From the NCBI GenBank assembly GCA_947493335.1, contig CANLQO010000003.1:186001-250000 (forward strand): 64,000 bases of DNA. Reading direction: 5' to 3'. Each line of letters opens with the position of its first letter. The stretch's first letter is position 1. The notes below the pieces were generated by a model. It searched no databases. It saw only the letters and a program-made list of their open reading frames with translations, and was not told the DNA's origin. The stretch comes from an uncultured Paracoccaceae bacterium. GTDB taxonomy: Bacteria; Pseudomonadota; Alphaproteobacteria; Rhodobacterales; Rhodobacteraceae. Positions 1-64,000 of the stretch are shown one piece after another. A program made the translations under genes and the position numbers.

Positions 1-452
1 TGAAAAAGGCTGTGGTCAAATAGAAGCGGCGGAGCATCCTGTGTCCTCTTTCCGTCTTGGGCTGCAATCGCCCGGTTACTGTTCAAATGCAGGACCAACC
101 AAATCGACTGATCCTTTCGTCTTGCTGTCACCATAGACCACAAAAGCGGTGACGGTCGGCTGTCGTATCCAAAACGACAGAGGTGCCAAATGGCAATTCC
201 TTAACGTAAACCTTACGCATGAAATGGCGTTTCTCCAAACGCTTCCGGACGATCGGACAGGAATGTGATCATGCAAGCACCGCGCGGTCCAAAACCACGG
301 GCCACCAACGATACACAAATCATGCACAAAGCGTACACATCTCGTGATGGCCGGTTTCCTAACTTTTCCATCACACTGTTAACCTCTGCGTCCCGACAAG
401 AGGTTGCCGCATCAAATACGACAGGTGCCAAGACAGACATTTGCCTGCTAGC
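1..452. other. Gene-free leader before the caspase operon
   Basis: I find no convincing gene here; the short open frames on both strands lack ribosome sites and recognisable domains. The stretch is more AT-rich than the genes downstream and probably holds the promoter of the caspase operon. An inverted repeat CGTAA-ACC-TTACG lies at 205-217 and could be a protein-binding site, but nothing in the window says which protein. Confidence 0.5.
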
Positions 453-1754
453 ATGACTTTCATGACACGCCGTATTCTACATTCCGCGACGCTTGCCCTT
501 GGCCTTGGCTCTTCTGCCTTAGCAGAGGATCGCGCCCTGATCATCGGGATCGAAAATTATCCCAACCTTGATCTGCGCCTCGCGCCTCAGTCCGCATCGG
601 ACGACGCCATTGCGATGGCGCAACTCGCGGTCGAGCGTTGGGGTTATCGGCAGACCCAGGTTACCCTGCTGCTGGACAGTGCTGCGACGTCAGCGGCCAT
701 TTTGGACGCGCTGATTGACGAACTTGTCGGTCAGACCGGACCCGGTGACCGGGCGCTTTTGTATTTCGCTGGGATCGGCAGCCGTAACAGCCAGGACTCC
801 CGCGTCATTCTGGCCTATGACAGCGAAAGCCTGCTGGGTAGGATCCCCGAAGATGCGCTGTCAGACATTCTTGATCTGATCCCAGACCGCGACGTGACGG
901 TCATCATGGACACCGGATTTCGCGGCGACATCAACACCCCCGGCCAGCGCGGCATTGGCGCACCCGGGTTTGAAGCGACACCCTTTGCCGCCAACGGCGA
1001 CGGCCGCGCCGTCTACACCGCCTCTGCCGTCAGCCAGACCGCTTGGGAAACCGCGATGGGTGGAGTGATGACCAATGCGCTGATCGCCGGTGCCAAGGGT
1101 GCCGCTGATGCAAATGGCGACGGCACCGCAACCCATGGCGAGTTGCTGGCATACTTGCGCGGCCAAAGTGCCAGCTGGTGCGAGGCTCAGCCAAACTGCG
1201 CACCGATGGGGCTGTCCCCGGATTTTGCAGGGCCGCTGAACCACAGCCCCACGGGGGCCAAGGTCGCCAGCGCCGCCCCTGCCCCTGCACCGGTGCCACA
1301 AAACGCTGCCGCCTTTGCAGGCCGCAACAGCGCGGATTTGAAACTGGCCATCGACGGCGGCACCGCGCTGACCATCGGGCAGTCTGTGACCTTTCGCGTC
1401 ACTGCCCAAAGCCCCGGCACCTTGCTGATTTTGGACGTCGATCCCAACGGACAACTTAGCCGAGTCTTCCCCTCGCGGCTTGCCCCCGATGGCGGCGCAC
1501 AGATTGTTCCGGGACAAGAGGTCGCGATCCCCAGCGGGCGGTCGGCCAATGGCGCGCCCTTGCGGGTGCGCGTCACCGGGCCAGCCGGTGCGGGCTATCT
1601 GCTTGGCATCGTGATCGAGGGCGACACATTGGACGCCACAACCCTTTTGCCAAGCGGCGCTGCCGCATCGGCGCTGCCGCAACTTGCACAAAACCTGTTG
1701 AACCTTGGCCGCAACTGGTCGGCCGCCACCCTGAATTATACGATTTCGAACTGA
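453..1754 (+). CDS. Secreted caspase-fold protein with both catalytic residues lost (pseudocaspase)
   Basis: The protein starts with a signal peptide ending in SALA-ED (about residues 1-24) and so is probably periplasmic. The N-terminal half follows the peptidase C14 caspase-like layout (RALIIGIENY, then ALLYFAG, then VTVIMD). The usual GHG histidine is replaced (FAGIGSR, Ile108) and the usual DSCHSG cysteine is replaced (DTGFRG, Gly155). This predicts a protein that folds like a caspase but cannot cleave. A proline/alanine linker near residues 270-285 leads to a C-terminal DUF4384-like beta domain. It heads a three-gene cassette with an OmpA-like gene and an intact homologue. ATG at 453 or 462 both fit; an upstream TTG lacks support. 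The family call is firm and the role is unknown. Confidence 0.8.
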   Translation: MTFMTRRILHSATLALGLGSSALAEDRALIIGIENYPNLDLRLAPQSASDDAIAMAQLAVERWGYRQTQVTLLLDSAATSAAILDALIDELVGQTGPGDRALLYFAGIGSRNSQDSRVILAYDSESLLGRIPEDALSDILDLIPDRDVTVIMDTGFRGDINTPGQRGIGAPGFEATPFAANGDGRAVYTASAVSQTAWETAMGGVMTNALIAGAKGAADANGDGTATHGELLAYLRGQSASWCEAQPNCAPMGLSPDFAGPLNHSPTGAKVASAAPAPAPVPQNAAAFAGRNSADLKLAIDGGTALTIGQSVTFRVTAQSPGTLLILDVDPNGQLSRVFPSRLAPDGGAQIVPGQEVAIPSGRSANGAPLRVRVTGPAGAGYLLGIVIEGDTLDATTLLPSGAAASALPQLAQNLLNLGRNWSAATLNYTISN

Positions 1755-1772
1755 TTGAGATTGGAGCTTGTG

Positions 1773-2657
1773 ATGAGACACCTCCCCCTATTCACCGCCG
1801 CAGCATTGGCCCTGGCCACGCCCGCGCTGGCCTGCGAGGGCTATGACGCCGCCGTCGCCGCCGTACAGGACAGGGATGCCAACGCCGCTGCCGCCCTGTT
1901 TGACGGGTTGATTGCCGACAACGCCTGTTCCGACGATTTCCGCGAATGGGTCGGCGATTTTCTGGCCCGTGACGCCTTTGCCGTGACGATGACCGACGTT
2001 GATGAGGCGACCAAGCGCACCGCCTTTGAAACCGCCCTTGGGTATGAGCGCCACTGGCGCAGCTTTGCCGGATTGGGACAGCTTGACTGGGCGGCAGAGG
2101 ATTACGCAGGCGCTGCGGCCAATTTCCAGCTTGCGCTGAATGAACTGGCCGAAGGCGATCAAAGCCACACCGCCGAGACAGATGAGATTGCCGAGATCTA
2201 CCAATTGGCGACCGCAGCACTGGCCCTGTCGGATGAGGTTGTGGACCTGCCCGTCACACGCTCTGGCAACCCCAGCGTGATGATGACCGGCAAGGTGCGC
2301 GGCTTTGAGGTTGAGGAAATCCCGCTGCCGATCACTTTTGAATATAACTCCGTGCAGTTTGACGCCGCAGGGCTGGATTACGCCAATGCGCTGGTCAACC
2401 ACCTGTTGATGGTGAACCCGGTCAGCGTCAATCTGGGCGGCCACACTGACCCGGTCGGCGGCGAAGAATTCAACCTTGCCCTGTCAGAGGCGCGCGCCGA
2501 GGCGCTGGCCACCTACATCCGCGCCGCCGGTTTTGAAGGCGAGATCGTGACAACCCCCTACGGCGAAAGCCGCCTGCCCGCCCCGCCCGCCGGGATCGAG
2601 GCAGGATCAGAGGAGCACCACCGCATCGCGCGGCGCGTGTCCTTTGCAAGCCAATGA
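1773..2657 (+). CDS. OmpA-family periplasmic protein with helical repeat region
   Basis: ATG at 1773 is preceded by GGAG and gives a clear signal peptide ending near PALA-C. A signal peptidase II site is therefore possible, with cysteine as the first mature residue. Residues of about 25-150 are helical and resemble TPR-like repeats. The C-terminal 110 residues are an OmpA-type peptidoglycan-binding domain, shown by GGHTDPVGGEEFN and LSEARAEALATYI. It lies between the pseudocaspase and the intact caspase, and its stop overlaps the next start. This suggests that it anchors or presents its neighbours at the cell wall. That anchoring role is inference; the domain call is solid. Confidence 0.85.
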   Translation: MRHLPLFTAAALALATPALACEGYDAAVAAVQDRDANAAAALFDGLIADNACSDDFREWVGDFLARDAFAVTMTDVDEATKRTAFETALGYERHWRSFAGLGQLDWAAEDYAGAAANFQLALNELAEGDQSHTAETDEIAEIYQLATAALALSDEVVDLPVTRSGNPSVMMTGKVRGFEVEEIPLPITFEYNSVQFDAAGLDYANALVNHLLMVNPVSVNLGGHTDPVGGEEFNLALSEARAEALATYIRAAGFEGEIVTTPYGESRLPAPPAGIEAGSEEHHRIARRVSFASQ

Positions 2658-4225
2658 GGGGGCTTGTTCTTGCCGGGCTGATGGCCTGCGCCGCCCTGCC
2701 CGCCCATGCCGAAAAGACCTATGGTCTGGTGATCGGGATTGATGATTACGCCAATGTGCCCGACCTGCAGGGTGCTGTGAACGACGCCCGCGACATTGCC
2801 GATGCGCTGAACGGGATCGGGGCCGAGGTCACGATGCTGCTGGATGGCGACGCCACCCGTGCCGCGATTTACGCCGCATGGGAAGGTATCGCCGCCAAGA
2901 TAGAAGCCGGCGACCGGCTGGTCGTCAGCTACGCGGGCCACGGGTCCTATGAGCCGGAATATGTGATCGGGTCCGAGGAAGATGGACGGGACGAGAATTT
3001 CCTGCTGTCGGGCTTTTCGTTTCAGGGCGCGGGTGCCGCAGAACGCATTCGCGACGACGAACTGGCCGCGCTGATCGCGATGACGCCGCAGGCAGAGGTC
3101 GTGTTTCTGGCCGATAGCTGCCATTCGGGCACCGTGTCGCGCAACGTCACACCGGTGCTGGGCTATCGCTATGTGATCGGCGGCAAGCTGTCGGATGATC
3201 CCTTGCCGCCACCGCCGCCGCGCGTCTCCGCCAGTGAGGGCAAGAACGATGTGGCGCTGTTTCTGGCCGCCGTGGACGAGGCCGAAAAGGTGCCGGAGTT
3301 CCTGATCGACGGAAAACCGCGTGGTGCGTTGTCCTATTCGTTCGCCAAGGGCCTGCGCGGTGCGGCGGATGAGGACGCCAATGGCGAGATGACAAAGGAC
3401 GAGTTGGCCTCTTACGTGCGCCGGTCGGTGCGCAACATCAGCCAGGGCCTGCAAGCGCCGCAGATCAGCCCGCGCGGCGATGAAGAGCGGGTGCTGTTTG
3501 CCATCGGTGACGCGCCAGAACCGGTGATGATCGAGGTCTCACCCTTTGAAAAGACGCTGGCCGGGTTGCCCGACCTGAAGGTCGCGCATAATGGCGGGAA
3601 CTATGGTGCGACGGTGCTGACCGGCTTGCCCGGCGTGCAGGTGGTCGAAGACCCGCTGCAAGCCGCAGCCTTCGCCGATTTCACCGCAGGCGTGCTGCGG
3701 TCAACCGTGGGCGATGCGCTGGGAGACTTCAGCGACAGCGCGCCCCAGAACGGGTTGCAGCAGGCGATCGACAAACTGCGTGTGACCACAGCAATTGCCG
3801 CCGCGAGCCCCGCTGGCACGCTTGAGGTGCGGTTTGCCGAAGGGGATCGCAGCTATACCAGCCGCGACCGGGTGACGGTGCAGATCAGGGGCCGCACAAC
3901 GCCCTATATCACGCTGGTTGCCGTCGCCTCTGACGGGGCGGTGTCGCTGCTTTATCCCTATCAGGGTGACGGCATCAACGACCCGCTGGCCGTGATCCCG
4001 GCTGATCCACTGGACCTGACCTTGCAGGTGCAGGCGCCCTTTGGTGCCGACCACATCATCGCAATCGAGACGCGCAGCGATGGGGCCGATCTGCGGGCGG
4101 TGCTGGCGCATCTGGACAGCAAGTCAAGCCGCACGCCAAAGCTATGGGATGTGCTGCGCACCGCTGTGCTGAAGATGGAAAGCCAGCCACGCATTGCACT
4201 TTTTCCATTCTACACGCGCCCCTGA
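2654..4225 (+). CDS. Secreted caspase-like cysteine protease (peptidase C14 family)
   Basis: A short signal peptide (cleavage after AHA, about residue 19) is followed by a caspase-fold domain with the catalytic dyad intact: His96 in SYAGHGS and Cys156 in ADSCHSG. A predicted calcium or helper segment DEDANGEMTKDE lies near residue 235. The C-terminal third (about residues 385-480, VTVQIRGRTTPYITLVAV and LLYPYQGDG) is a DUF4384-like domain, as in the upstream pseudocaspase. The ATGA overlap with the OmpA gene shows translational coupling. Caspase homologues of this type cut after basic residues in several bacteria, but the substrate here is not visible. Secretion to the periplasm is predicted from the leader. 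Confidence 0.85.
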   Translation: MRGLVLAGLMACAALPAHAEKTYGLVIGIDDYANVPDLQGAVNDARDIADALNGIGAEVTMLLDGDATRAAIYAAWEGIAAKIEAGDRLVVSYAGHGSYEPEYVIGSEEDGRDENFLLSGFSFQGAGAAERIRDDELAALIAMTPQAEVVFLADSCHSGTVSRNVTPVLGYRYVIGGKLSDDPLPPPPPRVSASEGKNDVALFLAAVDEAEKVPEFLIDGKPRGALSYSFAKGLRGAADEDANGEMTKDELASYVRRSVRNISQGLQAPQISPRGDEERVLFAIGDAPEPVMIEVSPFEKTLAGLPDLKVAHNGGNYGATVLTGLPGVQVVEDPLQAAAFADFTAGVLRSTVGDALGDFSDSAPQNGLQQAIDKLRVTTAIAAASPAGTLEVRFAEGDRSYTSRDRVTVQIRGRTTPYITLVAVASDGAVSLLYPYQGDGINDPLAVIPADPLDLTLQVQAPFGADHIIAIETRSDGADLRAVLAHLDSKSSRTPKLWDVLRTAVLKMESQPRIALFPFYTRP

Positions 4226-4277
4226 CGCTTGACCTGACGCCGCCCACGCCCCACCCTTCGCTTCAAAGGAGCGCAGG

Positions 4278-4934
4278 GTGGACGACACGACAGCAGAACC
4301 GGGCCAGAACAGCCTGTTGCACGCGTTTGAAACGGTCGAGGCCTCGCTTCGCACCGAAAACTGGTTCTTTGAAACCGTGCGGGCAGAGCTGCAAAAGACA
4401 GCCTCATTGTCCGACTTCCCCACGATCATGGGATCCAACGGGCACGACTACCTGCTGCATTTCACCCAGTTCATGTTCTTTCTGCGCGCGCTCGATTGCA
4501 CCGATGCCGAGCAGATCAGCATCTTCATCGACAGCCATAACGACAAGATCAACGGCCAATTGAATGACCCCGATTTCGGCAAATCGCCCAAGGAATTCCA
4601 AAAGGCGATCTTTAAGCCCGACCGCAAGGCCAAGATCCTCGACAGTATCCGCGCGCTCGGTGCGCCGGTCTTTGCGATCTATGAATTCGGGCATCTGCTG
4701 ATTGACGATATGTCACCCAAAACCACCGAAAAACTGATCGAGGATTTGCGGTTCGGCAAGCTGCTGGAGCGGCGCGAGGATGACCGGCTGGAAGCGGATG
4801 CAAAGCGTGTCCTGATCGCTTCAACCGGGTTTCTGGAGGACACCTACAAGATGTCCCTGCTGATGCAGCGCCGCATGATCGCGGGCAGTTTGAATGACGC
4901 AGAGATCGCCGCCGCGCGGCAGAAACAGACCTGA
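4278..4934 (+). CDS. Cytoplasmic protein of unknown function, last gene of caspase cassette
   Basis: GTG at 4278 is supported by an AAGGAG ribosome site. The 218-residue product has no signal peptide or membrane segment and looks mostly helical, with many charged residues. I do not recognise a family. It follows the caspase gene by 52 bases on the same strand, so co-transcription is likely. Unlike the three exported proteins before it, this one should stay in the cytoplasm, which makes a direct complex with them unlikely. A regulatory or unrelated role are both open. Confidence 0.65.
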   Translation: MDDTTAEPGQNSLLHAFETVEASLRTENWFFETVRAELQKTASLSDFPTIMGSNGHDYLLHFTQFMFFLRALDCTDAEQISIFIDSHNDKINGQLNDPDFGKSPKEFQKAIFKPDRKAKILDSIRALGAPVFAIYEFGHLLIDDMSPKTTEKLIEDLRFGKLLERREDDRLEADAKRVLIASTGFLEDTYKMSLLMQRRMIAGSLNDAEIAAARQKQT

Positions 4935-5058
4935 GGTCCGTGTGGCGAATGGCCGGCTTGAGCCCAAATTGACGAATGCTGCGCTGCGCTCGAATGTCGG
5001 TTTTAGCGCGTAGTGCACGTGATTGACCGTTGTCTGGATCCTATGTCATTAACTTCCT

Positions 5059-5964
5059 ATGCGAAGGTTCTTCCAAGTTTTTTTGTTTGCCATTGCCAGC
5101 GCAGCCCACGCTGACGAGGATGCCGTCGCAAAGTATCGTGACTATCTGCCTGAACAACTTCTAGCATTGCCCGAGGATGAGCGGCGAAGTTCAGTCCCAA
5201 TAATGTTCAACGGCGCTGCAAACCTCGCGACATCGCCTGCGGGCGAACTCATCACACAGGCCAACTTGAATTTGCTGATGTATGACGGATTTGCTGACTA
5301 CGACAGCGCAAAGCGAACTTTTCAGGCGGATTTGGGTGAAGAACCAACAGGCAACCTGACCGTGTGGCAGATTCATTCGCTCGGATACCGCGCTTCGCGC
5401 GTGAACATGACCAGTGTCAGCTTCTTCCCGTTTGACTTCGGCGGAACCATGACTGAGAACTGGGCTTCCGTGAAAGGCACAGTTGAGATCATCGAGGAAA
5501 AAATCGCCTATCCGATCAACCATGTTAACATTCAATGTGCTCGCAATGAAGGCACTTGCGAGTATCGCCAAATCGCACTGACGCTGCCAGACGAAAACTC
5601 CTGGGTTCAGTCTTACCACGTCGGCGAAATCGCGGATGAAACCTATCGGATCACACGTTGGGAAGGACAACTCATCGACGCCGTTCCGCTGGACAACAGC
5701 GCATGTCGGACAACCCAGCTTAGCCTCAACTTCGAGACACAAGAGTTCTTCGAGATCGCGCGGAACAATAACGCGGGAGACTGCGAAACCGTGCTTGGCG
5801 TGACGCTGCCACGCCTGGAGAAGCCGCGAGTTTCTCGCATTGTTGACGGGCACGAGATCATCGGCGCAGAGTTCAAATCGATCAGCGAAGAGACGTTTTC
5901 GTATTTTTCGAGTTCATTCCGTAATCGAATCGAAGAGCTCGCATACGAAACTGATCAGAATTAA
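5059..5964 (+). CDS. Exported protein of unknown function
   Basis: The first 18 residues form a signal peptide (MRRFFQVFLFAIASAAHA). The mature part begins DEDAVAKYRDYLPEQLLALPEDER and has four cysteines in its middle and rear sections that could form periplasmic disulfides. A segment near residues 90-110 (AKRTFQADLG..LTVWQIHSLGY) resembles the helix pattern of peptidoglycan-binding modules, but too weakly to assign. Base composition is clearly less GC-rich than the genes on either side, which hints at acquisition by transfer. No ribosome site of note precedes the ATG. The gene is isolated by gaps on both sides. Confidence 0.6.
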   Translation: MRRFFQVFLFAIASAAHADEDAVAKYRDYLPEQLLALPEDERRSSVPIMFNGAANLATSPAGELITQANLNLLMYDGFADYDSAKRTFQADLGEEPTGNLTVWQIHSLGYRASRVNMTSVSFFPFDFGGTMTENWASVKGTVEIIEEKIAYPINHVNIQCARNEGTCEYRQIALTLPDENSWVQSYHVGEIADETYRITRWEGQLIDAVPLDNSACRTTQLSLNFETQEFFEIARNNNAGDCETVLGVTLPRLEKPRVSRIVDGHEIIGAEFKSISEETFSYFSSSFRNRIEELAYETDQN

Positions 5965-6034
5965 CGTCTGACAGATAGAAAAGCAGACGTTCAGCTGCCA
6001 TCGTAGAACGACAGCAAAGTCCCGCAAACCACCC

Positions 6035-6826
6035 CTACCCCCGGTGGGCGCCATCGGCGAGGGATTTGACGAAGGCCAGCACGTCAGAGGCACTTTCGCC
6101 AGCGCCGATCTTCTCCACGATGGCGGAGCCCACGACGGCACCGTCGGCGATTTTGGCGATGGCCTCTGCCGCCTCGGGGGTCTTGATGCCAAAGCCCACG
6201 ATCACCGGCAGGTCGGTTTGGGATTTGATCCGCGCCACTTCTGGCCCCACGTCGGCGGCTTGCGCGGCCGCAGCCCCGGTGATGCCCGTCACCGAGACGT
6301 AATAGACAAAACCGGATGTGTTTTGCAGCACCTTTGGCAGGCGTTTGTCATCTGTGGTGGGCGTGGCAAGACGGATGAAGTTCAACCCCGCCTTTTGCGC
6401 CGGAATGCACAGTTCCTCATCTTCCTCAGGAGGCAGGTCCACAACGATCAGCCCGTCGATGCCCGCCTCTTTCGCCTCGGACAGAAAGCGGTCAACGCCA
6501 CGAGAATAGATCGGGTTGTAATAGCCCATCAACACGATCGGGGTGGTGTCATCGGTCTTGCGCAATTCGCGCGCATATTCCAGCGTCTTGGGCAGGTCCT
6601 GCCCCGCCTCAAGCGCACGCTGCCCGGCAAGCTGAATGGTCGGGCCATCAGCCATCGGGTCGGTGAACGGCAGGCCCAGTTCGATCACATCCACGCCCGC
6701 AGCGGGCAGGCCTTTGACGACTTCAAGCCCGGTATCGTAGTCGGTGTCGCCCGCCATAACATAGGCCACAAAGGCCTTTTTGCCTGCTGCCTTGAGTTCC
6801 GCAAATTTGGCGTCGATTCTGCTCAT
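6035..6826 (-). CDS. trpA: Tryptophan synthase alpha subunit
   Basis: TrpA splits indole-3-glycerol phosphate into indole and glyceraldehyde-3-phosphate, passing indole to TrpB in the alpha2beta2 complex. The 263-residue TIM barrel has the catalytic Glu49 (VIELGLPF) and Asp60 (MADGPT) at the same numbers as the Escherichia coli enzyme, and the phosphate-binding loop VGFGIKTPE. Length is normal. It is not beside trpB and trpF, which sit 11 kb away on the same strand, so subunit production depends on two transcription units. Confidence 0.96.
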
Positions 6827-6892
6827 GTCGTTCCCCGTCTATAACGGAACCGTCTGTGCGCCATGTGGGCGGAAAACGCAATGGTCTCGCCT

Positions 6893-7285
6893 TCAGAACA
6901 GGCGTTCAAGCCGGCCCTTGGTCTTGTAGATATTCTTGTAATCCCACTGAACACGGCGACTGTCGTGCAGCCAGGCTTGCAGCGTCTGGGCGTCGATCTG
7001 ACCCACATCCGTGAACCGCGCCTCTGCCGCCTTGAAGGTGCCGGTCTTGCGCAGCCCCGGCGCGTCAAAGCCCTGCCCGCTCCAGAACATCAGGCGCACA
7101 CAGGTCTTCAGTTTGCTGTAGCCGACGATCGGGTTGCCATCCAGAAACCACACCGGATGGGCATGCCACATCTTGGCCTCGGCCTCTGGCAGGCCTGTGT
7201 CGATCTGCGCGCGCAGTAGGTCCATGATGGCCTTGTCGCCGGGTGCCTGCACGGCATGGTAGGCCTCGATCGTCTGGGGTTTCAT
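6893..7285 (-). CDS. DUF1801-family protein
   Basis: The 130-residue protein carries the DUF1801/YdhG-like pattern: an N-terminal helix with KAIMDLLRAQI, then a strand pair WFLDGNPIVGYSKLK, and a central CVRLMFWSGQGFD. Function in the family is not established. Its start overlaps the stop of the small gene upstream, which in turn overlaps the VOC gene, so the three are translated as a coupled unit. Cytoplasmic; no catalytic residues can be named. Confidence 0.75.
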   Translation of the reverse strand: MKPQTIEAYHAVQAPGDKAIMDLLRAQIDTGLPEAEAKMWHAHPVWFLDGNPIVGYSKLKTCVRLMFWSGQGFDAPGLRKTGTFKAAEARFTDVGQIDAQTLQAWLHDSRRVQWDYKNIYKTKGRLERLF

Positions 7286-7479
7286 GTGCCCCGGCGAAAG
7301 AGCCGCGCCCAGAGCCGCCGCAACAACCCCGGTTTGCCCAATCCCAGTTGCCGCGCTTGTGCCGGCCGGTCGATCTCATGATTGTCGATGATCCGTTCGG
7401 CACAGCCGCAGCCTTCGCCAAGGCCGACCTTGTTGTAATAGAAGGTTTCAAATTTCTGGGGGCGCGGGGGACGGCGCAT
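7282..7479 (-). CDS. Small basic protein of unknown function
   Basis: A 65-residue arginine-rich protein whose ATG overlaps the stop of the VOC gene (TGATG) and whose stop overlaps the start of the DUF1801 gene. It contains a GCGCAER segment with two close cysteines and ends in a basic RRLWARLFRRG tail. The double overlap argues that it is a real gene, although it is short and I do not know the family. The cysteine pair could bind metal, but this is only a guess. Confidence 0.6.
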   Translation of the reverse strand: MRRPPRPQKFETFYYNKVGLGEGCGCAERIIDNHEIDRPAQARQLGLGKPGLLRRLWARLFRRGT

Positions 7480-7901
7480 CAGGAGTCCTCCGCATCGCAG
7501 TTGACCATCCATGGCACGCCGAACTTATCGCGGCACATGCCAAAGGCGGCCGCCCAAAAGGTCTTGTCCATCGGCATCGTGACCTCCCCCCCGTCCGCGA
7601 GTTGCGCAAAGAGCGCCTTGGCCTCATCCGGGGTATTGCACTGGGCCGAAAGGCTGAAGCCGTGAAACCCTTGGTGTGGGCCGCTAAAAGCCTCAAACGA
7701 ATCCGACGCCATCAGCAATCGCCCCTGAATATTGATCCGTGCGTGGCCGATCAGATTGCCAACATCGTCGCTCATCGGTGGCATGTCGGGCATCTCGCCC
7801 ATGCGTTGAAGATCGGTCACTTCGGTGCCGAATACCTCGGCGTAAAAGGCCATCGCCGCTTCGGCAGTGCCCGGGAACGTCAGATAGGTCTCGATTTTCA
7901 T
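7479..7901 (-). CDS. VOC-superfamily protein, PhnB-like
   Basis: ATG at 7901 follows a strong GGAGG ribosome site. The 140-residue product opens with the typical PhnB-like strand-helix MKIETYLTFPGTAEAAMAFY, then FGTEV, a central GRLLMASDS and a closing KFGVPWMVN. VOC proteins of this subgroup are often of unknown function despite likeness to glyoxalases and bleomycin-resistance proteins. It is the first gene of a coupled three-gene unit with the small basic protein and the DUF1801 protein. Longer readings upstream run antisense through ychF and are not real. Confidence 0.8.
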   Translation of the reverse strand: MKIETYLTFPGTAEAAMAFYAEVFGTEVTDLQRMGEMPDMPPMSDDVGNLIGHARINIQGRLLMASDSFEAFSGPHQGFHGFSLSAQCNTPDEAKALFAQLADGGEVTMPMDKTFWAAAFGMCRDKFGVPWMVNCDAEDS

Positions 7902-7991
7902 GTCAGCCTCCTTGATCGCAATAAGTGTGACCGGCTTGCCGATTCCCTTCAAGCGGCGTAACAGGCGCTGGATTGCGAAGGAGTTGCACCG

Positions 7992-9089
7992 ATGGGTTTC
8001 AAGATGGGGATTGTGGGTCTGCCGAACGTGGGCAAATCGACCCTGTTCAATGCGCTGACCAAGACCGCAGCCGCGCAGGCCGCGAACTTTCCGTTCTGCA
8101 CGATTGAACCCAATGTGGGTGAGGTCGCTGTGCCCGATGCGCGGCTCGACAAACTCGCCGCGATTGCGCAATCCAAGCAGATCATCCCGACCCGCATGAC
8201 GTTTGTGGATATCGCCGGTCTGGTGAAGGGCGCCAGCAAGGGCGAAGGCCTTGGCAACCAGTTTCTGGCCAATATCCGCGAATGCGACGCCATCGCTCAT
8301 GTGCTGCGCTGCTTTGAAGACGATGACATCACCCATGTTGAGGGGCGCGTTGATCCGGTCGAGGATGCATCCGTGATCGAGACCGAACTGATGCTCGCTG
8401 ATCTGGAAAGCATCGAGAAGCGGCTGCAGAACGTCGTGCGCAAGGTGCGCGGCGGTGACAAAGAGGCGGTGCAGCAGGAACGCCTGCTGAAGATGGCGCA
8501 AGAGGTGCTGGAAGACGGCAAACCCGCCCGCGTGGTCGAGGTGGACGCAGAGGACGCCAAGGCGTGGAAGATGCTGCAACTGCTGACCACCAAGCCGGTT
8601 CTGTATGTGTGCAACGTCGAAGAAGACAGCGCCGGCACCGGCAACAGCCAATCCGCTCGTGTGGCCGAAATGGCCGCGGCACAGGGCAACAGCCACGTGG
8701 TGATCTCTGCCCGGATCGAGGAAGAAATCAGCCAGCTTGAGGCCGAAGAGGCCGAGATGTTCCTGGGCGAGATGGGGCTGGAAGAGGCGGGCCTCGACCG
8801 GTTGATCCGCGCGGGCTACGACCTGTTGCACCTGCAAACATACTTTACCGTTGGTCCCAAAGAGGCGCGCGCCTGGACCATCAAGGAAGGCACATCCGCC
8901 CCCAAAGCCGCCGGCGTGATCCACGGTGATTTCGAACGTGGTTTCATCCGCGCAGAGACGATCGCCTATGAGGACTTTGTGACGCTCGGCGGAGAAGGCC
9001 CGGCAAAAGAGGCGGGCAAGATGCGGGCAGAGGGCAAAGGCTACATCGTCAAGGACGGCGACGTGATGCACTTTTTGTTCAATACCTGA
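7992..9089 (+). CDS. ychF: Redox-sensitive ribosome-associated ATPase YchF/Ola1
   Basis: The 365-residue protein has the Obg-like P-loop GLPNVGKS at residues 8-15, the G3 motif DIAGL, a long coiled-coil segment in the middle (about 130-170), and a C-terminal TGS domain starting near [15 protein letters not shown]. YchF binds ribosomes and prefers ATP over GTP in characterised members. Length is normal. An AAGGAG-type ribosome site lies upstream. Divergent from the VOC operon. Confidence 0.96.
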
Positions 9090-9131
9090 CACGCCGCGTC
9101 ACGGGATTTGCCAAGCCCGGGGGCTTTGGCC

Positions 9132-9896
9132 ATGATCCCGACCATGAAGGTTCTGATCGCTACCCCCACCGCCGGGCATATCGTCACCACGGCCTACACC
9201 CACAGTCTGGTCAACGCGACGCTGGCTGTGAACGCGCTTGGCGGCCAATATGCGCACGAGGTGTTCAACGGCTCCGACATCGCGCTGGCGCGAAATTTCT
9301 TTGCGCATCTGTTGCTGGCGGAAACCGCGATCACCCACCTTTTGTTCATCGACAGCGACATGGCGGTGGATCAAGCGGTCTTTCAGCGCCTCTTTGCCGC
9401 GGATAAGCCGTTGGCCGGAGTGATCTATCCCGAACGCGAGATGAACCAATCCACATTTCTTGACCTGATCCGCCAGGGAGAGGCAGAACCGCGCGCCCGC
9501 GCCGCGGCAATGCGGTTCAACGTTCGGCTGCTCGACGATAGCGTCACGGTTCGCGATGGCTGGTGCCGGGTTGCCGGGTTGGGTGCGGGGTGCCTGCTGA
9601 TCCGGCGGTCCGTTTTTACCGATCTGATTTCAGGCGGCGCGGTTCCGATCCTGCGCAGCGCCAAAATGCGCTCGCATCTTGGTATCCCGCAGATGCACGA
9701 TTTCTTCGGTTTGATCCCAACCGGCGATGGCGACCACCTGTCCGAGGATTATTCCTTCTGTCAGCGCGTCACCGATGCGGGGCTTGAGGTCTGGGGGTTG
9801 GCCGATACCGCCGTCGGCCATATCGGCCGTTGGGAGTTTGCAGGCCGCTTCGTGGACCAGCTTGAAATGATCGCAAAGGGGCAAAAGCCGACCTGA
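9132..9896 (+). CDS. Glycosyltransferase-like protein (GT-A fold)
   Basis: The protein begins MKVLIATPTAGHIVTTAYT, a nucleotide-binding start typical of GT-A folds, and carries a DxD-like motif in LLFIDSDMAVD (about residues 78-88). A later EDYSFCQR matches the catalytic ED region of family-2-like enzymes. Donor and acceptor are unknown. No other sugar genes lie nearby. The start could be 9132 or 9144; a leftward TTG at 9108 is less likely. No membrane segment is seen, so it acts in the cytoplasm. Confidence 0.65.
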   Translation: MIPTMKVLIATPTAGHIVTTAYTHSLVNATLAVNALGGQYAHEVFNGSDIALARNFFAHLLLAETAITHLLFIDSDMAVDQAVFQRLFAADKPLAGVIYPEREMNQSTFLDLIRQGEAEPRARAAAMRFNVRLLDDSVTVRDGWCRVAGLGAGCLLIRRSVFTDLISGGAVPILRSAKMRSHLGIPQMHDFFGLIPTGDGDHLSEDYSFCQRVTDAGLEVWGLADTAVGHIGRWEFAGRFVDQLEMIAKGQKPT

Positions 9897-10203
9897 CCCC
9901 CGGTATCGTCCGGTCCGTCATCGGCACGGTGTTTGGCGGCGGCCCGCTTTTGCGCACAGACGCCCCAGCGGTGCCGATGCCGCCTTTTGCGATTTGCCAA
10001 CCTTACCAGGACCTGACGCCGCCGTGCGCTGCTTTCATCCGGGCGGCGCAGGATTTGGTCCGCACGGAATGTGCACGGGATGTGTATGGGATGTGCATGT
10101 GACATCCCGCAGGACCCGCCGCGTTAACCCTGCGCGCCCCACCCTGACGAGGAAGTCATTTCGCCCCTTGCCCCCCCCGGTCCGCGTCGATAAACGGGTC
10201 AGC
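9897..10203. other. Gene-free stretch before tRNA-Ser
   Basis: About 300 bases between the glycosyltransferase and the tRNA. I see no gene with a plausible start and no strong terminator. The part just before the tRNA presumably carries its promoter. Confidence 0.4.
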
Positions 10204-10293
10204 GGAGACGTGGCCGAGTGGTCGAAGGCGCTCCCCTGCTAAGGGAGTAGGCGGGAAACCGTCTCGAGGGTTCGAATCCCTTCGTCTCCGCCA
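10204..10293 (+). tRNA. tRNA-Ser (anticodon GCT)
   Basis: The acceptor arm GGAGACG pairs with CGTCTCC, the anticodon stem CTCCC pairs with GGGAG around loop CTGCTAA, giving anticodon GCT at 10238-10240. A long variable arm, as expected for serine tRNA, separates the anticodon and T arms. The T loop GGTTCGAATCC is canonical. CCA is encoded at the end (10291-10293). Confidence 0.97.
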
Positions 10294-10386
10294 CCCAAAC
10301 CTTTGAAATTCGCACGAAGTCCTGAAAGTTCGGGGGTCGGGCGGTCATGGGCTTGGGGTTGCCAGGGCAACGTGCGCAACACGCCC

Positions 10387-11028
10387 CTACCCCGCGTGCC
10401 AGATGCCCAAGGCGCCGACCAGGATCAGGCTGAGCGCCCAGACCACATCAAGGTTGAACCAGCTTTTGGACAGGAATTTCATGCCCAGCCAAGCGTACAT
10501 TCCGACGGCTAGCACCCCGCCCGCAAGTGTCATCGCGGCGGTGTGGGTCAGGGCGACAACAAAGGCCGTGCCGATGTTTGCGGTCATGAGTTCACCTGCG
10601 GCGGCGTGACCTGCGTCAAGTTCATCAACGGCGCAGATACCCAGGTATATGGGCACCAGCATCAGCCCAGCCCCATGGGCCATGGCGGCAAGAAAGGACC
10701 ACAGGCCAAGCTGCGTCGGCTTCACGCGCGCCAGAAAGCGGGGATGACGGCGGTTCAGCAACAAATAGATGCCGAGGCCAATGACCAACAGACCCGCACC
10801 GATCCGGATTTCCCGCTGAAATTCGGCCAAGGTCAGCATCATCGAAAACGGCAACAGGATTGCCGTCATCGCAATGAAATGCCCAAGCGCGAGCGCGGCC
10901 AGCGCTTTGCCCAGCGCTGCTGCTTTCTGTTCAAACAGCGCGGCCGAGACCGCAAGCGGCCATCCCATGCCGGGGTTCACGCCGTGATAAAAGCCCGAAA
11001 AAATGACGGCCCCCCAAAGGGCCGCCAC
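10387..11028 (-). CDS. Polytopic membrane protein next to methanethiol oxidase
   Basis: Five to six hydrophobic helices span the protein. Histidines sit in or near several of them (GFYHGVNPGMGW, GHFIAMT, MAHGAGLML, ALTHTAAM), a pattern seen in metal-handling membrane proteins. I cannot name the family. GTG at 11028 is favoured because an extended GAGGTGA ribosome site lies five bases upstream; TTG at 11046 is an alternative. It follows the methanethiol oxidase gene by a few bases, so the two are an operon. A role in metal supply or maturation of that enzyme is inferred from context only. Confidence 0.65.
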   Translation of the reverse strand: MAALWGAVIFSGFYHGVNPGMGWPLAVSAALFEQKAAALGKALAALALGHFIAMTAILLPFSMMLTLAEFQREIRIGAGLLVIGLGIYLLLNRRHPRFLARVKPTQLGLWSFLAAMAHGAGLMLVPIYLGICAVDELDAGHAAAGELMTANIGTAFVVALTHTAAMTLAGGVLAVGMYAWLGMKFLSKSWFNLDVVWALSLILVGALGIWHAG

Positions 11029-11049
11029 TGATGTCACCTCTTCCAACGG

Positions 11050-12450
11050 TTAGACGTTCGGATAGCAGAAGCTGTCGGTCGAACAATCGCCGCCTTCCAG
11101 CCTGATCTGATGCGACCGGTAGCCTTCGGGGAAGTCGACATAGAAATCCTTGTCTAGCTCCAGCCCGCCATCGGGACCCACGTTGGCCATCACCATCTGA
11201 CCACCGGAATCGTTGGGATAGAATTGATCGTCCCAAGTGGAATAAAGCGAATTGGTCCAATAGACCCGCTTTCCATCGCGGCTGATCTCGACCATTTGCG
11301 GGCCATAGGCAAAGGGTTTGCCGTTGGGATGATCGGCACCACGCGCGATGCCGCCGACCTCGACCTTGCCCACAAGTTTGGGATTCATCGGATCGTTGAC
11401 ATCATATTGATGCATCTCGCCCATGCCCCAGCAGGCCACATAAAGGAAGCGATCATCAAGGCTTAGATCAATGTCGGTGACAAGCGGCGGCACGGCCTCG
11501 AACCCCTGCAGAAGTGGCGGCAGGTTTTCGGCCTTTTCGGGCCGTGGGTCGATGGTGATCGTCTTTTTGGCCTGCCACGTGCCATCGTCATCGCGCCACC
11601 ACGTGAAGATAGCGCCCTGCAGGTTGGTGGTGTCGACCACGACGCCACAGAACCCGTAGGATTTCTTGGGGTCGTGGGCGGGCCGGATTTCCAGCGCCAT
11701 CTGGTGGTTCTCACCCAGATCAATGGTCTGGATGTTCTTGCGCTTGCGCAGGTCCCAAAAATGGATCTTGTGGCCGTATTTGTTGCTCAGCAGATCCTCG
11801 GCCACGATGCCGCCTTCGAATTGCGGCGGCAGGCCCCATTCAGAGCTGACCATGTAGTCCTGCGGAAGATTCCACCAGAAATCGTAGTGCTTGTCCTGCT
11901 CGCCCCGGTCCATTTCGTACTGGCCGATGATCTCGAAGGTTTCGCAATCCATGATGAAGATACCCGGCGGCCCGTCCGTGCCATCTGGGCCGCCGCCGCC
12001 AAGGGTCGAGACGTAAATGCCTTCCGGGCCGCAATGGATGGTGTGCGGGCGCGAGTAGCCGGTTTTGGCAAAGACCTCTTCGGGCTCAATTGTCTTGTGA
12101 ATTTTGGCTTTGAGCGGGTCCTTGACGTCAATGATGTAAATCCGGCTTGATCGGATCCCCGGCACAATCAGGTAGCGCCGTTCCAGAAATGCGTGGCCGG
12201 TCAGCGGAGACAGGGCCGAAGAGCAAGCATTCCAGCCGAAGTGGTGAAATTCATCACCCTTATGGGGCACGATGACCTTGTGCACGATCTGCCCGTAGGT
12301 GTCGGATTTCGGGTTCACGTCAACCACCGCGATCCCATCGGACTGAGAACCATCGGGGCTCAGCATCACGGTAAAGGCATAGTTTTCAACAGGTGCCTGC
12401 ATGGCAAGCTGCGCTGTGGGGTGAAATGTCGGATCGGGTCGTAAATTCAT
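11050..12450 (-). CDS. mtoX: Methanethiol oxidase / selenium-binding protein SBP56 family
   Basis: The 466-residue protein matches the SBP56 beta-propeller family from end to end, with motifs HHFGWNACSSAL, GYSRPHTIHCGPEG, HYDFWWNLPQ and SLDDRFLYVACWGMGEMHQYD. Family members from Hyphomicrobium and human SELENBP1 oxidise methanethiol to formaldehyde, sulfide and hydrogen peroxide. In a marine bacterium this would handle methanethiol from DMSP. ATG at 12450 has a GGGAGG ribosome site. No secretion leader is evident, unlike some copper-containing periplasmic members. The SCO1/MauG-type genes seen beside mtoX in some species are absent; a membrane protein follows instead. Confidence 0.85.
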   Translation of the reverse strand: MNLRPDPTFHPTAQLAMQAPVENYAFTVMLSPDGSQSDGIAVVDVNPKSDTYGQIVHKVIVPHKGDEFHHFGWNACSSALSPLTGHAFLERRYLIVPGIRSSRIYIIDVKDPLKAKIHKTIEPEEVFAKTGYSRPHTIHCGPEGIYVSTLGGGGPDGTDGPPGIFIMDCETFEIIGQYEMDRGEQDKHYDFWWNLPQDYMVSSEWGLPPQFEGGIVAEDLLSNKYGHKIHFWDLRKRKNIQTIDLGENHQMALEIRPAHDPKKSYGFCGVVVDTTNLQGAIFTWWRDDDGTWQAKKTITIDPRPEKAENLPPLLQGFEAVPPLVTDIDLSLDDRFLYVACWGMGEMHQYDVNDPMNPKLVGKVEVGGIARGADHPNGKPFAYGPQMVEISRDGKRVYWTNSLYSTWDDQFYPNDSGGQMVMANVGPDGGLELDKDFYVDFPEGYRSHQIRLEGGDCSTDSFCYPNV

Positions 12451-12680
12451 CTTTTGTCCTCCCAGAAATGGACCACCGCGCCGCTTGGGGCATGGTTGGT
12501 CTGTGCCGCCGGATACCCACAATACTGGTCACGCAATCATCGGCGCGGCGTCGCCGTCGTTAAATGTCAGACAATTGAACGAATTCCGGTTTTCAAAAGC
12601 AAGAACTTTGTCCGCCGCACTGCCGCAATCAGGCTGGTTTTGACCTGTTGCACCGCGGAATTTTCCCTTAAATTGCAGGC

Positions 12681-13361
12681 ATGAAACTGATCGTCGGGCT
12701 CGGCAATCCGGGCAGCAAATACGCGGGAAACCGCCACAATATTGGCTTTATGGCACTGGACAGAATCGCCAGTGATCATGGATTCGCGCCGTGGCGCGGC
12801 AAGTTTCAGGGGTCCATCAGCGAGGGGCGATTTGGCGCGGACAAGGTGCTGCTTCTTAAACCCGAGACGTTCATGAACTTGTCAGGCCAGTCGGTTGGCG
12901 AAGCAATGCGCTTTCACAAACTCGGGCCGCAAGATGTGATCGTCTTTCATGATGAGATCGACCTTGCCCCGGCCAAAGTACGGTTGAAATCTGGTGGCGG
13001 GCACGCCGGGCACAATGGGTTGCGATCAGTGCATGGACACATCGGACCGGATTACGACCGGGTGCGGTTGGGTGTCGGGCATCCAGGTCACAAGGACGCG
13101 GTGCCGGGCTATGTGCTGCGCGATTTTGCCAAGGCAGATCAGGACTGGCTGGACGATGTGCTGCGTGGCATCTCGGATGGGATTGAACAGCTTGTTGCGG
13201 GCCGCGGGGACCGGTTTTTGAATGCGGTCGCATTGCGCGCGGCCCCACCACGTTCTTCAACCACAAAGCCAAAGGCCGACCAACAGGTCAAATCCGCTCC
13301 GGAACCGGCCCCCGAAGACACACGCACGCCGATGCAGAAACTGCTGGACCGTTTCAAGTGA
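12681..13361 (+). CDS. pth: Peptidyl-tRNA hydrolase
   Basis: Pth recycles tRNA by hydrolysing peptidyl-tRNA released from stalled ribosomes. The start MKLIVGLGNPGSKYAGNRHNI shows Asn9 and catalytic His19; the middle has FHDEIDL and GGGHAGHNGLRS. The last 45 residues (rich in proline, lysine and alanine) extend beyond the usual core of about 190 and may be a disordered tail. The following gene overlaps by four bases. rplY, a frequent upstream partner, is not here. Confidence 0.96.
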   Translation: MKLIVGLGNPGSKYAGNRHNIGFMALDRIASDHGFAPWRGKFQGSISEGRFGADKVLLLKPETFMNLSGQSVGEAMRFHKLGPQDVIVFHDEIDLAPAKVRLKSGGGHAGHNGLRSVHGHIGPDYDRVRLGVGHPGHKDAVPGYVLRDFAKADQDWLDDVLRGISDGIEQLVAGRGDRFLNAVALRAAPPRSSTTKPKADQQVKSAPEPAPEDTRTPMQKLLDRFK

Positions 13362-14395
13362 CACCTCCGCAGGTTTCAGCGGCTTTCGCCTTTCAGTCAG
13401 AGGCCTGCGCGTCGCTCGGCTCTCCTTTCATGGGGCAGTTGATGGTCTTGTTTGCCACCCGCAAATGGCCCGATTGCCGCGTGACACAGCGGGTCTTTGA
13501 CTGGCCGGGCGACCTTGGGCCGCGTGCGCAATCGGTGCCGTTGCGGCTGGCCGGTGCATTGCATGCGTTGCATTTGCAGGGACACCCGACGCTTGCGCCG
13601 GTCTACCCGCCACAAGATGTCCACGACGACGATTTGTGGGATGCGGTCTGCGCGGTTCTGCAAACTGATGCCGACGCCATTGACGCATGGATCGACAGCG
13701 CGCCTCAAACCAATGAGGTGCGCCGCGCCGCAACCCTGATCGCCGTCGGGCACATGCTGGCAGAACGTTTTGACCTACCGATCCGTACCTCGGAACTGGG
13801 GGCGAGCGGCGGTCTGAACCTGCATTGGGACGCCTACGCAATGCGGTCGGGCGATGCGACCCGCGGGGCGAGCACCCCTGCCCTAACGCTGACACCGGAC
13901 TGGACCGGTCCACTGCCCGGTATGGGCCGCCCAATCGTGATGGAAAGAGGCGGTGTTGACCTCAACCCCTTGGACCCTGCGCAGGATGCACTCCGGCTGC
14001 AGGCCTACCTTTGGCCAGATCAACCAGAGCGCCTGGCATTGACCCGCGCCGCAATCGCGGCGACGGGAACGAGGGTGGACAAGGGCGACGCTATTGACTG
14101 GCTGGCACCGCGCCTGCCGCACCAAAAGGGGCGGCTGCACCTGATCTACAGCACCATCGCATGGCAATACTTTCCGCAAGAAAAGCAGGACCTTGGCGCG
14201 GCCCTGATCGCCAAGGCGGGTGCCACGGCGGGCGAGGATGCACCGCTGGCGTGGTTCGGCATGGAAAACGACGGTGGCGCACGCGGCGCGGCGCTGACCC
14301 TGCGACTGTGGCCCGGCGATCTGACGCTTGATCTGGGCCGGGCCGATTTTCATGGCCGCTGGATCGACTGGCGGTTGGACGCCATTCCGCGCTAA
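13358..14395 (+). CDS. DUF2332-family protein
   Basis: GTG at 13358 overlaps the pth stop (GTGA), so translation is coupled. The 345-residue protein matches the DUF2332 pattern: AFQSEACASLGSPFMGQLM at the start, ELGASGGLNLHWD near residue 145, and LIYSTIAWQYFP near 262. The glycine-rich centre resembles a nucleotide- or SAM-binding fold, but function in this family is not established. Cytoplasmic, normal length. Confidence 0.8.
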   Translation: MTPPQVSAAFAFQSEACASLGSPFMGQLMVLFATRKWPDCRVTQRVFDWPGDLGPRAQSVPLRLAGALHALHLQGHPTLAPVYPPQDVHDDDLWDAVCAVLQTDADAIDAWIDSAPQTNEVRRAATLIAVGHMLAERFDLPIRTSELGASGGLNLHWDAYAMRSGDATRGASTPALTLTPDWTGPLPGMGRPIVMERGGVDLNPLDPAQDALRLQAYLWPDQPERLALTRAAIAATGTRVDKGDAIDWLAPRLPHQKGRLHLIYSTIAWQYFPQEKQDLGAALIAKAGATAGEDAPLAWFGMENDGGARGAALTLRLWPGDLTLDLGRADFHGRWIDWRLDAIPR

Positions 14396-14404
14396 GGTCG
14401 GCCC

Positions 14405-14779
14405 ATGGAAAAAGACCCCTCTTTCAATGTTTTGGGCAGCACATTGCAAAGCTGTTCGACCACGCCGATGACCGGCTTCTTTCGCAACGGTGCCTGCGAT
14501 ACCTGCGCACAGGACACGGGCAGTCATACGGTCTGCGCGGTGATGACGGCAGAATTCCTGGCCTATTCGAAATACGTCGGCAATGACCTGTCGACACCCC
14601 GGCCAGAATTCAATTTTCCCGGTTTGAAACCCGGTGATGGCTGGTGCCTGTGCGCCTCGCGGTTTCTGCAGGCCCATGACGAGGGCTGCGCCCCGAAAGT
14701 AAATCTGGACGCGACACATGTGCGCGCACTTGAGATTGTCCCGATTGACGTGCTGCGTGAATATGATGCGTCTCGCTAG
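14405..14779 (+). CDS. DUF2237-family protein
   Basis: A 124-residue protein with the conserved start NVLGSTLQSCSTTPMTGFFRNGAC, a cysteine-rich centre (DTCAQDTGSHTVCAVMT) and GDGWCLCASRF. These mark the DUF2237 family, whose role is unknown; the conserved cysteines suggest metal or redox chemistry. Its 3' end overlaps the start of the next gene by 17 bases. Confidence 0.85.
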   Translation: MEKDPSFNVLGSTLQSCSTTPMTGFFRNGACDTCAQDTGSHTVCAVMTAEFLAYSKYVGNDLSTPRPEFNFPGLKPGDGWCLCASRFLQAHDEGCAPKVNLDATHVRALEIVPIDVLREYDASR

Positions 14780-15335
14780 TCTGTTGATCGCGCTGGCGCT
14801 GCCCGCCGCAGCGCAGGACATGCGCCCGCAAGAGGCCGCGCGACTGGCCGATTTTGATGCCATCGCGGGCGTGGCCCTTATCGGTGCCTTGGCCGAAGGG
14901 AGCCGTGGCGACGTTGATCTTTTGCAAGAGGCGATGGCAGGCGTGCCCTTGCCTGCATTGCAAACCACGCTTGCCGGGGATTGGTCCTGCCGGACGTTCA
15001 AATTGGGCGGGTTGCTGCCTTTGGTCGCTTATGCTGCCTTTGAGTGTCGGATCACCCCTGACGGCGCGCGCTTTGTCTTTGAAAAGTTGAGTGGCAGCCA
15101 ACGCACAAGCGGCACGATCCAGATCATCGACGGGCAGATGATCTATCTGGGGGTCGGCACCGTGAACGACGCGCCGCAGCGGGCCTATGCTGATCTGCAC
15201 CCCGCGTTCATCGGCAACGGAGACGTGCAGCCGCAGGTTGGTATCGTGGAACAATCCGGCCCCAACAGTGCCCGCATTCTTTTTCCTGCGCCCATCGTGG
15301 AAAGCGATTTTGATGTCCTCTGGCTGACCCGCTAG
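14763..15335 (+). CDS. Exported DUF4893-family protein
   Basis: ATG at 14763 or 14766 lies inside the end of the DUF2237 gene and opens a signal peptide ending PAAAQD. The mature protein has GDWSCRTFKLGG and FECRITPDG, two cysteines probably joined by a disulfide, and ends FDVLWLTR. It fits the DUF4893 family of small periplasmic proteins of unknown function. Its stop overlaps the convergent LuxR-type gene by four bases. Confidence 0.75.
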   Translation: MMRLASLLIALALPAAAQDMRPQEAARLADFDAIAGVALIGALAEGSRGDVDLLQEAMAGVPLPALQTTLAGDWSCRTFKLGGLLPLVAYAAFECRITPDGARFVFEKLSGSQRTSGTIQIIDGQMIYLGVGTVNDAPQRAYADLHPAFIGNGDVQPQVGIVEQSGPNSARILFPAPIVESDFDVLWLTR

Positions 15336-15865
15336 CCCACTTTGGTCAGCTTGGGCGCAGGGGCCGGGGCGCTGATCTGCGGTTCAACCACCGGGCCCGC
15401 CATCAGGTCATCGATGAAAAGGCTTAGCAATTGTGGGCGCCCCGAGACCCCGGCCTTGCGGTAGATCGCATTTGTTTGCGCCTTGACGGTGCCCTCGCTC
15501 GTGTCCCGCAAGGCGGCGATGTCCTGCGTTGACATGCCCTTGATCGCAAAAAGCGCCACATCGCGTTCGGCGGGGGTCAGGCCCCACTGGCTGAAACGGT
15601 CTTCGAGCAGTTCCAGAAATGCGCCCGACGCCGCGCGCAGTTGGTCCTCGACCTCGCGATTGCGGCGTAATGTCTGGCGCAGGATCCACACGATCAATGC
15701 AACACCGATCAGCAAACCAAGGGCCGCGCCCAACTCGATCAGTTCGTTCACCGCCCAGGAAAAGGGCGCAATGCCGGTTAGGGCCGACAAAATATTTACA
15801 AGATAGAGAACGGCGCAGACCACCTGCACCACCAGAAGGATCAAGACGAAACCCGGTCGGATCAT
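15332..15865 (-). CDS. Membrane-anchored LuxR-type helix-turn-helix regulator
   Basis: Two hydrophobic helices (about residues 3-28 and 42-62) are followed by a short coiled segment and a GerE/LuxR DNA-binding domain near residues 95-155: LTPAERDVALFAIKGMSTQDIAALRDTSEGTVKAQTNAIYRKAGV. There is no receiver or ligand domain, so the sensing part must be the membrane region or a partner. It lies nine bases after the polyaspartate PepSY gene on the same strand and is probably co-transcribed with it. A link to envelope conditions sensed through those exported proteins is plausible but inferred. Confidence 0.8.
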   Translation of the reverse strand: MIRPGFVLILLVVQVVCAVLYLVNILSALTGIAPFSWAVNELIELGAALGLLIGVALIVWILRQTLRRNREVEDQLRAASGAFLELLEDRFSQWGLTPAERDVALFAIKGMSTQDIAALRDTSEGTVKAQTNAIYRKAGVSGRPQLLSLFIDDLMAGPVVEPQISAPAPAPKLTKVG

Positions 15866-15874
15866 GGGCGATGC

Positions 15875-16372
15875 TCAGTCATCGTCATCATCCTTATCAT
15901 CGTCGTCGTCTTTGTCGTCGTCCCGGTCGTCGTCATCGTCCTTGTCGTCATCGCGATCGTCATCGCGGTCATCGTCATCGTCGTCCCGGTCATCATCGTC
16001 ATCATCATCTGATCCGCGACCAGATGATCCGCTGGACGCCGACCCTTTGCCAGAATTGCTGCCCGACGAACGGGCATCGTCGCCCGACCCGCGATTGGGG
16101 TCCACCACGCGCACACGCGGGCGGTCATCGTCATCGCGCGGTTCCCAATAGTCGCGCAGGATTTCACCGGTGTTGGGATTAAAGACCATCTCGCGTTCAA
16201 GCGTGTCACTAAAGGCCTTAAGCTGGACCCGGCCAAGCAATGTCCGCCGAACCTCAATCTGGGAAAAGCCCTGCGCCTGAAGCTGGCTGACGATCTGATC
16301 CTGCACGCTTTGGGCCTGCACGGCAGGCGCCGCCCAGACCAGTCCCAGAACAAGAAAAATCACGCGTAGCAT
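15875..16372 (-). CDS. Exported PepSY-like protein with polyaspartate tail (copy 1)
   Basis: ATG at 16372 has a GAGG ribosome site. A signal peptide (to about AVQAQ, residue 21) precedes a PepSY-like domain (residues 24-76, ending FNPNTGEILRD). A serine/glycine linker follows, then a tail from residue 122 to the end made almost only of aspartate broken by single Arg or Lys. Such a tail should be disordered and bind cations strongly. A second copy of the same design lies upstream. The tail is coded by GAC/GAT repeats, which are prone to length change. The role is unknown; a sensor or buffer of divalent cations is a reasonable guess. Confidence 0.75.
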   Translation of the reverse strand: MLRVIFLVLGLVWAAPAVQAQSVQDQIVSQLQAQGFSQIEVRRTLLGRVQLKAFSDTLEREMVFNPNTGEILRDYWEPRDDDDRPRVRVVDPNRGSGDDARSSGSNSGKGSASSGSSGRGSDDDDDDDRDDDDDDRDDDRDDDKDDDDDRDDDKDDDDDKDDDDD

Positions 16373-16386
16373 CAACAAGACCTCGT

Positions 16387-16413
16387 GGCCCCCGGGTTCA
16401 TGGCCCGGGGGCC
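16387..16413 (-). promoter_or_regulatory. Strong hairpin between the two PepSY genes
   Basis: A perfect 10-base-pair stem, GGCCCCCGGG with CCCGGGGGCC, encloses a 7-base loop. No T-run follows in the direction of the genes, and the ribosome site of copy 1 begins directly after it. It is therefore more likely an mRNA processing or stability element, or a partial terminator, than a full stop. Confidence 0.5.
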
Positions 16414-16453
16414 TTATGAATACTTAAAGGGTCAACGACAATTCCCCAACGAT

Positions 16454-16948
<495 letters not shown>

Positions 16949-17089
16949 AGACATGTTCCTTTCGGGGCTGGGCCCGCGAATTGCAGGCGCTCTGGCCCCA
17001 CACCTCTGATGTGATGCTGCGAAAGGATATTGGACCGGAGTTTAAAACGGGTGCCATAAACCCCGGTCAGACATGTCTAAACTTTTTGT

Positions 17090-18316
17090 CTATTCGGCCA
17101 TGTCGAAGCCAAGTGCCTTGGCGACGGTAAAGATGTCTTTGTCGCCACGGCCACACATGTTCATCACGATCAGGTGGTCCTTTGGCAGTGTCGGTGCGAT
17201 CTTGGCCACATGCGCAAGGGCGTGTGACGGCTCCAACGCGGGGATGATCCCTTCTTGCTGGCAACACAGCTGGAATGCCTCAAGCGCTTCGACATCGGTG
17301 ATTGCGACGTATTCAGCGCGGCCGATTTCATGCAACCAGGCATGTTCCGGCCCGATGCCCGGATAATCGAGACCCGCAGAGATGCTGAACCCCTCAAGGA
17401 TTTGCCCATCGTCATCCTGCAACAAGTAGGTGCGATTTCCATGCAGCACGCCCGGACGCCCCCCGGTCAGCGAGGCGCAGTGCTCCATCTTGTTGTTGAC
17501 GCCCTTGCCACCTGCCTCAACCCCGATGATGCCGACGTTTTTGTCGTCAAGGAACGGAAAGAAAAGACCCATGGCGTTGGAACCACCACCAATGGCAGCA
17601 ATCAGCGTGTCAGGCAGGCGGCCTTCGGCGGCCATGATCTGTTCCTTGGTTTCCTTGCCGATGATGGCCTGAAAATCACGGACCATGGCCGGGTAAGGGT
17701 GCGGCCCGGCGACTGTACCGATGCAATAAAACGTGTCGCGCACATTGGTGACCCAGTCGCGCAGTGCATCATTCATCGCGTCCTTGAGCGTGCCGCGACC
17801 GGATGTAACCGGCACCACCTCTGCCCCCAACAGACGCATGCGGAAGACGTTGGGTGCCTGCCGCTCTACATCGTGGGCCCCCATGTAGACAATGCATTTC
17901 AACCCGAACTTGGCGCAGACGGTTGCGGTGGCCACGCCGTGCTGACCCGCGCCGGTTTCGGCGATGATCCGGGTCTTGCCCATCCGGCGGGCCAGAATGA
18001 TTTGCCCCAGCACATTGTTGATCTTATGCGCGCCTGTGTGGTTCAACTCATCCCGCTTGAGGTAGATTTTCGCGCCGCCCAGATGTTGGGTCAGCCGCTC
18101 GGCATAATAAAGCGGGCTTGGGCGGCCGACATAGTGGGTCCAAAGATCGTGCATCTCGGCCCAAAAGCTGTCGTCGGTCTTGGCATGCTCGTATTGCGCC
18201 TCCAGATCGAGGATCAGCGGCATCAGCGTTTCGGACACAAAGCGTCCGCCAAAATCACCAAAGCGGCCGTTCTCATCGGGGCCGGTCATGAAGGAATTGA
18301 TCAGGTCATCAGGCAT
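17090..18316 (-). CDS. trpB: Tryptophan synthase beta subunit
   Basis: TrpB condenses indole and serine into tryptophan using pyridoxal phosphate. The PLP lysine is Lys98 in [10 protein letters not shown], the phosphate loop is GGGSNAMG, and GRGDKD closes the protein. Length (408) is normal for TrpB1. It follows trpF on the same strand after 95 bases; trpA is distant. Confidence 0.97.
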
Positions 18317-18411
18317 CGGGGCATCCCTTTGGTTTTGCGCCCAGCCTCAGTAATCGCTGCGGCGCGCGGCGACAAGCGAAAGGCCGCTGTGACGGCCCTT
18401 ATGACGCAGCT

Positions 18412-19071
18412 TCAGGGTTGATCGCACGCGCCGTGGGCCGCGGCACAGAAGGCCGCGATCAGCGCGGGGTCCTTGACCCCCGGTGCGGTTTCAACGCCAG
18501 AGCTGACGTCGACCTGCCGCGCGCCGGTTTCGGCAATTGCGGCCGTCACATTGTCTGGGGTCAATCCACCGGCAAGCATCCAGGGCACCGGCCAGCGCCG
18601 CCCCTGCAACAGGCTCCAGTCAAAGGCCACACCATTGCCACCTGGCAGGTCCGCGCCTTTGGGCGCCTTTGCATCCACGAGGATCTGGTCGGCGACCTTC
18701 AGATGCGCGTCCAACGTGATCAGATCGTCAGGACCCGAGACGCCGATGACCTTCATCACGGGCAGACCGTAGCGAGCTTTGACGGCTGCGACCTCTTGTG
18801 GTGTTTCATGGCCGTGCAACTGGATGATGTCGGGAAGCGCGCAGGCGACGATATCGTCCAGCATCGCAGTCGGAGCGTCCACAACCAGCGCGACCTTGGC
18901 CACTCCGACGGGGACATGCGTGCCCAGCAAAGCGGCCTCTTCCACGGTGACGCTGCGCGGGGACTTGGCAAAGAAATTCAGGCCAACATAGCGCGCACCC
19001 GCATCAACGGCAGCCGCAACCGTTTGTGGCGTTTTCAGCCCACAAATCTTGACCGCAATGTCGGATGTCAC
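18412..19071 (-). CDS. trpF: Phosphoribosylanthranilate isomerase
   Basis: TrpF catalyses the Amadori rearrangement in tryptophan synthesis. The small TIM barrel shows VKICGLKTP with the catalytic Cys at its start, [11 protein letters not shown], and [15 protein letters not shown] with the catalytic Asp near the end. Its start overlaps the stop of the lapA-like gene. 219 residues is a normal length. Confidence 0.95.
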
Positions 19072-19427
19072 CGGGCGGGTGCGTCCAGCAGCGCCAGCAC
19101 GTCATCGCCTTTGTCCGGTGTGCCCGCCTTTGAACGCAGATCAGCAACCTCGCGACGCAGGGCATCAACTTCGCGCGCCTTGGACCGCGCGTCAGAGCGA
19201 ATCCGGAACTCGCGCACCCATTCCCACAAAAAGCCGATCAGCAAGCCCGCGCCGACACTGATGAAGATCACGACAAAAAGTGGCAAAGAGACATCAGGCG
19301 AAATGCTAAGCAGTTCGGCCAGCGGATCGGGCATAGCCTTGACCGTCACGGCCCCGCGATTGCCCAGCCCCACGATGATCAGGCACAAGCCGACAATCGC
19401 CCAAAACCCGTAACGCAGCGTTTTCAT
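19068..19427 (-). CDS. lapA: LapA-domain inner-membrane protein
   Basis: Two membrane helices (residues 5-24 and 47-70) and a C-terminal helix with heptad spacing ([19 protein letters not shown]) match the LapA/DUF1049 pattern. LapA in gammaproteobacteria takes part in lipopolysaccharide assembly control; whether this holds here is unknown. The position between ihfB and trpF is common in this family of bacteria. Overlaps trpF by four bases. Confidence 0.8.
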
Positions 19428-19453
19428 CAGTGTCTATCCCTGGCAGCGGGCAA

Positions 19454-19735
19454 TCAGGCCCCGTTCAGACGATCACGTAGCAGTTTCCCGGTCTTGAAGA
19501 AAGGGACGTGCTTTTCGTCAACCTCTACCGCTTCACCGGTGCGCGGGTTCCGGCCGGTGCGGCCGTCGCGCTTTTTGACAGAGAACGCGCCGAACCCACG
19601 CAGCTCAACCCGGTCGCCATCGGCCATTGCGCCGGTGATCTCTTCGAAGATTGTGCTGACGATGCGTTCAACGTCGCGTTGGAATAGATGGGGGTTCTCG
19701 TCCGCGATCTTCTGAATCAGTTCCGAGCGTATCAT
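19454..19735 (-). CDS. ihfB: Integration host factor beta subunit
   Basis: IHF bends DNA at specific sites. The 93-residue protein has the HU/IHF core: [29 protein letters not shown] and the arm tip GRNPRTGE with the intercalating proline. It normally sits directly after rpsA; here a c-di-GMP gene lies between them. The upstream 260 bases hold its promoter. Confidence 0.96.
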
Positions 19736-20002
19736 TCCGTTGACCCCCCAAAGGCGTTTTACAAAGTCGGCAGGTTTGCCCTGCGCTGTGCGCGACTATA
19801 GGCGCTAACGCGCGATCACGAAATAGTGCCGATGCACTGATTTGCGCAAAATGTTGGCAATTCCGCGGGGTTTACTTGGCTTGCAAGCCCTTGATTAGGG
19901 TCGTGGAATTACTCTGCGATGATTCTGGCACCTCTGAAAGGGTGCCGATTCGCAAGGCAAAGGGTCCCCGATGCGGGCGTGCGACTTTGGTGACCTGCCG
20001 GA

Positions 20003-22072
20003 TCAGGACGCCACCCGAAGCTCATCAGCTTGCACGATGGCCCGCACATCATCCAGGCCAACCGGCTTACCAAAATAGAAGCCTTGCACCGCGTCACATC
20101 CTTCGGCCCGCAGGAACGCCAATTCTTCCGGGTCTTCGACACCTTCGGCCAGGACCGGGATTTTCAAGGCGGTCCCGATCAACAGGGTTGACCGGACGAT
20201 CGCAGCGCGCAACGGGTTGTTATGCACCTGCGTGATAAAGCTGCGGTCGACCTTGATCTTGTCAAACGGGATCGTCTGCAACATCGACAGGGACGAATAA
20301 CCGGTTCCAAAATCGTCCATGGCAATCCTGATCCCCATGGCGCGCAACCGCCCGATGACCCGAAGTGTATGGGCCTGATCGCCAATGACGCTGGCCTCTG
20401 TGATCTCAAGCTCCAGCCGGGTTGAGGGCAGACCGGTTGCCTCCAATACCGCGCCAACTTCGTCAACAAAATCCGGCTGAATCAATTGCTGCGGTGCCAC
20501 ATTGACCGCGATGGTCAGATCGCGCGGCCAAGAGGCCGCTTCCTGACAGGCGGCACGCAACACCCACATGCCGATCCGGTGGATAAGTCCGTTTGATTCA
20601 GCAAGCGGTATGAAGACCCCGGGCGAAATCGGACCTTGGGTGGGATGGGTCCAGCGCAGCAGCGCTTCGAATCCTGTGACCTCAAGACTGGCCAATTCGT
20701 TCTGGCGCTGAAACACCAACGAAAATTCTTCCCGGTCCAAAGCGCGGTGCAGGTCCTGCCCCAGCAGGTCCAGCGCGCGCTGATCCTGTTCCATGGTCGG
20801 GTCGAAAAAGGCAATGGGTTGGTCCGGGTCGGACTTGGCCACGCGCATGGCGACGCCGGAGTTCAACAAAAGCGCGTCAACTTCGCGCCCGTTGTCGCGG
20901 GTCGTGGCGACCCCGATGGCGGTGGTCAACGATATCCAGACGTCCCGCACGGCCATCGGGCGCTCGACTGCCGCGCGCAATCTTTCGACGAATCCAGCCG
21001 TATCGCCCTTGCCCGTACTTTCGATGCAAAGTGCGACGAACTCGTTCCCGCCAGTCCGGGCAACAAACTGGTGTGCTTGCGTCAGCGTCAATAGCCGCTC
21101 TGCCACGGTCTTGAGAACCGCGTCGCCGGTCGCATTGCCATAGGTGGCATTCACCTTCTTGAACTGCTCAAGATCGAGTGTCACGACCGTCAGATGCATC
21201 TCAGGATCCTGCGCAAGCAGGCGCTGCAGATCACTCAGCGCGTTTTCCAGATGGCTGCGGTTGGGCAGCATTGTCAAACCATCCACAAGTGCCGATTGCT
21301 GGCGTTGGCGCAGCGCCTCTCCCTCAAGGCTCATCTCAATACTGAAAGATGCAAACCCGACCAGCAGGATGACCGCCATCACGGCCAGAATCACGGTGCT
21401 GAGTTGCGTGTCCGCGATGACAGAAACCGGCACCGCAACCAACGGATTAAGAACGATTTCCAACGCGCTCATCCCGGTGAAATGCATCCCACAGATTGCC
21501 AGCACCATCAGCAAGGAACTTGAGAGCCAGCCCATTTGCCGCAGTGGTTTTGCAACGCGCCAGTAGGCAATGACCCCAAGGCCCGCCCCAATCGCGACCG
21601 ACGCCGCGAGGCGCGGCAGGTTCCAAACCAAATCCCCCGGGACAAGGTAGGCCAACATACCAACGTAGTGCATCAATGAGACGGTCAGTCCGAACATCGC
21701 ACCGCTCATCATGGCGCGTCTGGGGTGGACAGCATAGGCAAGCGTCCAGTTGGTAAGCACCAGCCCGCCGACCGCGATCAGAAGAGACGCCGCAGTCTTG
21801 ATCGGTTCGTAGGCATGCGGATAGCCGGGATCAAACGCCAGCATCGCGATAAAATGGGTGGACCAAATCGTCGCCCCGCCGATCATGCTGGTAAGCGCCA
21901 CTTGCACAAACTTACGGCGCCCGGATGCGCGCACCATGCGGCGCGTCAGAAGCATGGTCAGACCGGACCCGCATATGCAGACCAGCGCCGCGGTCAGCAC
22001 CATCCAGTGGTCATGATCAAAGATGAGGCATTCAATAACCTTGTACACGAGGCCGCCCGCAGTTTCCGTCAT
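20003..22072 (-). CDS. MHYT-GGDEF-EAL membrane protein, likely c-di-GMP phosphodiesterase
   Basis: The N-terminal 240 residues are an MHYT sensor with seven helices and the motifs THFIAM, MHYVGM and MHFTGM, thought to bind copper or a gas ligand. The GGDEF domain reads RTGGNEF, with Asn in place of the catalytic Asp, so cyclase activity is doubtful. The EAL domain keeps its key residues: FEALLRW, ELEITE, DDFGTGYSS, KVDRSF, AEGVE and QGFYFGKP. The likely net activity is c-di-GMP breakdown. ATG at 22072 is chosen over an upstream GTG at 22093; neither has a clear ribosome site. It interrupts the usual rpsA-ihfB pair. Confidence 0.88.
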   Translation of the reverse strand: MTETAGGLVYKVIECLIFDHDHWMVLTAALVCICGSGLTMLLTRRMVRASGRRKFVQVALTSMIGGATIWSTHFIAMLAFDPGYPHAYEPIKTAASLLIAVGGLVLTNWTLAYAVHPRRAMMSGAMFGLTVSLMHYVGMLAYLVPGDLVWNLPRLAASVAIGAGLGVIAYWRVAKPLRQMGWLSSSLLMVLAICGMHFTGMSALEIVLNPLVAVPVSVIADTQLSTVILAVMAVILLVGFASFSIEMSLEGEALRQRQQSALVDGLTMLPNRSHLENALSDLQRLLAQDPEMHLTVVTLDLEQFKKVNATYGNATGDAVLKTVAERLLTLTQAHQFVARTGGNEFVALCIESTGKGDTAGFVERLRAAVERPMAVRDVWISLTTAIGVATTRDNGREVDALLLNSGVAMRVAKSDPDQPIAFFDPTMEQDQRALDLLGQDLHRALDREEFSLVFQRQNELASLEVTGFEALLRWTHPTQGPISPGVFIPLAESNGLIHRIGMWVLRAACQEAASWPRDLTIAVNVAPQQLIQPDFVDEVGAVLEATGLPSTRLELEITEASVIGDQAHTLRVIGRLRAMGIRIAMDDFGTGYSSLSMLQTIPFDKIKVDRSFITQVHNNPLRAAIVRSTLLIGTALKIPVLAEGVEDPEELAFLRAEGCDAVQGFYFGKPVGLDDVRAIVQADELRVAS

Positions 22073-22130
22073 TCGTCGCGGCAGACGTCGCACATCAAAG
22101 TTAAAAAGCTTCTACCTCTGGCGAAAAGGC

Positions 22131-22166
22131 CAAAAGAAAACCCCGCCGCGCATCTGCACGACGGGG
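22131..22166 (-). terminator. Rho-independent terminator after rpsA
   Basis: Read on the minus strand, CCCCGTCG pairs with CGGCGGGG around a 10-base loop and is followed by TTTTCTTTT. It lies 34 bases past the rpsA stop and separates rpsA from the c-di-GMP gene. Confidence 0.8.
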
Positions 22167-22199
22167 CATTCAATCTTGTCGGGGCAAGGCCCCAAAGGC

Positions 22200-23876
22200 T
22201 TAGTCGTCGCCTTTCAGTGCCGCACCCAGGATATCACCCAGCGATGCACCGGAGTCAGAAGAGCCATACTGCTCAACCGCTTCCTTCTCTTCGGCGATCT
22301 CGCGCGCCTTGATCGACAGACCCAGCTTGCGGGTCTTGCTGTCGATGTTGGTCACGCGCACGTCGACCTTGTCGCCAACGCCGAAACGCTCTGGGCGCTG
22401 CTCGGCACGGTCACGCGACAGGTCAGAGCGACGGATGAAGGACTTCATGCCCTCATACTCGACCTCAACGCCGCCATCTTCGATCTTGGTCACTTCGACG
22501 GTGATGATCGAGCCACGCTTCACGCCGCCAACGGCATCGGCAAAGGGATCACCGTCCAGCGCCTTGATCGAGAGCGAGATACGCTCTTTCTCGACGTCAA
22601 CCTCGGCAACCTTGGCTTTGACCACGTCACCCTTGCGGAAATCGCCGATGACGTCTTCGCCGCGGCCTTCCCATGTCAGGTCAGACAGGTGAACCATGCC
22701 GTCGATGTCGCCATCCAGACCGATGAACAGGCCGAATTCGGTGATGTTTTTGACTTCACCTTCCACTTCGGTGCCCTCAGGATGCGTCTCTGCAAAGACT
22801 TCCCATGGGTTGCGCTGGGTCTGCTTGAGGCCAAGTGAAACGCGACGCTTGGTGCTGTCGATTTCAAGCACCATGACTTCGACTTCCTGAGAGGTCGAAA
22901 CGATCTTGCCGGGGTGCACGTTCTTCTTGGTCCAGGACATCTCAGAGACGTGGACCAGACCTTCGACACCGGGCTCCAGCTCAACAAATGCGCCGTAGTC
23001 GGTGATGTTGGTCACGCGACCCATGTGGACGCTTTCCATCGTGTACTTGGCTTCAACAGCATCCCACGGATCATCCTGCAGTTGCTTCATGCCAAGGCTG
23101 ATGCGGTGGGTTTCCTTGTTGATCTTGATGACCTGCACCTTGATCGTTTCACCAATGGTGAGGATCTCGGAGGGGTGGTTGACCCGGCGCCATGCCATGT
23201 CAGTCACGTGCAGCAGGCCGTCAACGCCGCCAAGGTCAACAAACGCACCGTATTCGGTGATGTTCTTGACCACACCGTCGACTTCCTGACCTTCGGTCAG
23301 GTTGCCAATCACTTCGGCGCGCTGCTCTGCGCGGGATTCCTCGAGGATCGCGCGGCGCGACACAACGATGTTGCCACGGCGACGGTCCATCTTCAAAATC
23401 TGGAACGGCTGCTTGAGACCCATCAGTGGGCCAGCATCACGAACTGGGCGCACGTCAACCTGAGAGCCGGGCAGGAACGCAACAGCGCCGCCCAGATCAA
23501 CGGTGAAGCCACCTTTGACGCGGCCAAAGATCGCGCCATCGACACGCTCTTCGTCGGCATATGCCTTTTCCAGACGATCCCAGGCTTCCTCGCGGCGTGC
23601 CATCTCGCGCGAGATAACGGCTTCGCCACGGGCGTTTTCGACCTGACGCAGGAAGACTTCGACTTCGTCGCCGACTTCCAGCTTGGCTTCTTCGCCGGGT
23701 TCTGCAAATTCTTTCAGCTCGACACGGCCTTCCATCTTGTAGCCGACGTCGATGATGGCCTGGCCTGCTTCAATTGCGATGACCTTGCCTTTGACAACGC
23801 TGCCTTCGGACGGCGTGTCGATTTCGAAGCTTTCGTTCAGGAGGGCTTCGAATTCCTCCATCATGTTATCAGCCAT
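22200..23876 (-). CDS. rpsA: 30S ribosomal protein S1
   Basis: S1 helps mRNA bind and unfold on the ribosome. The 558-residue protein has six S1/OB-fold repeats, recognisable by the recurring VKNITEYGAFVDLGGVDGLLHVTDM-type core in repeats 3 to 5 and similar segments elsewhere. Length and repeat number are normal. A TATAAA box lies at 23902-23907 on the minus strand in the leader, and an AGGAAACAG ribosome site precedes the start. Confidence 0.97.
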   Translation of the reverse strand: MADNMMEEFEALLNESFEIDTPSEGSVVKGKVIAIEAGQAIIDVGYKMEGRVELKEFAEPGEEAKLEVGDEVEVFLRQVENARGEAVISREMARREEAWDRLEKAYADEERVDGAIFGRVKGGFTVDLGGAVAFLPGSQVDVRPVRDAGPLMGLKQPFQILKMDRRRGNIVVSRRAILEESRAEQRAEVIGNLTEGQEVDGVVKNITEYGAFVDLGGVDGLLHVTDMAWRRVNHPSEILTIGETIKVQVIKINKETHRISLGMKQLQDDPWDAVEAKYTMESVHMGRVTNITDYGAFVELEPGVEGLVHVSEMSWTKKNVHPGKIVSTSQEVEVMVLEIDSTKRRVSLGLKQTQRNPWEVFAETHPEGTEVEGEVKNITEFGLFIGLDGDIDGMVHLSDLTWEGRGEDVIGDFRKGDVVKAKVAEVDVEKERISLSIKALDGDPFADAVGGVKRGSIITVEVTKIEDGGVEVEYEGMKSFIRRSDLSRDRAEQRPERFGVGDKVDVRVTNIDSKTRKLGLSIKAREIAEEKEAVEQYGSSDSGASLGDILGAALKGDD

Positions 23877-24192
23877 GTGGCGTCTGTTTCCTAACGTTTG
23901 GTTTATACGGGCCGAGCGGTTGTCTCCGCCGGTCTTTGGGTTTCAGTTTGGTCCTGGGGCCAAGGCGGATAACAAAACAACAGGGCCAGCTTTCGCTCGA
24001 CCCTGCTCAGTGTCTCACATCCGCGCCTGTCTCGGCACTTAGACAAGCGGGCGTATAGGGGGTTTCGCCCTTGCTGGCAAGGGCATCGTCGGAATGAAAG
24101 AAGCGCAACAGACTTGCGCGGTCACACCAATTGCGCGCGAAGATTTTGCTGACATTATTTGCAGCTGCACCTACTCTCTTATCGGAGGCTGA
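23877..24192. other. rpsA leader region without genes
   Basis: No convincing gene. The left part carries the rpsA leader with a possible minus-strand -10 box (TATAAA, 23902-23907). The right end carries the GGAGG ribosome site of the small membrane protein that starts at 24193. Confidence 0.5.
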
Positions 24193-24462
24193 ATGGACTG
24201 CATTAATGAAACAATGACCTGGCCCGTGGCTGTCTTCTGGTCGTTGGCTACTCTAATGACGATCTATACAAAGTATGACAAATCTCTCACGTGGTTTCAG
24301 GCGCTTCAGATGACCGGAGGATTTCTACGGAGCAAGTTCACAGTCAAACGCTCAATCTTGCATGCCGCGATCGTGGGTTTGCCGATGGGATTGTGGTTAT
24401 ACCTTGCAAAACAGTGCGATCCGGACATGTTCTCAAGTCTGTTGAGCTTTTCAGGGTCCTAA
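24193..24462 (+). CDS. Small membrane protein of unknown function
   Basis: ATG at 24193 follows an ideal GGAGG at seven bases. The 89-residue product has two hydrophobic helices (about 11-25 and 58-72) separated by a basic loop with FLRSKFTVKRS. I do not recognise a family. Base composition is lower in GC than the ribosomal genes beside it, suggesting a recent arrival. Convergent with the acetyltransferase-like gene. Confidence 0.6.
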   Translation: MDCINETMTWPVAVFWSLATLMTIYTKYDKSLTWFQALQMTGGFLRSKFTVKRSILHAAIVGLPMGLWLYLAKQCDPDMFSSLLSFSGS

Positions 24463-24466
24463 CCCA

Positions 24467-25090
24467 TCAGACCCCGTCCAGCGCGCTTTGCACCCCTTTG
24501 AAGTAGGCCGCGACCTGTTCGCCATCGACCAGCGCGTGGTGCACCTCAATCGTCATGGCCATGTCCCAACGCCCCGCGCGGTCACAAAACTTGCCCCATG
24601 ACACGCGCGGAATACAGTCGTCCGGGCCGGGCATTGCGTTGTTCAACGATGTGTAGTCCAGCCATGGCATGCAGGATGCATAGGCCACCGCATCGGTCTG
24701 GCCGGTATTGGCATTCAGCACGGTGCCTTGCGCCGCCTCCGCGATCAACGCGGCACAGACCCTGTCAAACTCAACAAAATTCGTCTGCCACGGCACATAG
24801 GCATAGCCAAAACTGCCGCCGTCGCGCGGCACGGTCATCGACAGATCAACGGCGTCATGTCGCACGACCTGATCCCCGCGAAACCGCATGCAAAGCTCGG
24901 GCACCGCATGCAGCCCGGCGCCAATGGCATAGAGGCAGGCCCGATAGGTGCTCACCCCAGCGGCCTTGCGCGCCATCAGATGCGTCACATCAATCCGCGA
25001 CGTCACTGCATAATGCGGGCGGTCATAAGTGCGAAAGAACCGAAACTGATCGGCGCGCGGCCATGTCTCAAGATCAACCAGATGCTCCAT
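24467..25090 (-). CDS. Chloramphenicol acetyltransferase-like protein (CatA family)
   Basis: The 207-residue protein begins with the family pattern LETWPRADQFRFFRTYDRPHYAVTSRIDV and ends with the catalytic motif HHALVDG (HHxxxDG). These enzymes are trimers that move acetyl from acetyl-CoA to a hydroxyl group. Members in non-resistant bacteria may act on other substrates, so drug resistance should not be assumed. ATG at 25090 is preferred over TTG at 25108. Confidence 0.8.
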   Translation of the reverse strand: MEHLVDLETWPRADQFRFFRTYDRPHYAVTSRIDVTHLMARKAAGVSTYRACLYAIGAGLHAVPELCMRFRGDQVVRHDAVDLSMTVPRDGGSFGYAYVPWQTNFVEFDRVCAALIAEAAQGTVLNANTGQTDAVAYASCMPWLDYTSLNNAMPGPDDCIPRVSWGKFCDRAGRWDMAMTIEVHHALVDGEQVAAYFKGVQSALDGV

Positions 25091-25115
25091 ACCGCTACGC
25101 TGCCCCAACCCCGCG

Positions 25116-25152
25116 CAAAAGCAAAGGGCCGCGTCCCTGTGGACACGGCCCC
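25116..25152 (-). terminator. Rho-independent terminator after rpsD
   Basis: On the minus strand GGGCCGTGTCC pairs with GGGACGCGGCCC around a three-base loop, with one G-T pair, followed by TTTGCTTTTG. It lies shortly after the rpsD stop. Confidence 0.75.
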
Positions 25153-25180
25153 TGCAAAATTATCGCATGAAAGAACGCGA

Positions 25181-25801
25181 TTAGTTCTTGGCGTAAAATT
25201 CGACCACGAGGTTCGGTTCCATCGTGACAGGATATGGCACGTCGCCCAGCCCCGGTGTGCGGATGAACTCGCAGGTCATTTTGGAGTGATCAACAGCCAT
25301 GTAATCCGGCACATCGCGCTCTGGCAGTTGAGAGGCCACAAGAACCAGTTCCAGCTGCTTGGACTTCTGGCGAACGGAAATCACGTCGCCTTCTTTCACG
25401 CGGTAAGAAGGGATGTTGACCTTCTTGCCGTTCACTTCAACGTGGCCGTGGTTCACGAACTGACGGGCGGCAAAGACGGTCGGCACGAACTTGGCACGGT
25501 AAACGACGGCGTCCAGACGACGCTCCAGCAGACCAATCAGGTTCTCACCGGTGTCACCCTTCACACGCTCGGCCTCGGCATAGATGCGGCGGAACTGCTT
25601 CTCGGTCAGGTCGCCGTAGTAGCCCTTCAGCTTCTGCTTGGCGCGCAACTGCAAACCAAAGTCAGACAGCTTGCCCTTGCGGCGCTGACCGTGCTGGCCG
25701 GGGCCGTATTCGCGGCGGTTGACTGGGGATTTCGGACGACCCCAGATGTTTTCGCCCATCCGGCGGTCAATTTTGTACTTGGCAGCGGTACGCTTTGTCA
25801 T
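25181..25801 (-). CDS. rpsD: 30S ribosomal protein S4
   Basis: S4 starts small-subunit assembly by binding 16S rRNA. The 206-residue protein has the S4-type start ([19 protein letters not shown]), the [14 protein letters not shown] segment and the S4 RNA-binding domain from [16 protein letters not shown] to [17 protein letters not shown]. Cysteine zinc ligands found in some forms are absent. Stands alone rather than in the alpha operon, as usual in alphaproteobacteria. Confidence 0.97.
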
Positions 25802-25985
25802 ACGCTGATCTCCTTCTAAGTCGGCCCTTGAGCGGGCATGAAGGGCGTTGTCCTTTCCCCTGATTTTGCAGGGGCGACAGGGTTCCGGTTGCCCGGTCCA
25901 CCAACACCAATGAATGCGCGGCTTATAGTCATGCGCCCGGACGAGTCAACACCCCCGTTCTTCTGGTCGAAAATACTTCGGGGGA

Positions 25986-26045
25986 GTCAGCTTTGCTGAC
26001 GGGGGCTGGCCCCCAAAAAGGGGTGGGTGGGCGGGCCCACCCACC
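25986..26045. repeat. Cluster of three intergenic hairpins
   Basis: Three palindromes follow in series: GTCAGC-TTT-GCTGAC (25986-26000), GGGGGC-TG-GCCCCC (26001-26014) and an 11-base stem GGTGGGTGGGC with GCCCACCCACC (26022-26045). The upstream part, near 25969-25983 (GAAAATACTTCGGGGG), resembles 41437-41460 (CAAAAATATGCCCGCCGGAGG). This suggests a dispersed intergenic element, perhaps also a two-way terminator. Confidence 0.5.
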
Positions 26046-26080
26046 TTGCAAATAGCCTCGCGCCGGATCACACAGATACC

Positions 26081-26533
26081 ATGTCACATACCTCCCTGCC
26101 TTTAATCCTCGCCTTTGGCGCCGGTTGTCTTTTGTCACTGATGGTGCTCTTCAACGGCACGCTGGCCACCCATGGCACGCTGCTCTTTGCCTCTTGGGTG
26201 CCCCACGCGACAGGAACCCTTGTGGCGCTGGTCTTCCTCGCAGTGCTGCGCCCGGCCAAGGCCAACGCATCCCGCCCGCCGCTTTGGGCCTATGCGGGCG
26301 GCCTCGTGGGGGCCTTCACCGTTATGGCCACCTCTTACACAATGAACACTGCATTGGCGCTTTCTGGCACAATCGCTATCGGTCTCGCCGGACAGATGGT
26401 GTTTTCGTTGGTGGCCGATGCACGCGGCATGTTCGGCCTGCCGCAGAAGTGGCCAGCGGCAAAGGACTGGGGTGCGCTGGCGCTGATCATCGCAGGCAGC
26501 CTGATCCTGATCTTCTTTGGCGGTGCGGCATGA
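26081..26533 (+). CDS. YdcZ/DUF606-family membrane protein (first of pair)
   Basis: The 150-residue protein has four to five hydrophobic helices and the small-residue-rich pattern of the YdcZ branch of drug/metabolite transporters (FGAGCLLSLMVLFNGTLA, ALALSGTIAIGLAGQMVFS). ATG at 26081 starts the first helix; a leftward reading adds no domain. It overlaps its partner by four bases (ATGA). Two half-size genes side by side suggest a heterodimeric transporter; the substrate is unknown. Confidence 0.8.
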   Translation: MSHTSLPLILAFGAGCLLSLMVLFNGTLATHGTLLFASWVPHATGTLVALVFLAVLRPAKANASRPPLWAYAGGLVGAFTVMATSYTMNTALALSGTIAIGLAGQMVFSLVADARGMFGLPQKWPAAKDWGALALIIAGSLILIFFGGAA

Positions 26534-26952
26534 TCTGGTTCGTCTTCATCGCCTTTCTGGGCGGCGCTTCGGTCAGTCTGAGCCGCCAGATAAACGGGCG
26601 GCTCTCCCTCTCGACCTCTGCAATGCATTCGTCGTTCTGGAACCATTTTGTCGGCCTTGGCCTGTTGACGCTGATGGCGCTGGCCTTTGGCGGCTTGTTC
26701 ACGCCCCAGATCGCCGATATTCCACTTTGGGCCTACCTCGGCGGCACCGTCGGCGTGGTCTTCATTGCGCTTTCAAGCTGGCTTGTCGCCCGCATCGGTG
26801 CCGCGCAAACGGCCCTTCTGATCATCGCGGGGCAAATGATCTCGGGCGTCGTGCTGGACATCCTGCGCGATGCGCCGGGCAGCCCGCTCGCGCGCGCCTT
26901 TGGCGTGGCCATGATCCTTGCGGGCATGTGGCTGAGCCAATCCAAACGCTAA
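26530..26952 (+). CDS. YdcZ/DUF606-family membrane protein (second of pair)
   Basis: ATG at 26530 overlaps the previous stop. The 140-residue product opens with FIAFLGGASVSLSRQINGRLS and has four to five helices with AAQTALLIIAGQMISGVVLD, parallel to the first gene's GTIAIGLAGQMVFSLV. It belongs to the same family and is probably its partner subunit. Convergent with the PPOX gene, the two ends overlapping by four bases. Confidence 0.8.
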   Translation: MIWFVFIAFLGGASVSLSRQINGRLSLSTSAMHSSFWNHFVGLGLLTLMALAFGGLFTPQIADIPLWAYLGGTVGVVFIALSSWLVARIGAAQTALLIIAGQMISGVVLDILRDAPGSPLARAFGVAMILAGMWLSQSKR

Positions 26953-27575
26953 TAGAGCCTGTCGCTTTCGTTATAGGCCATGCGCGCCTCGATATCCTCA
27001 AGCGGGGTCTCCATCGCACCGTGATCCTTCAGCGCCTCTGCATAGGTTGGCAGCCCGTCGATCGCCCCCCACTTGTCAGGCTGCCACATGGCCGAGCGGA
27101 TCATCGCCTTGCCGCAATGAAAGAACGCTTCTTCCACCCGCACAATCAGCACCAGATCGGGCCGATGCCCGTTCACAACAGTCAGGTCCAGCAGCGCATT
27201 ATCGCGGGCAATCTCGGCCCGCCCGTTGACCCGCACCACCTCTTTGCGCTTGGGCACCACACACATCAGCCCCACATGCGGGTGCGCCAGCACATTGCGA
27301 AAGGTATCCATCCGCTGATTACCGATCCGATCGGGGACCGCGATGGTCTTAGGGTCCAGCACCTTGATAAACCCCGCCGGATCCCCTTTGGGCGAGACAT
27401 CCATGTTCCCGCGCCCGTCACTGCTGGCGATGCTGACAAAGGTCGTCCGCGCCAGCCAGGCCGCGATGTGCGCGTCCACGTGGTCGATCATCTTGTGGGT
27501 CTGGCTGGGGTGCATCGGTTGCAGCAGGCCCTCAAGCTCTGCAACCCTGCGCAGTGGCTTCTCGACTTTATACAT
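26949..27575 (-). CDS. Pyridoxamine 5'-phosphate oxidase-like FMN protein
   Basis: The 208-residue protein has the flavin-reductase-like split barrel of the PPOX group (MSMEG_1061 type): FVSIASSDGRGNMDVSPKGDPAGF, IAVPDRIGNQRMDTFRNVLAHPHVGLMCVVP. The GNQRMDTF segment is typical of FMN or F420 contact. The substrate is unknown. Stands alone on the minus strand downstream of nrdJ. Confidence 0.8.
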   Translation of the reverse strand: MYKVEKPLRRVAELEGLLQPMHPSQTHKMIDHVDAHIAAWLARTTFVSIASSDGRGNMDVSPKGDPAGFIKVLDPKTIAVPDRIGNQRMDTFRNVLAHPHVGLMCVVPKRKEVVRVNGRAEIARDNALLDLTVVNGHRPDLVLIVRVEEAFFHCGKAMIRSAMWQPDKWGAIDGLPTYAEALKDHGAMETPLEDIEARMAYNESDRLY

Positions 27576-27606
27576 GGCCGTCCCCTTTCGGGACCAGCCT
27601 AGCAGC

Positions 27607-30159
27607 CTAGCCGCACTTGGAATAGCCGCAGGACCCGCAGGTCATGCAGCCTTCGACCATGCGCAACTCATAAGACCCGCAGGATGAACAGGCCTTGCCG
27701 CGCGGCTTGCCCAAAGATTCCACGTTTGATTGCGGATCGACCTTCAGGCCCATGCCCTCGCCTTCCAGAAAACCAATGGCAACCATGTGCTTTTCGATCA
27801 CCCCGCCGATGGCCGCGAGGATCGAGGGGATGTATTTCCCCTGCATCCATGCGCCACCGCGCGGATCAAACACGGCCTTAAGCTCTTCCACCACAAAGGA
27901 TACATCCCCGCCCCGCCGGAACACGGCAGAGATCATCCGGGTCAGCGCCACGGTCCAGGCGAAATGCTCCATGTTCTTGGAGTTGATGAACACCTCAAAC
28001 GGCCGCCGGTGCCCCGCGATCACTAGATCATTGATGGTGATATAGATCGCATGCTCGCTGTCGGGCCACTTGAGCTTATAGGTCGCGCCCTCCAACTCCT
28101 GCGGTCGGTCCAGCGGCTCGGACATATAGACGACTTCGCCTGCATTGGCGTCAACGACAACCTCAGAGGGCTGGCCCTGACCGCGGGCGGGGTCAAAGGC
28201 CCCGCCCATGGGGGCGGTCGGGGCCTGCCCGGCTTGGCCGGGCGCATCGGAATTGCCGAAGAGGAGCCAGCCTGCGGTTACACCAAACGCCTCAGCATAA
28301 GTCTTTGCATTCTCGGGCCGGAACGTTCGGTTGCCATTTTCGTGCGAGAAATATGTTTGTGTGGTCCACTGAAATTTTTCAATCGCGGCAGTGGCCGTCT
28401 CATACCCGGCCCGTTGGCGTGCTTCCTGTAGGCGTTCATGAGGCTGCGTGGGAGCCGTCCTCTCTTCCGAGACCGACAGCACCGACCCGGTCACATCATT
28501 GGGCCTGTAGGTCGTGCAGCCCTTACAGCCCTGATCCCAGGCGGCCATGTAGACCTCTTTGAAATCATCAAAGCTGATGTCTTCGGGGCAGTTGATCGTC
28601 TTTGAGATGGATGAATCAATCCACTTCTGCGCCGCCGCCTGCATCCGCACGTGATCAAGCGGCGCCAGCGTCTGGGCATTCACGAAATGCTCCGGCAAGG
28701 GTTCATCCCCCTTCAGGTCGCGCCACATCTGCACGGCGTAATCCACGACTTCTTCTTCCGTCCGCGACCCATCCTTTTGCAGCACCTTGCGGGTATAGGC
28801 ATAGGCAAAGACCGGCTCGATCCCTGACGATACATTGCCCGCATAAAGCGAAATCGTGCCTGTCGGCGCGATCGAAGTCAGCAGCGCATTTCGTATGCCA
28901 TTTTGACGGATCGCCTCGCGCACATCCTCATCCATGTCCTGCATTGCGCCGGACGCCAGAAACTTTTCGGCATCAAACAGCGGGAAAGCACCTTTTTCCT
29001 TGGCCAATTCCACCGACGCCAGATATGCCGCGCGCGCAATTGCGTGCATCCATGTGTCGGTCTGTGTTGCGGCCTCTTCCGAGCCATAGCGCAGCCCCAC
29101 CATCAACAGTGCATCGGCCAGCCCCGTGACGCCCAGCCCAATCCGGCGCTTGGCCAGCGCCTCTTGCCGCTGCGCCTCCAGCGGGAACTGGCTGGCATCC
29201 ACCACGTTGTCCATCATCCGCACCGCGGTTGCGACCAATTCGGTCAGGGCATCCTGATCCAGACCAGCGTCCTCGCCAAACGGGTCGCTGACCAACCGCG
29301 CAAGGTTGATCGACCCCAACAGACACGCGCCATAGGGCGGCAATGGCTGCTCACCGCAGGGGTTCGTGGCGGCGATCGTTTCGCAGTAGCTGAGGTTGTT
29401 GGCCTGATTGATCCGGTCGATGAAGATCACGCCCGGCTCGGCATAATCAAAGGTCGACTGCATGATCGTGTCCCACAATTCCCGCGCCTGCACGGTCCGG
29501 TAGGTCTCACCCTTGAACACCAGGTCCCATGGCTTGTCGGCCTTCACCGCCTCCATGAAGGGGTCGGTGACCAGCACCGACATGTTGAACATCCGCAGCC
29601 GTGCGGGGTCGGATTTGGCAGTGATGAAATCCACGATATCGGGGTGATCGCAGCGCATCGTTGCCATCATCGCGCCCCGACGCGATCCGGCGGACATGAT
29701 CGTGCGGCACATCGCGTCCCAGACATCCATGAATGACAGCGGCCCACTGGCGTCCGCCGCCACACCATGCACCGCAGCCCCCTTGGGCCGGATGGTGCTG
29801 AAGTCGTAGCCGATCCCGCCGCCCTGCTGCATGGTCAGCGCGGCCTCTTTCAGCATGTCGAAAATCCCGCCCATGCTGTCGGGCACCGTGCCCATGACAA
29901 AGCAGTTGAACAGCGTCACCTGCCGTGCGGTGCCTGCACCCGCCGTGATGCGCCCCGCTGGCAGATACTTGAAATCCTCCAAGGCGCAATAGAACGTCTT
30001 TTCCCATTTCTTGGGCGACTTTTCGACCGCCGCCAGCGCGCCTGCGATCCGCGTCCACGTCTCCTCGACGCTTGCGTCAATGGGTGTGCCGTCAGCTTCC
30101 TTGAAACGATACTTCATATCCCAGATCTGTTCAGCAATCGGGGCGGCAAAACGGGTCAT
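27607..30159 (-). CDS. nrdJ: Adenosylcobalamin-dependent (class II) ribonucleotide reductase with embedded XRE domain
   Basis: NrdJ makes deoxyribonucleotides using a B12 radical. The 850-residue protein has Cys86 (LFNCFV), the radical Cys268 and Glu270 (NPCGEQPLPPYG), and a zinc-ribbon-like tail with CSSCGSYE and CMTCGSCGYSKCG. No N-terminal ATP cone is seen. Unusually, residues 575-635 (28255-28437) read as a complete XRE/phage-repressor helix-turn-helix (RLQEARQRAGY, TYFSHENGNRTFRP, AEAFGVTAGWLLFG). They sit in the linker between KGCTTYRPND and EVVYMSEPLDRP. The frame is continuous. ATG at 30159 starts the conserved part; longer starts run into the promoter. Probable NrdR boxes lie upstream. 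Confidence 0.93.
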   Translation of the reverse strand: MTRFAAPIAEQIWDMKYRFKEADGTPIDASVEETWTRIAGALAAVEKSPKKWEKTFYCALEDFKYLPAGRITAGAGTARQVTLFNCFVMGTVPDSMGGIFDMLKEAALTMQQGGGIGYDFSTIRPKGAAVHGVAADASGPLSFMDVWDAMCRTIMSAGSRRGAMMATMRCDHPDIVDFITAKSDPARLRMFNMSVLVTDPFMEAVKADKPWDLVFKGETYRTVQARELWDTIMQSTFDYAEPGVIFIDRINQANNLSYCETIAATNPCGEQPLPPYGACLLGSINLARLVSDPFGEDAGLDQDALTELVATAVRMMDNVVDASQFPLEAQRQEALAKRRIGLGVTGLADALLMVGLRYGSEEAATQTDTWMHAIARAAYLASVELAKEKGAFPLFDAEKFLASGAMQDMDEDVREAIRQNGIRNALLTSIAPTGTISLYAGNVSSGIEPVFAYAYTRKVLQKDGSRTEEEVVDYAVQMWRDLKGDEPLPEHFVNAQTLAPLDHVRMQAAAQKWIDSSISKTINCPEDISFDDFKEVYMAAWDQGCKGCTTYRPNDVTGSVLSVSEERTAPTQPHERLQEARQRAGYETATAAIEKFQWTTQTYFSHENGNRTFRPENAKTYAEAFGVTAGWLLFGNSDAPGQAGQAPTAPMGGAFDPARGQGQPSEVVVDANAGEVVYMSEPLDRPQELEGATYKLKWPDSEHAIYITINDLVIAGHRRPFEVFINSKNMEHFAWTVALTRMISAVFRRGGDVSFVVEELKAVFDPRGGAWMQGKYIPSILAAIGGVIEKHMVAIGFLEGEGMGLKVDPQSNVESLGKPRGKACSSCGSYELRMVEGCMTCGSCGYSKCG

Positions 30160-30262
30160 AGCGGTGGCTTTCCGGACTAAGAGGATGGATCGGCAGGACA
30201 TCACCATACAGGGCGTCGCCGCAATTTGGAACGGGATTTCTGTATGGGTTTATAAGAACTAC

Positions 30263-30309
30263 ACACTACATATGGTGCCATCAAGTCGTGAATCACCCAA
30301 ATATGGGAA
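30263..30309 (-). promoter_or_regulatory. Candidate pair of NrdR boxes before nrdJ
   Basis: ACACTACATATGGTGC at 30263-30278 matches 13 of 16 positions of the NrdR consensus (acaCwAtATaTwGtgt). A weaker copy, centred at 30301/30302, begins exactly 31 bases later and keeps the ATAT core (CCAAATATGG). Two boxes three helical turns apart are typical for NrdR, the repressor of ribonucleotide reductase genes. The pair sits 100-150 bases before nrdJ. Confidence 0.6.
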
Positions 30310-30372
30310 TTTCTTGCTTGCTGCGGCCTTCACGCCACATTAATCTCTAGGCTCTGCCCCAAAAGGATTCTC

Positions 30373-30804
30373 ATGTCCAAAACCGTTCATCTGCTCAAGC
30401 TCTCTGTCGGCACGGAATCCGTGGCGAGCCTGACCGCGTGGCAATCCACCAAGCGGGCGCAGACCGAGGATGGCCTGCCGCGCCACGTCACCCGCATGTG
30501 GCCAAAGCGGGGGGATGAGATCCTCAATGGCGGCTCGATTTTCTGGGTCATCAAGGGCGTGATCCTCTGCCGCCAGCCGGTGCTGCGACTGGACGAATAC
30601 ATCGGCGCCGACGGCATCCGCCGCTGCGCCATTGTCTGCAAACCCGGCCTGATCCGTGTCGCCGCCACCCCCAAACGCCCATTCCAGGGCTGGCGCTATC
30701 TGCCGGTTGAGGACGCCCCAACAGACCTGCCCGAGGGCCGACAGGGCGAAGAACCGCTGCCACCAGAGCTTTCCAAAGCGCTTGCCGCGATCGGCGTGCG
30801 CTAG
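30373..30804 (+). CDS. DUF1489-family protein
   Basis: The 143-residue protein has the family's start KTVHLLKLSVGTESVASL and the segments HVTRMWPKRGDEIL and GSIFWVIKGVILCRQ. DUF1489 is a conserved alphaproteobacterial family without known function. An AAAAGGA ribosome site precedes the start. It is divergent from nrdJ, so the NrdR boxes lie between them and could in principle affect both. Confidence 0.85.
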   Translation: MSKTVHLLKLSVGTESVASLTAWQSTKRAQTEDGLPRHVTRMWPKRGDEILNGGSIFWVIKGVILCRQPVLRLDEYIGADGIRRCAIVCKPGLIRVAATPKRPFQGWRYLPVEDAPTDLPEGRQGEEPLPPELSKALAAIGVR

Positions 30805-30849
30805 GCAGATCGTCGTGCCCGTGCGATGCTGTGGGCGGGAGGATTGCCA

Positions 30850-32385
30850 ATGACCATTTTCGAAAGCCCATTTCCAGACATTGCCCCGCGCAATCAATCC
30901 GTCACCGAACGCGTGTTCGAAGGCCTCGCCCCGCGTGGTAACGCCATTGTTTTGACTGACGGATCTACAGGCCGGACGGTGACTGCAAGTGCGCTGATCG
31001 ACCAGATCAAGCGCCTCGCCGGTGGCTTGAATGCACGCGGCACGGGCACGGGTACCACGATTGCGTTGATGGCCCCCAACATTCCCGAATATGCCACCAT
31101 TTTCCATGGGGTGGCCTTTGCAGGCGGCACCATCACCACGATCAACCCGACCTACACCGCCGCCGAAGTGGCCCACCAGTTGAATGACAGCGGTGCGACC
31201 ATCCTGGTCACGGTCGAGATGTTCGCCGACACCGCCCGTGCTGCTGCCCAGGGCACCAATGTGGCCGAGGTGATCGTGATCGGCTCGCCCGAATACGCGG
31301 CCCTCTTCGGGGAGGCCCAGCCTTCGCAAACCGCCGTCGACCTCGACCAGCACACCGTTGTCCTGCCCTATTCCTCGGGCACGACGGGTTTGTCCAAGGG
31401 CGTGATGCTGTCCCACCGTAATCTTGTTACCAATATTGACCAGATCCTTGGCGCGGTCACGATTGAACCCGACGAGGCTATCGCCGGTTTCCTGCCTTTC
31501 TTTCATATCTATGGGATGATTGTAGGGCTGAATTGCTATCTCGCCGAAGGCGCGCACGTGATCACGATGCCGCGCTTTGATCTGCCATTGTTCCTGCAAA
31601 TCTCTCAGGACCACAAAGCCAGCCGCATGTGGGTCGTGCCGCCCGTGGGTCTGGCGCTGGCCAAGCATCCGCTGGTGGACGACTATGACCTTTCGGCATT
31701 GAAAGAGGTCTATATCGCCGCCGCCCCCTCTGGCCCGGAACTATCCAACGCCATCGCCACTCGACTGGGTTGTACCGCATTGCAGGGCTACGGCATGACA
31801 GAGCTTTCGCCGGTCTCTCATCTTGTGCCCGGCGACAATCCGCGCGCCGGTGCCGCAGGTCTTTTGGTGCCAAACACACAAGCCCGGATCGTGGACATCG
31901 AAAGCGGGAATACGCTGGGCCCCGATCAGGAAGGCGAGCTGTGGATCAAGGGGCCGCAGGTCATGCAAGGCTACCTTAACAACCCCACCGCGACCGCAGA
32001 AACCATCGTCACGGGTGGCTGGCTCCGCACAGGTGATATCGCGCGGATCGACGCGGACGGATTTATGTTCATCACCGATCGCTTGAAAGAACTGATCAAA
32101 TTCAAAGGCTTCCAGGTCGCCCCGGCGGAACTTGAGGCGACGCTGGTAGCGATTGACGGGATCACCGATGCAGGTGTCGTGGGCCGTGCGGACGATGACG
32201 CGGGCGAGGTTCCGGTCGCCTTTGTCGTCCGGGCCGAGGGTGGACCGGATGATGCCGCGATCCACGCCCATATGGCCGCACAGCTTTCAAGCTACAAGCA
32301 ATTGCACGCAATCATGGATGTGGACGAAATCCCAAAGAACCCCAGCGGCAAAATCCTTCGCCGCGTTCTGCGCGACCGGCTTTAG
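30850..32385 (+). CDS. 4-coumarate-CoA ligase-like acyl-CoA synthetase
   Basis: ATG at 30850 has a GGGAGG ribosome site. The 511-residue enzyme shows the adenylate-forming motifs in order: YSSGTTGLSKGV, YGMTELSPVSH, GWLRTGDIARID, FKGFQVAPAELE and the catalytic lysine in NPSGKILRR. The FKGFQVAP pattern is that of 4-coumarate and medium-chain acid ligases. The acid used cannot be read from the sequence. No catabolic partners lie beside it. Confidence 0.85.
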   Translation: MTIFESPFPDIAPRNQSVTERVFEGLAPRGNAIVLTDGSTGRTVTASALIDQIKRLAGGLNARGTGTGTTIALMAPNIPEYATIFHGVAFAGGTITTINPTYTAAEVAHQLNDSGATILVTVEMFADTARAAAQGTNVAEVIVIGSPEYAALFGEAQPSQTAVDLDQHTVVLPYSSGTTGLSKGVMLSHRNLVTNIDQILGAVTIEPDEAIAGFLPFFHIYGMIVGLNCYLAEGAHVITMPRFDLPLFLQISQDHKASRMWVVPPVGLALAKHPLVDDYDLSALKEVYIAAAPSGPELSNAIATRLGCTALQGYGMTELSPVSHLVPGDNPRAGAAGLLVPNTQARIVDIESGNTLGPDQEGELWIKGPQVMQGYLNNPTATAETIVTGGWLRTGDIARIDADGFMFITDRLKELIKFKGFQVAPAELEATLVAIDGITDAGVVGRADDDAGEVPVAFVVRAEGGPDDAAIHAHMAAQLSSYKQLHAIMDVDEIPKNPSGKILRRVLRDRL

Positions 32386-32411
32386 GATAGGCCCCCTGCC
32401 CGTTGTGCGCC

Positions 32412-33101
32412 CTAGACGCCCAGCATCTCCTGCAGTTCTTTCAGCGTCGCCCGCTGCGCCTTTGTCCAGCCCGACCGTCGGCCCCGAAACAATGTCGCCT
32501 GGCTGGCGTGGATCAACCCATCGCTGAGGATTTTCAGCCCATTGGCGCGCAGCGTTTCCCCGGTTGAGGTGATATCGGCAATCGCCTCTGCCGTCTCGTT
32601 CTTGACCGTGCCTTCAGTGGCCCCCTGGCTGTCAACAAGCCGGTAGTCGGCCACACCTTCGGCCTTCAGGAACTCGCGCACCAACCGGTGATACTTTGTC
32701 GCAATCCGCAAACGGTGGCCATGTGCGGCCCGGAATGCCGCCCCTGCCGCATCGAGGTCATCGAGCGTGTCAACATCAACCCAGGTCTGCGGCACCGCGA
32801 TGATCAAATCAGCACCGCCAAAGCCCATTGGCGCAACCTCTTGCACCTGACTGTCCCACAGCGCCAGCTTTTCGCGCACCAGATCAGATCCGGTCACGCC
32901 CAGATGGATACGGCCAGCGGCCAGTTCGCGCGGCACCTCTCCGGCAGAAAGCAGCACCAGTTCGACACCCTCGATCCCGTCAACCGCGCCCGCATATTCG
33001 CGATCCGACCCGGACTTGCGCAGGGTGATCCCGCGCTGTCCGAACCAGTCAAAGGTCTTGTCCATCAACCGCCCCTTGGACGGCACGCCCAGCTTCAGCA
33101 T
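32412..33101 (-). CDS. hisG: ATP phosphoribosyltransferase, short form
   Basis: HisG starts histidine synthesis by joining ATP and PRPP. At 229 residues this is the short form, which needs HisZ for control; hisZ is directly upstream and overlaps. Recognisable parts are KLGVPSKGRLMDKTFDWF, LGVTGSDLV and the PRPP loop region ATKYHRLVREF...DSQGATEGT. Confidence 0.96.
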   Translation of the reverse strand: MLKLGVPSKGRLMDKTFDWFGQRGITLRKSGSDREYAGAVDGIEGVELVLLSAGEVPRELAAGRIHLGVTGSDLVREKLALWDSQVQEVAPMGFGGADLIIAVPQTWVDVDTLDDLDAAGAAFRAAHGHRLRIATKYHRLVREFLKAEGVADYRLVDSQGATEGTVKNETAEAIADITSTGETLRANGLKILSDGLIHASQATLFRGRRSGWTKAQRATLKELQEMLGV

Positions 33102-34180
33102 CAGACCGTCCCCCGCAGCTGCAAGACCAGATCGGGCCGGATGACACCGCCCACAGCAGGGACTGCATGCCCGTCCCCCAGTTGTGCTGTCAGCGCGTCA
33201 TAACGACCGCCGGTGGCCACGGCTGGCAGATCCGGCGCCGCAGCAGTGAACCCAAAGACGAAACCGTCGTAGTATTCCAAACTTGTGCGGCCATAGCTGC
33301 CTTCAAAGGCCAGCGTGTCCACGTCCACGCCGCGCGCGCCAAGCGCGTCCAACCGGACCGCCATCGCCTGCACCGCCCCGCCGATCGCAGGCAGGTCCAC
33401 GGCGATGTCCCGCAAGGCGCTAAGCACATTGGGCGCGGTTTCACGCAAGCTCAGGATCGCGTCGATCAGCGCCATTTCCTCGTTCGATATGGGGTCGGTC
33501 GCCGCATCCGCCCGCAGCGCTGCGATCCGGGCCTCGATTTCCGTGCGCGATCGCAAGCCCACAACCTGCCCGACATCCGCCAACGGATCGGCCTGCGCCA
33601 AAAGCGCCACCCGGCTTGGCGGCACATCGGTGCGCCCCCCGAACCGATCCAGCAGCGCGCGGAACTTCCGGGGCCGCCACAGGTGCCGCATCAGCGCCGC
33701 CTTGCGGGTGTCAGAGGTCCGCAAGCCACGCACCGCCGCCATCAGGATACCGATGTCGCCGGTGACAGGCGTCACAGGCAACCCGTCCAAAGCCTTGGAA
33801 ATCGCGGCAAAAACACTGGCGTCAGCCCCCGCCGGATCTTGCCCGTCGAAGACCTCGAACCCGACTTGCGTGTATTCGTGCGCGCGGTCGGGGTCGTCTT
33901 CCTGTTTCCGAAAAACCTTGCCCGCATAGGTATAGCGCGCAGGGTCGGCGTGGCTTTGCATGTGCTGCTCAACCACCGGCACTGTGAAGTCGGGGCGCAG
34001 CACCATCTCACCGCCAAAAGGGTCGGTCGTCAGATAGGCCCGCGCGCGGATATCCTCGCCATAAAGGTCCAGCAGGGTGTCAGCCGACAGCAAAATGTCG
34101 GCGTCAACAACCTGCGCTCCCTCGGCTTCGAAACCCGCGCGAAGCCGGGCCGCTTCCGCTGCAATCTCAAGGGCTTGCAT
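33101..34180 (-). CDS. hisZ: ATP phosphoribosyltransferase regulatory subunit
   Basis: HisZ is a HisRS paralogue that activates short-form HisG. The 359-residue protein keeps class II synthetase traces (TTDPFGGEMVLRPDFTVPV, YAGKVFRKQEDDPDRAHEYTQVG) but lacks the anticodon-binding domain. Overlaps hisS and hisG at both ends (TGATG), so the three are translated as a unit. Confidence 0.95.
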   Translation of the reverse strand: MQALEIAAEAARLRAGFEAEGAQVVDADILLSADTLLDLYGEDIRARAYLTTDPFGGEMVLRPDFTVPVVEQHMQSHADPARYTYAGKVFRKQEDDPDRAHEYTQVGFEVFDGQDPAGADASVFAAISKALDGLPVTPVTGDIGILMAAVRGLRTSDTRKAALMRHLWRPRKFRALLDRFGGRTDVPPSRVALLAQADPLADVGQVVGLRSRTEIEARIAALRADAATDPISNEEMALIDAILSLRETAPNVLSALRDIAVDLPAIGGAVQAMAVRLDALGARGVDVDTLAFEGSYGRTSLEYYDGFVFGFTAAAPDLPAVATGGRYDALTAQLGDGHAVPAVGGVIRPDLVLQLRGTV

Positions 34181-35658
34181 CAGTCATCGCCCGCCAGGAT
34201 CGCGCGCACTTTTGCAACCAGATCACCGCGCGGCGCTTCAAACTGCTGCGGCCGGTCTTTCCATTCGTCCGCACTGGCGCTTTGCGCGATCTTGGCCCCC
34301 AGCACGAGGTCCTTGATCTGCACCACACCCTTGTCGAACTCATCGCCCCCCGCGATCACCGCGACCGGAGAGTTCCGTTTGTCCGCATACTTCAGCTGAT
34401 TGCCAAAATTCTTGGGGTTGCCCAGATAAACCTCTGCCCGGATGCCGGCATTGCGCAATTCCGCGACCATGGTCTGATACTCTGCCATGCGGTCACGATC
34501 CATGACCGTGACAATCACCGGCCCGACTGATGCCTTGTCCAGCCGCCCCTTGGCGTGGAGCGCCGCCAGCAGCCGGTCGACCCCGATGCTGACCCCCGTC
34601 GCCGGCACCTCTTGCCCGGTGAACCGCTTGACCAGATCGTCATACCGCCCGCCACCTGCGACCGAACCAAAGTTCCGTGGCCGACCCTTTTCGTCGGTCA
34701 CTTCAAACGTCAGTTCCGCCTCATAAACCGGTCCGGTGTAATACCCCAGGCCGCGCACGACTGAGGGGTCAATCTCGATCCGGTCCGGCCCATAACCCTG
34801 AGCATCAAGCAGCGTCGCAATGGTCTCAAGCTCGGCCACGCCGTCAGCTCCGATCTTTGAGCCTTCGACCAGTTCGCGCAGCCGTGCGACCGTGGCCGAG
34901 CCGCTCTCGCGCTTGGCGTCCATGAAGCCCATGACCACCTCGGCCTGCGCGTCGTTCAGTCCCGCACCCTTGGTAAAATCCCCGCTTTCATCCTTGCGGC
35001 CTTCACCCAGCAGTGCGCGCACACCCTCCGGCCCCAGCCGGTCCAGCTTGTCAATCGCGCGCAGCACGATCCCGCGCTCTGCCTCTTTGTCGTCACCCGA
35101 CAGGCCCGCCACCTCCAGCACACCGTTCAACACCTTGCGGTTGTTGACCCGGATCACATAGTCGCCGCGCGGAATGCCGACGGTCTCAAGGCAATCCGAC
35201 AGCATCGCGCAAATCTCGGCATCCGCGGCAACGCTGGCGGCACCAACGGTATCCGCATCGCATTGATAAAACTGCCGAAACCGCCCCGGTCCGGGCTTTT
35301 CATTGCGCCAGACCGGCCCCATCGCATAGCGGCGGTACGGGCTGGGCAGATCATTGCGGTACTGCGCGGCAACCCGTGCCAAGGGCGCGGTCAGGTCATA
35401 GCGCAGGGCAAGCCAGTCCTTGTCCTCTTCCCAGGCGAAAACACCCTCGTTCGGGCGGTCCACATCGGGCAGGAACTTGCCCAGCGCCTCGACCGTCTCC
35501 ACGGCAGAGGTTTCCAGCGCGTCAAAGCCATAACGATGATACACCCCGGCGATCTGACGCAGCATATGCTGGCGCTGCGCCACCTCTGCCCCAAAGTAAT
35601 CGCGGAAACCCTTTGGCGTGACCGCCTTGGGTCTGGGTTGTTTCTTGTCCTTGGCCAT
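34180..35658 (-). CDS. hisS: Histidyl-tRNA synthetase
   Basis: The 492-residue enzyme charges tRNA-His. Class II motifs are visible: motif 1 near the N-terminus, motif 2 [21 protein letters not shown], the histidine-binding [15 protein letters not shown], and motif 3 [13 protein letters not shown]. The C-terminal anticodon-binding domain ([11 protein letters not shown] onward) is complete. The form with a long insertion is typical of alphaproteobacteria. First gene of the hisS-hisZ-hisG operon. Confidence 0.96.
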
Positions 35659-35780
35659 AGCTGGTCCCTTGGTTCGTTCGAGGGCCGTTTACCGTGGTGG
35701 GGACATGGGAACAAGAACCAAGACCTGCCGCGCACGCGCTATTCAAAGGGCGACCCCTGACCGCCGGGCCGGGCAGCGCG

Positions 35781-36239
35781 CTAGAGCGGCAATGCGGTCG
35801 TAAACTTCAGCGCCTTCAGGCTGAACGCCGATTCCACCGATTTCACCACGCCCGCCCGCAACAGGTGCTGGGACATGAACACCTCGTAATCCTCCACATC
35901 CCGGCAGCGGATTTTCAGCATGTAGTCCGCACCGCCCGAAATCGCATGCGCCTCAAGGATGTGGGGTTGGGTGCTGACCACGCGGGCAAACCCGGCGATC
36001 GCCGCTTCGGAATGATCCTTCAACCGCACCGTTGCAAAGACGCAAAGCCCCGCGCCCGCCGCCTTGGGGTCCAATATCGCCACACGCCCCACAAGCAGCC
36101 CCGCGGCTTCGAATTCCTGCACCTTGCGCCACACGGTCGAGGTCGCCATGCCGCAGCGATCCGCCAATTGCGCGAGGGACGCGCCAGCGTCCTGCTGCAA
36201 TTCCCGCAAAAGCACCTTATCCTGATTGGAAATTTTCAT
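35781..36239 (-). CDS. Lrp/AsnC-family transcription regulator
   Basis: The 152-residue protein has an N-terminal winged helix-turn-helix (DKVLLRELQQDAGASLAQLADRCGMATSTVWRKVQEFEAAGL) and the RAM ligand-binding domain (HAISGGADYMLKIRCRDVEDYEVF). It reads away from phhA across a 106-base gap, the classic layout of a local regulator. It probably responds to an aromatic amino acid and controls phhA; this is inference. ATG at 36239 begins the conserved part. Confidence 0.88.
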   Translation of the reverse strand: MKISNQDKVLLRELQQDAGASLAQLADRCGMATSTVWRKVQEFEAAGLLVGRVAILDPKAAGAGLCVFATVRLKDHSEAAIAGFARVVSTQPHILEAHAISGGADYMLKIRCRDVEDYEVFMSQHLLRAGVVKSVESAFSLKALKFTTALPL

Positions 36240-36240
36240 A

Positions 36241-36296
36241 TTTCGGCCCATTTCGGAAATTTCTTTCACATCATACACAATTAGGGGTCGTTTCGG
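36241..36296. promoter_or_regulatory. Phased TTTCGG repeats between the Lrp gene and phhA
   Basis: TTTCGG occurs at 36241, 36251 and 36291. The starts are 10 and 40 bases apart, so all copies face the same side of the helix. They lie between divergent regulator and target genes, where Lrp-type proteins bind phased sites. The AT-rich stretch between them could hold the promoters. Confidence 0.45.
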
Positions 36297-36345
36297 CAAA
36301 TAATCCTTCGCATCCCGGCATATCCTATGCGCAGGAGGTTCCGCC

Positions 36346-37137
36346 ATGCCCAAAGATCACGTCTACCGCTCCATCACCGCCGACGCGCAGGGCCGCTATC
36401 CCTATTCGCCCGAGGATGACGCCGTTTGGGGAGAATTGTTTGACCGCCAAATGGCCACACTGCCCAACGTGATGGCCCCTGCTTACCTCGCTGGTGTGGC
36501 AGCGCTTGGGCTGACCGCGCACAAGACCCCGCAAGTCATCGACATTGACGCGCGCCTTTCAGCCCTGACCGGGGCTGGTGCGCAGGGCGTGCCTGCGATC
36601 ATCCCGCCCAGCCAGTTCTACGCCCTTCTGGCAGAACGCAAATTTCCCGTCGCCACCTTCCTGCGGCGGCGCGAAGAGATGGACTATATCGAGGAACCTG
36701 ACCTTTTTCACGAGGTGTTCGGCCATTGCCCCCTGCTAACAAATGCCGCCTATGCCGACTTCATTCAGGCCTTTGGTCGCAGGGCCATCGCGCTTGGCAA
36801 AGGCTACAGCTGGCACATGTTCCGGCTTTTCTGGTTCACCATCGAATTCGGCCTGATCCGCACCGATCAGGGTCTGCGCGGCTATGGCGCAGGCATCGCA
36901 TCATCCCCGGCAGAGGCGGCACACGCCATGTCGAACACGCCCTTGATCCGCGACTTCGACCTGCTCGAGGTTTTCCGCACGCCCTACCGCATCGACATCG
37001 TGCAGCCGGTCTATTTCGCGATCCGCGACTTTGACCAACTGACCGCAGCACTGGATCAGGACATCGCAGCATTGATCGATCAGGCCAAGGCGATGGGCGA
37101 CCTGCCCGCCCTTTTCCCGGCCAAGGAATCGGCGTAA
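36346..37137 (+). CDS. phhA: Phenylalanine-4-hydroxylase
   Basis: This non-haem iron enzyme converts phenylalanine to tyrosine with a pterin cofactor. The 2-His-1-Glu iron site is His122 and His127 (FHEVFGHCP) and Glu167 (WFTIEFGL). The 263-residue length is normal for the bacterial single-domain form. The ribosome site is AGGAGG, in GCAGGAGGTTCC. The pterin recycling gene phhB is not beside it. Confidence 0.96.
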   Translation: MPKDHVYRSITADAQGRYPYSPEDDAVWGELFDRQMATLPNVMAPAYLAGVAALGLTAHKTPQVIDIDARLSALTGAGAQGVPAIIPPSQFYALLAERKFPVATFLRRREEMDYIEEPDLFHEVFGHCPLLTNAAYADFIQAFGRRAIALGKGYSWHMFRLFWFTIEFGLIRTDQGLRGYGAGIASSPAEAAHAMSNTPLIRDFDLLEVFRTPYRIDIVQPVYFAIRDFDQLTAALDQDIAALIDQAKAMGDLPALFPAKESA

Positions 37138-37146
37138 GCGGTCATC

Positions 37147-37350
37147 ATGACCGACACGACTGCTTTGGAAGAAAAGATTGCCCACCTCACCCGCACGGTT
37201 GAGGAACTCTCAGACGTCGTCGCCCGTCAGGAAACCGAACTTGCGCTGGCGCAGCGCCGGATCGCAATGCTGATGGAGCGTGAAGCGGGCCGGGATCTGG
37301 ATGCCGGTGGCTCTGTTCCGCTGGCCGATCAAAAGCCGCCGCACTGGTAG
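37147..37350 (+). CDS. slyX: SlyX-family protein
   Basis: The 67-residue protein is almost one coiled coil (LEEKIAHLTRTVEELSDVVARQETELALAQRRI) ending in the SlyX signature PPHW. Function is unknown in the whole family. It follows phhA by nine bases and is likely co-transcribed. Confidence 0.9.
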   Translation: MTDTTALEEKIAHLTRTVEELSDVVARQETELALAQRRIAMLMEREAGRDLDAGGSVPLADQKPPHW

Positions 37351-37517
37351 CGTTTTCAACCTTACTCATGGGGCAGAAAAAGCTGACCAGCATCGGCCCT
37401 ACCGTCACCTCATCAAAAAACCAAACCGCCACTGCGCCCCAATCGTGTCGGCCTTCCCTCTTGCACGCCCCGACCCCGCTCGCCTAAACAGATTGGAACC
37501 ATAACCAAGGAGCAGTC

Positions 37518-38747
37518 ATGCGTCGTGTTGTCGTCACCGGATTGGGCATCGTCTCACCCATCGGAAATAATGCCGAAGAAGTCACCGCCGCGCTGAAGGC
37601 TGGCACCTCCGGGATCGAGGCTTCGCCCGAGATGGCCGAACACGGCTTTCGCAGTCAGGTGGCTGGCACGCTCAAGATCGACATCACCGAACATGTGGAC
37701 AAGCGCACGCTGCGCTTCATGGGTCCGGGTGCGGCCTATGCGCATATCGCAATGGGTCAGGCGATTGCCGATGCGGGCCTGACCGAAGATCAGATCGTCA
37801 ATCCGATGACCGGCGTGATTGCAGGCTCTGGCGGCCCGTCGACCTCTGCCATGCTGGCCGCGCACAAGGTCGTGGAAACCACCGGTGCTACCAAACGGAT
37901 CGGCCCCTTTGCCGTGCCAAAGACGATGTCGTCCACCGTCAGCGCCAATCTGGCAACGTCTTACAAGATCAAGGGCATGAACTTTTCGATCACTTCGGCC
38001 TGTTCAACCTCTCTGCATTGTATCGGCATGGCCGCGCAGCAGATCGCGCTTGGCACCCAGGACATCATGTTCGCGGGCGGCGGTGAAGAACTCGACTGGA
38101 CCCTGTCCTGCCTCTTCGACGCCATGGGCGCGATGAGCAGCAAGTACAACGACACCCCCACCCGCGCCAGCCGCGCCTTTGACGCCGACCGCGACGGGTT
38201 CGTGATTGCGGGCGGTGGCGCGATGGTCGTGCTGGAAAGCCTTGAGAGCGCGCAGGCGCGGGGTGCGAAAATCTACGCGGAAGTCACCGGCTTTGCCGCC
38301 ACCTCTGACGGGGCCGACATGGTGGCGCCGTCTGGCGAAGGCGGCGAGCGGGCGATGCGAGGCGCGCTAAAAACCCTGCCCGAGGGCCGCAAGATCAGCT
38401 ACATCAACGCCCACGGCACCTCGACCCCTGTCGGCGACGTGGGAGAGATTGAGGCCGTACGCCGCGTCTTTGGCGAAGGGTCCACCCCGCCGGTCAGTTC
38501 GACCAAGTCGATGACCGGGCACAGTCAGGGTGCCACCGGCGCGCAAGAGGCGGTCTATTGCCTGCTGATGCTGGAACATGATTTCATCACGCCATCGATC
38601 AACGTGGAAACGCTGGACCCAGCGCTGAAGCCCGAGGAGATCGCCACCAAACTGGTGGAAAAGGCAGGTCTTGATACAGTGATGACCAACAGCTTCGGCT
38701 TTGGCGGCACCAATGGATCAATGCTGCTGAGCAAGTATTTCGGCTAA
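37518..38747 (+). CDS. fabB: Beta-ketoacyl-ACP synthase I
   Basis: FabB elongates fatty acids and is required for the unsaturated branch. The catalytic triad is visible: Cys162 in TSACSTSLHC, His in NAHGTSTPVGD and His in MTGHSQGATGAQE. The 409-residue length is normal. An AAGGAG ribosome site precedes the start. The fabA and fabI partners often found beside it do not appear within this window. Confidence 0.95.
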   Translation: MRRVVVTGLGIVSPIGNNAEEVTAALKAGTSGIEASPEMAEHGFRSQVAGTLKIDITEHVDKRTLRFMGPGAAYAHIAMGQAIADAGLTEDQIVNPMTGVIAGSGGPSTSAMLAAHKVVETTGATKRIGPFAVPKTMSSTVSANLATSYKIKGMNFSITSACSTSLHCIGMAAQQIALGTQDIMFAGGGEELDWTLSCLFDAMGAMSSKYNDTPTRASRAFDADRDGFVIAGGGAMVVLESLESAQARGAKIYAEVTGFAATSDGADMVAPSGEGGERAMRGALKTLPEGRKISYINAHGTSTPVGDVGEIEAVRRVFGEGSTPPVSSTKSMTGHSQGATGAQEAVYCLLMLEHDFITPSINVETLDPALKPEEIATKLVEKAGLDTVMTNSFGFGGTNGSMLLSKYFG

Positions 38748-39172
38748 AGCGCGTCGTCCCAGCCAAAGAAAGACCCGGTGACCTCTTCGCCTTTCATCTT
38801 GCGGTAAAGGCCAAGGGCAGGCGCGTTGTCGCTTTCAGTGCCAAGCCAGACACCTTTGCATCCACGCGCGCGGGCGATATCGATCAGCTTTTGTGTGACC
38901 CGCGTTGCAATCCCGCGCCGAAGATATCCGTCGCGGGTCCCGACCTCATTGATGAACATTGCGGGCGGCTTGTCGGGGTGCAGCAACACGGTGCCGGTGG
39001 CCATGGCAACCACCAGCCCACCATCAAATGCCAGCACCGCCTCGTGCAGCGGGTCGTTCAGAAAGGCCCGCGTCTGATCCGCCCGCATAGGTTCATCGAA
39101 CAAACCCTCCGGCACCGCCATCAGCAAATCAAAGTCATCTGGACCCAAATGCCGAACCGTGATTGTGTCCAT
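38744..39172 (-). CDS. GNAT-family N-acetyltransferase
   Basis: The 142-residue protein has the GNAT acetyl-CoA site GYLRRGIATRVTQKLIDIAR and ends LYRKMKGEEVTGSFFG. The overall pattern is like AAC(3)-I aminoglycoside acetyltransferases, but those relatives in environmental bacteria are mostly untested, so no drug activity is claimed. Convergent with fabB, overlapping by four bases. Confidence 0.8.
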   Translation of the reverse strand: MDTITVRHLGPDDFDLLMAVPEGLFDEPMRADQTRAFLNDPLHEAVLAFDGGLVVAMATGTVLLHPDKPPAMFINEVGTRDGYLRRGIATRVTQKLIDIARARGCKGVWLGTESDNAPALGLYRKMKGEEVTGSFFGWDDAL

Positions 39173-39200
39173 TGCAAATCCCTCCGACGCGGACCCTAGC

Positions 39201-40430
39201 ATGAAACTTGCCGACCTCGACATCATCGTGACCGCCCCACCTGCTCCGGGTTGGGGTGGGCGCTATTGGATCTTGGTCAAACTGACCACTGACACCGGCG
39301 TGGTGGGCTGGGGGGAGTGCTATGCCTCTTCCATCGGCCCTGCTGCGATGACCCATGTGATCCGCGATGTCTTTGCCCGACACATGGCCGATCAGAACCC
39401 TGAAGACATCGAACTGATGTTTCGCCGCGCCTATTCGGCAGGCTTCACCCAGCGCCCAGATCTGACGGTCATGGGCGCTTGGTCGGGGCTGGAAATTGCC
39501 TGCTGGGACATTCTGGGCAAAGATCGCGACCGCCCCGTGCATGCGCTGATTGGTGGGCGTCTGAATGATCGCATCCGCGCCTACACCTATCTTTATCCTC
39601 AAGATCACCACCCGCTGCCTGCCTTCTGGGCCTCGGCCGAGATGGCCGCCGAAAGTGCCTTGGCTTGTGTCGAGGCGGGCTATTCTGCCGTCAAATTCGA
39701 CCCCGCAGGCCCCTACACGATCCGTGCGGGCCATATGCCCTCGATGTTCGATATCTCAACCTCCGTCTCTTTCTGCCGCACGATCCGCGAGGCCGTTGGC
39801 GACCGGGCCGATCTTTTGTTCGGCACCCATGGGCAGTTCTCGACCGGCGGCGCGGTGCGCATGGGTCAGGCGCTGGAGCCGTTTTCGCCGCTTTGGTATG
39901 AAGAGCCCTGCCCCCCTGACACCGATCTTTCTGCTGTGGCGCAGCAGGTTCGCATCCCCGTGGCCACTGGCGAACGGCTGACGACAAAGGCCGAGTTTGC
40001 CAATGCACTCCGCCAGGGCGTCAGCATCCTGCAACCGGCCCTTGGTCGTTCTGGCGGGATTTGGGAAACCAAGAAGATCGCGGCGATAGCCGAAGTGCAT
40101 AACGCCCAGATGGCCCCACACCTTTATGCCGGCCCGGTCGAATGGGCAGCGAACGTACAGCTTGCCGCGGCGATCCCCAATATCCTGATGGCCGAAACGA
40201 TTGAGACGCCATTCCACAGTGCGCTTATCAAGAACTCCTTGACCGTCGAGGGCGGCTATATCCCCGTTCCCACAGCGCCCGGACTTGGCATCGACGTGGA
40301 CGAAGACCTTGCCCGCGCGCATCCCTTCACCGGTGATGGTCTGCACCTGCAAATGCAGGAAGACCCGATCAGTTATCACGCGGTTAACAACTTTGCAGGG
40401 GGTGCGCCGGTCAAACGTGACGCCGATTAA
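39201..40430 (+). CDS. Mandelate racemase/muconate lactonizing-type enolase-superfamily enzyme
   Basis: The 409-residue protein has the N-terminal capping domain and a barrel with the lysine motif AVKFDPAGPY, EEPCPPD and a late HLYAGPVEWAANVQLAAAIPN. The first metal-ligand position, usually Asp before xN or xH, reads GTHGQ here. This may mark a subgroup of acid-sugar dehydratases. ATG at 39201 starts the first strand. Substrate unknown; the next gene on the other strand gives no hint. Confidence 0.75.
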   Translation: MKLADLDIIVTAPPAPGWGGRYWILVKLTTDTGVVGWGECYASSIGPAAMTHVIRDVFARHMADQNPEDIELMFRRAYSAGFTQRPDLTVMGAWSGLEIACWDILGKDRDRPVHALIGGRLNDRIRAYTYLYPQDHHPLPAFWASAEMAAESALACVEAGYSAVKFDPAGPYTIRAGHMPSMFDISTSVSFCRTIREAVGDRADLLFGTHGQFSTGGAVRMGQALEPFSPLWYEEPCPPDTDLSAVAQQVRIPVATGERLTTKAEFANALRQGVSILQPALGRSGGIWETKKIAAIAEVHNAQMAPHLYAGPVEWAANVQLAAAIPNILMAETIETPFHSALIKNSLTVEGGYIPVPTAPGLGIDVDEDLARAHPFTGDGLHLQMQEDPISYHAVNNFAGGAPVKRDAD

Positions 40431-41341
40431 CCCAGCGGGATCACCCGTACATTTGTAATCGTCGGGCTGTGCGCCGCACAACACGGCACGGCATCCTCAT
40501 ACCCATGGGGCAAAGGCGGCACGATCCGGCCGCCCACGCCTGCCAGATGAAAGACCCGCACCCCCGCCCGCGCCATCTGGGCCACGTCATGACGCGAGGG
40601 GCAGGGAAAGACCTCGTTCAGCACCACCAGACCCGGCCACATCTGTGGAATGTAGTCCTTGATCGCGCCTTTGCGGGCGATATCCACCAACAGACAGGGT
40701 TTTCCGTGCAGGCAAAGCGGCAAGGTCTGCGCTTCGCCGCGTGGATCAACCGGGTAACAGGTGAAACCAGCAGCTTCCAGCGCGGCACAGGCTGCGCGCC
40801 CGATGCGACCGGCACCTCCCAGAACGATCACATCACGACTGGCGCAGGGCAACGCCTGTGCCAAAACGTCGGCAACTGCTGCGTCTACCGCGCGCACGAC
40901 AACATCGCGGGAATCGTGGACCGTCAGCGCGCCATTCCGCCCCATCAATCCCGGCAGGATACCCGCCAGATTGATGACTTCGACCCCCATCAGGTCGGCG
41001 ATCCTTTGCAAGCGGGCCTGCAATGCGGCGAATTGCGTGGCATTTGCGGGGTCTGTGAATTCTGCCTCCGTCACCGGCGAGGCCAGGACAAGCCCCCAGC
41101 GCCCATCCTGACGCATGATGCCAATGGGCGACGGCCGCCACCGAAAGACGGCAACGGTTCCGGGTGGCGCATAACTTTCGATGAACTTGGTCGATCCGGC
41201 ATAGCAGTAAAAGACCGACGCCCAGGTGCCGCGTCTCCGATTGTAAATACCTATCACGCGATAGGTCAGGCCCGTCAGGCTCAGCACCGCGAAAAACAGA
41301 ACTCCGGCCTTGATTGCCGCACGCCGCATGCCAAATGCCAT
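40427..41341 (-). CDS. Membrane-anchored protein with Rossmann-type nucleotide site
   Basis: One hydrophobic helix (about residues 11-28) anchors the N-terminus. Near residue 170 lies a dinucleotide-binding loop, VIVLGGAGRIGRAACAALEAAG. The rest resembles dehydrogenase-like folds (LLVDIARKGAIKDYIP, VVLNEVFPCPSRHDV), but I cannot place the family. Its stop overlaps the stop of the enolase-type gene. ATG at 41341 is chosen over GTG one codon earlier. Confidence 0.55.
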   Translation of the reverse strand: MAFGMRRAAIKAGVLFFAVLSLTGLTYRVIGIYNRRRGTWASVFYCYAGSTKFIESYAPPGTVAVFRWRPSPIGIMRQDGRWGLVLASPVTEAEFTDPANATQFAALQARLQRIADLMGVEVINLAGILPGLMGRNGALTVHDSRDVVVRAVDAAVADVLAQALPCASRDVIVLGGAGRIGRAACAALEAAGFTCYPVDPRGEAQTLPLCLHGKPCLLVDIARKGAIKDYIPQMWPGLVVLNEVFPCPSRHDVAQMARAGVRVFHLAGVGGRIVPPLPHGYEDAVPCCAAHSPTITNVRVIPLG

Positions 41342-41499
41342 CACGCAAAACCCTTAAATCAATGCGGTGCACGGTCCGGGTTCAGCGAACAGGTTTCAAG
41401 TCAGGCATTCCTGCCCTGCCACCACCAACTTTCTTTTGAACAAAAATATGCCCGCCGGAGGCTCCCGCCCTTTCCAGCCGCACGGTGCTCGCTTATAGC

Positions 41500-41512
41500 T
41501 GAACCACGTTCA
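41500..41512 (+). promoter_or_regulatory. Inverted repeat before the tetR gene (candidate operator)
   Basis: TGAAC-CAC-GTTCA is a perfect inverted repeat with a three-base spacer, 17 bases before the tetR start and just after a TTATAG -10-like box. The same repeat occurs three times before pspA, which points to autorepression by the TetR protein. Confidence 0.7.
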
Positions 41513-41529
41513 CACCCAAGGCACTCCAC

Positions 41530-42135
41530 ATGGCCCGCAAAACCGAAGCCCGCCGCACCGCGTTGCGCGACAAGCTGATCGACGCAGCAGAGCAGATTAT
41601 CACCACCCACGGCACTGGCGCGATCAAGGCGCGGGATCTGGCGGGCATGGCCGGATGTTCGGTCGGGGCGATCTACAACGTCTTTCACGACTTGAACGAA
41701 CTTATCATGGCGGTGAACGGGCGCACCTTCCGGCGACTGGGGGCGCATGTGTCAGGCGTGCTCGCCGGTCACGACATCGCGCCGCAGAACCAATTGATCA
41801 TCATGGGTCATGCCTATCTGGACTTTGCTGCCAAGAATACACTGGCATGGCGCGCATTGTTTGACTTGCAAATGTCCACCGACATGAAAGTACCCGATTG
41901 GTATCTGGCCGAACTCGGTCAGGTCTTTGCCCTGATCGCCGCCCCCCTGCGCGATATTTTCCCGGATTGGGACGATGACAGGATTGACCTGATGACGCGC
42001 GCGCTTTTCTCATCCGTCCATGGCATCGTCGCCTTGGGGCTTGAAAGACGGATCTCTGGCGTACCGATGGAGCGCATTGAAGACATGATCGCCGTGGTCC
42101 TGACCAATATCACCTCTGAACAGACTGTTTCCTGA
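41530..42135 (+). CDS. TetR-family repressor
   Basis: The 201-residue protein has the TetR helix-turn-helix (AAEQIITTHGTGAIKARDLAGMAGCSVGAIYNVFHDLNELI) and a C-terminal ligand domain of helices. It lies just upstream of pspA and a YiaA/B gene and is flanked by four copies of one inverted repeat, so it probably represses itself and that pair. The ligand may be a membrane-active compound or lipid; this is inference. Confidence 0.88.
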   Translation: MARKTEARRTALRDKLIDAAEQIITTHGTGAIKARDLAGMAGCSVGAIYNVFHDLNELIMAVNGRTFRRLGAHVSGVLAGHDIAPQNQLIIMGHAYLDFAAKNTLAWRALFDLQMSTDMKVPDWYLAELGQVFALIAAPLRDIFPDWDDDRIDLMTRALFSSVHGIVALGLERRISGVPMERIEDMIAVVLTNITSEQTVS

Positions 42136-42202
42136 ACGGCGTTCATTTTTTTCTTGGACACCGTTCACGGCTTCCCTATATCCAATTCATGAACAGCGTT
42201 CA
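42133..42202 (+). promoter_or_regulatory. pspA promoter with three TetR-type operators
   Basis: Inverted repeats TGAAC-N3-GTTCA lie at 42133-42145, 42155-42167 (one mismatch, TGGAC) and 42190-42202. A sigma-70-like promoter TTGGAC (42154-42159), 17-base spacer, TATATC (42177-42182) is interleaved, so the second repeat covers the -35 box and the third covers the start region. This is a textbook repression layout. The first repeat overlaps the tetR stop codon. Confidence 0.75.
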
Positions 42203-42217
42203 CGAGAGGATAGACAG

Positions 42218-42892
42218 ATGTTCAAGACACTTTCCACACTGATCGTCGGGGCAAATGCCCGCGCCGAGGACCGGGTGCGCGATGCCTTTGCCATCGAACT
42301 CATTGACCAGAAAATCCGCGAAGCAGAGGCCAGCCTGAAGGCGGCCAAGGCCACGCTTGCCAGCCTCATTCAGCGGCAGCGCAGCGAAAACGCCCAGCGC
42401 AGCAGCCTGCAAAGACGGATCAGCGATCTGACCGGCCGCGCAACCGAAGCCCTTGAGGCGAAGAACGAAGACATGGCGCTGCAGGCCGCAGAGGCCATCG
42501 CGCAGATGGAAAACGAACTCAAGCTGCGTGATGAAACCTGCGCCCGTCTGGAACAAAAGGTCATGCGCCTGCGCAATTCGATCGAAAACGGTCATCGCCG
42601 GATCATCGACCTCAAGCAAGGTGCCATTCAGGCCCGTGCCGTGCGCCGCGAGCAGGACATCCAGATGAAGATGGGCTCAATCAGCCAGACCTCTGCCACG
42701 GAAGAGGCCGAAGAACTGATTGCCCGCGTGCTGGGCAAGGATGACCCCTTTGAACAGTCCCAGATCGTGGCCGAGATCAACCGCGACCTCAATCAGGGCG
42801 GCATCATCGACCGCATGGCCGACGCCGGTTACGGCGACCCAACCCGGGCGACCGCACAAGACGTGCTCAACCGCCTGAAGACCAAGAAATAA
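42218..42892 (+). CDS. pspA: PspA/IM30-family membrane-stress protein
   Basis: PspA-type proteins form helical rods on stressed membranes. The 224-residue protein is nearly all charged helix with long coiled segments (residues 30-150), beginning MFKTLSTLIVGANARAEDRV. A GAGAGGA ribosome site precedes it. The usual PspF/PspBC regulators are absent and a TetR repressor takes their place. The yiaA/B gene follows after 24 bases. Confidence 0.85.
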   Translation: MFKTLSTLIVGANARAEDRVRDAFAIELIDQKIREAEASLKAAKATLASLIQRQRSENAQRSSLQRRISDLTGRATEALEAKNEDMALQAAEAIAQMENELKLRDETCARLEQKVMRLRNSIENGHRRIIDLKQGAIQARAVRREQDIQMKMGSISQTSATEEAEELIARVLGKDDPFEQSQIVAEINRDLNQGGIIDRMADAGYGDPTRATAQDVLNRLKTKK

Positions 42893-42916
42893 ACGACCTT
42901 AATAGGAGACAGTCCA

Positions 42917-43201
42917 ATGCAAAATACTTTCAAATCAGACAACGCCCTGATCATGTTCTTTAACGGTGCCGCCGTCGTGGTGGCCTACGGGATGCTGGCG
43001 CTTTCGCTCTACATGTCCCCCGACGTGCCGTTGGCGACCAAGGGCTACTGGGGCATCGGCATCCTCTTGCTGACGCTGAGCCTGGTGAACTTTGTCAAAT
43101 ACCGCTTTGACGAACGCCTGTCCGACGACCGCATCCAGCGGCTGGAAGACGCCCGGAACGAACGTCTGCTGTCAGAATACGTCGACGCAGATATCAAATA
43201 G
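42917..43201 (+). CDS. YiaA/YiaB-family inner-membrane protein
   Basis: The 94-residue protein has two membrane helices (about 11-33 and 42-60) and a charged C-terminal helix, the YiaA/B domain pattern (GYWGIGILLLTLSLVNFVKYRFDE). It shares the promoter of pspA. Function is unknown in the family; the context suggests membrane homeostasis. Confidence 0.85.
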   Translation: MQNTFKSDNALIMFFNGAAVVVAYGMLALSLYMSPDVPLATKGYWGIGILLLTLSLVNFVKYRFDERLSDDRIQRLEDARNERLLSEYVDADIK

Positions 43202-43209
43202 ATAGGTGC

Positions 43210-43241
43210 GCCCCGGGTTGATCCCCGGGGCCATTCTCGTT
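43210..43241 (+). terminator. Terminator after the pspA operon
   Basis: GCCCCGGG pairs with CCCGGGGC around a six-base loop, nine bases past the stop, followed by an interrupted T-rich tail (CATTCTCGTTTTC). The tail is not a clean T-run, so efficiency may be moderate. Confidence 0.6.
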
Positions 43242-43316
43242 TTCTGACGGCTGCGCGAATTTGACGACAGCGTCGCAATCCGTCCTAATGAGCGCGCGAA
43301 ACGCAAGGACATGCCA

Positions 43317-43778
43317 ATGACACAGGACTTTCAAAAGCCCTTTGCTGCACCGCCCACGATCTTCATGGCCGCAGCGATCATTGCGATTGTGATCGGTCTT
43401 GTACTGCCCCTGCCGGTCCTGAGCGTTTGGGTGCAAATCACACTTGGCCCATTGCTGATCCTGACCGGTGTCTTGCTCATCCGCGCTTCGATCGGCGAGA
43501 TTGCCAAGGGCGGGACAACCTATGATCCATTCGATCACTCCACCGCGCTTGTCACATCCGGTATCTATCAACGCAGCCGTAATCCCGGCTATCTTGGCCT
43601 TGCCGTGATACACGGCGGTCTGGCTGTCCTGCTCGACAATGTCTGGATCGCCCTGACAGGTCTGATTGCCGTCCTGATCACCTCGCGCTTCGTCATTGCA
43701 TTGGAAGAGCGGAAACTGACCGACACCTTTGGCACCCCATACACCGATTACATGGCGCGCGTCCGCCGCTGGATTTGA
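43317..43778 (+). CDS. Isoprenylcysteine/phospholipid methyltransferase-like membrane protein
   Basis: The 153-residue protein has four to five membrane helices and the ICMT/PEMT signature GIYQRSRNPGYLG followed by EERKLTDTFGTPYTDYMARVRRWI. Such bacterial proteins methylate small lipophilic or carboxyl substrates with SAM; the substrate is unknown. ATG at 43317 is preferred because AAGGAC lies seven bases upstream; ATG at 43311 is the alternative. Confidence 0.75.
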   Translation: MTQDFQKPFAAPPTIFMAAAIIAIVIGLVLPLPVLSVWVQITLGPLLILTGVLLIRASIGEIAKGGTTYDPFDHSTALVTSGIYQRSRNPGYLGLAVIHGGLAVLLDNVWIALTGLIAVLITSRFVIALEERKLTDTFGTPYTDYMARVRRWI

Positions 43779-43823
43779 CGGTGCGCCGGTCGCCCAACCA
43801 TTGGTTTTCCTTGCAAACTTCCC

Positions 43824-44510
43824 ATGACACGGCAAACTCATCCCATGAATAGAATTCTGACCGCCCTGCGCCGTCTGGCCGCCGACATCGTCGGGAACAT
43901 CATCCGCCTTTTTGTGCGCTTCCTGACCGCCGTGCGCGCCGACTGGAAAGGCATCGAACCGGTGCCAAAACAGCGGGTTTTCTTTGCCAATCACACCTCG
44001 AACGGGGATATGCCGATGATCTGGTCGGTGCTTCCGCCCGCAATCCGGCGCCAGACCCGGCCCGTCGCCGCCGCCGACTACTGGCTCAAGAACAAGCTGC
44101 GCGCTTTCGCGGGCGGAGAGGTCTTTCGCGCCGTGCTGATCGACCGGCGGCGCGAGGTCAACGACGACCCGATGGCCAAGATCCTGGCCGCAATGGAACA
44201 GGGTGACAGCCTGATCATCTTTCCCGAAGGCAATCGCAACATGGGCCCTGACCCTTTGCTGCCCTTCAAGGCAGGCATCTACAACATGGGCAAGGCCTTC
44301 CCCGACGTTGATCTGGTGCCGACATGGGTCGCCAACCTCAATTCCATCATGCCCAAAGGCGAGGTGATCCCGCTACCGCTGATCTGCACCGTCACCTTTG
44401 GCGAACCGCTGCACATCGGCGAGGATGAAACCAAGGACGAATTCCTCGCGCGCGCCTCTGCCGCACTGGCCGCGCTGCGCCCGGCTGACCCAGAGGAGGC
44501 CGCGCGATGA
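43824..44510 (+). CDS. Lysophospholipid acyltransferase, PlsC-like
   Basis: The 228-residue protein has the acyltransferase block ANHTSNGD (HX4D) near residue 56 and the FPEGNRN block near 134. It would acylate lysophosphatidate or a similar lipid at the inner membrane. The next gene, a CDP-diacylglycerol synthase homologue that uses the product, overlaps by four bases. A second in-frame ATG at 43845 is also possible. Confidence 0.8.
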   Translation: MTRQTHPMNRILTALRRLAADIVGNIIRLFVRFLTAVRADWKGIEPVPKQRVFFANHTSNGDMPMIWSVLPPAIRRQTRPVAAADYWLKNKLRAFAGGEVFRAVLIDRRREVNDDPMAKILAAMEQGDSLIIFPEGNRNMGPDPLLPFKAGIYNMGKAFPDVDLVPTWVANLNSIMPKGEVIPLPLICTVTFGEPLHIGEDETKDEFLARASAALAALRPADPEEAAR

Positions 44511-45487
44511 ACCCCGCCAACAACCCGATCCTTGATGCGGCTATGGCAGGCACCACAGGCAGCATCGTGCTGCTGGCATTGGCAGGCTTTGGCGTGCTGG
44601 TGGCCCTGACCCTGTTCGGGGAATTGATCCGCGCGCGGCAAATGCCCGGCACCCAGAACCCGGTGCTGGATACCTATATGACGCGGGTGGAAAGCTGGTG
44701 GGCGATGGTCGCGCTGATTTCTCTGGCGCTGCTGACGGGGCGGTTGGGGGTCATGATCCTGTTCCTCTTTGCCAGCTTTGCGGCGATGCGGGAATTCCTG
44801 ACGCTGACGGCCAAAAACCGCGCTGACCACATGTCGCTGGCACTGGCCTTCTTCGCCGTTCTGCCTTTGCAGTATTTCTTCATCTGGTGTGGATGGCATG
44901 GGATTTATACCGTGTTCATCCCGGTCTATGCCTTTTTGCTCTTACCGATCGTCAGCGCGCTGCGCGGCAATTACACCCGCTTCATGACCCGCGTTGCAGA
45001 AACGCAATGGGGTCTGATGATTACCGTCTTTTGCGTCAGCCACGTGCCCGCACTTATGGCGCTGGAGATCCCCGAATACGGTGATCGCAGCGTGCTGCTG
45101 ATCGCCTTTTTGATCGTCGTTGTGCAATTGGGCGACCTTTTGGATTTCTTCTTTGGCCGCCGCATCGGCAAGACCCGCATCGCGCCTGATCTCTCTCCCA
45201 AAACATGGGAGGGCATGGCCTGCGGCGTCGCCTCTGCCGCCGTCATTGGCGGCTTTCTGGCATGGCTCACGCCCTTTGGCATTCTGGGTGCGGCGCTGAT
45301 GGCGGCGATGGCGTCTTTGGTGGGCATGTTTGGCAATCTGGTCTTTGCCGCCATCAAGCGTGACCGCGGGGTCAAGGACTGGTCCCATCTCATCCCCGGT
45401 CAGGGTGGTTTTGTCGACCAGCTTGACAGCGTGGTTTTTGCAGCACCGATTTTCTACCACGTCACACGGTACCTTTGGGCCGTGTGA
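44507..45487 (+). CDS. cdsA: Phosphatidate cytidylyltransferase-like membrane protein
   Basis: The 326-residue protein has about eight membrane helices and the C-terminal CdsA signature: GDLLDFFFGRRIGKTRIAPDLSPKTWEG and KDWSHLIPGQGGFVDQLDSVVFAAP. It makes CDP-diacylglycerol from phosphatidate and CTP. Translation is coupled to the PlsC-like gene. A second CdsA elsewhere in the genome would not be surprising, since this one is not in the usual lpxD region. Confidence 0.85.
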   Translation: MNPANNPILDAAMAGTTGSIVLLALAGFGVLVALTLFGELIRARQMPGTQNPVLDTYMTRVESWWAMVALISLALLTGRLGVMILFLFASFAAMREFLTLTAKNRADHMSLALAFFAVLPLQYFFIWCGWHGIYTVFIPVYAFLLLPIVSALRGNYTRFMTRVAETQWGLMITVFCVSHVPALMALEIPEYGDRSVLLIAFLIVVVQLGDLLDFFFGRRIGKTRIAPDLSPKTWEGMACGVASAAVIGGFLAWLTPFGILGAALMAAMASLVGMFGNLVFAAIKRDRGVKDWSHLIPGQGGFVDQLDSVVFAAPIFYHVTRYLWAV

Positions 45488-45601
45488 CGCCAGGAAAACC
45501 TGCCCAAAAAGACAAATTATTCTTCTGGAATTGCGCACTGTGCTCCCTAAACTGGTCGGAATTTTACGGCCCGGCCCGGTTGGTGGGGCCAGCATTCAGA
45601 A

Positions 45602-45713
45602 GGAACACTTTGTCGTGCCACAGCTCAGAACATTTCCGGGCGGCAGGTTCGGGGTCTTGCGGATCGAAGGGCTTACCTTTCGAAACGCCGATCCAAGCGA
45701 TGTCCTGCCCTAA
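45602..45713 (+). pseudogene. C-terminal remnant of a fifth RTX protein
   Basis: The last 23 codons read GVLRIEGLTFRNADPSDVLP, which aligns with the end of the RTX proteins just downstream (SVLIEGLAFANADASDFLL), stop included. The DNA is clearly alike too (shared GATCGAAGG, CCTTT, AACGCCGAT, TCCTGC). No RTX repeats precede it, so most of the gene is deleted. A hairpin follows directly. Confidence 0.6.
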
Positions 45714-45714
45714 G

Positions 45715-45740
45715 GCGCGGCCACTTAGCCGCGCGTCTTT
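45715..45740 (+). terminator. Hairpin after the RTX remnant
   Basis: GCGCGGC pairs with GCCGCGC around loop CACTTA, directly after the remnant's stop, followed by GTCTTT. It is probably the relic terminator of the lost gene, and now may stop transcripts from the cdsA-like gene. Confidence 0.5.
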
Positions 45741-45933
45741 GCGCGCTCATGCTCGACGTGATGTCGACAATCGGGCCCGTTCGCCAAAGGCCTAGCGAAG
45801 CTGGCTTGGCCGATCTCTGCCCGATCAATCGCGACTTGCCCCTTGGGTCGGTCTAGCACGCCCGCGCCGTGCCGTTTTTGTCGCGCGGAGATCGCGCAAT
45901 TTGCGCGCAAACTTGGAAGAAAGGAACGTTTCT

Positions 45934-47535
45934 ATGACCTCATTTGCAATCACTGGCTACTCGACATCAGCGCAGACCCTTGTCGGATTCGAATCTGGCC
46001 TGATCGGCAAGGACGGCATCCTGAACACGTCAAGCGGCTCTGCCATTACCGTCACCAACGGGGGATCACAAATCGTCCAGCTCAATATCCAAGGCATTAT
46101 CGATGCAAGTGGCAACAGCTCGAGCGGCAAGATCGTCGACTTTGCTGGCGCAGAACTAACTGTCCTGGTGGGTGAAACCGCCAGCCTGTCAGGCCTGGGC
46201 ACGGGCGCGCGCGGTTTTGAACTCGACCTGGATGAGCGTGTTGCGGTGACAAACCACGGGGCGATCCATGCCGATGGCAACACCTTCTATGTCACGCATG
46301 TTGATACGACGTCTGACTTCGACCTGTTCAACACAGGGCAGATCACTTCCATGTCCACGGCGATCCAGTTCGTCTCTGCGATTGACGATGATGTCATTTT
46401 CAATTCGGGTCTGATCTCTGCCGCGACTTCGGGGATCAGCTATTCCTCTTCCTCAGCTTCTGCGACGCTCCAACTGACCAATAGCGGGACAATTCACGGC
46501 GGGAACCACGCGATCAACTTGAGCCTCATGTCGGGCTACGTGACCATTCTCAACTCCGGGAATTTGATTGGGACCGACGGAATCGAGAACTCGTCACTCC
46601 TCGCGGGGTTGAATAACACGATCCTGCGCAACAGCGGTCTGATACAAAGCACTGATGACGCCTACAATGGAAGTATCGGCCTCGACACCATATTCAACAC
46701 CGGACTGATGGTCGGCGATATCAACCTGCGGGGCGGGAATGATTTCTATCTGGGGCGGCAGGGCTCTGTGGATGGCGGGCTTTTTGGCGGCGACGGCAAT
46801 GACTACATCGCCGGTGGGAACAGCGCGAACCAGATCGACGGCGGTGATGGAAACGACACGCTTTTCGGAATGGATGGCGATGACCTGCTCAGCGCCGGGA
46901 ATGGCGATGATATCGTGTTTGGCGGCGCTGGGAATGACAGCGGTGACGGCGGCATTGGCAACGATATGATCCGCGGCGGCGACGGCGCTGATGACTTCTT
47001 TGGCGGCTCCGGAAACGACATGATGTATGGCGGCGCTGATGACGACATCATGGATGGCGAACTTGGCGATGACGTCCTGCGCATGGGTTCTGGCGACGAC
47101 AGCGCCGAAGGACGGGGCGGCAAAGACACCCTGTTTGGCGGGGCGGGCAACGACACCCTGGGCGGAGGCACCAGCGCGGACAAGCTGTTTGGCGGCGATG
47201 GCGATGACACCATTGATGGCGGCACCGGCGCTGATCTGATCAATGGCGGGCGCGGAGACGACGAACTCACAGGCGGCAACCTCGCCGACACTTTTGTGTT
47301 CCATCGCGACGCCGGCTTTGACACGATCACCGATTTTGAGAATGGCGTGGACAAGATCGATCTGCGCGACTTCGGCATTCCGATCCCAAGCTACAACACG
47401 GTTGTTGCCCCTGCGCTCTCAGATGCAGGCGGCGGGTCAACCCTGCTGGATTTGAGTGCCATCGGCGGGGTCGGCAGCGTGTTGATCGAAGGCCTCGCCT
47501 TTGCCAACGCCGATGCCAGCGACTTCCTGCTCTGA
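45934..47535 (+). CDS. RTX calcium-binding secreted protein 1 (tandem array)
   Basis: The 533-residue protein has no classical leader. Residues 1-265 form repeats with an Asn-x-Gly-x-Ile pattern (LFNTGQITS, TNSGTIHGG, ILNSGNLIG), as expected for a beta-solenoid. Residues of about 265-445 hold RTX nonapeptides (GGDGNDxLxGG) that bind calcium in a parallel roll. The last 85 residues (ADTFVFHRDAGFDTITDF to ADASDFLL) are shared by all four array members and should be the type I secretion end. AAGGAACG before ATG at 45934 is the ribosome site. A strong terminator follows. Likely a surface or matrix protein. Confidence 0.85.
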   Translation: MTSFAITGYSTSAQTLVGFESGLIGKDGILNTSSGSAITVTNGGSQIVQLNIQGIIDASGNSSSGKIVDFAGAELTVLVGETASLSGLGTGARGFELDLDERVAVTNHGAIHADGNTFYVTHVDTTSDFDLFNTGQITSMSTAIQFVSAIDDDVIFNSGLISAATSGISYSSSSASATLQLTNSGTIHGGNHAINLSLMSGYVTILNSGNLIGTDGIENSSLLAGLNNTILRNSGLIQSTDDAYNGSIGLDTIFNTGLMVGDINLRGGNDFYLGRQGSVDGGLFGGDGNDYIAGGNSANQIDGGDGNDTLFGMDGDDLLSAGNGDDIVFGGAGNDSGDGGIGNDMIRGGDGADDFFGGSGNDMMYGGADDDIMDGELGDDVLRMGSGDDSAEGRGGKDTLFGGAGNDTLGGGTSADKLFGGDGDDTIDGGTGADLINGGRGDDELTGGNLADTFVFHRDAGFDTITDFENGVDKIDLRDFGIPIPSYNTVVAPALSDAGGGSTLLDLSAIGGVGSVLIEGLAFANADASDFLL

Positions 47536-47545
47536 CGACGGTATT

Positions 47546-47570
47546 GGGGGGCGGCTTTGCCCCCCTTTTT
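47546..47570 (+). terminator. Rho-independent terminator after RTX 1
   Basis: GGGGGGC pairs with GCCCCCC around loop GGCTTT, followed at once by TTTTT. It lies ten bases after the stop of RTX 1, so RTX 2 needs its own promoter or read-through. Confidence 0.85.
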
Positions 47571-47670
47571 GCGTTTCCTGCCCGCCATGCTAGCGTCCCG
47601 AAGATTAGCCGCTATTTCCAGCGGCCGAATTGGTTAACAGTCATGCATTTTTGCAAAAGGATTTCCCTAA

Positions 47671-49350
47671 ATGGCCACAACAGTTATTTCCACCGATCAA
47701 AGCAGCGGCATCATCACCGTCTCGATGGGCACCGGCGACAACCTGATCGTACAACCTGATGTCTTGATCTACAGCACCGCCGAAATGGCCATCGCTGGCG
47801 GGGGTCAAAATGACATCTTGCTGCGCGAAGGCGCCACCGTTCTGTCCTACACGAACACGAGTTTTGCGCCGCGGCCCGTGATCTGGGCGGGCTACACCAC
47901 ACCCAATGACAACAAGCTGACGGTGCTTGATGGCGCGTCTATCCTCAGTTCCTATGAAGGGGTCCGGTTTGACGGCATCCGCAATGAGATTTCCAACTTT
48001 GGCCTGATCAAGACGGAATACACCTCTGTCTTGATGACGGGCAGCACTAATTCGCTGTTCAATCACGGCGCGATTTCAAGCGAATTCCTGACCGCCGTTC
48101 ACATGGGCAGCTCTGCCGAGATCCAGAACTTCGGCAGCATCACCTCTGCCGTCAATGGCTTTGGCGCGGCGAACTACGGCATTTGGATCGAGGGTGCGAA
48201 CGGTTTTGTCACCAATGCAGGCGACATCACCGGCTACACCGGCATATTTTTCGATGGGATCGCAAACTTCAACTCGACCGCCGAACTGACCAACACCGGG
48301 ACCATCAATGGCAAGGCCATTGGCGTGGCCACCGCGGATGAGGGCTCGCGCTTTCTTAACACCGGGACGATCACGTCGACCATTTCGTTCTTTGCCACCG
48401 TTTCTCACAACGCTTCTGATCCGGACGAAGAACATTTCCTGCAAAACGACGGGCAGATCATCTCAGCCGGTTTCGCGTACGCCGGTGGCTTGGGTGAAGA
48501 TCGCATCGTCAACACCGGCACGATTATCGGGGATATCCGACTGTCTGGCGGTGATGACACTTACATGGGCCGCAGCGGCACGGTCGACGGCGATGTCGAA
48601 GGCGGTGCCGGGAATGACATGCTGATAGGCGGCGCCGAAGCAAATGCCCTGAAAGGCGATGATGGCGACGATGGTCTTTACGGTTTGGGCGGGATTGATG
48701 AACTCGATGGCGGCGAGGGCAATGACCAGATATTTGGCGGCGCGGACACAGATTTTGGCGATGGCGGGCTTGGCAATGACACGATCCGCGGTGGCGACGG
48801 TGACGACTGGTTCTTTGGCGGCGCAGGCAATGACATCATGCTGGGCGGCAACGGCCACGATGACATGGACGGCGAAGGCGGCAACGACATCCTGCGCATG
48901 GGCGCAGGCGATGACACCGCCGAAGGCCGCGCCGGGCAGGACATCATCCATGGCAGCGCGGGCTTTGACGTGCTCAATGGCGGCACCAGTTCCGACACGT
49001 TGTTCGGCGGCACAGGCGACGACACCATTGACGGTGGCGCCGGCACCGACCGGATCAACGGCGGTGCGGGCAATGATCGTCTGACGGGCGGCAAACAGGC
49101 CGATACCTTTGTGTTTCACCGTGATGCCGGGTTCGACGTCATTACCGACTTTGTGAACGGCGAGGATCGGATCGACCTGCGCGACTTTGGCATCTCGATC
49201 CCGAGCTACAACGCGGTTGTTGCCCCCGCGCTCTCAGATGCTGGCGGCGGGGAAACCCTGCTGGATTTAAGTGCCATCGGCGGGGTCGGCAGTGTGTTAA
49301 TCGAAGGCCTGGCCTTTGCCGACGCCGATGCCAGCGACTTCCTGCTTTAG
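47671..49350 (+). CDS. RTX calcium-binding secreted protein 2 (tandem array)
   Basis: The 559-residue protein repeats the design of its neighbour: an N-terminal solenoid (residues 1-290; IQNFGSITS, VTNAGDITG, LTNTGTING, FLNTGTITS), RTX repeats (about 293-473) and the common C-terminus. In the C-terminal region its first part is nearly identical in DNA to RTX 4 (GGCAAACAGGCCGATAC onward), whereas the last part matches RTX 1. This mosaic suggests exchange between copies. The N-terminal solenoid differs strongly from the others, so binding targets may differ. Confidence 0.85.
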   Translation: MATTVISTDQSSGIITVSMGTGDNLIVQPDVLIYSTAEMAIAGGGQNDILLREGATVLSYTNTSFAPRPVIWAGYTTPNDNKLTVLDGASILSSYEGVRFDGIRNEISNFGLIKTEYTSVLMTGSTNSLFNHGAISSEFLTAVHMGSSAEIQNFGSITSAVNGFGAANYGIWIEGANGFVTNAGDITGYTGIFFDGIANFNSTAELTNTGTINGKAIGVATADEGSRFLNTGTITSTISFFATVSHNASDPDEEHFLQNDGQIISAGFAYAGGLGEDRIVNTGTIIGDIRLSGGDDTYMGRSGTVDGDVEGGAGNDMLIGGAEANALKGDDGDDGLYGLGGIDELDGGEGNDQIFGGADTDFGDGGLGNDTIRGGDGDDWFFGGAGNDIMLGGNGHDDMDGEGGNDILRMGAGDDTAEGRAGQDIIHGSAGFDVLNGGTSSDTLFGGTGDDTIDGGAGTDRINGGAGNDRLTGGKQADTFVFHRDAGFDVITDFVNGEDRIDLRDFGISIPSYNAVVAPALSDAGGGETLLDLSAIGGVGSVLIEGLAFADADASDFLL

Positions 49351-49390
49351 CAGGACGAGACGGCGAACCCGCGCGGACCTCGCCTCAAGA

Positions 49391-49421
49391 TGTCACGCTC
49401 TTCATCGCGAAGAGTGTGACA
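49391..49421 (+). terminator. Long hairpin after RTX 2
   Basis: TGTCACGCTCTTC pairs with GAAGAGTGTGACA around a five-base loop: 13 pairs, one of them G-T. No T-run follows. It may be a rho-aided end, an mRNA stability element or a terminator that has lost its tail. A smaller stem, GCCGCG with CGCGGC, lies at 49476-49493. Confidence 0.5.
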
Positions 49422-49525
49422 CCCTCTGACAGGCAAGCCACCAAATTTGGGCGAGCCTGTTTCAAAAATTCAAGGGCCGCGTCCCTTCGCGGCTGTAGCA
49501 TTTCAAAACATGAAAGGTCACAAAC

Positions 49526-51562
49526 ATGGCTCAAATCAGAACAATCACCGGCGGCGGCTCTGGCGCCCAGATCACCCTCACCAACGGCGAGGACCTCGTC
49601 GTGGTTGATGGCGTTCAGGTCTATAGCGACGACGACAGCGTCATCGAAGGCGACGGACGCAACGATGTTTTCCTTGCTGCAAACGTCGGCATCTATTCAT
49701 TCACCGATACCACAACTGAACCCGCGATCCTCCTTGGGACGTCTGGCAACCCGGTCTCAAACAACACGATCTTCATCTCGGAAACCGCCTCGGTCGTCTC
49801 GACGGCTGACGCGATCGAGACCTATGGATCATCATCCGAGATCACCAACCACGGCACCATCGCGGCAGAGCAATTGGCCGTGGATATGGTGGAAAGCAGC
49901 AACAAGTTCACCAACTTCGGCAACGTCAATGGCGCAAACAACATTGGCGTGCGGACCTGGATGAACGGCGAAGTTGCCAACTACGGCAACATCAACGGCG
50001 GCTTCTGGGGCGTGGTCCAGCGCGAGGGTGGCAACACCCTGTTCAACGCTGGCACCATTACTGGCGACACGGGCGTCTACATGGGCGGTCTGGGGCTGAA
50101 TTCGTCTGGCAACGAGGTGAACAATACCGGCGATATCCTGGGCGAGCGCTACGGCATCAACTCGATTGGCGAAAGTGCGACAATTGTCAACGCGGGCCGC
50201 ATCATGGTGACCGAGACCAGCAATGCCGCGATCTGGCACAACCAATCCGCCTCGCCCGAGATTTACCGCCTGGTCAACTCGGGCGAGATCTCGTCCCCCG
50301 ACAGGGCCTATCGGGGCAACGACAACGGGGAGTTTATTGAGAACTCCGGCGTCATCAACGGCAATATCGAGATGCTCGGCGGCATCGACGTCATCGATAA
50401 TGTTGGCATGATCAACGGCAACGTTATCCTTGGAGATGGCGACGACCGTCTGGAAAGCCGCAATGGTGAGGTCAACGGCAGCGTCTATGGCGGCATCGGC
50501 AGCGACCGGCTGTATGGCGGCCACAGCGCGGATTTTCTGTTTGGCGACGCCGATTCCGACACGCTGCACGGACGCGGCGGCGATGATGAGTTGTCAGCCG
50601 GTGACGGCAACGACTTCCTTTATGGCGGCGACGGATCGGACATTTTGAACGGCAGCGACGACCGCGAACTGATGAACGGCGGAAACGGAGAGGACTTCAT
50701 TTACGCCGGTGGCGGCAATGACAGTATCCATGCGGGCGCCGACAGCGACGTGGTTCTTGGCAGCGCCGGGAATGACTTCATCTTTGGTGGAAAAGGTGAT
50801 GATTCACTTTACGGTGGGACCGGCGATGATGACATTCGTGCAGGTGATGGCGATGACATCGTAATTGATGCAAGCGGCAAGACCGAAGTCTTTGGCGGTG
50901 CCGGGGATGATGACATTACCATTCTGGGCACTGACAGCCTGATCTACGCCGGTGATGGCAATGACAATGGCACCGGTGGCACTGGAAATGACATGATCCG
51001 CGGCGGCGAGGGTGATGATGTCTTCTTCGGCGGAGCAGGCGATGACGATATGCTTGGCGGCGCCGGCAACGACACCTTCGACGGCGATACCGGGAATGAC
51101 ACCTTGCGCATGGGCGATGGCGATGACGTTGCCGAAGGCCGTGGTGGTCAGGACATCCTGCATGGCGGGCGTGGGAACGACCAGCTTGGCGGCGGCACAA
51201 GCAGTGACAGGCTTTATGGTGGGGCCGGAAACGACACGCTCGATGGTGGCGCTGGTGCAGACATCATCGCAGGCGGATCAGGTGATGACGTGCTCACCGG
51301 CGGGAACCTGGCCGATACATTCGTGTTCCAGCGCAACGCCGGGTTTGACACGATCACCGACTTTGCAAACCAGCAAGACAGGATCGACCTGCGCGACTTT
51401 GGCATCCCAATTGTGAATTACGCCTCGGTGGTCGCCCCGGCCCTTTCGGACGCAGGCGGCGGCGACACGCTGCTTGATCTGAATGCACTGGGGGGCAGCG
51501 GCACTGTCCTGATTGAGGGGCTCGCGTTTGGTGATGCCGATTCATCCGACTTCATACTTTAA
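49526..51562 (+). CDS. RTX calcium-binding secreted protein 3 (tandem array, longest)
   Basis: At 678 residues this is the longest member. The start MAQIRTITGGGSGAQITLTNGE resembles the start of RTX 4. The solenoid spans residues 1-300 (ITNHGTIAA, FTNFGNVNG, VANYGNING, LFNAGTITG). The RTX region (about 300-590) has roughly twice as many nonapeptides as RTX 1, interrupted near 440-480 by a segment with IVIDASGKTEVFG. The C-terminus is the common one. AAAGGT before ATG is the ribosome site. A very strong terminator follows. Confidence 0.85.
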   Translation: MAQIRTITGGGSGAQITLTNGEDLVVVDGVQVYSDDDSVIEGDGRNDVFLAANVGIYSFTDTTTEPAILLGTSGNPVSNNTIFISETASVVSTADAIETYGSSSEITNHGTIAAEQLAVDMVESSNKFTNFGNVNGANNIGVRTWMNGEVANYGNINGGFWGVVQREGGNTLFNAGTITGDTGVYMGGLGLNSSGNEVNNTGDILGERYGINSIGESATIVNAGRIMVTETSNAAIWHNQSASPEIYRLVNSGEISSPDRAYRGNDNGEFIENSGVINGNIEMLGGIDVIDNVGMINGNVILGDGDDRLESRNGEVNGSVYGGIGSDRLYGGHSADFLFGDADSDTLHGRGGDDELSAGDGNDFLYGGDGSDILNGSDDRELMNGGNGEDFIYAGGGNDSIHAGADSDVVLGSAGNDFIFGGKGDDSLYGGTGDDDIRAGDGDDIVIDASGKTEVFGGAGDDDITILGTDSLIYAGDGNDNGTGGTGNDMIRGGEGDDVFFGGAGDDDMLGGAGNDTFDGDTGNDTLRMGDGDDVAEGRGGQDILHGGRGNDQLGGGTSSDRLYGGAGNDTLDGGAGADIIAGGSGDDVLTGGNLADTFVFQRNAGFDTITDFANQQDRIDLRDFGIPIVNYASVVAPALSDAGGGDTLLDLNALGGSGTVLIEGLAFGDADSSDFIL

Positions 51563-51567
51563 TGCGC

Positions 51568-51597
51568 AACGGGGCCTTCTTGGCCCCGTTCTTTTTT
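51568..51597 (+). terminator. Rho-independent terminator between RTX 3 and RTX 4
   Basis: AACGGGGCC pairs with GGCCCCGTT around loop TTCTT, followed by CTTTTTTC. It ends 14 bases before the ATG of RTX 4 and leaves only its ribosome site in between, so there is no space for a promoter after it. Confidence 0.88.
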
Positions 51598-51610
51598 CGG
51601 GAGAACTCTT

Positions 51611-53356
51611 ATGACACAATTCATTTCAACATCCGGCGGTGGCGGTGGCGTTCAGGTCTCACTGCTGCAAGGCCAAGAGGCCATCGTTGCCAACGATGTG
51701 ACAATCTATAGTACCAACAACGCCGCGATCACCGGGCCGGGCAGCAACTTTGTGACCATCGGGCCGGGGTCATCCGTCATCACGCTGACACCCGCCGTTG
51801 CCTATGCGATTGATCTGGGCTCATCAGGCTCCGGCGCAAATGTGATGGTGGCTGAGTCCGCCTTTGTCGTAGGTGGCATTGACGCTGGCGGCACCCTGTC
51901 CCGCGTTGAAAACCACGGCACGATCACCGCCGTCCAAACGGCCGTCAACATGTTGGACGGAAACGAACAGGTGATCAATTACGGAACCATTACGTCAAGC
52001 GATCAATCAGGCGTCTATATCGAATCTGACGGCCAGGTCCGCAATTTCGGAGAGATCTCGGGCGCAACATTCGGGGTCGCTTTTCTGTTTGATGGTGGGG
52101 CGCTTGAAAACCTTGGCACAATCGTCGGCAATATCGGTGTGCATGCGCAGGGCCTGTCTGCAACCGGCGATGTCGACATGAATAATGCCGGAACGATCAT
52201 CGGCACAGAATCCGCTGTGGTGACACGGTTTATGGCAGGTACGCTGAACAACTCCGGCACGCTCAGTTCCACCGTGAAGGGCACTGCCACGATCTGGCGC
52301 AAGGAATCCGGCACCTCGGAACACTATTATTTCATCAATTCCGGAAACGTCACATCTGCGGGGTTCGCTTACAACGGTGCCGCTGGACGTGACACGATCA
52401 TCAACACGGGCACTATCACCGGCGATATTTTTCTTGGCGAAGGCAACAATACCTATCAGGGCCGCAATGGTCTGGTCGAAGGTTTCGTCATTGGCGGCAG
52501 TGGACGCGACTTCATTGCAGGCGGGGATGAAGACAACGTCATCGAAGCGGATAGCGGAAATGACACCCTGCTTGGCGGCGCGGGCAGTGATGAGGTTTAC
52601 GGCGGCAACGGCGACGACATCCTGCGTGGCGGCGATGGCGATGACCAGCTTTTTGGAGACGAAGATGACGACCTGATTTTTGGCGGCGGCGGCAGCGACG
52701 AGATTGCAGGCGGTGTCGGCAATGATGACATCTTCGGCGGCGAGGGCGATGACAGCATTTTTGGCGAAGAAGGCGACGATCTGATCCGCGCAGGCGATGG
52801 CAACGACACGATCAAGGAAAACGCAGACCTTGGAAATGACAGCATCTTTGGTGGCAATGGGGACGACAGTATCGAGGGCGGAGGCGGCTTTGACATCCTT
52901 CGCGGCGGAACTGGCGCCGACGTGATTTTGGGGCAAGGTGGTCAGGACACGCTCTTTGGTGGCGCGGGCGGCGACCTGCTTTTTGGCGGCACCAGTGTCG
53001 ACAGCCTTTTTGGCGGCGACGGAGACGATACGCTTGACGGCGGTGCGGGGACCGACATCCTAAATGCCGGACGCGGTGATGACCGGATCACGGGCGGCAA
53101 ACAGGCCGATACTTTTGTGTTTCACCGTGATGCAGGGTTCGACGTCATTACCGACTTCGTGAACGGCGAGGACCGGATCGACCTGCGCGACTTTGGGTTG
53201 CGGTCGATTGACTATGCGGGCTTTGTGGGCCCGGCGCTGTCGGACGCGGGTGGTGGCGATACGCTACTGGACCTTGGGGCCATCGGCGGCGTCGGTTCTG
53301 TCCTGATTGAAGGGCTCGCGATCACCGACGCGGACGCCAGCGACTTTCTGCTTTAG
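51611..53356 (+). CDS. RTX calcium-binding secreted protein 4 (tandem array)
   Basis: The 581-residue protein has the same three parts: solenoid (residues 1-275; VENHGTITA, VINYGTITS, VRNFGEISG, MNNAGTIIG), RTX repeats (about 277-495) and the common C-terminus ending ADASDFLL. The ribosome site GGGAG is inside the tail of the RTX 3 terminator, so expression must come from read-through or from a promoter inside RTX 3. Its C-terminal DNA at 53095-53195 differs from that of RTX 2 at only a few positions. Confidence 0.85.
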   Translation: MTQFISTSGGGGGVQVSLLQGQEAIVANDVTIYSTNNAAITGPGSNFVTIGPGSSVITLTPAVAYAIDLGSSGSGANVMVAESAFVVGGIDAGGTLSRVENHGTITAVQTAVNMLDGNEQVINYGTITSSDQSGVYIESDGQVRNFGEISGATFGVAFLFDGGALENLGTIVGNIGVHAQGLSATGDVDMNNAGTIIGTESAVVTRFMAGTLNNSGTLSSTVKGTATIWRKESGTSEHYYFINSGNVTSAGFAYNGAAGRDTIINTGTITGDIFLGEGNNTYQGRNGLVEGFVIGGSGRDFIAGGDEDNVIEADSGNDTLLGGAGSDEVYGGNGDDILRGGDGDDQLFGDEDDDLIFGGGGSDEIAGGVGNDDIFGGEGDDSIFGEEGDDLIRAGDGNDTIKENADLGNDSIFGGNGDDSIEGGGGFDILRGGTGADVILGQGGQDTLFGGAGGDLLFGGTSVDSLFGGDGDDTLDGGAGTDILNAGRGDDRITGGKQADTFVFHRDAGFDVITDFVNGEDRIDLRDFGLRSIDYAGFVGPALSDAGGGDTLLDLGAIGGVGSVLIEGLAITDADASDFLL

Positions 53357-53368
53357 CTGTCTGCCCGA

Positions 53369-53845
53369 TCAAAAGGACGCTCCAACGACCAGAACCCAAT
53401 GCCTGCGCGATCCCGTTCCAGCAACGCCCAGCCCGTATTCTTGTGCGCGGGGATGCATCTGGTTGGACCGGTGATCGGCACGGTCCTGCCACATCTGCAA
53501 CACTTCGCCGGTTTCAAACGGACCCCAGGCAATGTTCTCGGCCATCAGACGGGGATTGTAGCCCGCGGCCTGTGCGCGTTGCCATGATCCGCGCCCATCG
53601 CGTCCCACGTGCGAGAATTGGCCCGTCGCCACCATCTCTGCTGCGTGAGCGCGTGCGATCCGGTCCAGCGTTGCGTTGCGCCGCAGCGGCGGCAGCCCAT
53701 ATTGCGCGCGCATGGTGTTAAGCACCTGCCCCACACCCACCTGTGGGACGTTGATGACTGTCGCCGGGGCGCGGCTTACCTGCGGCGGCGCTGTTTCACA
53801 CCCGGCAAGCGCCAAAAAGGCGCAAATCATCAGTCTTTGGATCAT
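53369..53845 (-). CDS. CAP/SCP-domain lipoprotein
   Basis: ATG at 53845 opens a lipoprotein signal (MIQRLMICAFLALAGC). The mature part is a CAP domain with GQFSHVGRDG, AENIAWGPFETGEVLQMW and HPRAQEYGLGVAGTG, matching the His/Glu cavity of the SCP-like family. It is probably outer-membrane or periplasmic. Bacterial members are thought to act on cell wall or lipid, without a firm reaction. Convergent with the RTX array. Confidence 0.85.
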   Translation of the reverse strand: MIQRLMICAFLALAGCETAPPQVSRAPATVINVPQVGVGQVLNTMRAQYGLPPLRRNATLDRIARAHAAEMVATGQFSHVGRDGRGSWQRAQAAGYNPRLMAENIAWGPFETGEVLQMWQDRADHRSNQMHPRAQEYGLGVAGTGSRRHWVLVVGASF

Positions 53846-53983
53846 GTGGGCTGCTCGGCCTGCGTGACTTTTCCGGCACGATAGCAGATATGGATCAGGC
53901 AGCACGCCCTTTCTTAGGCCGCCAGCAATCACGCGAGACTTTGCCGACCCACACCGCACCGGCGCCAGTACATCGCGGCAGAT

Positions 53984-55471
53984 TCAGACGAGGTTTGCCA
54001 GTTTCAGGCGCTGGATTTTGCCAGACGGCCCTTTCGGAAGCTCAGGCAAAAAATGGATCGTGTCCGGCGACTTGAACACCCCAAGCCGTTGATGGCAAAG
54101 CGCGATCAGCGCCTGTTCCGACAAACTCGACCCCGGCTTGACAGCGACAGCTGCCTCGACCGTTTCACCATAGCTTTTGCTGGGACGGGCAAAGGCGGCG
54201 GCTTCGATGATGTCGGGCTCTGAATACAGGACCTCATCAATCTCGCGGGGGGCGATGTTTTCGCCGCCCTTGATGATCAACTCCTTCAAACGTCCCGTGA
54301 CGAACACATAGCCATCCTCGTCAATATGTCCCAGGTCCCCAGTCCGCAGCCAATCCCCGGCAAAACTCTGCTTTGTCGCCTCGGGATTGTGCAGGTACTC
54401 CACCATCACATTCGGTCCGCGCACCGCGATTTCGCCCTCTTGCAGCGGGGCAGCCGGGGTCAACTCCGGTGTCAGGATGCACACCTCATTGCCAAAGCTG
54501 ATCCCCGGGGACCCGATCTTGCGCACGCCGGGCGGCAAGGGGTTCGACAGGATTTGTGCCGCGGTCTCTGTCAGCCCCATGGTTTCTACGATTGGAACCT
54601 TAAAGCGCGCCTCAAACGCGGATTGCGTGTCCACCGCCAAGGCGGACGACGCCGACCGCCCAAAGCGCAGGCGGGCGCAGACCGCCGGGCTGGGATCGGC
54701 GGCGTTGTGCAGTAGGTGACTGATGATCGTGGGCACGACAGAGAACCAGGTCACAGCACTGTCTTCCGCCTGCCGCCAGAATTTGCTGGCCGAAAAACGG
54801 GTCGTCATCGCCAGGGACCCACCGGACACCAGCGCCCCCATCATGGTCACGCAAAGGCCGTTGATGTGATAGATCGGCAAAACACAAAAGCCGCGATCCT
54901 GTGTCGTCAGCGCATGGGCAATCGCCGCTGTCCAGCCGCCTGCCAAAAGGCTGGCGTGGCTATGCACCACGCCCTTTGGTTGCCCCGTCGTTCCAGAGGT
55001 GTACATCAGCAATGCGTGTCCATCCGGGGCGAGATCTGGCAAGTCCTTCTGCCGCGACAACATCTCTGGCGTGATAATCGTCAGACGATCCGGCGCAATT
55101 TCGGCAATCGCATCCCGTTGATCGGCATGCACAAAGGCAAACCGGGCGCCACTGTGATCCAGCGCATATGCTATTGCACTGGGGCCCGCCGCCAGATTGA
55201 TCATGGTGGCGCGAAACCCGCCATAAAGAGCCGCATAAAGCGCCAGCACTCCCTCCTGCCCATTGGGATGAACGATGGCGATGCTTTCGCCCGGAACGAC
55301 GCCAAGCCCCGCCAGCCCTTTGGCCATATCACGTGCCTGATCGCGCAGGTCCTGCCAGCCCAGCGTTGCCCCCGTTTCGGGAAAGACGATGGCCGTGCCA
55401 CCATCAGCCGCGCGCGCATCCAGCCAGTCCCTGACGGTCCCCGCCGGGGGCGTTGCGGCGTCAAAGATCAT
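53984..55471 (-). CDS. AMP-forming acyl-CoA ligase, candidate sulfoacetate-CoA ligase
   Basis: The 495-residue enzyme has the adenylate-forming motifs YTSGTTGQPKGV, MGLTETAAQ, GDWLRTGDLGHIDEDG and the catalytic lysine in GPSGKIQRL. ATG at 55471 overlaps the stop of the acylating aldehyde dehydrogenase gene (TGATG). Together they would convert an acid to its CoA ester and then to the aldehyde. With the anion transporter upstream this matches the SauT step of sulfoacetate use. The substrate cannot be read directly, so the name is held back. Confidence 0.7.
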   Translation of the reverse strand: MIFDAATPPAGTVRDWLDARAADGGTAIVFPETGATLGWQDLRDQARDMAKGLAGLGVVPGESIAIVHPNGQEGVLALYAALYGGFRATMINLAAGPSAIAYALDHSGARFAFVHADQRDAIAEIAPDRLTIITPEMLSRQKDLPDLAPDGHALLMYTSGTTGQPKGVVHSHASLLAGGWTAAIAHALTTQDRGFCVLPIYHINGLCVTMMGALVSGGSLAMTTRFSASKFWRQAEDSAVTWFSVVPTIISHLLHNAADPSPAVCARLRFGRSASSALAVDTQSAFEARFKVPIVETMGLTETAAQILSNPLPPGVRKIGSPGISFGNEVCILTPELTPAAPLQEGEIAVRGPNVMVEYLHNPEATKQSFAGDWLRTGDLGHIDEDGYVFVTGRLKELIIKGGENIAPREIDEVLYSEPDIIEAAAFARPSKSYGETVEAAVAVKPGSSLSEQALIALCHQRLGVFKSPDTIHFLPELPKGPSGKIQRLKLANLV

Positions 55472-56871
55472 TGACCGGCCTCGCGCCAATAGTCCGCGAA
55501 AATTGCATCGACGCTTGGCTCATTGGCCGGAATCTCGCGAACGATCTTTGTCGTCTGCATGAAATGCCGCCAGTGCAGGTTGGTGTCGATGGCATTCCCG
55601 CCCCATGACCCGCAACCCATCGACAGCGAAAACGGCATACCGTTGGTGAATGACCCGCCTGTGGCAAAGGTGTGGGCCTGATTGACGATCACCCGACTTG
55701 TGGGGATTGCCTGCGCAAGCGTCATCGCGCGGGCGTCGATCTGGGAATGCAACCCGACCGAATGGCCTGCCCCCTGATGGGTCTCAATCCGGTGGGTGAT
55801 CGCGACCGCATCGTCAAAATCCCGCGCGCGATAAAGCGCCAGTACCCGGCTCAGCTTTTCACCTGACAGCGGGGCATCAGGACCGATCCCTTGGGTTTCC
55901 ACCGCAAGATAGGCGGTATTGGCCGGTACGTCGTCCTGCAGCCCAAGTGCGGCAATCAACTTGTCGGCGTCCTGCGCGATGGCTTGCGGGTTCAGATGTC
56001 CCTTGACCCAAAGCTTATCTGTCACCTTTGTCTCATCCGTGATCAGCGCACCGCCGGTGCGGGCCATCGCAGCCACAAAGGCATCATAGACCGCATCGAC
56101 AACGACCACCGCATTCTCGGACGAACACGAGGTTGCGTTGTCAAACGTCTTGGACGCTTTGATCTTCTCTGCCGCGGCGTCAAGATCAGCGGTTTCATCG
56201 ACGATCACCGCGACATTGCCGGCGCCCACGGCCAGCGCTGGCGTGCCGGATGTATAGGCCCGTTTCACGTTATTCTGGCTGCCAGTCACGACAATCAGAT
56301 CGGCGATCTCCAGCAAGCGTTGTGTCTTGTCCTTGGACCCGCGCCCCGGGATCATTTGCACGAGATCGCGGTCAATACCCAACTTGTCGAATTCGGCGTG
56401 TATATAGCCCAACAGGGCCTCGCAGGTCGGCACCCCCTTGGGCGAGGGAGAGACAACAATCGCATTGCCGCATTTGAGCGCATTGATGATGTTGTTGGCG
56501 GGCGTCGCGCCGGGATTGGTCGAGGGGACAACCGCCCCGATAACCCCGATGGGACGTGCGATTTCGGTAATCCCCGTGGCCGGGTCGTCGCTGATGATAC
56601 CAAATGTCTTGGCATCCTGAATGTCGCGCATCAGACCAAGGGTCTTGCGGTGGTTCTTGGTGATCTTGTCAGGCACATTGCCAAGGCCTGTGGTTTCGAC
56701 CGCAAGCTCGGCAAGATGACGGTTGCGGCCCGGTTCCATGATGGCCCAGCCAGCGGCTTGCGCGGCACGATCATAGGCCGCTTGCGATCCGTCACTCTCA
56801 AAGACCCGCTGCGCCGCGCGCGCACGCGCGACAATCGCCTCTACCTCTGCAATCGGATCATCAATGGTCAT
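55468..56871 (-). CDS. sauS: Acylating aldehyde dehydrogenase, probably sulfoacetaldehyde dehydrogenase
   Basis: The 467-residue enzyme belongs to the CoA-acylating aldehyde dehydrogenases: GVIGAVVPSTNPGATPANNI, the SGTPALAVGAGNVAVIVD nucleotide region and the catalytic Cys in DNATSCSSENAVV. The overall pattern agrees with SauS of Cupriavidus necator, which reduces sulfoacetyl-CoA to sulfoacetaldehyde. It overlaps the ligase gene and follows the tripartite transporter. An Xsc enzyme, needed to use sulfoacetaldehyde, is not in the window. EutE-like activity on acetaldehyde is the alternative. Confidence 0.65.
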   Translation of the reverse strand: MTIDDPIAEVEAIVARARAAQRVFESDGSQAAYDRAAQAAGWAIMEPGRNRHLAELAVETTGLGNVPDKITKNHRKTLGLMRDIQDAKTFGIISDDPATGITEIARPIGVIGAVVPSTNPGATPANNIINALKCGNAIVVSPSPKGVPTCEALLGYIHAEFDKLGIDRDLVQMIPGRGSKDKTQRLLEIADLIVVTGSQNNVKRAYTSGTPALAVGAGNVAVIVDETADLDAAAEKIKASKTFDNATSCSSENAVVVVDAVYDAFVAAMARTGGALITDETKVTDKLWVKGHLNPQAIAQDADKLIAALGLQDDVPANTAYLAVETQGIGPDAPLSGEKLSRVLALYRARDFDDAVAITHRIETHQGAGHSVGLHSQIDARAMTLAQAIPTSRVIVNQAHTFATGGSFTNGMPFSLSMGCGSWGGNAIDTNLHWRHFMQTTKIVREIPANEPSVDAIFADYWREAGQ

Positions 56872-56930
56872 GTCGTTCTTTCTGTCAGACAGGCGCAGCG
56901 CCGCAAGAAAAGGGCGCTGCGCACAGGGGG

Positions 56931-57902
56931 TTAAAGGCCGTCAAGAAGCTCTTGTAGTGTGTCCTGACGCGCGGCCCACATCTCAATCACCTCGTCACGG
57001 GTCATGATATGCATCGGTGACCCGCCAGCCGCCATACGGCTTTGCACCCGACCGTTTTCAAACATGGTCGGCACGGTCGCGGCCAAATGATCAATGATCT
57101 CCTGCGGGGTGCCTTTGGGCACCATGACACCGCGGAAATTGACCGAGGCGTTGTCGATGTCAAACCCCTGCTCCATCATGGTGGGCACATCCGGCAGGAA
57201 TTCTGCGTTGCGCTCAACATCAAAGACACCAAGGATTTTGACGTTGCCTGCCGCTTGCGCGCGGAATGCGTCTGACAGGTTGTTGACACCGCCCAGCACT
57301 TCGCCGGCAATCACTGCGCGCATGGCACCTGCGCCGCCCGCATTGTTCGGAATATAGGCCAACTTGACCCCTGCGGCCTTTTCAAGCTGCAGCGCTGCAA
57401 TATGGTGGCCGACGAAGAGACCCGCACCGGAAAACGTCAGCCCGCCGGGATTGGCCTTGGCATAGTTGACGACATCCTCCATCGAGTTGAATTCGCTATC
57501 CGCACCGACAACAAAGACCGCCGGATCAGCACCCCAGTTTGCGATGGGCTCAAAACTGTCGGCGGAGTAGGACACACCACCTTCGATTGACTGCGCGATG
57601 AAGTGCGGAATGTTGTAGGCCCCCAGCGTATAACCGTCGCCCTCTGCCTCGGTGGCGAACCAATTCCAGCCGACGCGGCCACCGGCACCGGGCCGGTTCA
57701 CGATGGCGATGGGCATACCCAGCGCGTCCTCATTCCCGGCTGTCATTGTCACGATGCGCGCCTGAAAATCGGTGGCACCGCCTGCCCCGTAGCTGACCAT
57801 CAGCATGATCGGTCGCTCGGGATAGTCGCCATGCGCTTCGGCATGGGCCGTCCCGGTCATCGCGGCGAGGGCCAGCGCGGCCCCTGCAATCCATTTCTTC
57901 AT
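56931..57902 (-). CDS. tctC: Tripartite tricarboxylate transporter substrate-binding protein
   Basis: The 323-residue protein has a signal peptide ending TAHAEAHG, then the Bug-receptor start YPERPIMLMVSYGAGGATDFQAR, and VNRPGAGGRVGWNWF. Such periplasmic receptors bind carboxylates or sulfonates for TctAB. It follows tctB by 38 bases. ATG at 57902 is chosen because it starts the signal peptide. Confidence 0.9.
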   Translation of the reverse strand: MKKWIAGAALALAAMTGTAHAEAHGDYPERPIMLMVSYGAGGATDFQARIVTMTAGNEDALGMPIAIVNRPGAGGRVGWNWFATEAEGDGYTLGAYNIPHFIAQSIEGGVSYSADSFEPIANWGADPAVFVVGADSEFNSMEDVVNYAKANPGGLTFSGAGLFVGHHIAALQLEKAAGVKLAYIPNNAGGAGAMRAVIAGEVLGGVNNLSDAFRAQAAGNVKILGVFDVERNAEFLPDVPTMMEQGFDIDNASVNFRGVMVPKGTPQEIIDHLAATVPTMFENGRVQSRMAAGGSPMHIMTRDEVIEMWAARQDTLQELLDGL

Positions 57903-57940
57903 AGTATCCTCCCTAGGGTTAAGTCTGCCGCTATTGCGGT

Positions 57941-58405
57941 TCAGAAGAAGATCTCTCGCGGTGTGAAAACATTCAGCAAAAGCGCGAAAAGACCGTACAT
58001 GACCGCCATGAAACCGGCGGTGATCATGATGCGTTTGATCCAGCTTTTCAGCGCGGTGTGCGGCGCTGGATCGTAGAGTGACAGCAAGATGAAAAAGGCG
58101 ATGGCCGTTGCAGTGTAGAACCCAAGCCCCTTTGCCGCCCAAAAGACATAGACAATTGCGACGATCAGCCCCGGCAGCATGTTGCGCATCGCCGTCACGC
58201 TGATCCCATTGCCAACTTTGGTGCGCCCCAGCACGGCCTTGATAAAGGTCCAGATCGCCAGAACCGCAAAGACCGACGCGATCAGCCGCGGAAAGGTGAA
58301 CGCTTCAGCCGGCTCCTGGGTGAAGCTGACATAGGCAATGCTGATGCCGACCGCTGCGATGAGGCCAGAGGCGATGATGTGCTGGTTGCGTGGCAGATCG
58401 GTCAT
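57941..58405 (-). CDS. tctB: Tripartite tricarboxylate transporter small membrane subunit
   Basis: The 154-residue protein has four hydrophobic helices with the TctB pattern (FPRLIASVFAVLAIWTFIKA, FYTATAIAFFILLSLY). It overlaps tctA by four bases, as usual for the pair, and would hold the large subunit in the inner membrane. Confidence 0.9.
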   Translation of the reverse strand: MTDLPRNQHIIASGLIAAVGISIAYVSFTQEPAEAFTFPRLIASVFAVLAIWTFIKAVLGRTKVGNGISVTAMRNMLPGLIVAIVYVFWAAKGLGFYTATAIAFFILLSLYDPAPHTALKSWIKRIMITAGFMAVMYGLFALLLNVFTPREIFF

Positions 58406-59931
58406 GACAACGCCTCTTCTTTGGCGACCGCATCATCTTTGGTGGTGTAGCGGCGCGACATGATCTCCATCCAGATTGAATAGCTGATCGAGGCCAGAAC
58501 GATCAGGATCAGCAACCAATTCAGCCACCCCGTGAAGAAGTATGTGCCCGTGCCCACAGTCGCATTTGCGATCATCGAGCCCTGGATAAAGTTCGCCTCG
58601 GCGATGGGGCCAAGGATCAGACCCAGCACCAGCGGTGCCGCGGAAAAGCCGAAACGCTCAAGGAAATACATCGCCAGCCCCAGTGACGCCATGACATAGA
58701 CGTCACCCATGGAGTTCTGGACGGAATAGCTGCCAAAGACAGCCAGCCCCAGCACGATTGCCGCCATCACCGCATGCGGGACCCGCGCAACGCTCGCGGC
58801 CAACCCGGCGATATACAGCCCAAAGATGCACATCAGGATCTGCCCGATCAGCATCGAGTCAATAAAGGTCCAGGCCACTTGCGGGTAATTCATGAAAAGG
58901 TCCGGACCAGGGAAAATACCATGGATCAGCAGCCCACCCAAAAGCACCGCCGCCGTCGGAGAACCCGGAATAGACAACGTCAAAAGCGGTACCAAGGACG
59001 GGCCCACCATCGCGTTGTTGGCGCTTTCCGCCGCGATGACGCCCTCGCTGTGGCCGGTGCCGAACTTTTCGCTTTCGGAACTGAACTTCTTTGACTGGTC
59101 ATAGGCCACAAGCCCGGCAATCTGGCCGCCAACGCCCGGGATCAACCCGATGATTGACCCGGTCAGCGTACCGATGACCAGCGCCGTTTTGCGGCGAAAC
59201 ACCTCTAGAATAGCCAGTCGGATGGGGTGCTTTTGTACGCTGATGATCTCTGCATCATCGCGGGACCGGCCTTTGGTAAACATCGTAATCACCTGCGGGA
59301 TCGCGAACAGACCAATCAGCGCGGGAATCACGTTGATCCCGCCGCTGACGGCCGGATGAAAGATAAAGCGTTGTGCGCCCATGATGTCGTCAAACCCGAT
59401 GGTGGCCAGCCACAGGCCAATGCAGCCGGACAAAAGGCCTTTGACAACCGAACTGGAATCAAGCGTTCCAATGACAGTGACGCCCAATATGGCGAGCCAG
59501 AACAGATGCGACGGGCCAAAGGCCAGCGCCCATTGCGCCAGAACAGGCGTGAGAAAGATCAGCAGAAAGACCCCGAAAAGCCCGCCGACCGCCGACGCCA
59601 GAAAGGACAATTGCAGCGCTTTCGCCCCCTCGCCCTTGGTCGCCATCGTGTGACCGTCCAGAGTGGTTGCGATATTGGCCGGTGCCCCCGGTATCTTCAG
59701 CAGGATCGCACTTACCGCGCCCCCCGCCACGGTCGAGGTATAGGCAGCCCCCAGCAAAATCAGCCCTTGCTGCGGCTCAAGCTGGAACGTGAACGGGATC
59801 AACAGAGCCACCGCCATCGTTGGCGACAAACCCGGCGTTGCCCCCAAAATCAAGCCGCCGATCGTGCCAAGCAGCAGCAGCCCAAAGTTAATCGGGGTGA
59901 AAACGTCGCCCATGTAAAACAGGAAATCCAT
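58402..59931 (-). CDS. tctA: Tripartite tricarboxylate transporter large membrane subunit
   Basis: The 509-residue protein has 11-12 membrane helices and the TctA signatures GATPGLSPTMAVALLIPFTF, GTVAGGAVSAILLKIPGAPA-type loop and GIIPGVGGQIAG-type second loop (here IGLIPGVGGQIAGLVAYDQ). It is the first gene of the five-gene catabolic operon and faces a LacI-type regulator across a 98-base gap. The transported anion is probably the substrate of the ligase. Confidence 0.93.
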   Translation of the reverse strand: MDFLFYMGDVFTPINFGLLLLGTIGGLILGATPGLSPTMAVALLIPFTFQLEPQQGLILLGAAYTSTVAGGAVSAILLKIPGAPANIATTLDGHTMATKGEGAKALQLSFLASAVGGLFGVFLLIFLTPVLAQWALAFGPSHLFWLAILGVTVIGTLDSSSVVKGLLSGCIGLWLATIGFDDIMGAQRFIFHPAVSGGINVIPALIGLFAIPQVITMFTKGRSRDDAEIISVQKHPIRLAILEVFRRKTALVIGTLTGSIIGLIPGVGGQIAGLVAYDQSKKFSSESEKFGTGHSEGVIAAESANNAMVGPSLVPLLTLSIPGSPTAAVLLGGLLIHGIFPGPDLFMNYPQVAWTFIDSMLIGQILMCIFGLYIAGLAASVARVPHAVMAAIVLGLAVFGSYSVQNSMGDVYVMASLGLAMYFLERFGFSAAPLVLGLILGPIAEANFIQGSMIANATVGTGTYFFTGWLNWLLILIVLASISYSIWMEIMSRRYTTKDDAVAKEEALS

Positions 59932-60006
59932 GCGGTCCTTGCCTTTTCAACTTTGGCTTGACCCGTAACGCTAAGCGATGAAAATAGTTTTGCAAATGTT
60001 TTCATA

Positions 60007-60019
60007 AATTTGCGAAATT
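60007..60019. promoter_or_regulatory. Candidate LacI-type operator between tctA and the regulator
   Basis: AATTT-GCG-AAATT is an inverted repeat with a GC-containing centre, the usual shape of LacI-family sites. It lies in the divergent gap, near the regulator's start. A wider pair ATGAAAA and TTTTCAT lies at 59978-60005. Both are candidates. Confidence 0.55.
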
Positions 60020-60029
60020 GGTGGTGTAA

Positions 60030-61061
60030 GTGGCTATAAATCAAAATAAAAAAGCAGATATCGTGACCGTCGCAAAGGCCGCGCGGGTGTCGCCGTCAAC
60101 CGTCTCGCGCTACTTCAACCATCCCGAATTGCTCAAACCGGCGACGCGCAAGCGCATTGATTCCGCCGTGCGTCGGACCGGGTACATCCGCAACCGCGCG
60201 GCCCAAACGATCCACGGAATCCGCTCCGGAACCATCGGCGTTCTGATCCCCACATTGGACCACGCAATCTTTGCCGAGGTTGTTCAGGCGTTTTCTGAAA
60301 CAGTGGCCGCACAGGGCTTTACCATCCTGCTGGCGTCGCATGGATATGACCTGCAGCGCGAATATGCGATCCTGCGCAAGTTTCTGGAGCATCGCGTCGA
60401 CGGCGTCGTTCTGACCGGCCTTGACCATGATGAAGCAGTCTTTCAACTACTGGATCAGCAGGAAATTCCCTGCGTCCTGATGTGGAACTATGCCGCCGGG
60501 TCGCGGTATCCGTCGATCGGGGCAGACAACGAATTTGCTGGCCAATTGATTGCCGAACACGTGTTGGCATTGGGTCATCGTCGCATCGCCTGCATGTTTC
60601 CCCCCACCGATGGCAATGACCGTGCCTTTGCAAGGCGCGAGGTCGTCTTGCACACGCTGACGGCTGCCGGTGTCACGGTTCCGGATGACTGGATGCTCAC
60701 CACTGTTTACAGCATCTCGGATTCCAAAGAAGACGCCAAACGGCTTTTGTCGGGGCCCTCACGCCCGACCGCTTTGATCTGCGGCAATGACATTCTGGCC
60801 ACTGGCGCGCTTTATGGGGCAACCGCCAGCGGTCTGTCGGTGCCTGACGATCTGACCATCGTCGGGATCGGTGATTTCAAAGGCTCGTCAGAGATTGAAC
60901 CGGCCCTCACGACAGTCAGATTGCCCGCCAGACGGATCGGGCAAGAAGCCGGGCAGGCTTTGGTCACGGCCATCATCGACCCCGCCGCTGGGCCGGGCAA
61001 CAGCCTGCACTGCGCACCGGAATTCATTGCACGACAATCCAGCGCCCCGCCGCCGTTGTAG
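60030..61061 (+). CDS. LacI-family transcription regulator
   Basis: The 343-residue protein has the LacI helix-turn-helix (DIVTVAKAARVSPSTVSRYFNHPELLKPATRKRI) and the periplasmic-binding-like core (GTIGVLIPTLDHAIFAEVV, ICGNDILATGAL). It starts with GTG at 60030 and is divergent from tctA, so it most likely controls the transporter-ligase operon in response to its substrate or a metabolite. Length is normal. Confidence 0.9.
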   Translation: MAINQNKKADIVTVAKAARVSPSTVSRYFNHPELLKPATRKRIDSAVRRTGYIRNRAAQTIHGIRSGTIGVLIPTLDHAIFAEVVQAFSETVAAQGFTILLASHGYDLQREYAILRKFLEHRVDGVVLTGLDHDEAVFQLLDQQEIPCVLMWNYAAGSRYPSIGADNEFAGQLIAEHVLALGHRRIACMFPPTDGNDRAFARREVVLHTLTAAGVTVPDDWMLTTVYSISDSKEDAKRLLSGPSRPTALICGNDILATGALYGATASGLSVPDDLTIVGIGDFKGSSEIEPALTTVRLPARRIGQEAGQALVTAIIDPAAGPGNSLHCAPEFIARQSSAPPPL

Positions 61062-61087
61062 CACGTTCCATTCGGATAGGTCGGAAA

Positions 61088-61164
61088 TGGCGATCCGGGA
61101 AGGACTCGAACCCTCAGCCTGCTGATTAGAAGTCAGCTGCTCTATCCAGTTGAGCTACCGGACC
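61088..61164 (-). tRNA. tRNA-Arg (anticodon TCT)
   Basis: On the minus strand GGTCCGG pairs with CCGGATC (one G-T), GCTGA pairs with TCAGC around loop CTTCTAA, giving anticodon TCT. The T arm GAGGGTTCGAGTCCTTC and an encoded CCA complete it. The AGA/AGG-reading tRNA lies between the regulator and a small secreted-protein gene. Confidence 0.97.
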
Positions 61165-61261
61165 GCACGCGCCCGATATGGCGTGACCACACCCGGTTTG
61201 GCAAGGGGGATCACGGCCTGCACCTTGTAACCACAACGTCGCGCTCCCACGTTAACCTTAG

Positions 61262-61276
61262 TTAATATTTGGTTAA
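61262..61276 (+). promoter_or_regulatory. CtrA-type box (TTAA-N7-TTAA)
   Basis: TTAA-TATTTGG-TTAA matches the full CtrA binding consensus. A further TTAA half-site lies at 61252, six bases to the left. It is 13 bases before the start of the small secreted protein, so CtrA would more likely repress than activate from here, unless transcription starts further downstream. Confidence 0.6.
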
Positions 61277-61288
61277 CGGAATTTGAGA

Positions 61289-61525
61289 ATGCGCATTTTG
61301 TTAATGACCGTCGGTCTCATGACGTTGGGCATGCCCCTTTCAGCCGCAGCACAGGGCTGTGACCCAAATTATGCGGGCGCTTGTGTGCCCATTGCCTCTG
61401 ACGTTGATTGCGCCGGGGGCAGCGGCAACGGCCCCGAATATGTCCGTGGCCCGGTCCGTGTCGTGGGCCGGGATATCTATGGGTTGGATCGTGACAATGA
61501 CGGGATCGGTTGCGAAAACGGCTGA
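61289..61525 (+). CDS. Small secreted protein with Excalibur-like calcium motif
   Basis: The 78-residue protein has a signal peptide ending SAAAQG and four cysteines in the mature part (GCDPNYAGACVPIASDVDCAGG and GCENG). The end DRDNDGIGCE matches the Excalibur calcium-binding motif DxDxDGxxCE. This may be a stand-alone extracellular module. A CtrA-type box lies directly upstream. An upstream TTG at 61283 is less likely than ATG at 61289. Confidence 0.75.
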   Translation: MRILLMTVGLMTLGMPLSAAAQGCDPNYAGACVPIASDVDCAGGSGNGPEYVRGPVRVVGRDIYGLDRDNDGIGCENG

Positions 61526-61526
61526 C

Positions 61527-61838
61527 CTAGTGGGTCCAGGCCCCGCGCCGGTTGGTGGCGAAATTTTCGCCATAGCCGCCGGGGCGGATGTTGGCCTTGC
61601 GCGGTTTCGGCTCTGTCACCACGGCATCAATCCCGTTTTCGCGGGCATAGGCCACCGCCGCCTCTTTGCTGTCAAAGGTCAGGCGCACCTGAGTTTGGGT
61701 ATCGCTGGATGAGGTCCAGCCCATCAGCGGATCAATCTCGCGCGCGCTGTCCTTTTCATAGTCCAGCACCCAATGCTTGGTCTTGGCCGTGCCGGATGAC
61801 ATGGCCGTTCGGGCAGGACGATAGATTCGTGCGCGCAT
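61527..61838 (-). CDS. NDUFS4-like ETC complex I subunit
   Basis: The 103-residue protein begins [27 protein letters not shown] and has [30 protein letters not shown] and a C-terminal NRRGAWTH. This is the NDUFS4/18-kDa complex I subunit pattern, found as an accessory subunit in alphaproteobacteria. It is not near the nuo genes. ATG at 61838 is chosen as the start of the conserved part. Confidence 0.85.
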
Positions 61839-61892
61839 GAGGATACTCCGTTGAATGGTCGCTTTATCGGTCAAAGCCGCCCGCCCTTCAAG

Positions 61893-62222
61893 TCATTCCG
61901 GGTCCGACCAGACTGCCATCGCCGTCCCACCCGGTTCGGTGAACTCAAACCGCCGCCCACCGGGAAAGCCATAGATTTCGCGGGTGATCGTGGCACCCGC
62001 CGCTTTCACCTGCGCAAAGGCCCCTTCAAGATCATCAGTGCGCAGCACAACCAGCGGCGGGCGCAGGTCCTCGACCCGCTCAATCCCGCCTCCGGTGCCC
62101 GCGCCCTGAATGTCGCGGTAGTCAGGTCCGTAGTCGACAAATGTCCACCCAAAGGCCTTGGCAAAGAAGCTTTGCGTGTCTTCCAATTTGGGGGACGCGA
62201 ATTCGATATAATCTATTTTCAT
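61893..62222 (-). CDS. VOC-superfamily protein (glyoxalase/bleomycin-resistance-like)
   Basis: The 109-residue protein is a single VOC module: KIDYIEFASPKLEDTQSFFAKAFGW, then VVLRTDDLEGAFAQVKAAGATI and EFTEPGGTAMAVWSD. It may be a metal-dependent enzyme or a binding protein; no substrate can be named. It lies ten bases downstream of the M29 peptidase gene on the same strand, so co-transcription is likely. Confidence 0.8.
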   Translation of the reverse strand: MKIDYIEFASPKLEDTQSFFAKAFGWTFVDYGPDYRDIQGAGTGGGIERVEDLRPPLVVLRTDDLEGAFAQVKAAGATITREIYGFPGGRRFEFTEPGGTAMAVWSDPE

Positions 62223-62232
62223 AGTCTTACTC

Positions 62233-63474
62233 CTAGTCCGATGCCCATTCACCACCGCGCATCACCGGCACGCGGTCGCCGCTGCGGGTGATCCCGTCAA
62301 TATCAACCGCATCACTGCCCATCATCCAATCCACATGGATCAGGCTCTGGTTGCCGCCCTTTTGCTTCAACTCTTCCGGGCTGAGTTCCGATCCGCCCTC
62401 AATCGTGTCCGCATAACACTGGCCCAGCGCGATATGGCAGGATGCGTTTTCATCAAAAAGCGTGTTGAAAAACAGCGTGCCCGACTGCGAAATGGGCGAG
62501 GAATGCGGCACCAGCGCCACCTCTCCGATCCGGCTCGCGCCATCGTCCACGGCGAGGAGTTCGCGAAACACATCCTGCCCCTTGCTGGCGGTCGCTTCCA
62601 CAATCTTGCCCGCCTCGAAACGCACGGAAATATCCTCGATCACCGTGCCCTGATGCGCCAGCGGCTTGGTGGCCGACACGGTGCCATCCACCTTGTATGC
62701 GTGGGGACAGGTAAAGACCTCTTCTGTGGGGATGTTCGGCTGACACGTCACCCCATTCAGCGCGGGCGAGGCACCACCTTTCCAGATATGCCCCTCGGCC
62801 AGCCCCAGCATTAGATCGGTGCCGGGTCCAGTGTAGTGCAAGCTGGCAAAGTTGTGGTCATTCAGCCACTTCACCCGCTTTTTCAACTCTGCGGTATGTG
62901 CTTCCCAATTAGCCACCGGATCGTCGCCCTCAAGGCGCGAGGCCTTGTAGATCGCATCCATCAGCTTGCCTTGCGCCTCGTCGACCGGCAGGTCGGGGAA
63001 CACCTGCTTGGCCCAACCCTCGCCCGGGTAGGCCACAATGTTCCAGTTCACCTCAAAGCCCACAATCGGGTCCATCGCGGGTTTGCGTGCAATCGACGTT
63101 GCCTTGCTGACGCGGGCGACCTTGGCGGGGTCCACGTCGGCCAGCAGCATCGGGTCTTCGGCAGAGACCGCCATGCGGGCCGCCCCTTCCCTGAACGCCT
63201 TACCCATCCCTTCAAAGAACCAGCCTGGGGCCTTGTCAAAGCTCTCATCAGCCCCGTGCTCGAACCGTGCCAACGTGATGTCGTCATCACTAAAGAACGG
63301 CAGCACCTGTCCCGCGCCTGCCTTGTAGGCATGTTCCGCGATCAACCGCACCAGCGGCAAGGCGGCCATCGGGGCGGTGATAATCAGGTCCTGCCCCTTT
63401 TGCAGGTTCAAACCGGTGCGCACGGCCACTTCGGCCAGACGGTTCAGTTTTTCAGGATCAATATGCTCGGACAT
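62233..63474 (-). CDS. Aminopeptidase, M29 family
   Basis: The 413-residue protein has the M29 metal site in order: Glu in PNIPTEEVFTCP, Glu in IGEVALVPHSS, His in CHIALGQCY and Asp in IHVDWMMGS. These aminopeptidases use two metal ions and clip residues from peptide N-termini in the cytoplasm. Length is normal. A ribosome site AAAGGAGC precedes the start. Confidence 0.93.
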   Translation of the reverse strand: MSEHIDPEKLNRLAEVAVRTGLNLQKGQDLIITAPMAALPLVRLIAEHAYKAGAGQVLPFFSDDDITLARFEHGADESFDKAPGWFFEGMGKAFREGAARMAVSAEDPMLLADVDPAKVARVSKATSIARKPAMDPIVGFEVNWNIVAYPGEGWAKQVFPDLPVDEAQGKLMDAIYKASRLEGDDPVANWEAHTAELKKRVKWLNDHNFASLHYTGPGTDLMLGLAEGHIWKGGASPALNGVTCQPNIPTEEVFTCPHAYKVDGTVSATKPLAHQGTVIEDISVRFEAGKIVEATASKGQDVFRELLAVDDGASRIGEVALVPHSSPISQSGTLFFNTLFDENASCHIALGQCYADTIEGGSELSPEELKQKGGNQSLIHVDWMMGSDAVDIDGITRSGDRVPVMRGGEWASD

Positions 63475-63590
63475 GGGGCGCTCCTTTTAAGATTGCCGCC
63501 AACCTACGCCTTGCCCCGGCAGGGTCAACCAAACGGGTTCAAGCCCGCAAGTTGCTGCGATAGGTTGCCCAAAAGCGAGGAATGCACCTG

Positions 63591-64000
63591 ATGAAATACC
63601 TCCTTGCCGCCGTCTTCGCCCTGCTGGGGTCAGCGGCCACGTCGGAAAGCCTGACGCACCTTGGCACCTATGTCTGGGACACCAAAAGCGTGGTCGGCCT
63701 CTCTGGTCTGGAAGTCAGCGATGACGGGACCACCTTCACCGCAATCAGCGACCGCGGGTGGACCGTTTCGGGCCAATTCACAAGGACAAACGACGTCATC
63801 ACGGACCTGATCGACGTGACGATCCACCCGATCCGCGGACTTGACGGTCACCCCGTCACCGCACGACGGGTCGGGGATTGGTCGGACGCCGAAGGCCTTG
63901 CCATCTCGCCCAATGGCGTCTGGATTTCCTTTGAACGCTGGGCCCATGTCACCGCCCACGACAATATCGGCGCGACCGGGCGTTATATCCCCGATCACCC
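63591..64000 (+). CDS. Exported phytase-like esterase, cut by window end
   Basis: The reading frame stays open to the end of the window, so the gene is partial (at least 136 residues). A signal peptide (MKYLLAAVFALLGSAATSES) is followed by LSGLEVSDDGTTFTAISDRG and DAEGLAISPNGVWISFE. This is the pattern of the esterase-like activity of phytase family, a periplasmic beta-propeller. The rest of the protein cannot be judged. Confidence 0.8.
   Translation, partial: MKYLLAAVFALLGSAATSESLTHLGTYVWDTKSVVGLSGLEVSDDGTTFTAISDRGWTVSGQFTRTNDVITDLIDVTIHPIRGLDGHPVTARRVGDWSDAEGLAISPNGVWISFERWAHVTAHDNIGATGRYIPDH

Follow-up and report, generated by a model that had tools for sequence, protein, structure and literature searches.

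What is a phage-repressor-type DNA-binding domain doing inside an enzyme that makes DNA precursors, and how did it come to be there? The question is raised by nrdJ, a class II ribonucleotide reductase gene of an uncultured marine Paracoccaceae bacterium (assembly GCA_947493335.1, contig CANLQO010000003.1, positions 186,001 to 250,000), which lies in the 64,000-nucleotide stretch of DNA that we analysed and call the window. A preliminary description of this stretch had placed an XRE helix-turn-helix (HTH) domain at 28255-28437 inside the reductase, and both fold and repressor homology bear this out, with the domain at 28258-28443. In outline, this DNA-precursor enzyme has a slot into which DNA-binding domains of phage-repressor type have been placed again and again. 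The features used below are as follows.

27607..30207, minus strand: nrdJ, class II (adenosylcobalamin-dependent) ribonucleotide reductase (open reading frame and translation; NrdJ_Z TIGR02504)
29920..30138, minus strand: RNR all-alpha N-terminal domain, residues 24-96 (Pfam PF00317)
28507..29907, minus strand: catalytic barrel, residues 101-567 (Pfam PF02867; alignment A2)
28444..28500, minus strand: upstream tether, residues 570-588, with low confidence at 570-584 (AlphaFold2 model)
28258..28443, minus strand: XRE/CI-type helix-turn-helix insert, residues 589-650, five helices (AlphaFold2, tblastn, PHROG, tree)
28166..28245, minus strand: 80-bp palindromic repeated element (REP-like), in frame as linker (copies elsewhere in the genome)
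27784..28080, minus strand: TSCPD domain, residues 710-808 (Pfam PF12637)
27613..27690, minus strand: cysteine-rich C-terminal tail, residues 840-865 (six invariant cysteines, alignment A2)
30263..30278, minus strand: NrdR-box-like site in the nrdJ promoter, 13/16 to consensus (consensus match)

Judged by its sequence, the window's NrdJ is an intact class II ribonucleotide reductase with an intact enzyme core. The open reading frame at 27607-30207 on the minus strand translates into an 866-aa protein whose start is probably M17, at 30159, a choice that reproduces the residue numbering of the preliminary description. This protein passed the curated cut-off of NrdJ_Z TIGR02504 in a profile search (595.5 bits against 399.95), its Pfam matches to the barrel (101-567) and to the TSCPD domain (710-808) both exceed their cut-offs, and the best structural match of the whole model is Thermotoga maritima NrdJ (PDB 1xje, E 3.4e-34). 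Across the 78 sequences of alignment A2, C102, N282-P-C-G-E286 and C295 are invariant, and we take the single cysteines C102 and C295 to be redox cysteines. In PMC9669993, NPCXE is the active-site motif of class II reductases, and IscU-like and zinc-finger C-termini are described for these enzymes; the TSCPD domain is taken here, by our own equation, to be the IscU-like domain.

The HTH lies in the linker between the barrel and the TSCPD domain, after the last barrel residues and about 10 residues past the last residue alignable to the T. maritima NrdJ crystal construct. AlphaFold2, run with a 78-row alignment, returned helices at 589-599, 605-612, 616-623, 631-641 and 645-650 with pLDDT of 92-95, so that the HTH fold which the preliminary description had put up for structure prediction was obtained, and gave pLDDT below 50 to the flanks at 570-584 and 654-701. 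As modelled, the domain is a lambda-repressor-like five-helix fold hung between two low-confidence tethers, and the linker around it is probably disordered. Taken in isolation it matches HTH_19 at E 1.3e-4 and 22.3 bits, below the Pfam gathering cut-off of 30.2, and HTH_3 at 18.3 bits, below the cut-off of 23. Its matches to phage repressors reach at most 58% identity (tblastn, best E 5e-16), and the PHROG transcriptional repressor family is matched at 8e-8. The five-helix model and these repressor matches agree with the earlier claim that the linker contains a complete phage-repressor-type domain without signs of decay. By eye, the insert starts near the repressor N-terminus and stops at the end of the DNA-binding domain; what comes next is not an S24 autocleavage domain but a linker derived from a repeat, and then TSCPD. 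Because an HTH occurs at the equivalent site in 20 of 80 titled public NrdJ loci, a top-ranked set out of more than 593 whose share is not a frequency, the domain is not an assembly artefact of the window's genome.

The window's genome is alone among the 6 of its genus in carrying the insert, and the NrdJ proteins of the 5 congeners are 91-94% identical to the window's over approximately residues 1-590. Sampling 394 genomes of the family, which its named members identify as Rhodobacteraceae, at one per genus, we obtained 350 usable NrdJ matches (149 + 201; a few end at contig ends, and G344 shows no linker), and read the linkers of open frames longer than about 825 residues, shorter frames being counted as empty. 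An HTH occupies the linker site in 48 of the 350, all 48 seen as sequence and among them G009 and G184, to which we return below, and in a control of the length rule, which parsed 19 of 20 further linkers from shorter or cut frames, none of the 19 held an HTH. Linker lengths across 174 parsed loci are bimodal (36-66 versus 115-219 aa; one later-read empty linker measures 74), and named records of Tateyamaria, Pseudooceanicola, Puniceibacterium, Roseovarius and Sulfitobacter show both states within each genus. Outside the family, where 114 of 289 genomes of the class matched and 29 loci were examined (3 of them belonging to the family after all), the 21 parsed linkers among the other 26 loci, 5 being unparsed, contained no HTH. 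The linkers of related families vary freely, and one long linker among those parsed is made of simple repeats; outside Rhodobacteraceae, L191 (G671) has an NrdJ linker of 142 residues built largely from near-perfect tandem repeats, each about 20 residues long, with no HTH. In 4 carrier genomes, no other open reading frame of more than 500 aa matches the insert profile at E 0.01.

The preliminary description had treated the insert as a single domain to be followed through NrdJ homologues. Relatives do carry HTHs at the same site, but these are not one orthologous domain, and the premise on which recognition-helix conservation was to be judged fails with it, the site holding many different XRE domains. 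Across the 58 inserts of alignment A1, from which and from whose counts the distinct inserts L021, L144 and L186 were excluded, there are 0 invariant columns, even as 55 of 58 match HTH_3 (Pfam) and 55 of 58 match phrog_8, a family of phage regulators, with E no higher than 0.01; the odd-looking inserts, tested separately, also match HTH models. The inserts sort into XRE subtypes to which we give the letters S, F, K, D, E and R. Similarity of insert and of enzyme body is uncorrelated (Mantel rho 0.048, p 0.22), and same-type pairs make up 12% at body identity of at least 88% versus 9% below 78%, with 9-12% in every bin. One genus of three species holds an E-type HTH, an F-type HTH and an empty site, the bodies of its E-type and F-type carriers being 93% identical over the 500 codons upstream of the linker, and a single linker elsewhere (L160, G118) holds F-type and D-type HTHs in tandem. 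On a body tree of 161 rows, in which some genes were entered twice, insert presence and absence require at least 31 state changes, in a sample in which carriers are over-represented. F-type inserts partly track the body (rho 0.73, p 0.026, 8 rows), which indicates that inserts can persist for a while, and the K, S and D types show no significant insert-body agreement. The NrdJ linker in Rhodobacteraceae is thus a slot that holds a phage-repressor-type HTH in about 14% of the genera sampled, with turnover so fast that neither the presence nor the type of HTH follows the enzyme body. In one locus (L018), a (GE)n run follows the D-type HTH in the linker.

Turning to origin, we built an HTH tree from 57 NrdJ inserts and 23 reference repressors (7 phage records, 13 viral contigs, 2 bacterial genomes and 1 plasmid). 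The AU test rejects a tree in which all NrdJ HTHs form a single clade (p 0.00017); the window's HTH nests among CI/LexA-like repressors, and that of L102 groups beside the HTH of a viral contig. Grouping the window's HTH with the S-type inserts and L187 is not rejected (AU p 0.11). Since the reference repressors were chosen by searches with the window's, K and F domains, the other insert types are thinly tested. As 55 of 57 inserts are nearer another NrdJ insert than any of the 23 reference repressors, much of the exchange may take place within NrdJ. Free-standing relatives of the window's HTH at E 1e-8 number two in 295 family genomes (56% and 47%), and both look like N-termini of S24-type repressors and, by eye, are divergent from small genes, as are most of the phage repressors examined, in CI/Cro-like fashion, the Sulfitobacter phage excepted. 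None of five inserts tried against the phage collection is 60% or more identical to a repressor; viral-contig scans with the window's HTH and with an F-type insert gave no confirmed relative, and one with a K-type insert gave 13 relatives.

Composition points the same way. GC3 averages 60.8% in the inserts versus 83.6% in their own bodies, the insert being lower in 54 of 57 (56% in the window's insert region); the gap is smaller in 103 non-carrier loci (linkers 71.1 versus bodies 76.6), and 25 other XRE domains in 4 carrier genomes average 81.3% (range 52-92). With GC3 this low relative to bodies and host XRE genes, the inserts are phage-like in composition (the 23 reference repressors range over 40-75%), which suggests that they are young. 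Of the options raised by the preliminary description, that of a captured domain proves correct, the HTH in the NrdJ linker being a capture. Three results speak against inheritance of one ancestral HTH with losses: the AU test, the missing insert-body correlation and the phage-like GC3.

The linker has received other material as well. The 80-bp palindromic element at 28166-28245 has at least 3 further good copies in the window's genome (88%, 80%, 79%), with copies also in G009, G184, G230 and G346; the 5 congeners have marginal matches at best. By blastn, 4 of 58 carriers have it in the nrdJ linker, versus 0 of 103 non-carriers (p 0.016), and by eye G009 and G184 have it there too. Other copies, in the window's genome and in some carriers, apparently lie often between genes and in some cases just before a start codon (by eye). 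Between the window and a Sulfitobacter, 60 of 62 linker bases are identical although the HTHs differ; the identity arises because the repeated element lies there, and with copies of the element elsewhere in the genome it is no proof of a recent exchange of HTH cassettes. In G009 (L144 / L287) the nrdJ reading frame changes after the HTH, through a real break or an assembly error, and in G184 (L186 / L286) an insertion sequence with a 475-aa transposase-like open reading frame interrupts nrdJ at an F-type HTH; a NusG-like gene on the other side of that insertion sequence makes this nrdJ seem rearranged. With two carriers broken in or beside the HTH or the element, the linker evidently also collects debris. 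The preliminary description had missed this downstream repeat, along with the absence of the insert from congeners and the different HTHs of other carriers.

What, then, might keep such domains in place? We favour, tentatively, a sequence of repressor capture, allele exchange and retention for phage-operator binding. Fragments of repressor genes from temperate phages or mobile elements, trimmed to the DNA-binding domain, would enter the NrdJ linker, after which recombination in the conserved flanks would pass inserts from one nrdJ allele to another. The DNA-binding domain of CI needs a dimer. According to PMC9669993, long-tailed class II reductases provide one. In what we consider the weakest step of the proposal, dimeric NrdJ would present two phage DNA-binding domains on flexible tethers and would occupy the operators of related phages, the domain being kept for this. 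Lacking the S24 autocleavage domain, the carrier would not be switched off by SOS, unlike a true repressor. If a changing specificity is selected for, this would account for the exclusively repressor-type HTHs as well as for their exchange, with temperate phages supplying the domains and the changing demand alike. The lowered charge of the inserts and their scarcer basic residues at one recognition-helix position, both given below, weigh against the proposal, as do the other insertions that the linker takes up. The wider form of this proposal, in which Rhodobacteraceae NrdJ serves as a carrier of exchangeable, SOS-insensitive phage operator-binding domains, a host immunity that is built out of repressors of the phages themselves and reshuffled through nrdJ recombination, we regard as unlikely.

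The main rival is that the HTH is a tolerated passenger, the linker accepting small self-folding domains so that recombination brings in repressor fragments of infecting phages, which last for a short time and serve no function. We judge this somewhat unlikely, and yet it would account for everything but the exclusive fold: the linker is of low confidence in the model and also takes palindromic repeats and an insertion sequence, its counterparts in related families vary without apparent constraint, the phage-like GC3 suggests young inserts, and two alleles are broken. The charge of the inserts fits as well. NrdJ HTHs have a mean net charge of -0.9 versus +1.0 in 40 free XRE domains that were not subtype-matched (p 7e-4), the window's HTH has -1 and its two S24 relatives +4 and +5, and basic residues occupy one recognition-helix position at a frequency of 0.29 in NrdJ HTHs versus 0.60 in free XRE domains, a lowering expected if some NrdJ HTHs no longer bind DNA. 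Random capture, however, should also bring in other small domains, whereas every long family insert seen looks HTH-like, and the extent of the window's insert, from repressor N-terminus to the end of the DNA-binding domain (by eye), likewise argues against a chance fragment. The same charges weigh on the rather improbable idea of a DNA tether, by which the HTH would anchor the enzyme to the nucleoid and so keep dNTP production close to replication or repair; sequence specificity would then matter little, and any XRE domain would do. The independence of insert type from body, the low-confidence tethers on both sides of the HTH and the intact enzyme core are all consistent with it, but a non-specific tether should be basic, NrdJ HTHs are slightly acidic on average, and most genera do without an HTH. 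That the HTH has ceased to bind DNA and now serves as a decoy or docking module, with phage anti-repressors or the C-terminal tail as conceivable partners, is very improbable: the strongly acidic D-type inserts (net charge -3 to -9) would suit it, but no partner is known, and the other types resemble ordinary repressor domains.

The preliminary description had also suggested that the enzyme regulates its own gene. As a local regulator, or trigger enzyme, NrdJ would bind at the nrdJ promoter or at some other one, with its nucleotide binding or oligomeric state as the gate, and enzymes with gene-regulating DNA-binding domains are known, PutA among them. We found no clear support for this and think it distinctly unlikely. 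All 80 genomes tested, 46 carriers and 34 non-carriers, have NrdR, on which ground we rejected the HTH as an NrdR replacement, and its retention in 46 of 46 carriers speaks against simple autoregulation by NrdJ. The window's promoter has an NrdR-box-like site at 30263-30278, scored against what we take to be the NrdR-box consensus, and similar sites lie upstream of the congeners' nrdJ (by eye). Perfect dyads near the nrdJ start are in no excess in carriers (4/56 versus 8/90 non-carriers), and the window's proximal 120 bp contains no 6+6 dyad. Leaning the other way, looser dyads (at least 8 of 9) are somewhat commoner in carriers (14/56 versus 10/90), NrdR-box-like sites (at least 12 of 16) are rarer (6/56 versus 19/90), and in L004 a perfect palindrome of 19 bp starts 48 bp upstream of nrdJ.

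Set against known systems, the window's NrdJ shares with class II reductases (TIGR02504; T. maritima NrdJ 1xje) the common barrel, the NPCGE motif, the TSCPD/IscU-like domain and the cysteine-rich tail, and differs by the XRE HTH after the last barrel residues; neither HTH nor helix-turn-helix occurs in the main text of PMC9669993. The insert is 45-58% identical to the N-terminal DNA-binding domains of the repressors of Microcystis phage Mwe-JY08, Ruegeria phage 45A6 and Rhizobium phage RHph_TM3_3_3, whose genes stand divergent from small genes in a CI/Cro-like arrangement, and departs from phage CI/LexA-like S24 repressors in lacking the S24 domain and in being housed inside an enzyme. PutA likewise joins a metabolic enzyme to a DNA-binding module, which there is terminal and conserved and in NrdJ is internal, optional and exchanged. 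Type I restriction HsdS exchanges its target-recognition domains, and so also swaps DNA-binding modules between conserved scaffolds; in NrdJ the scaffold is a metabolic enzyme and the role of the HTH in DNA specificity is only putative. The open-licence PMC literature yielded no account of an HTH in NrdJ, an absence there that is not proof, and as far as the literature searched shows, there is no earlier description of a housekeeping enzyme whose phage-repressor-type accessory domain is replaced from one sister species to the next. Should the domains bind DNA, a single protein would couple dNTP synthesis physically to the control of phages or genes, and the diverse HTHs would serve as natural replicates for finding out what selects them; should they not, the linker documents cleanly how a core enzyme captures domains in nature, and the question becomes why one fold only.

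Two further groups of NrdJ deserve mention. Roseophage NrdJs (phage records H53-H64) have the same architecture, are 55-68% identical and are apparently without an HTH, gene lengths and coverage leaving no room for one in the 12 listed of 340 phage records; they are possible partners for recombination. A second NrdJ-like paralogue (G000:C1:1527790-1529481), of about 608 aa and 59% identical, matches only as far as the end of the barrel, and a paralogue of this type is present in all 6 genomes of the genus.
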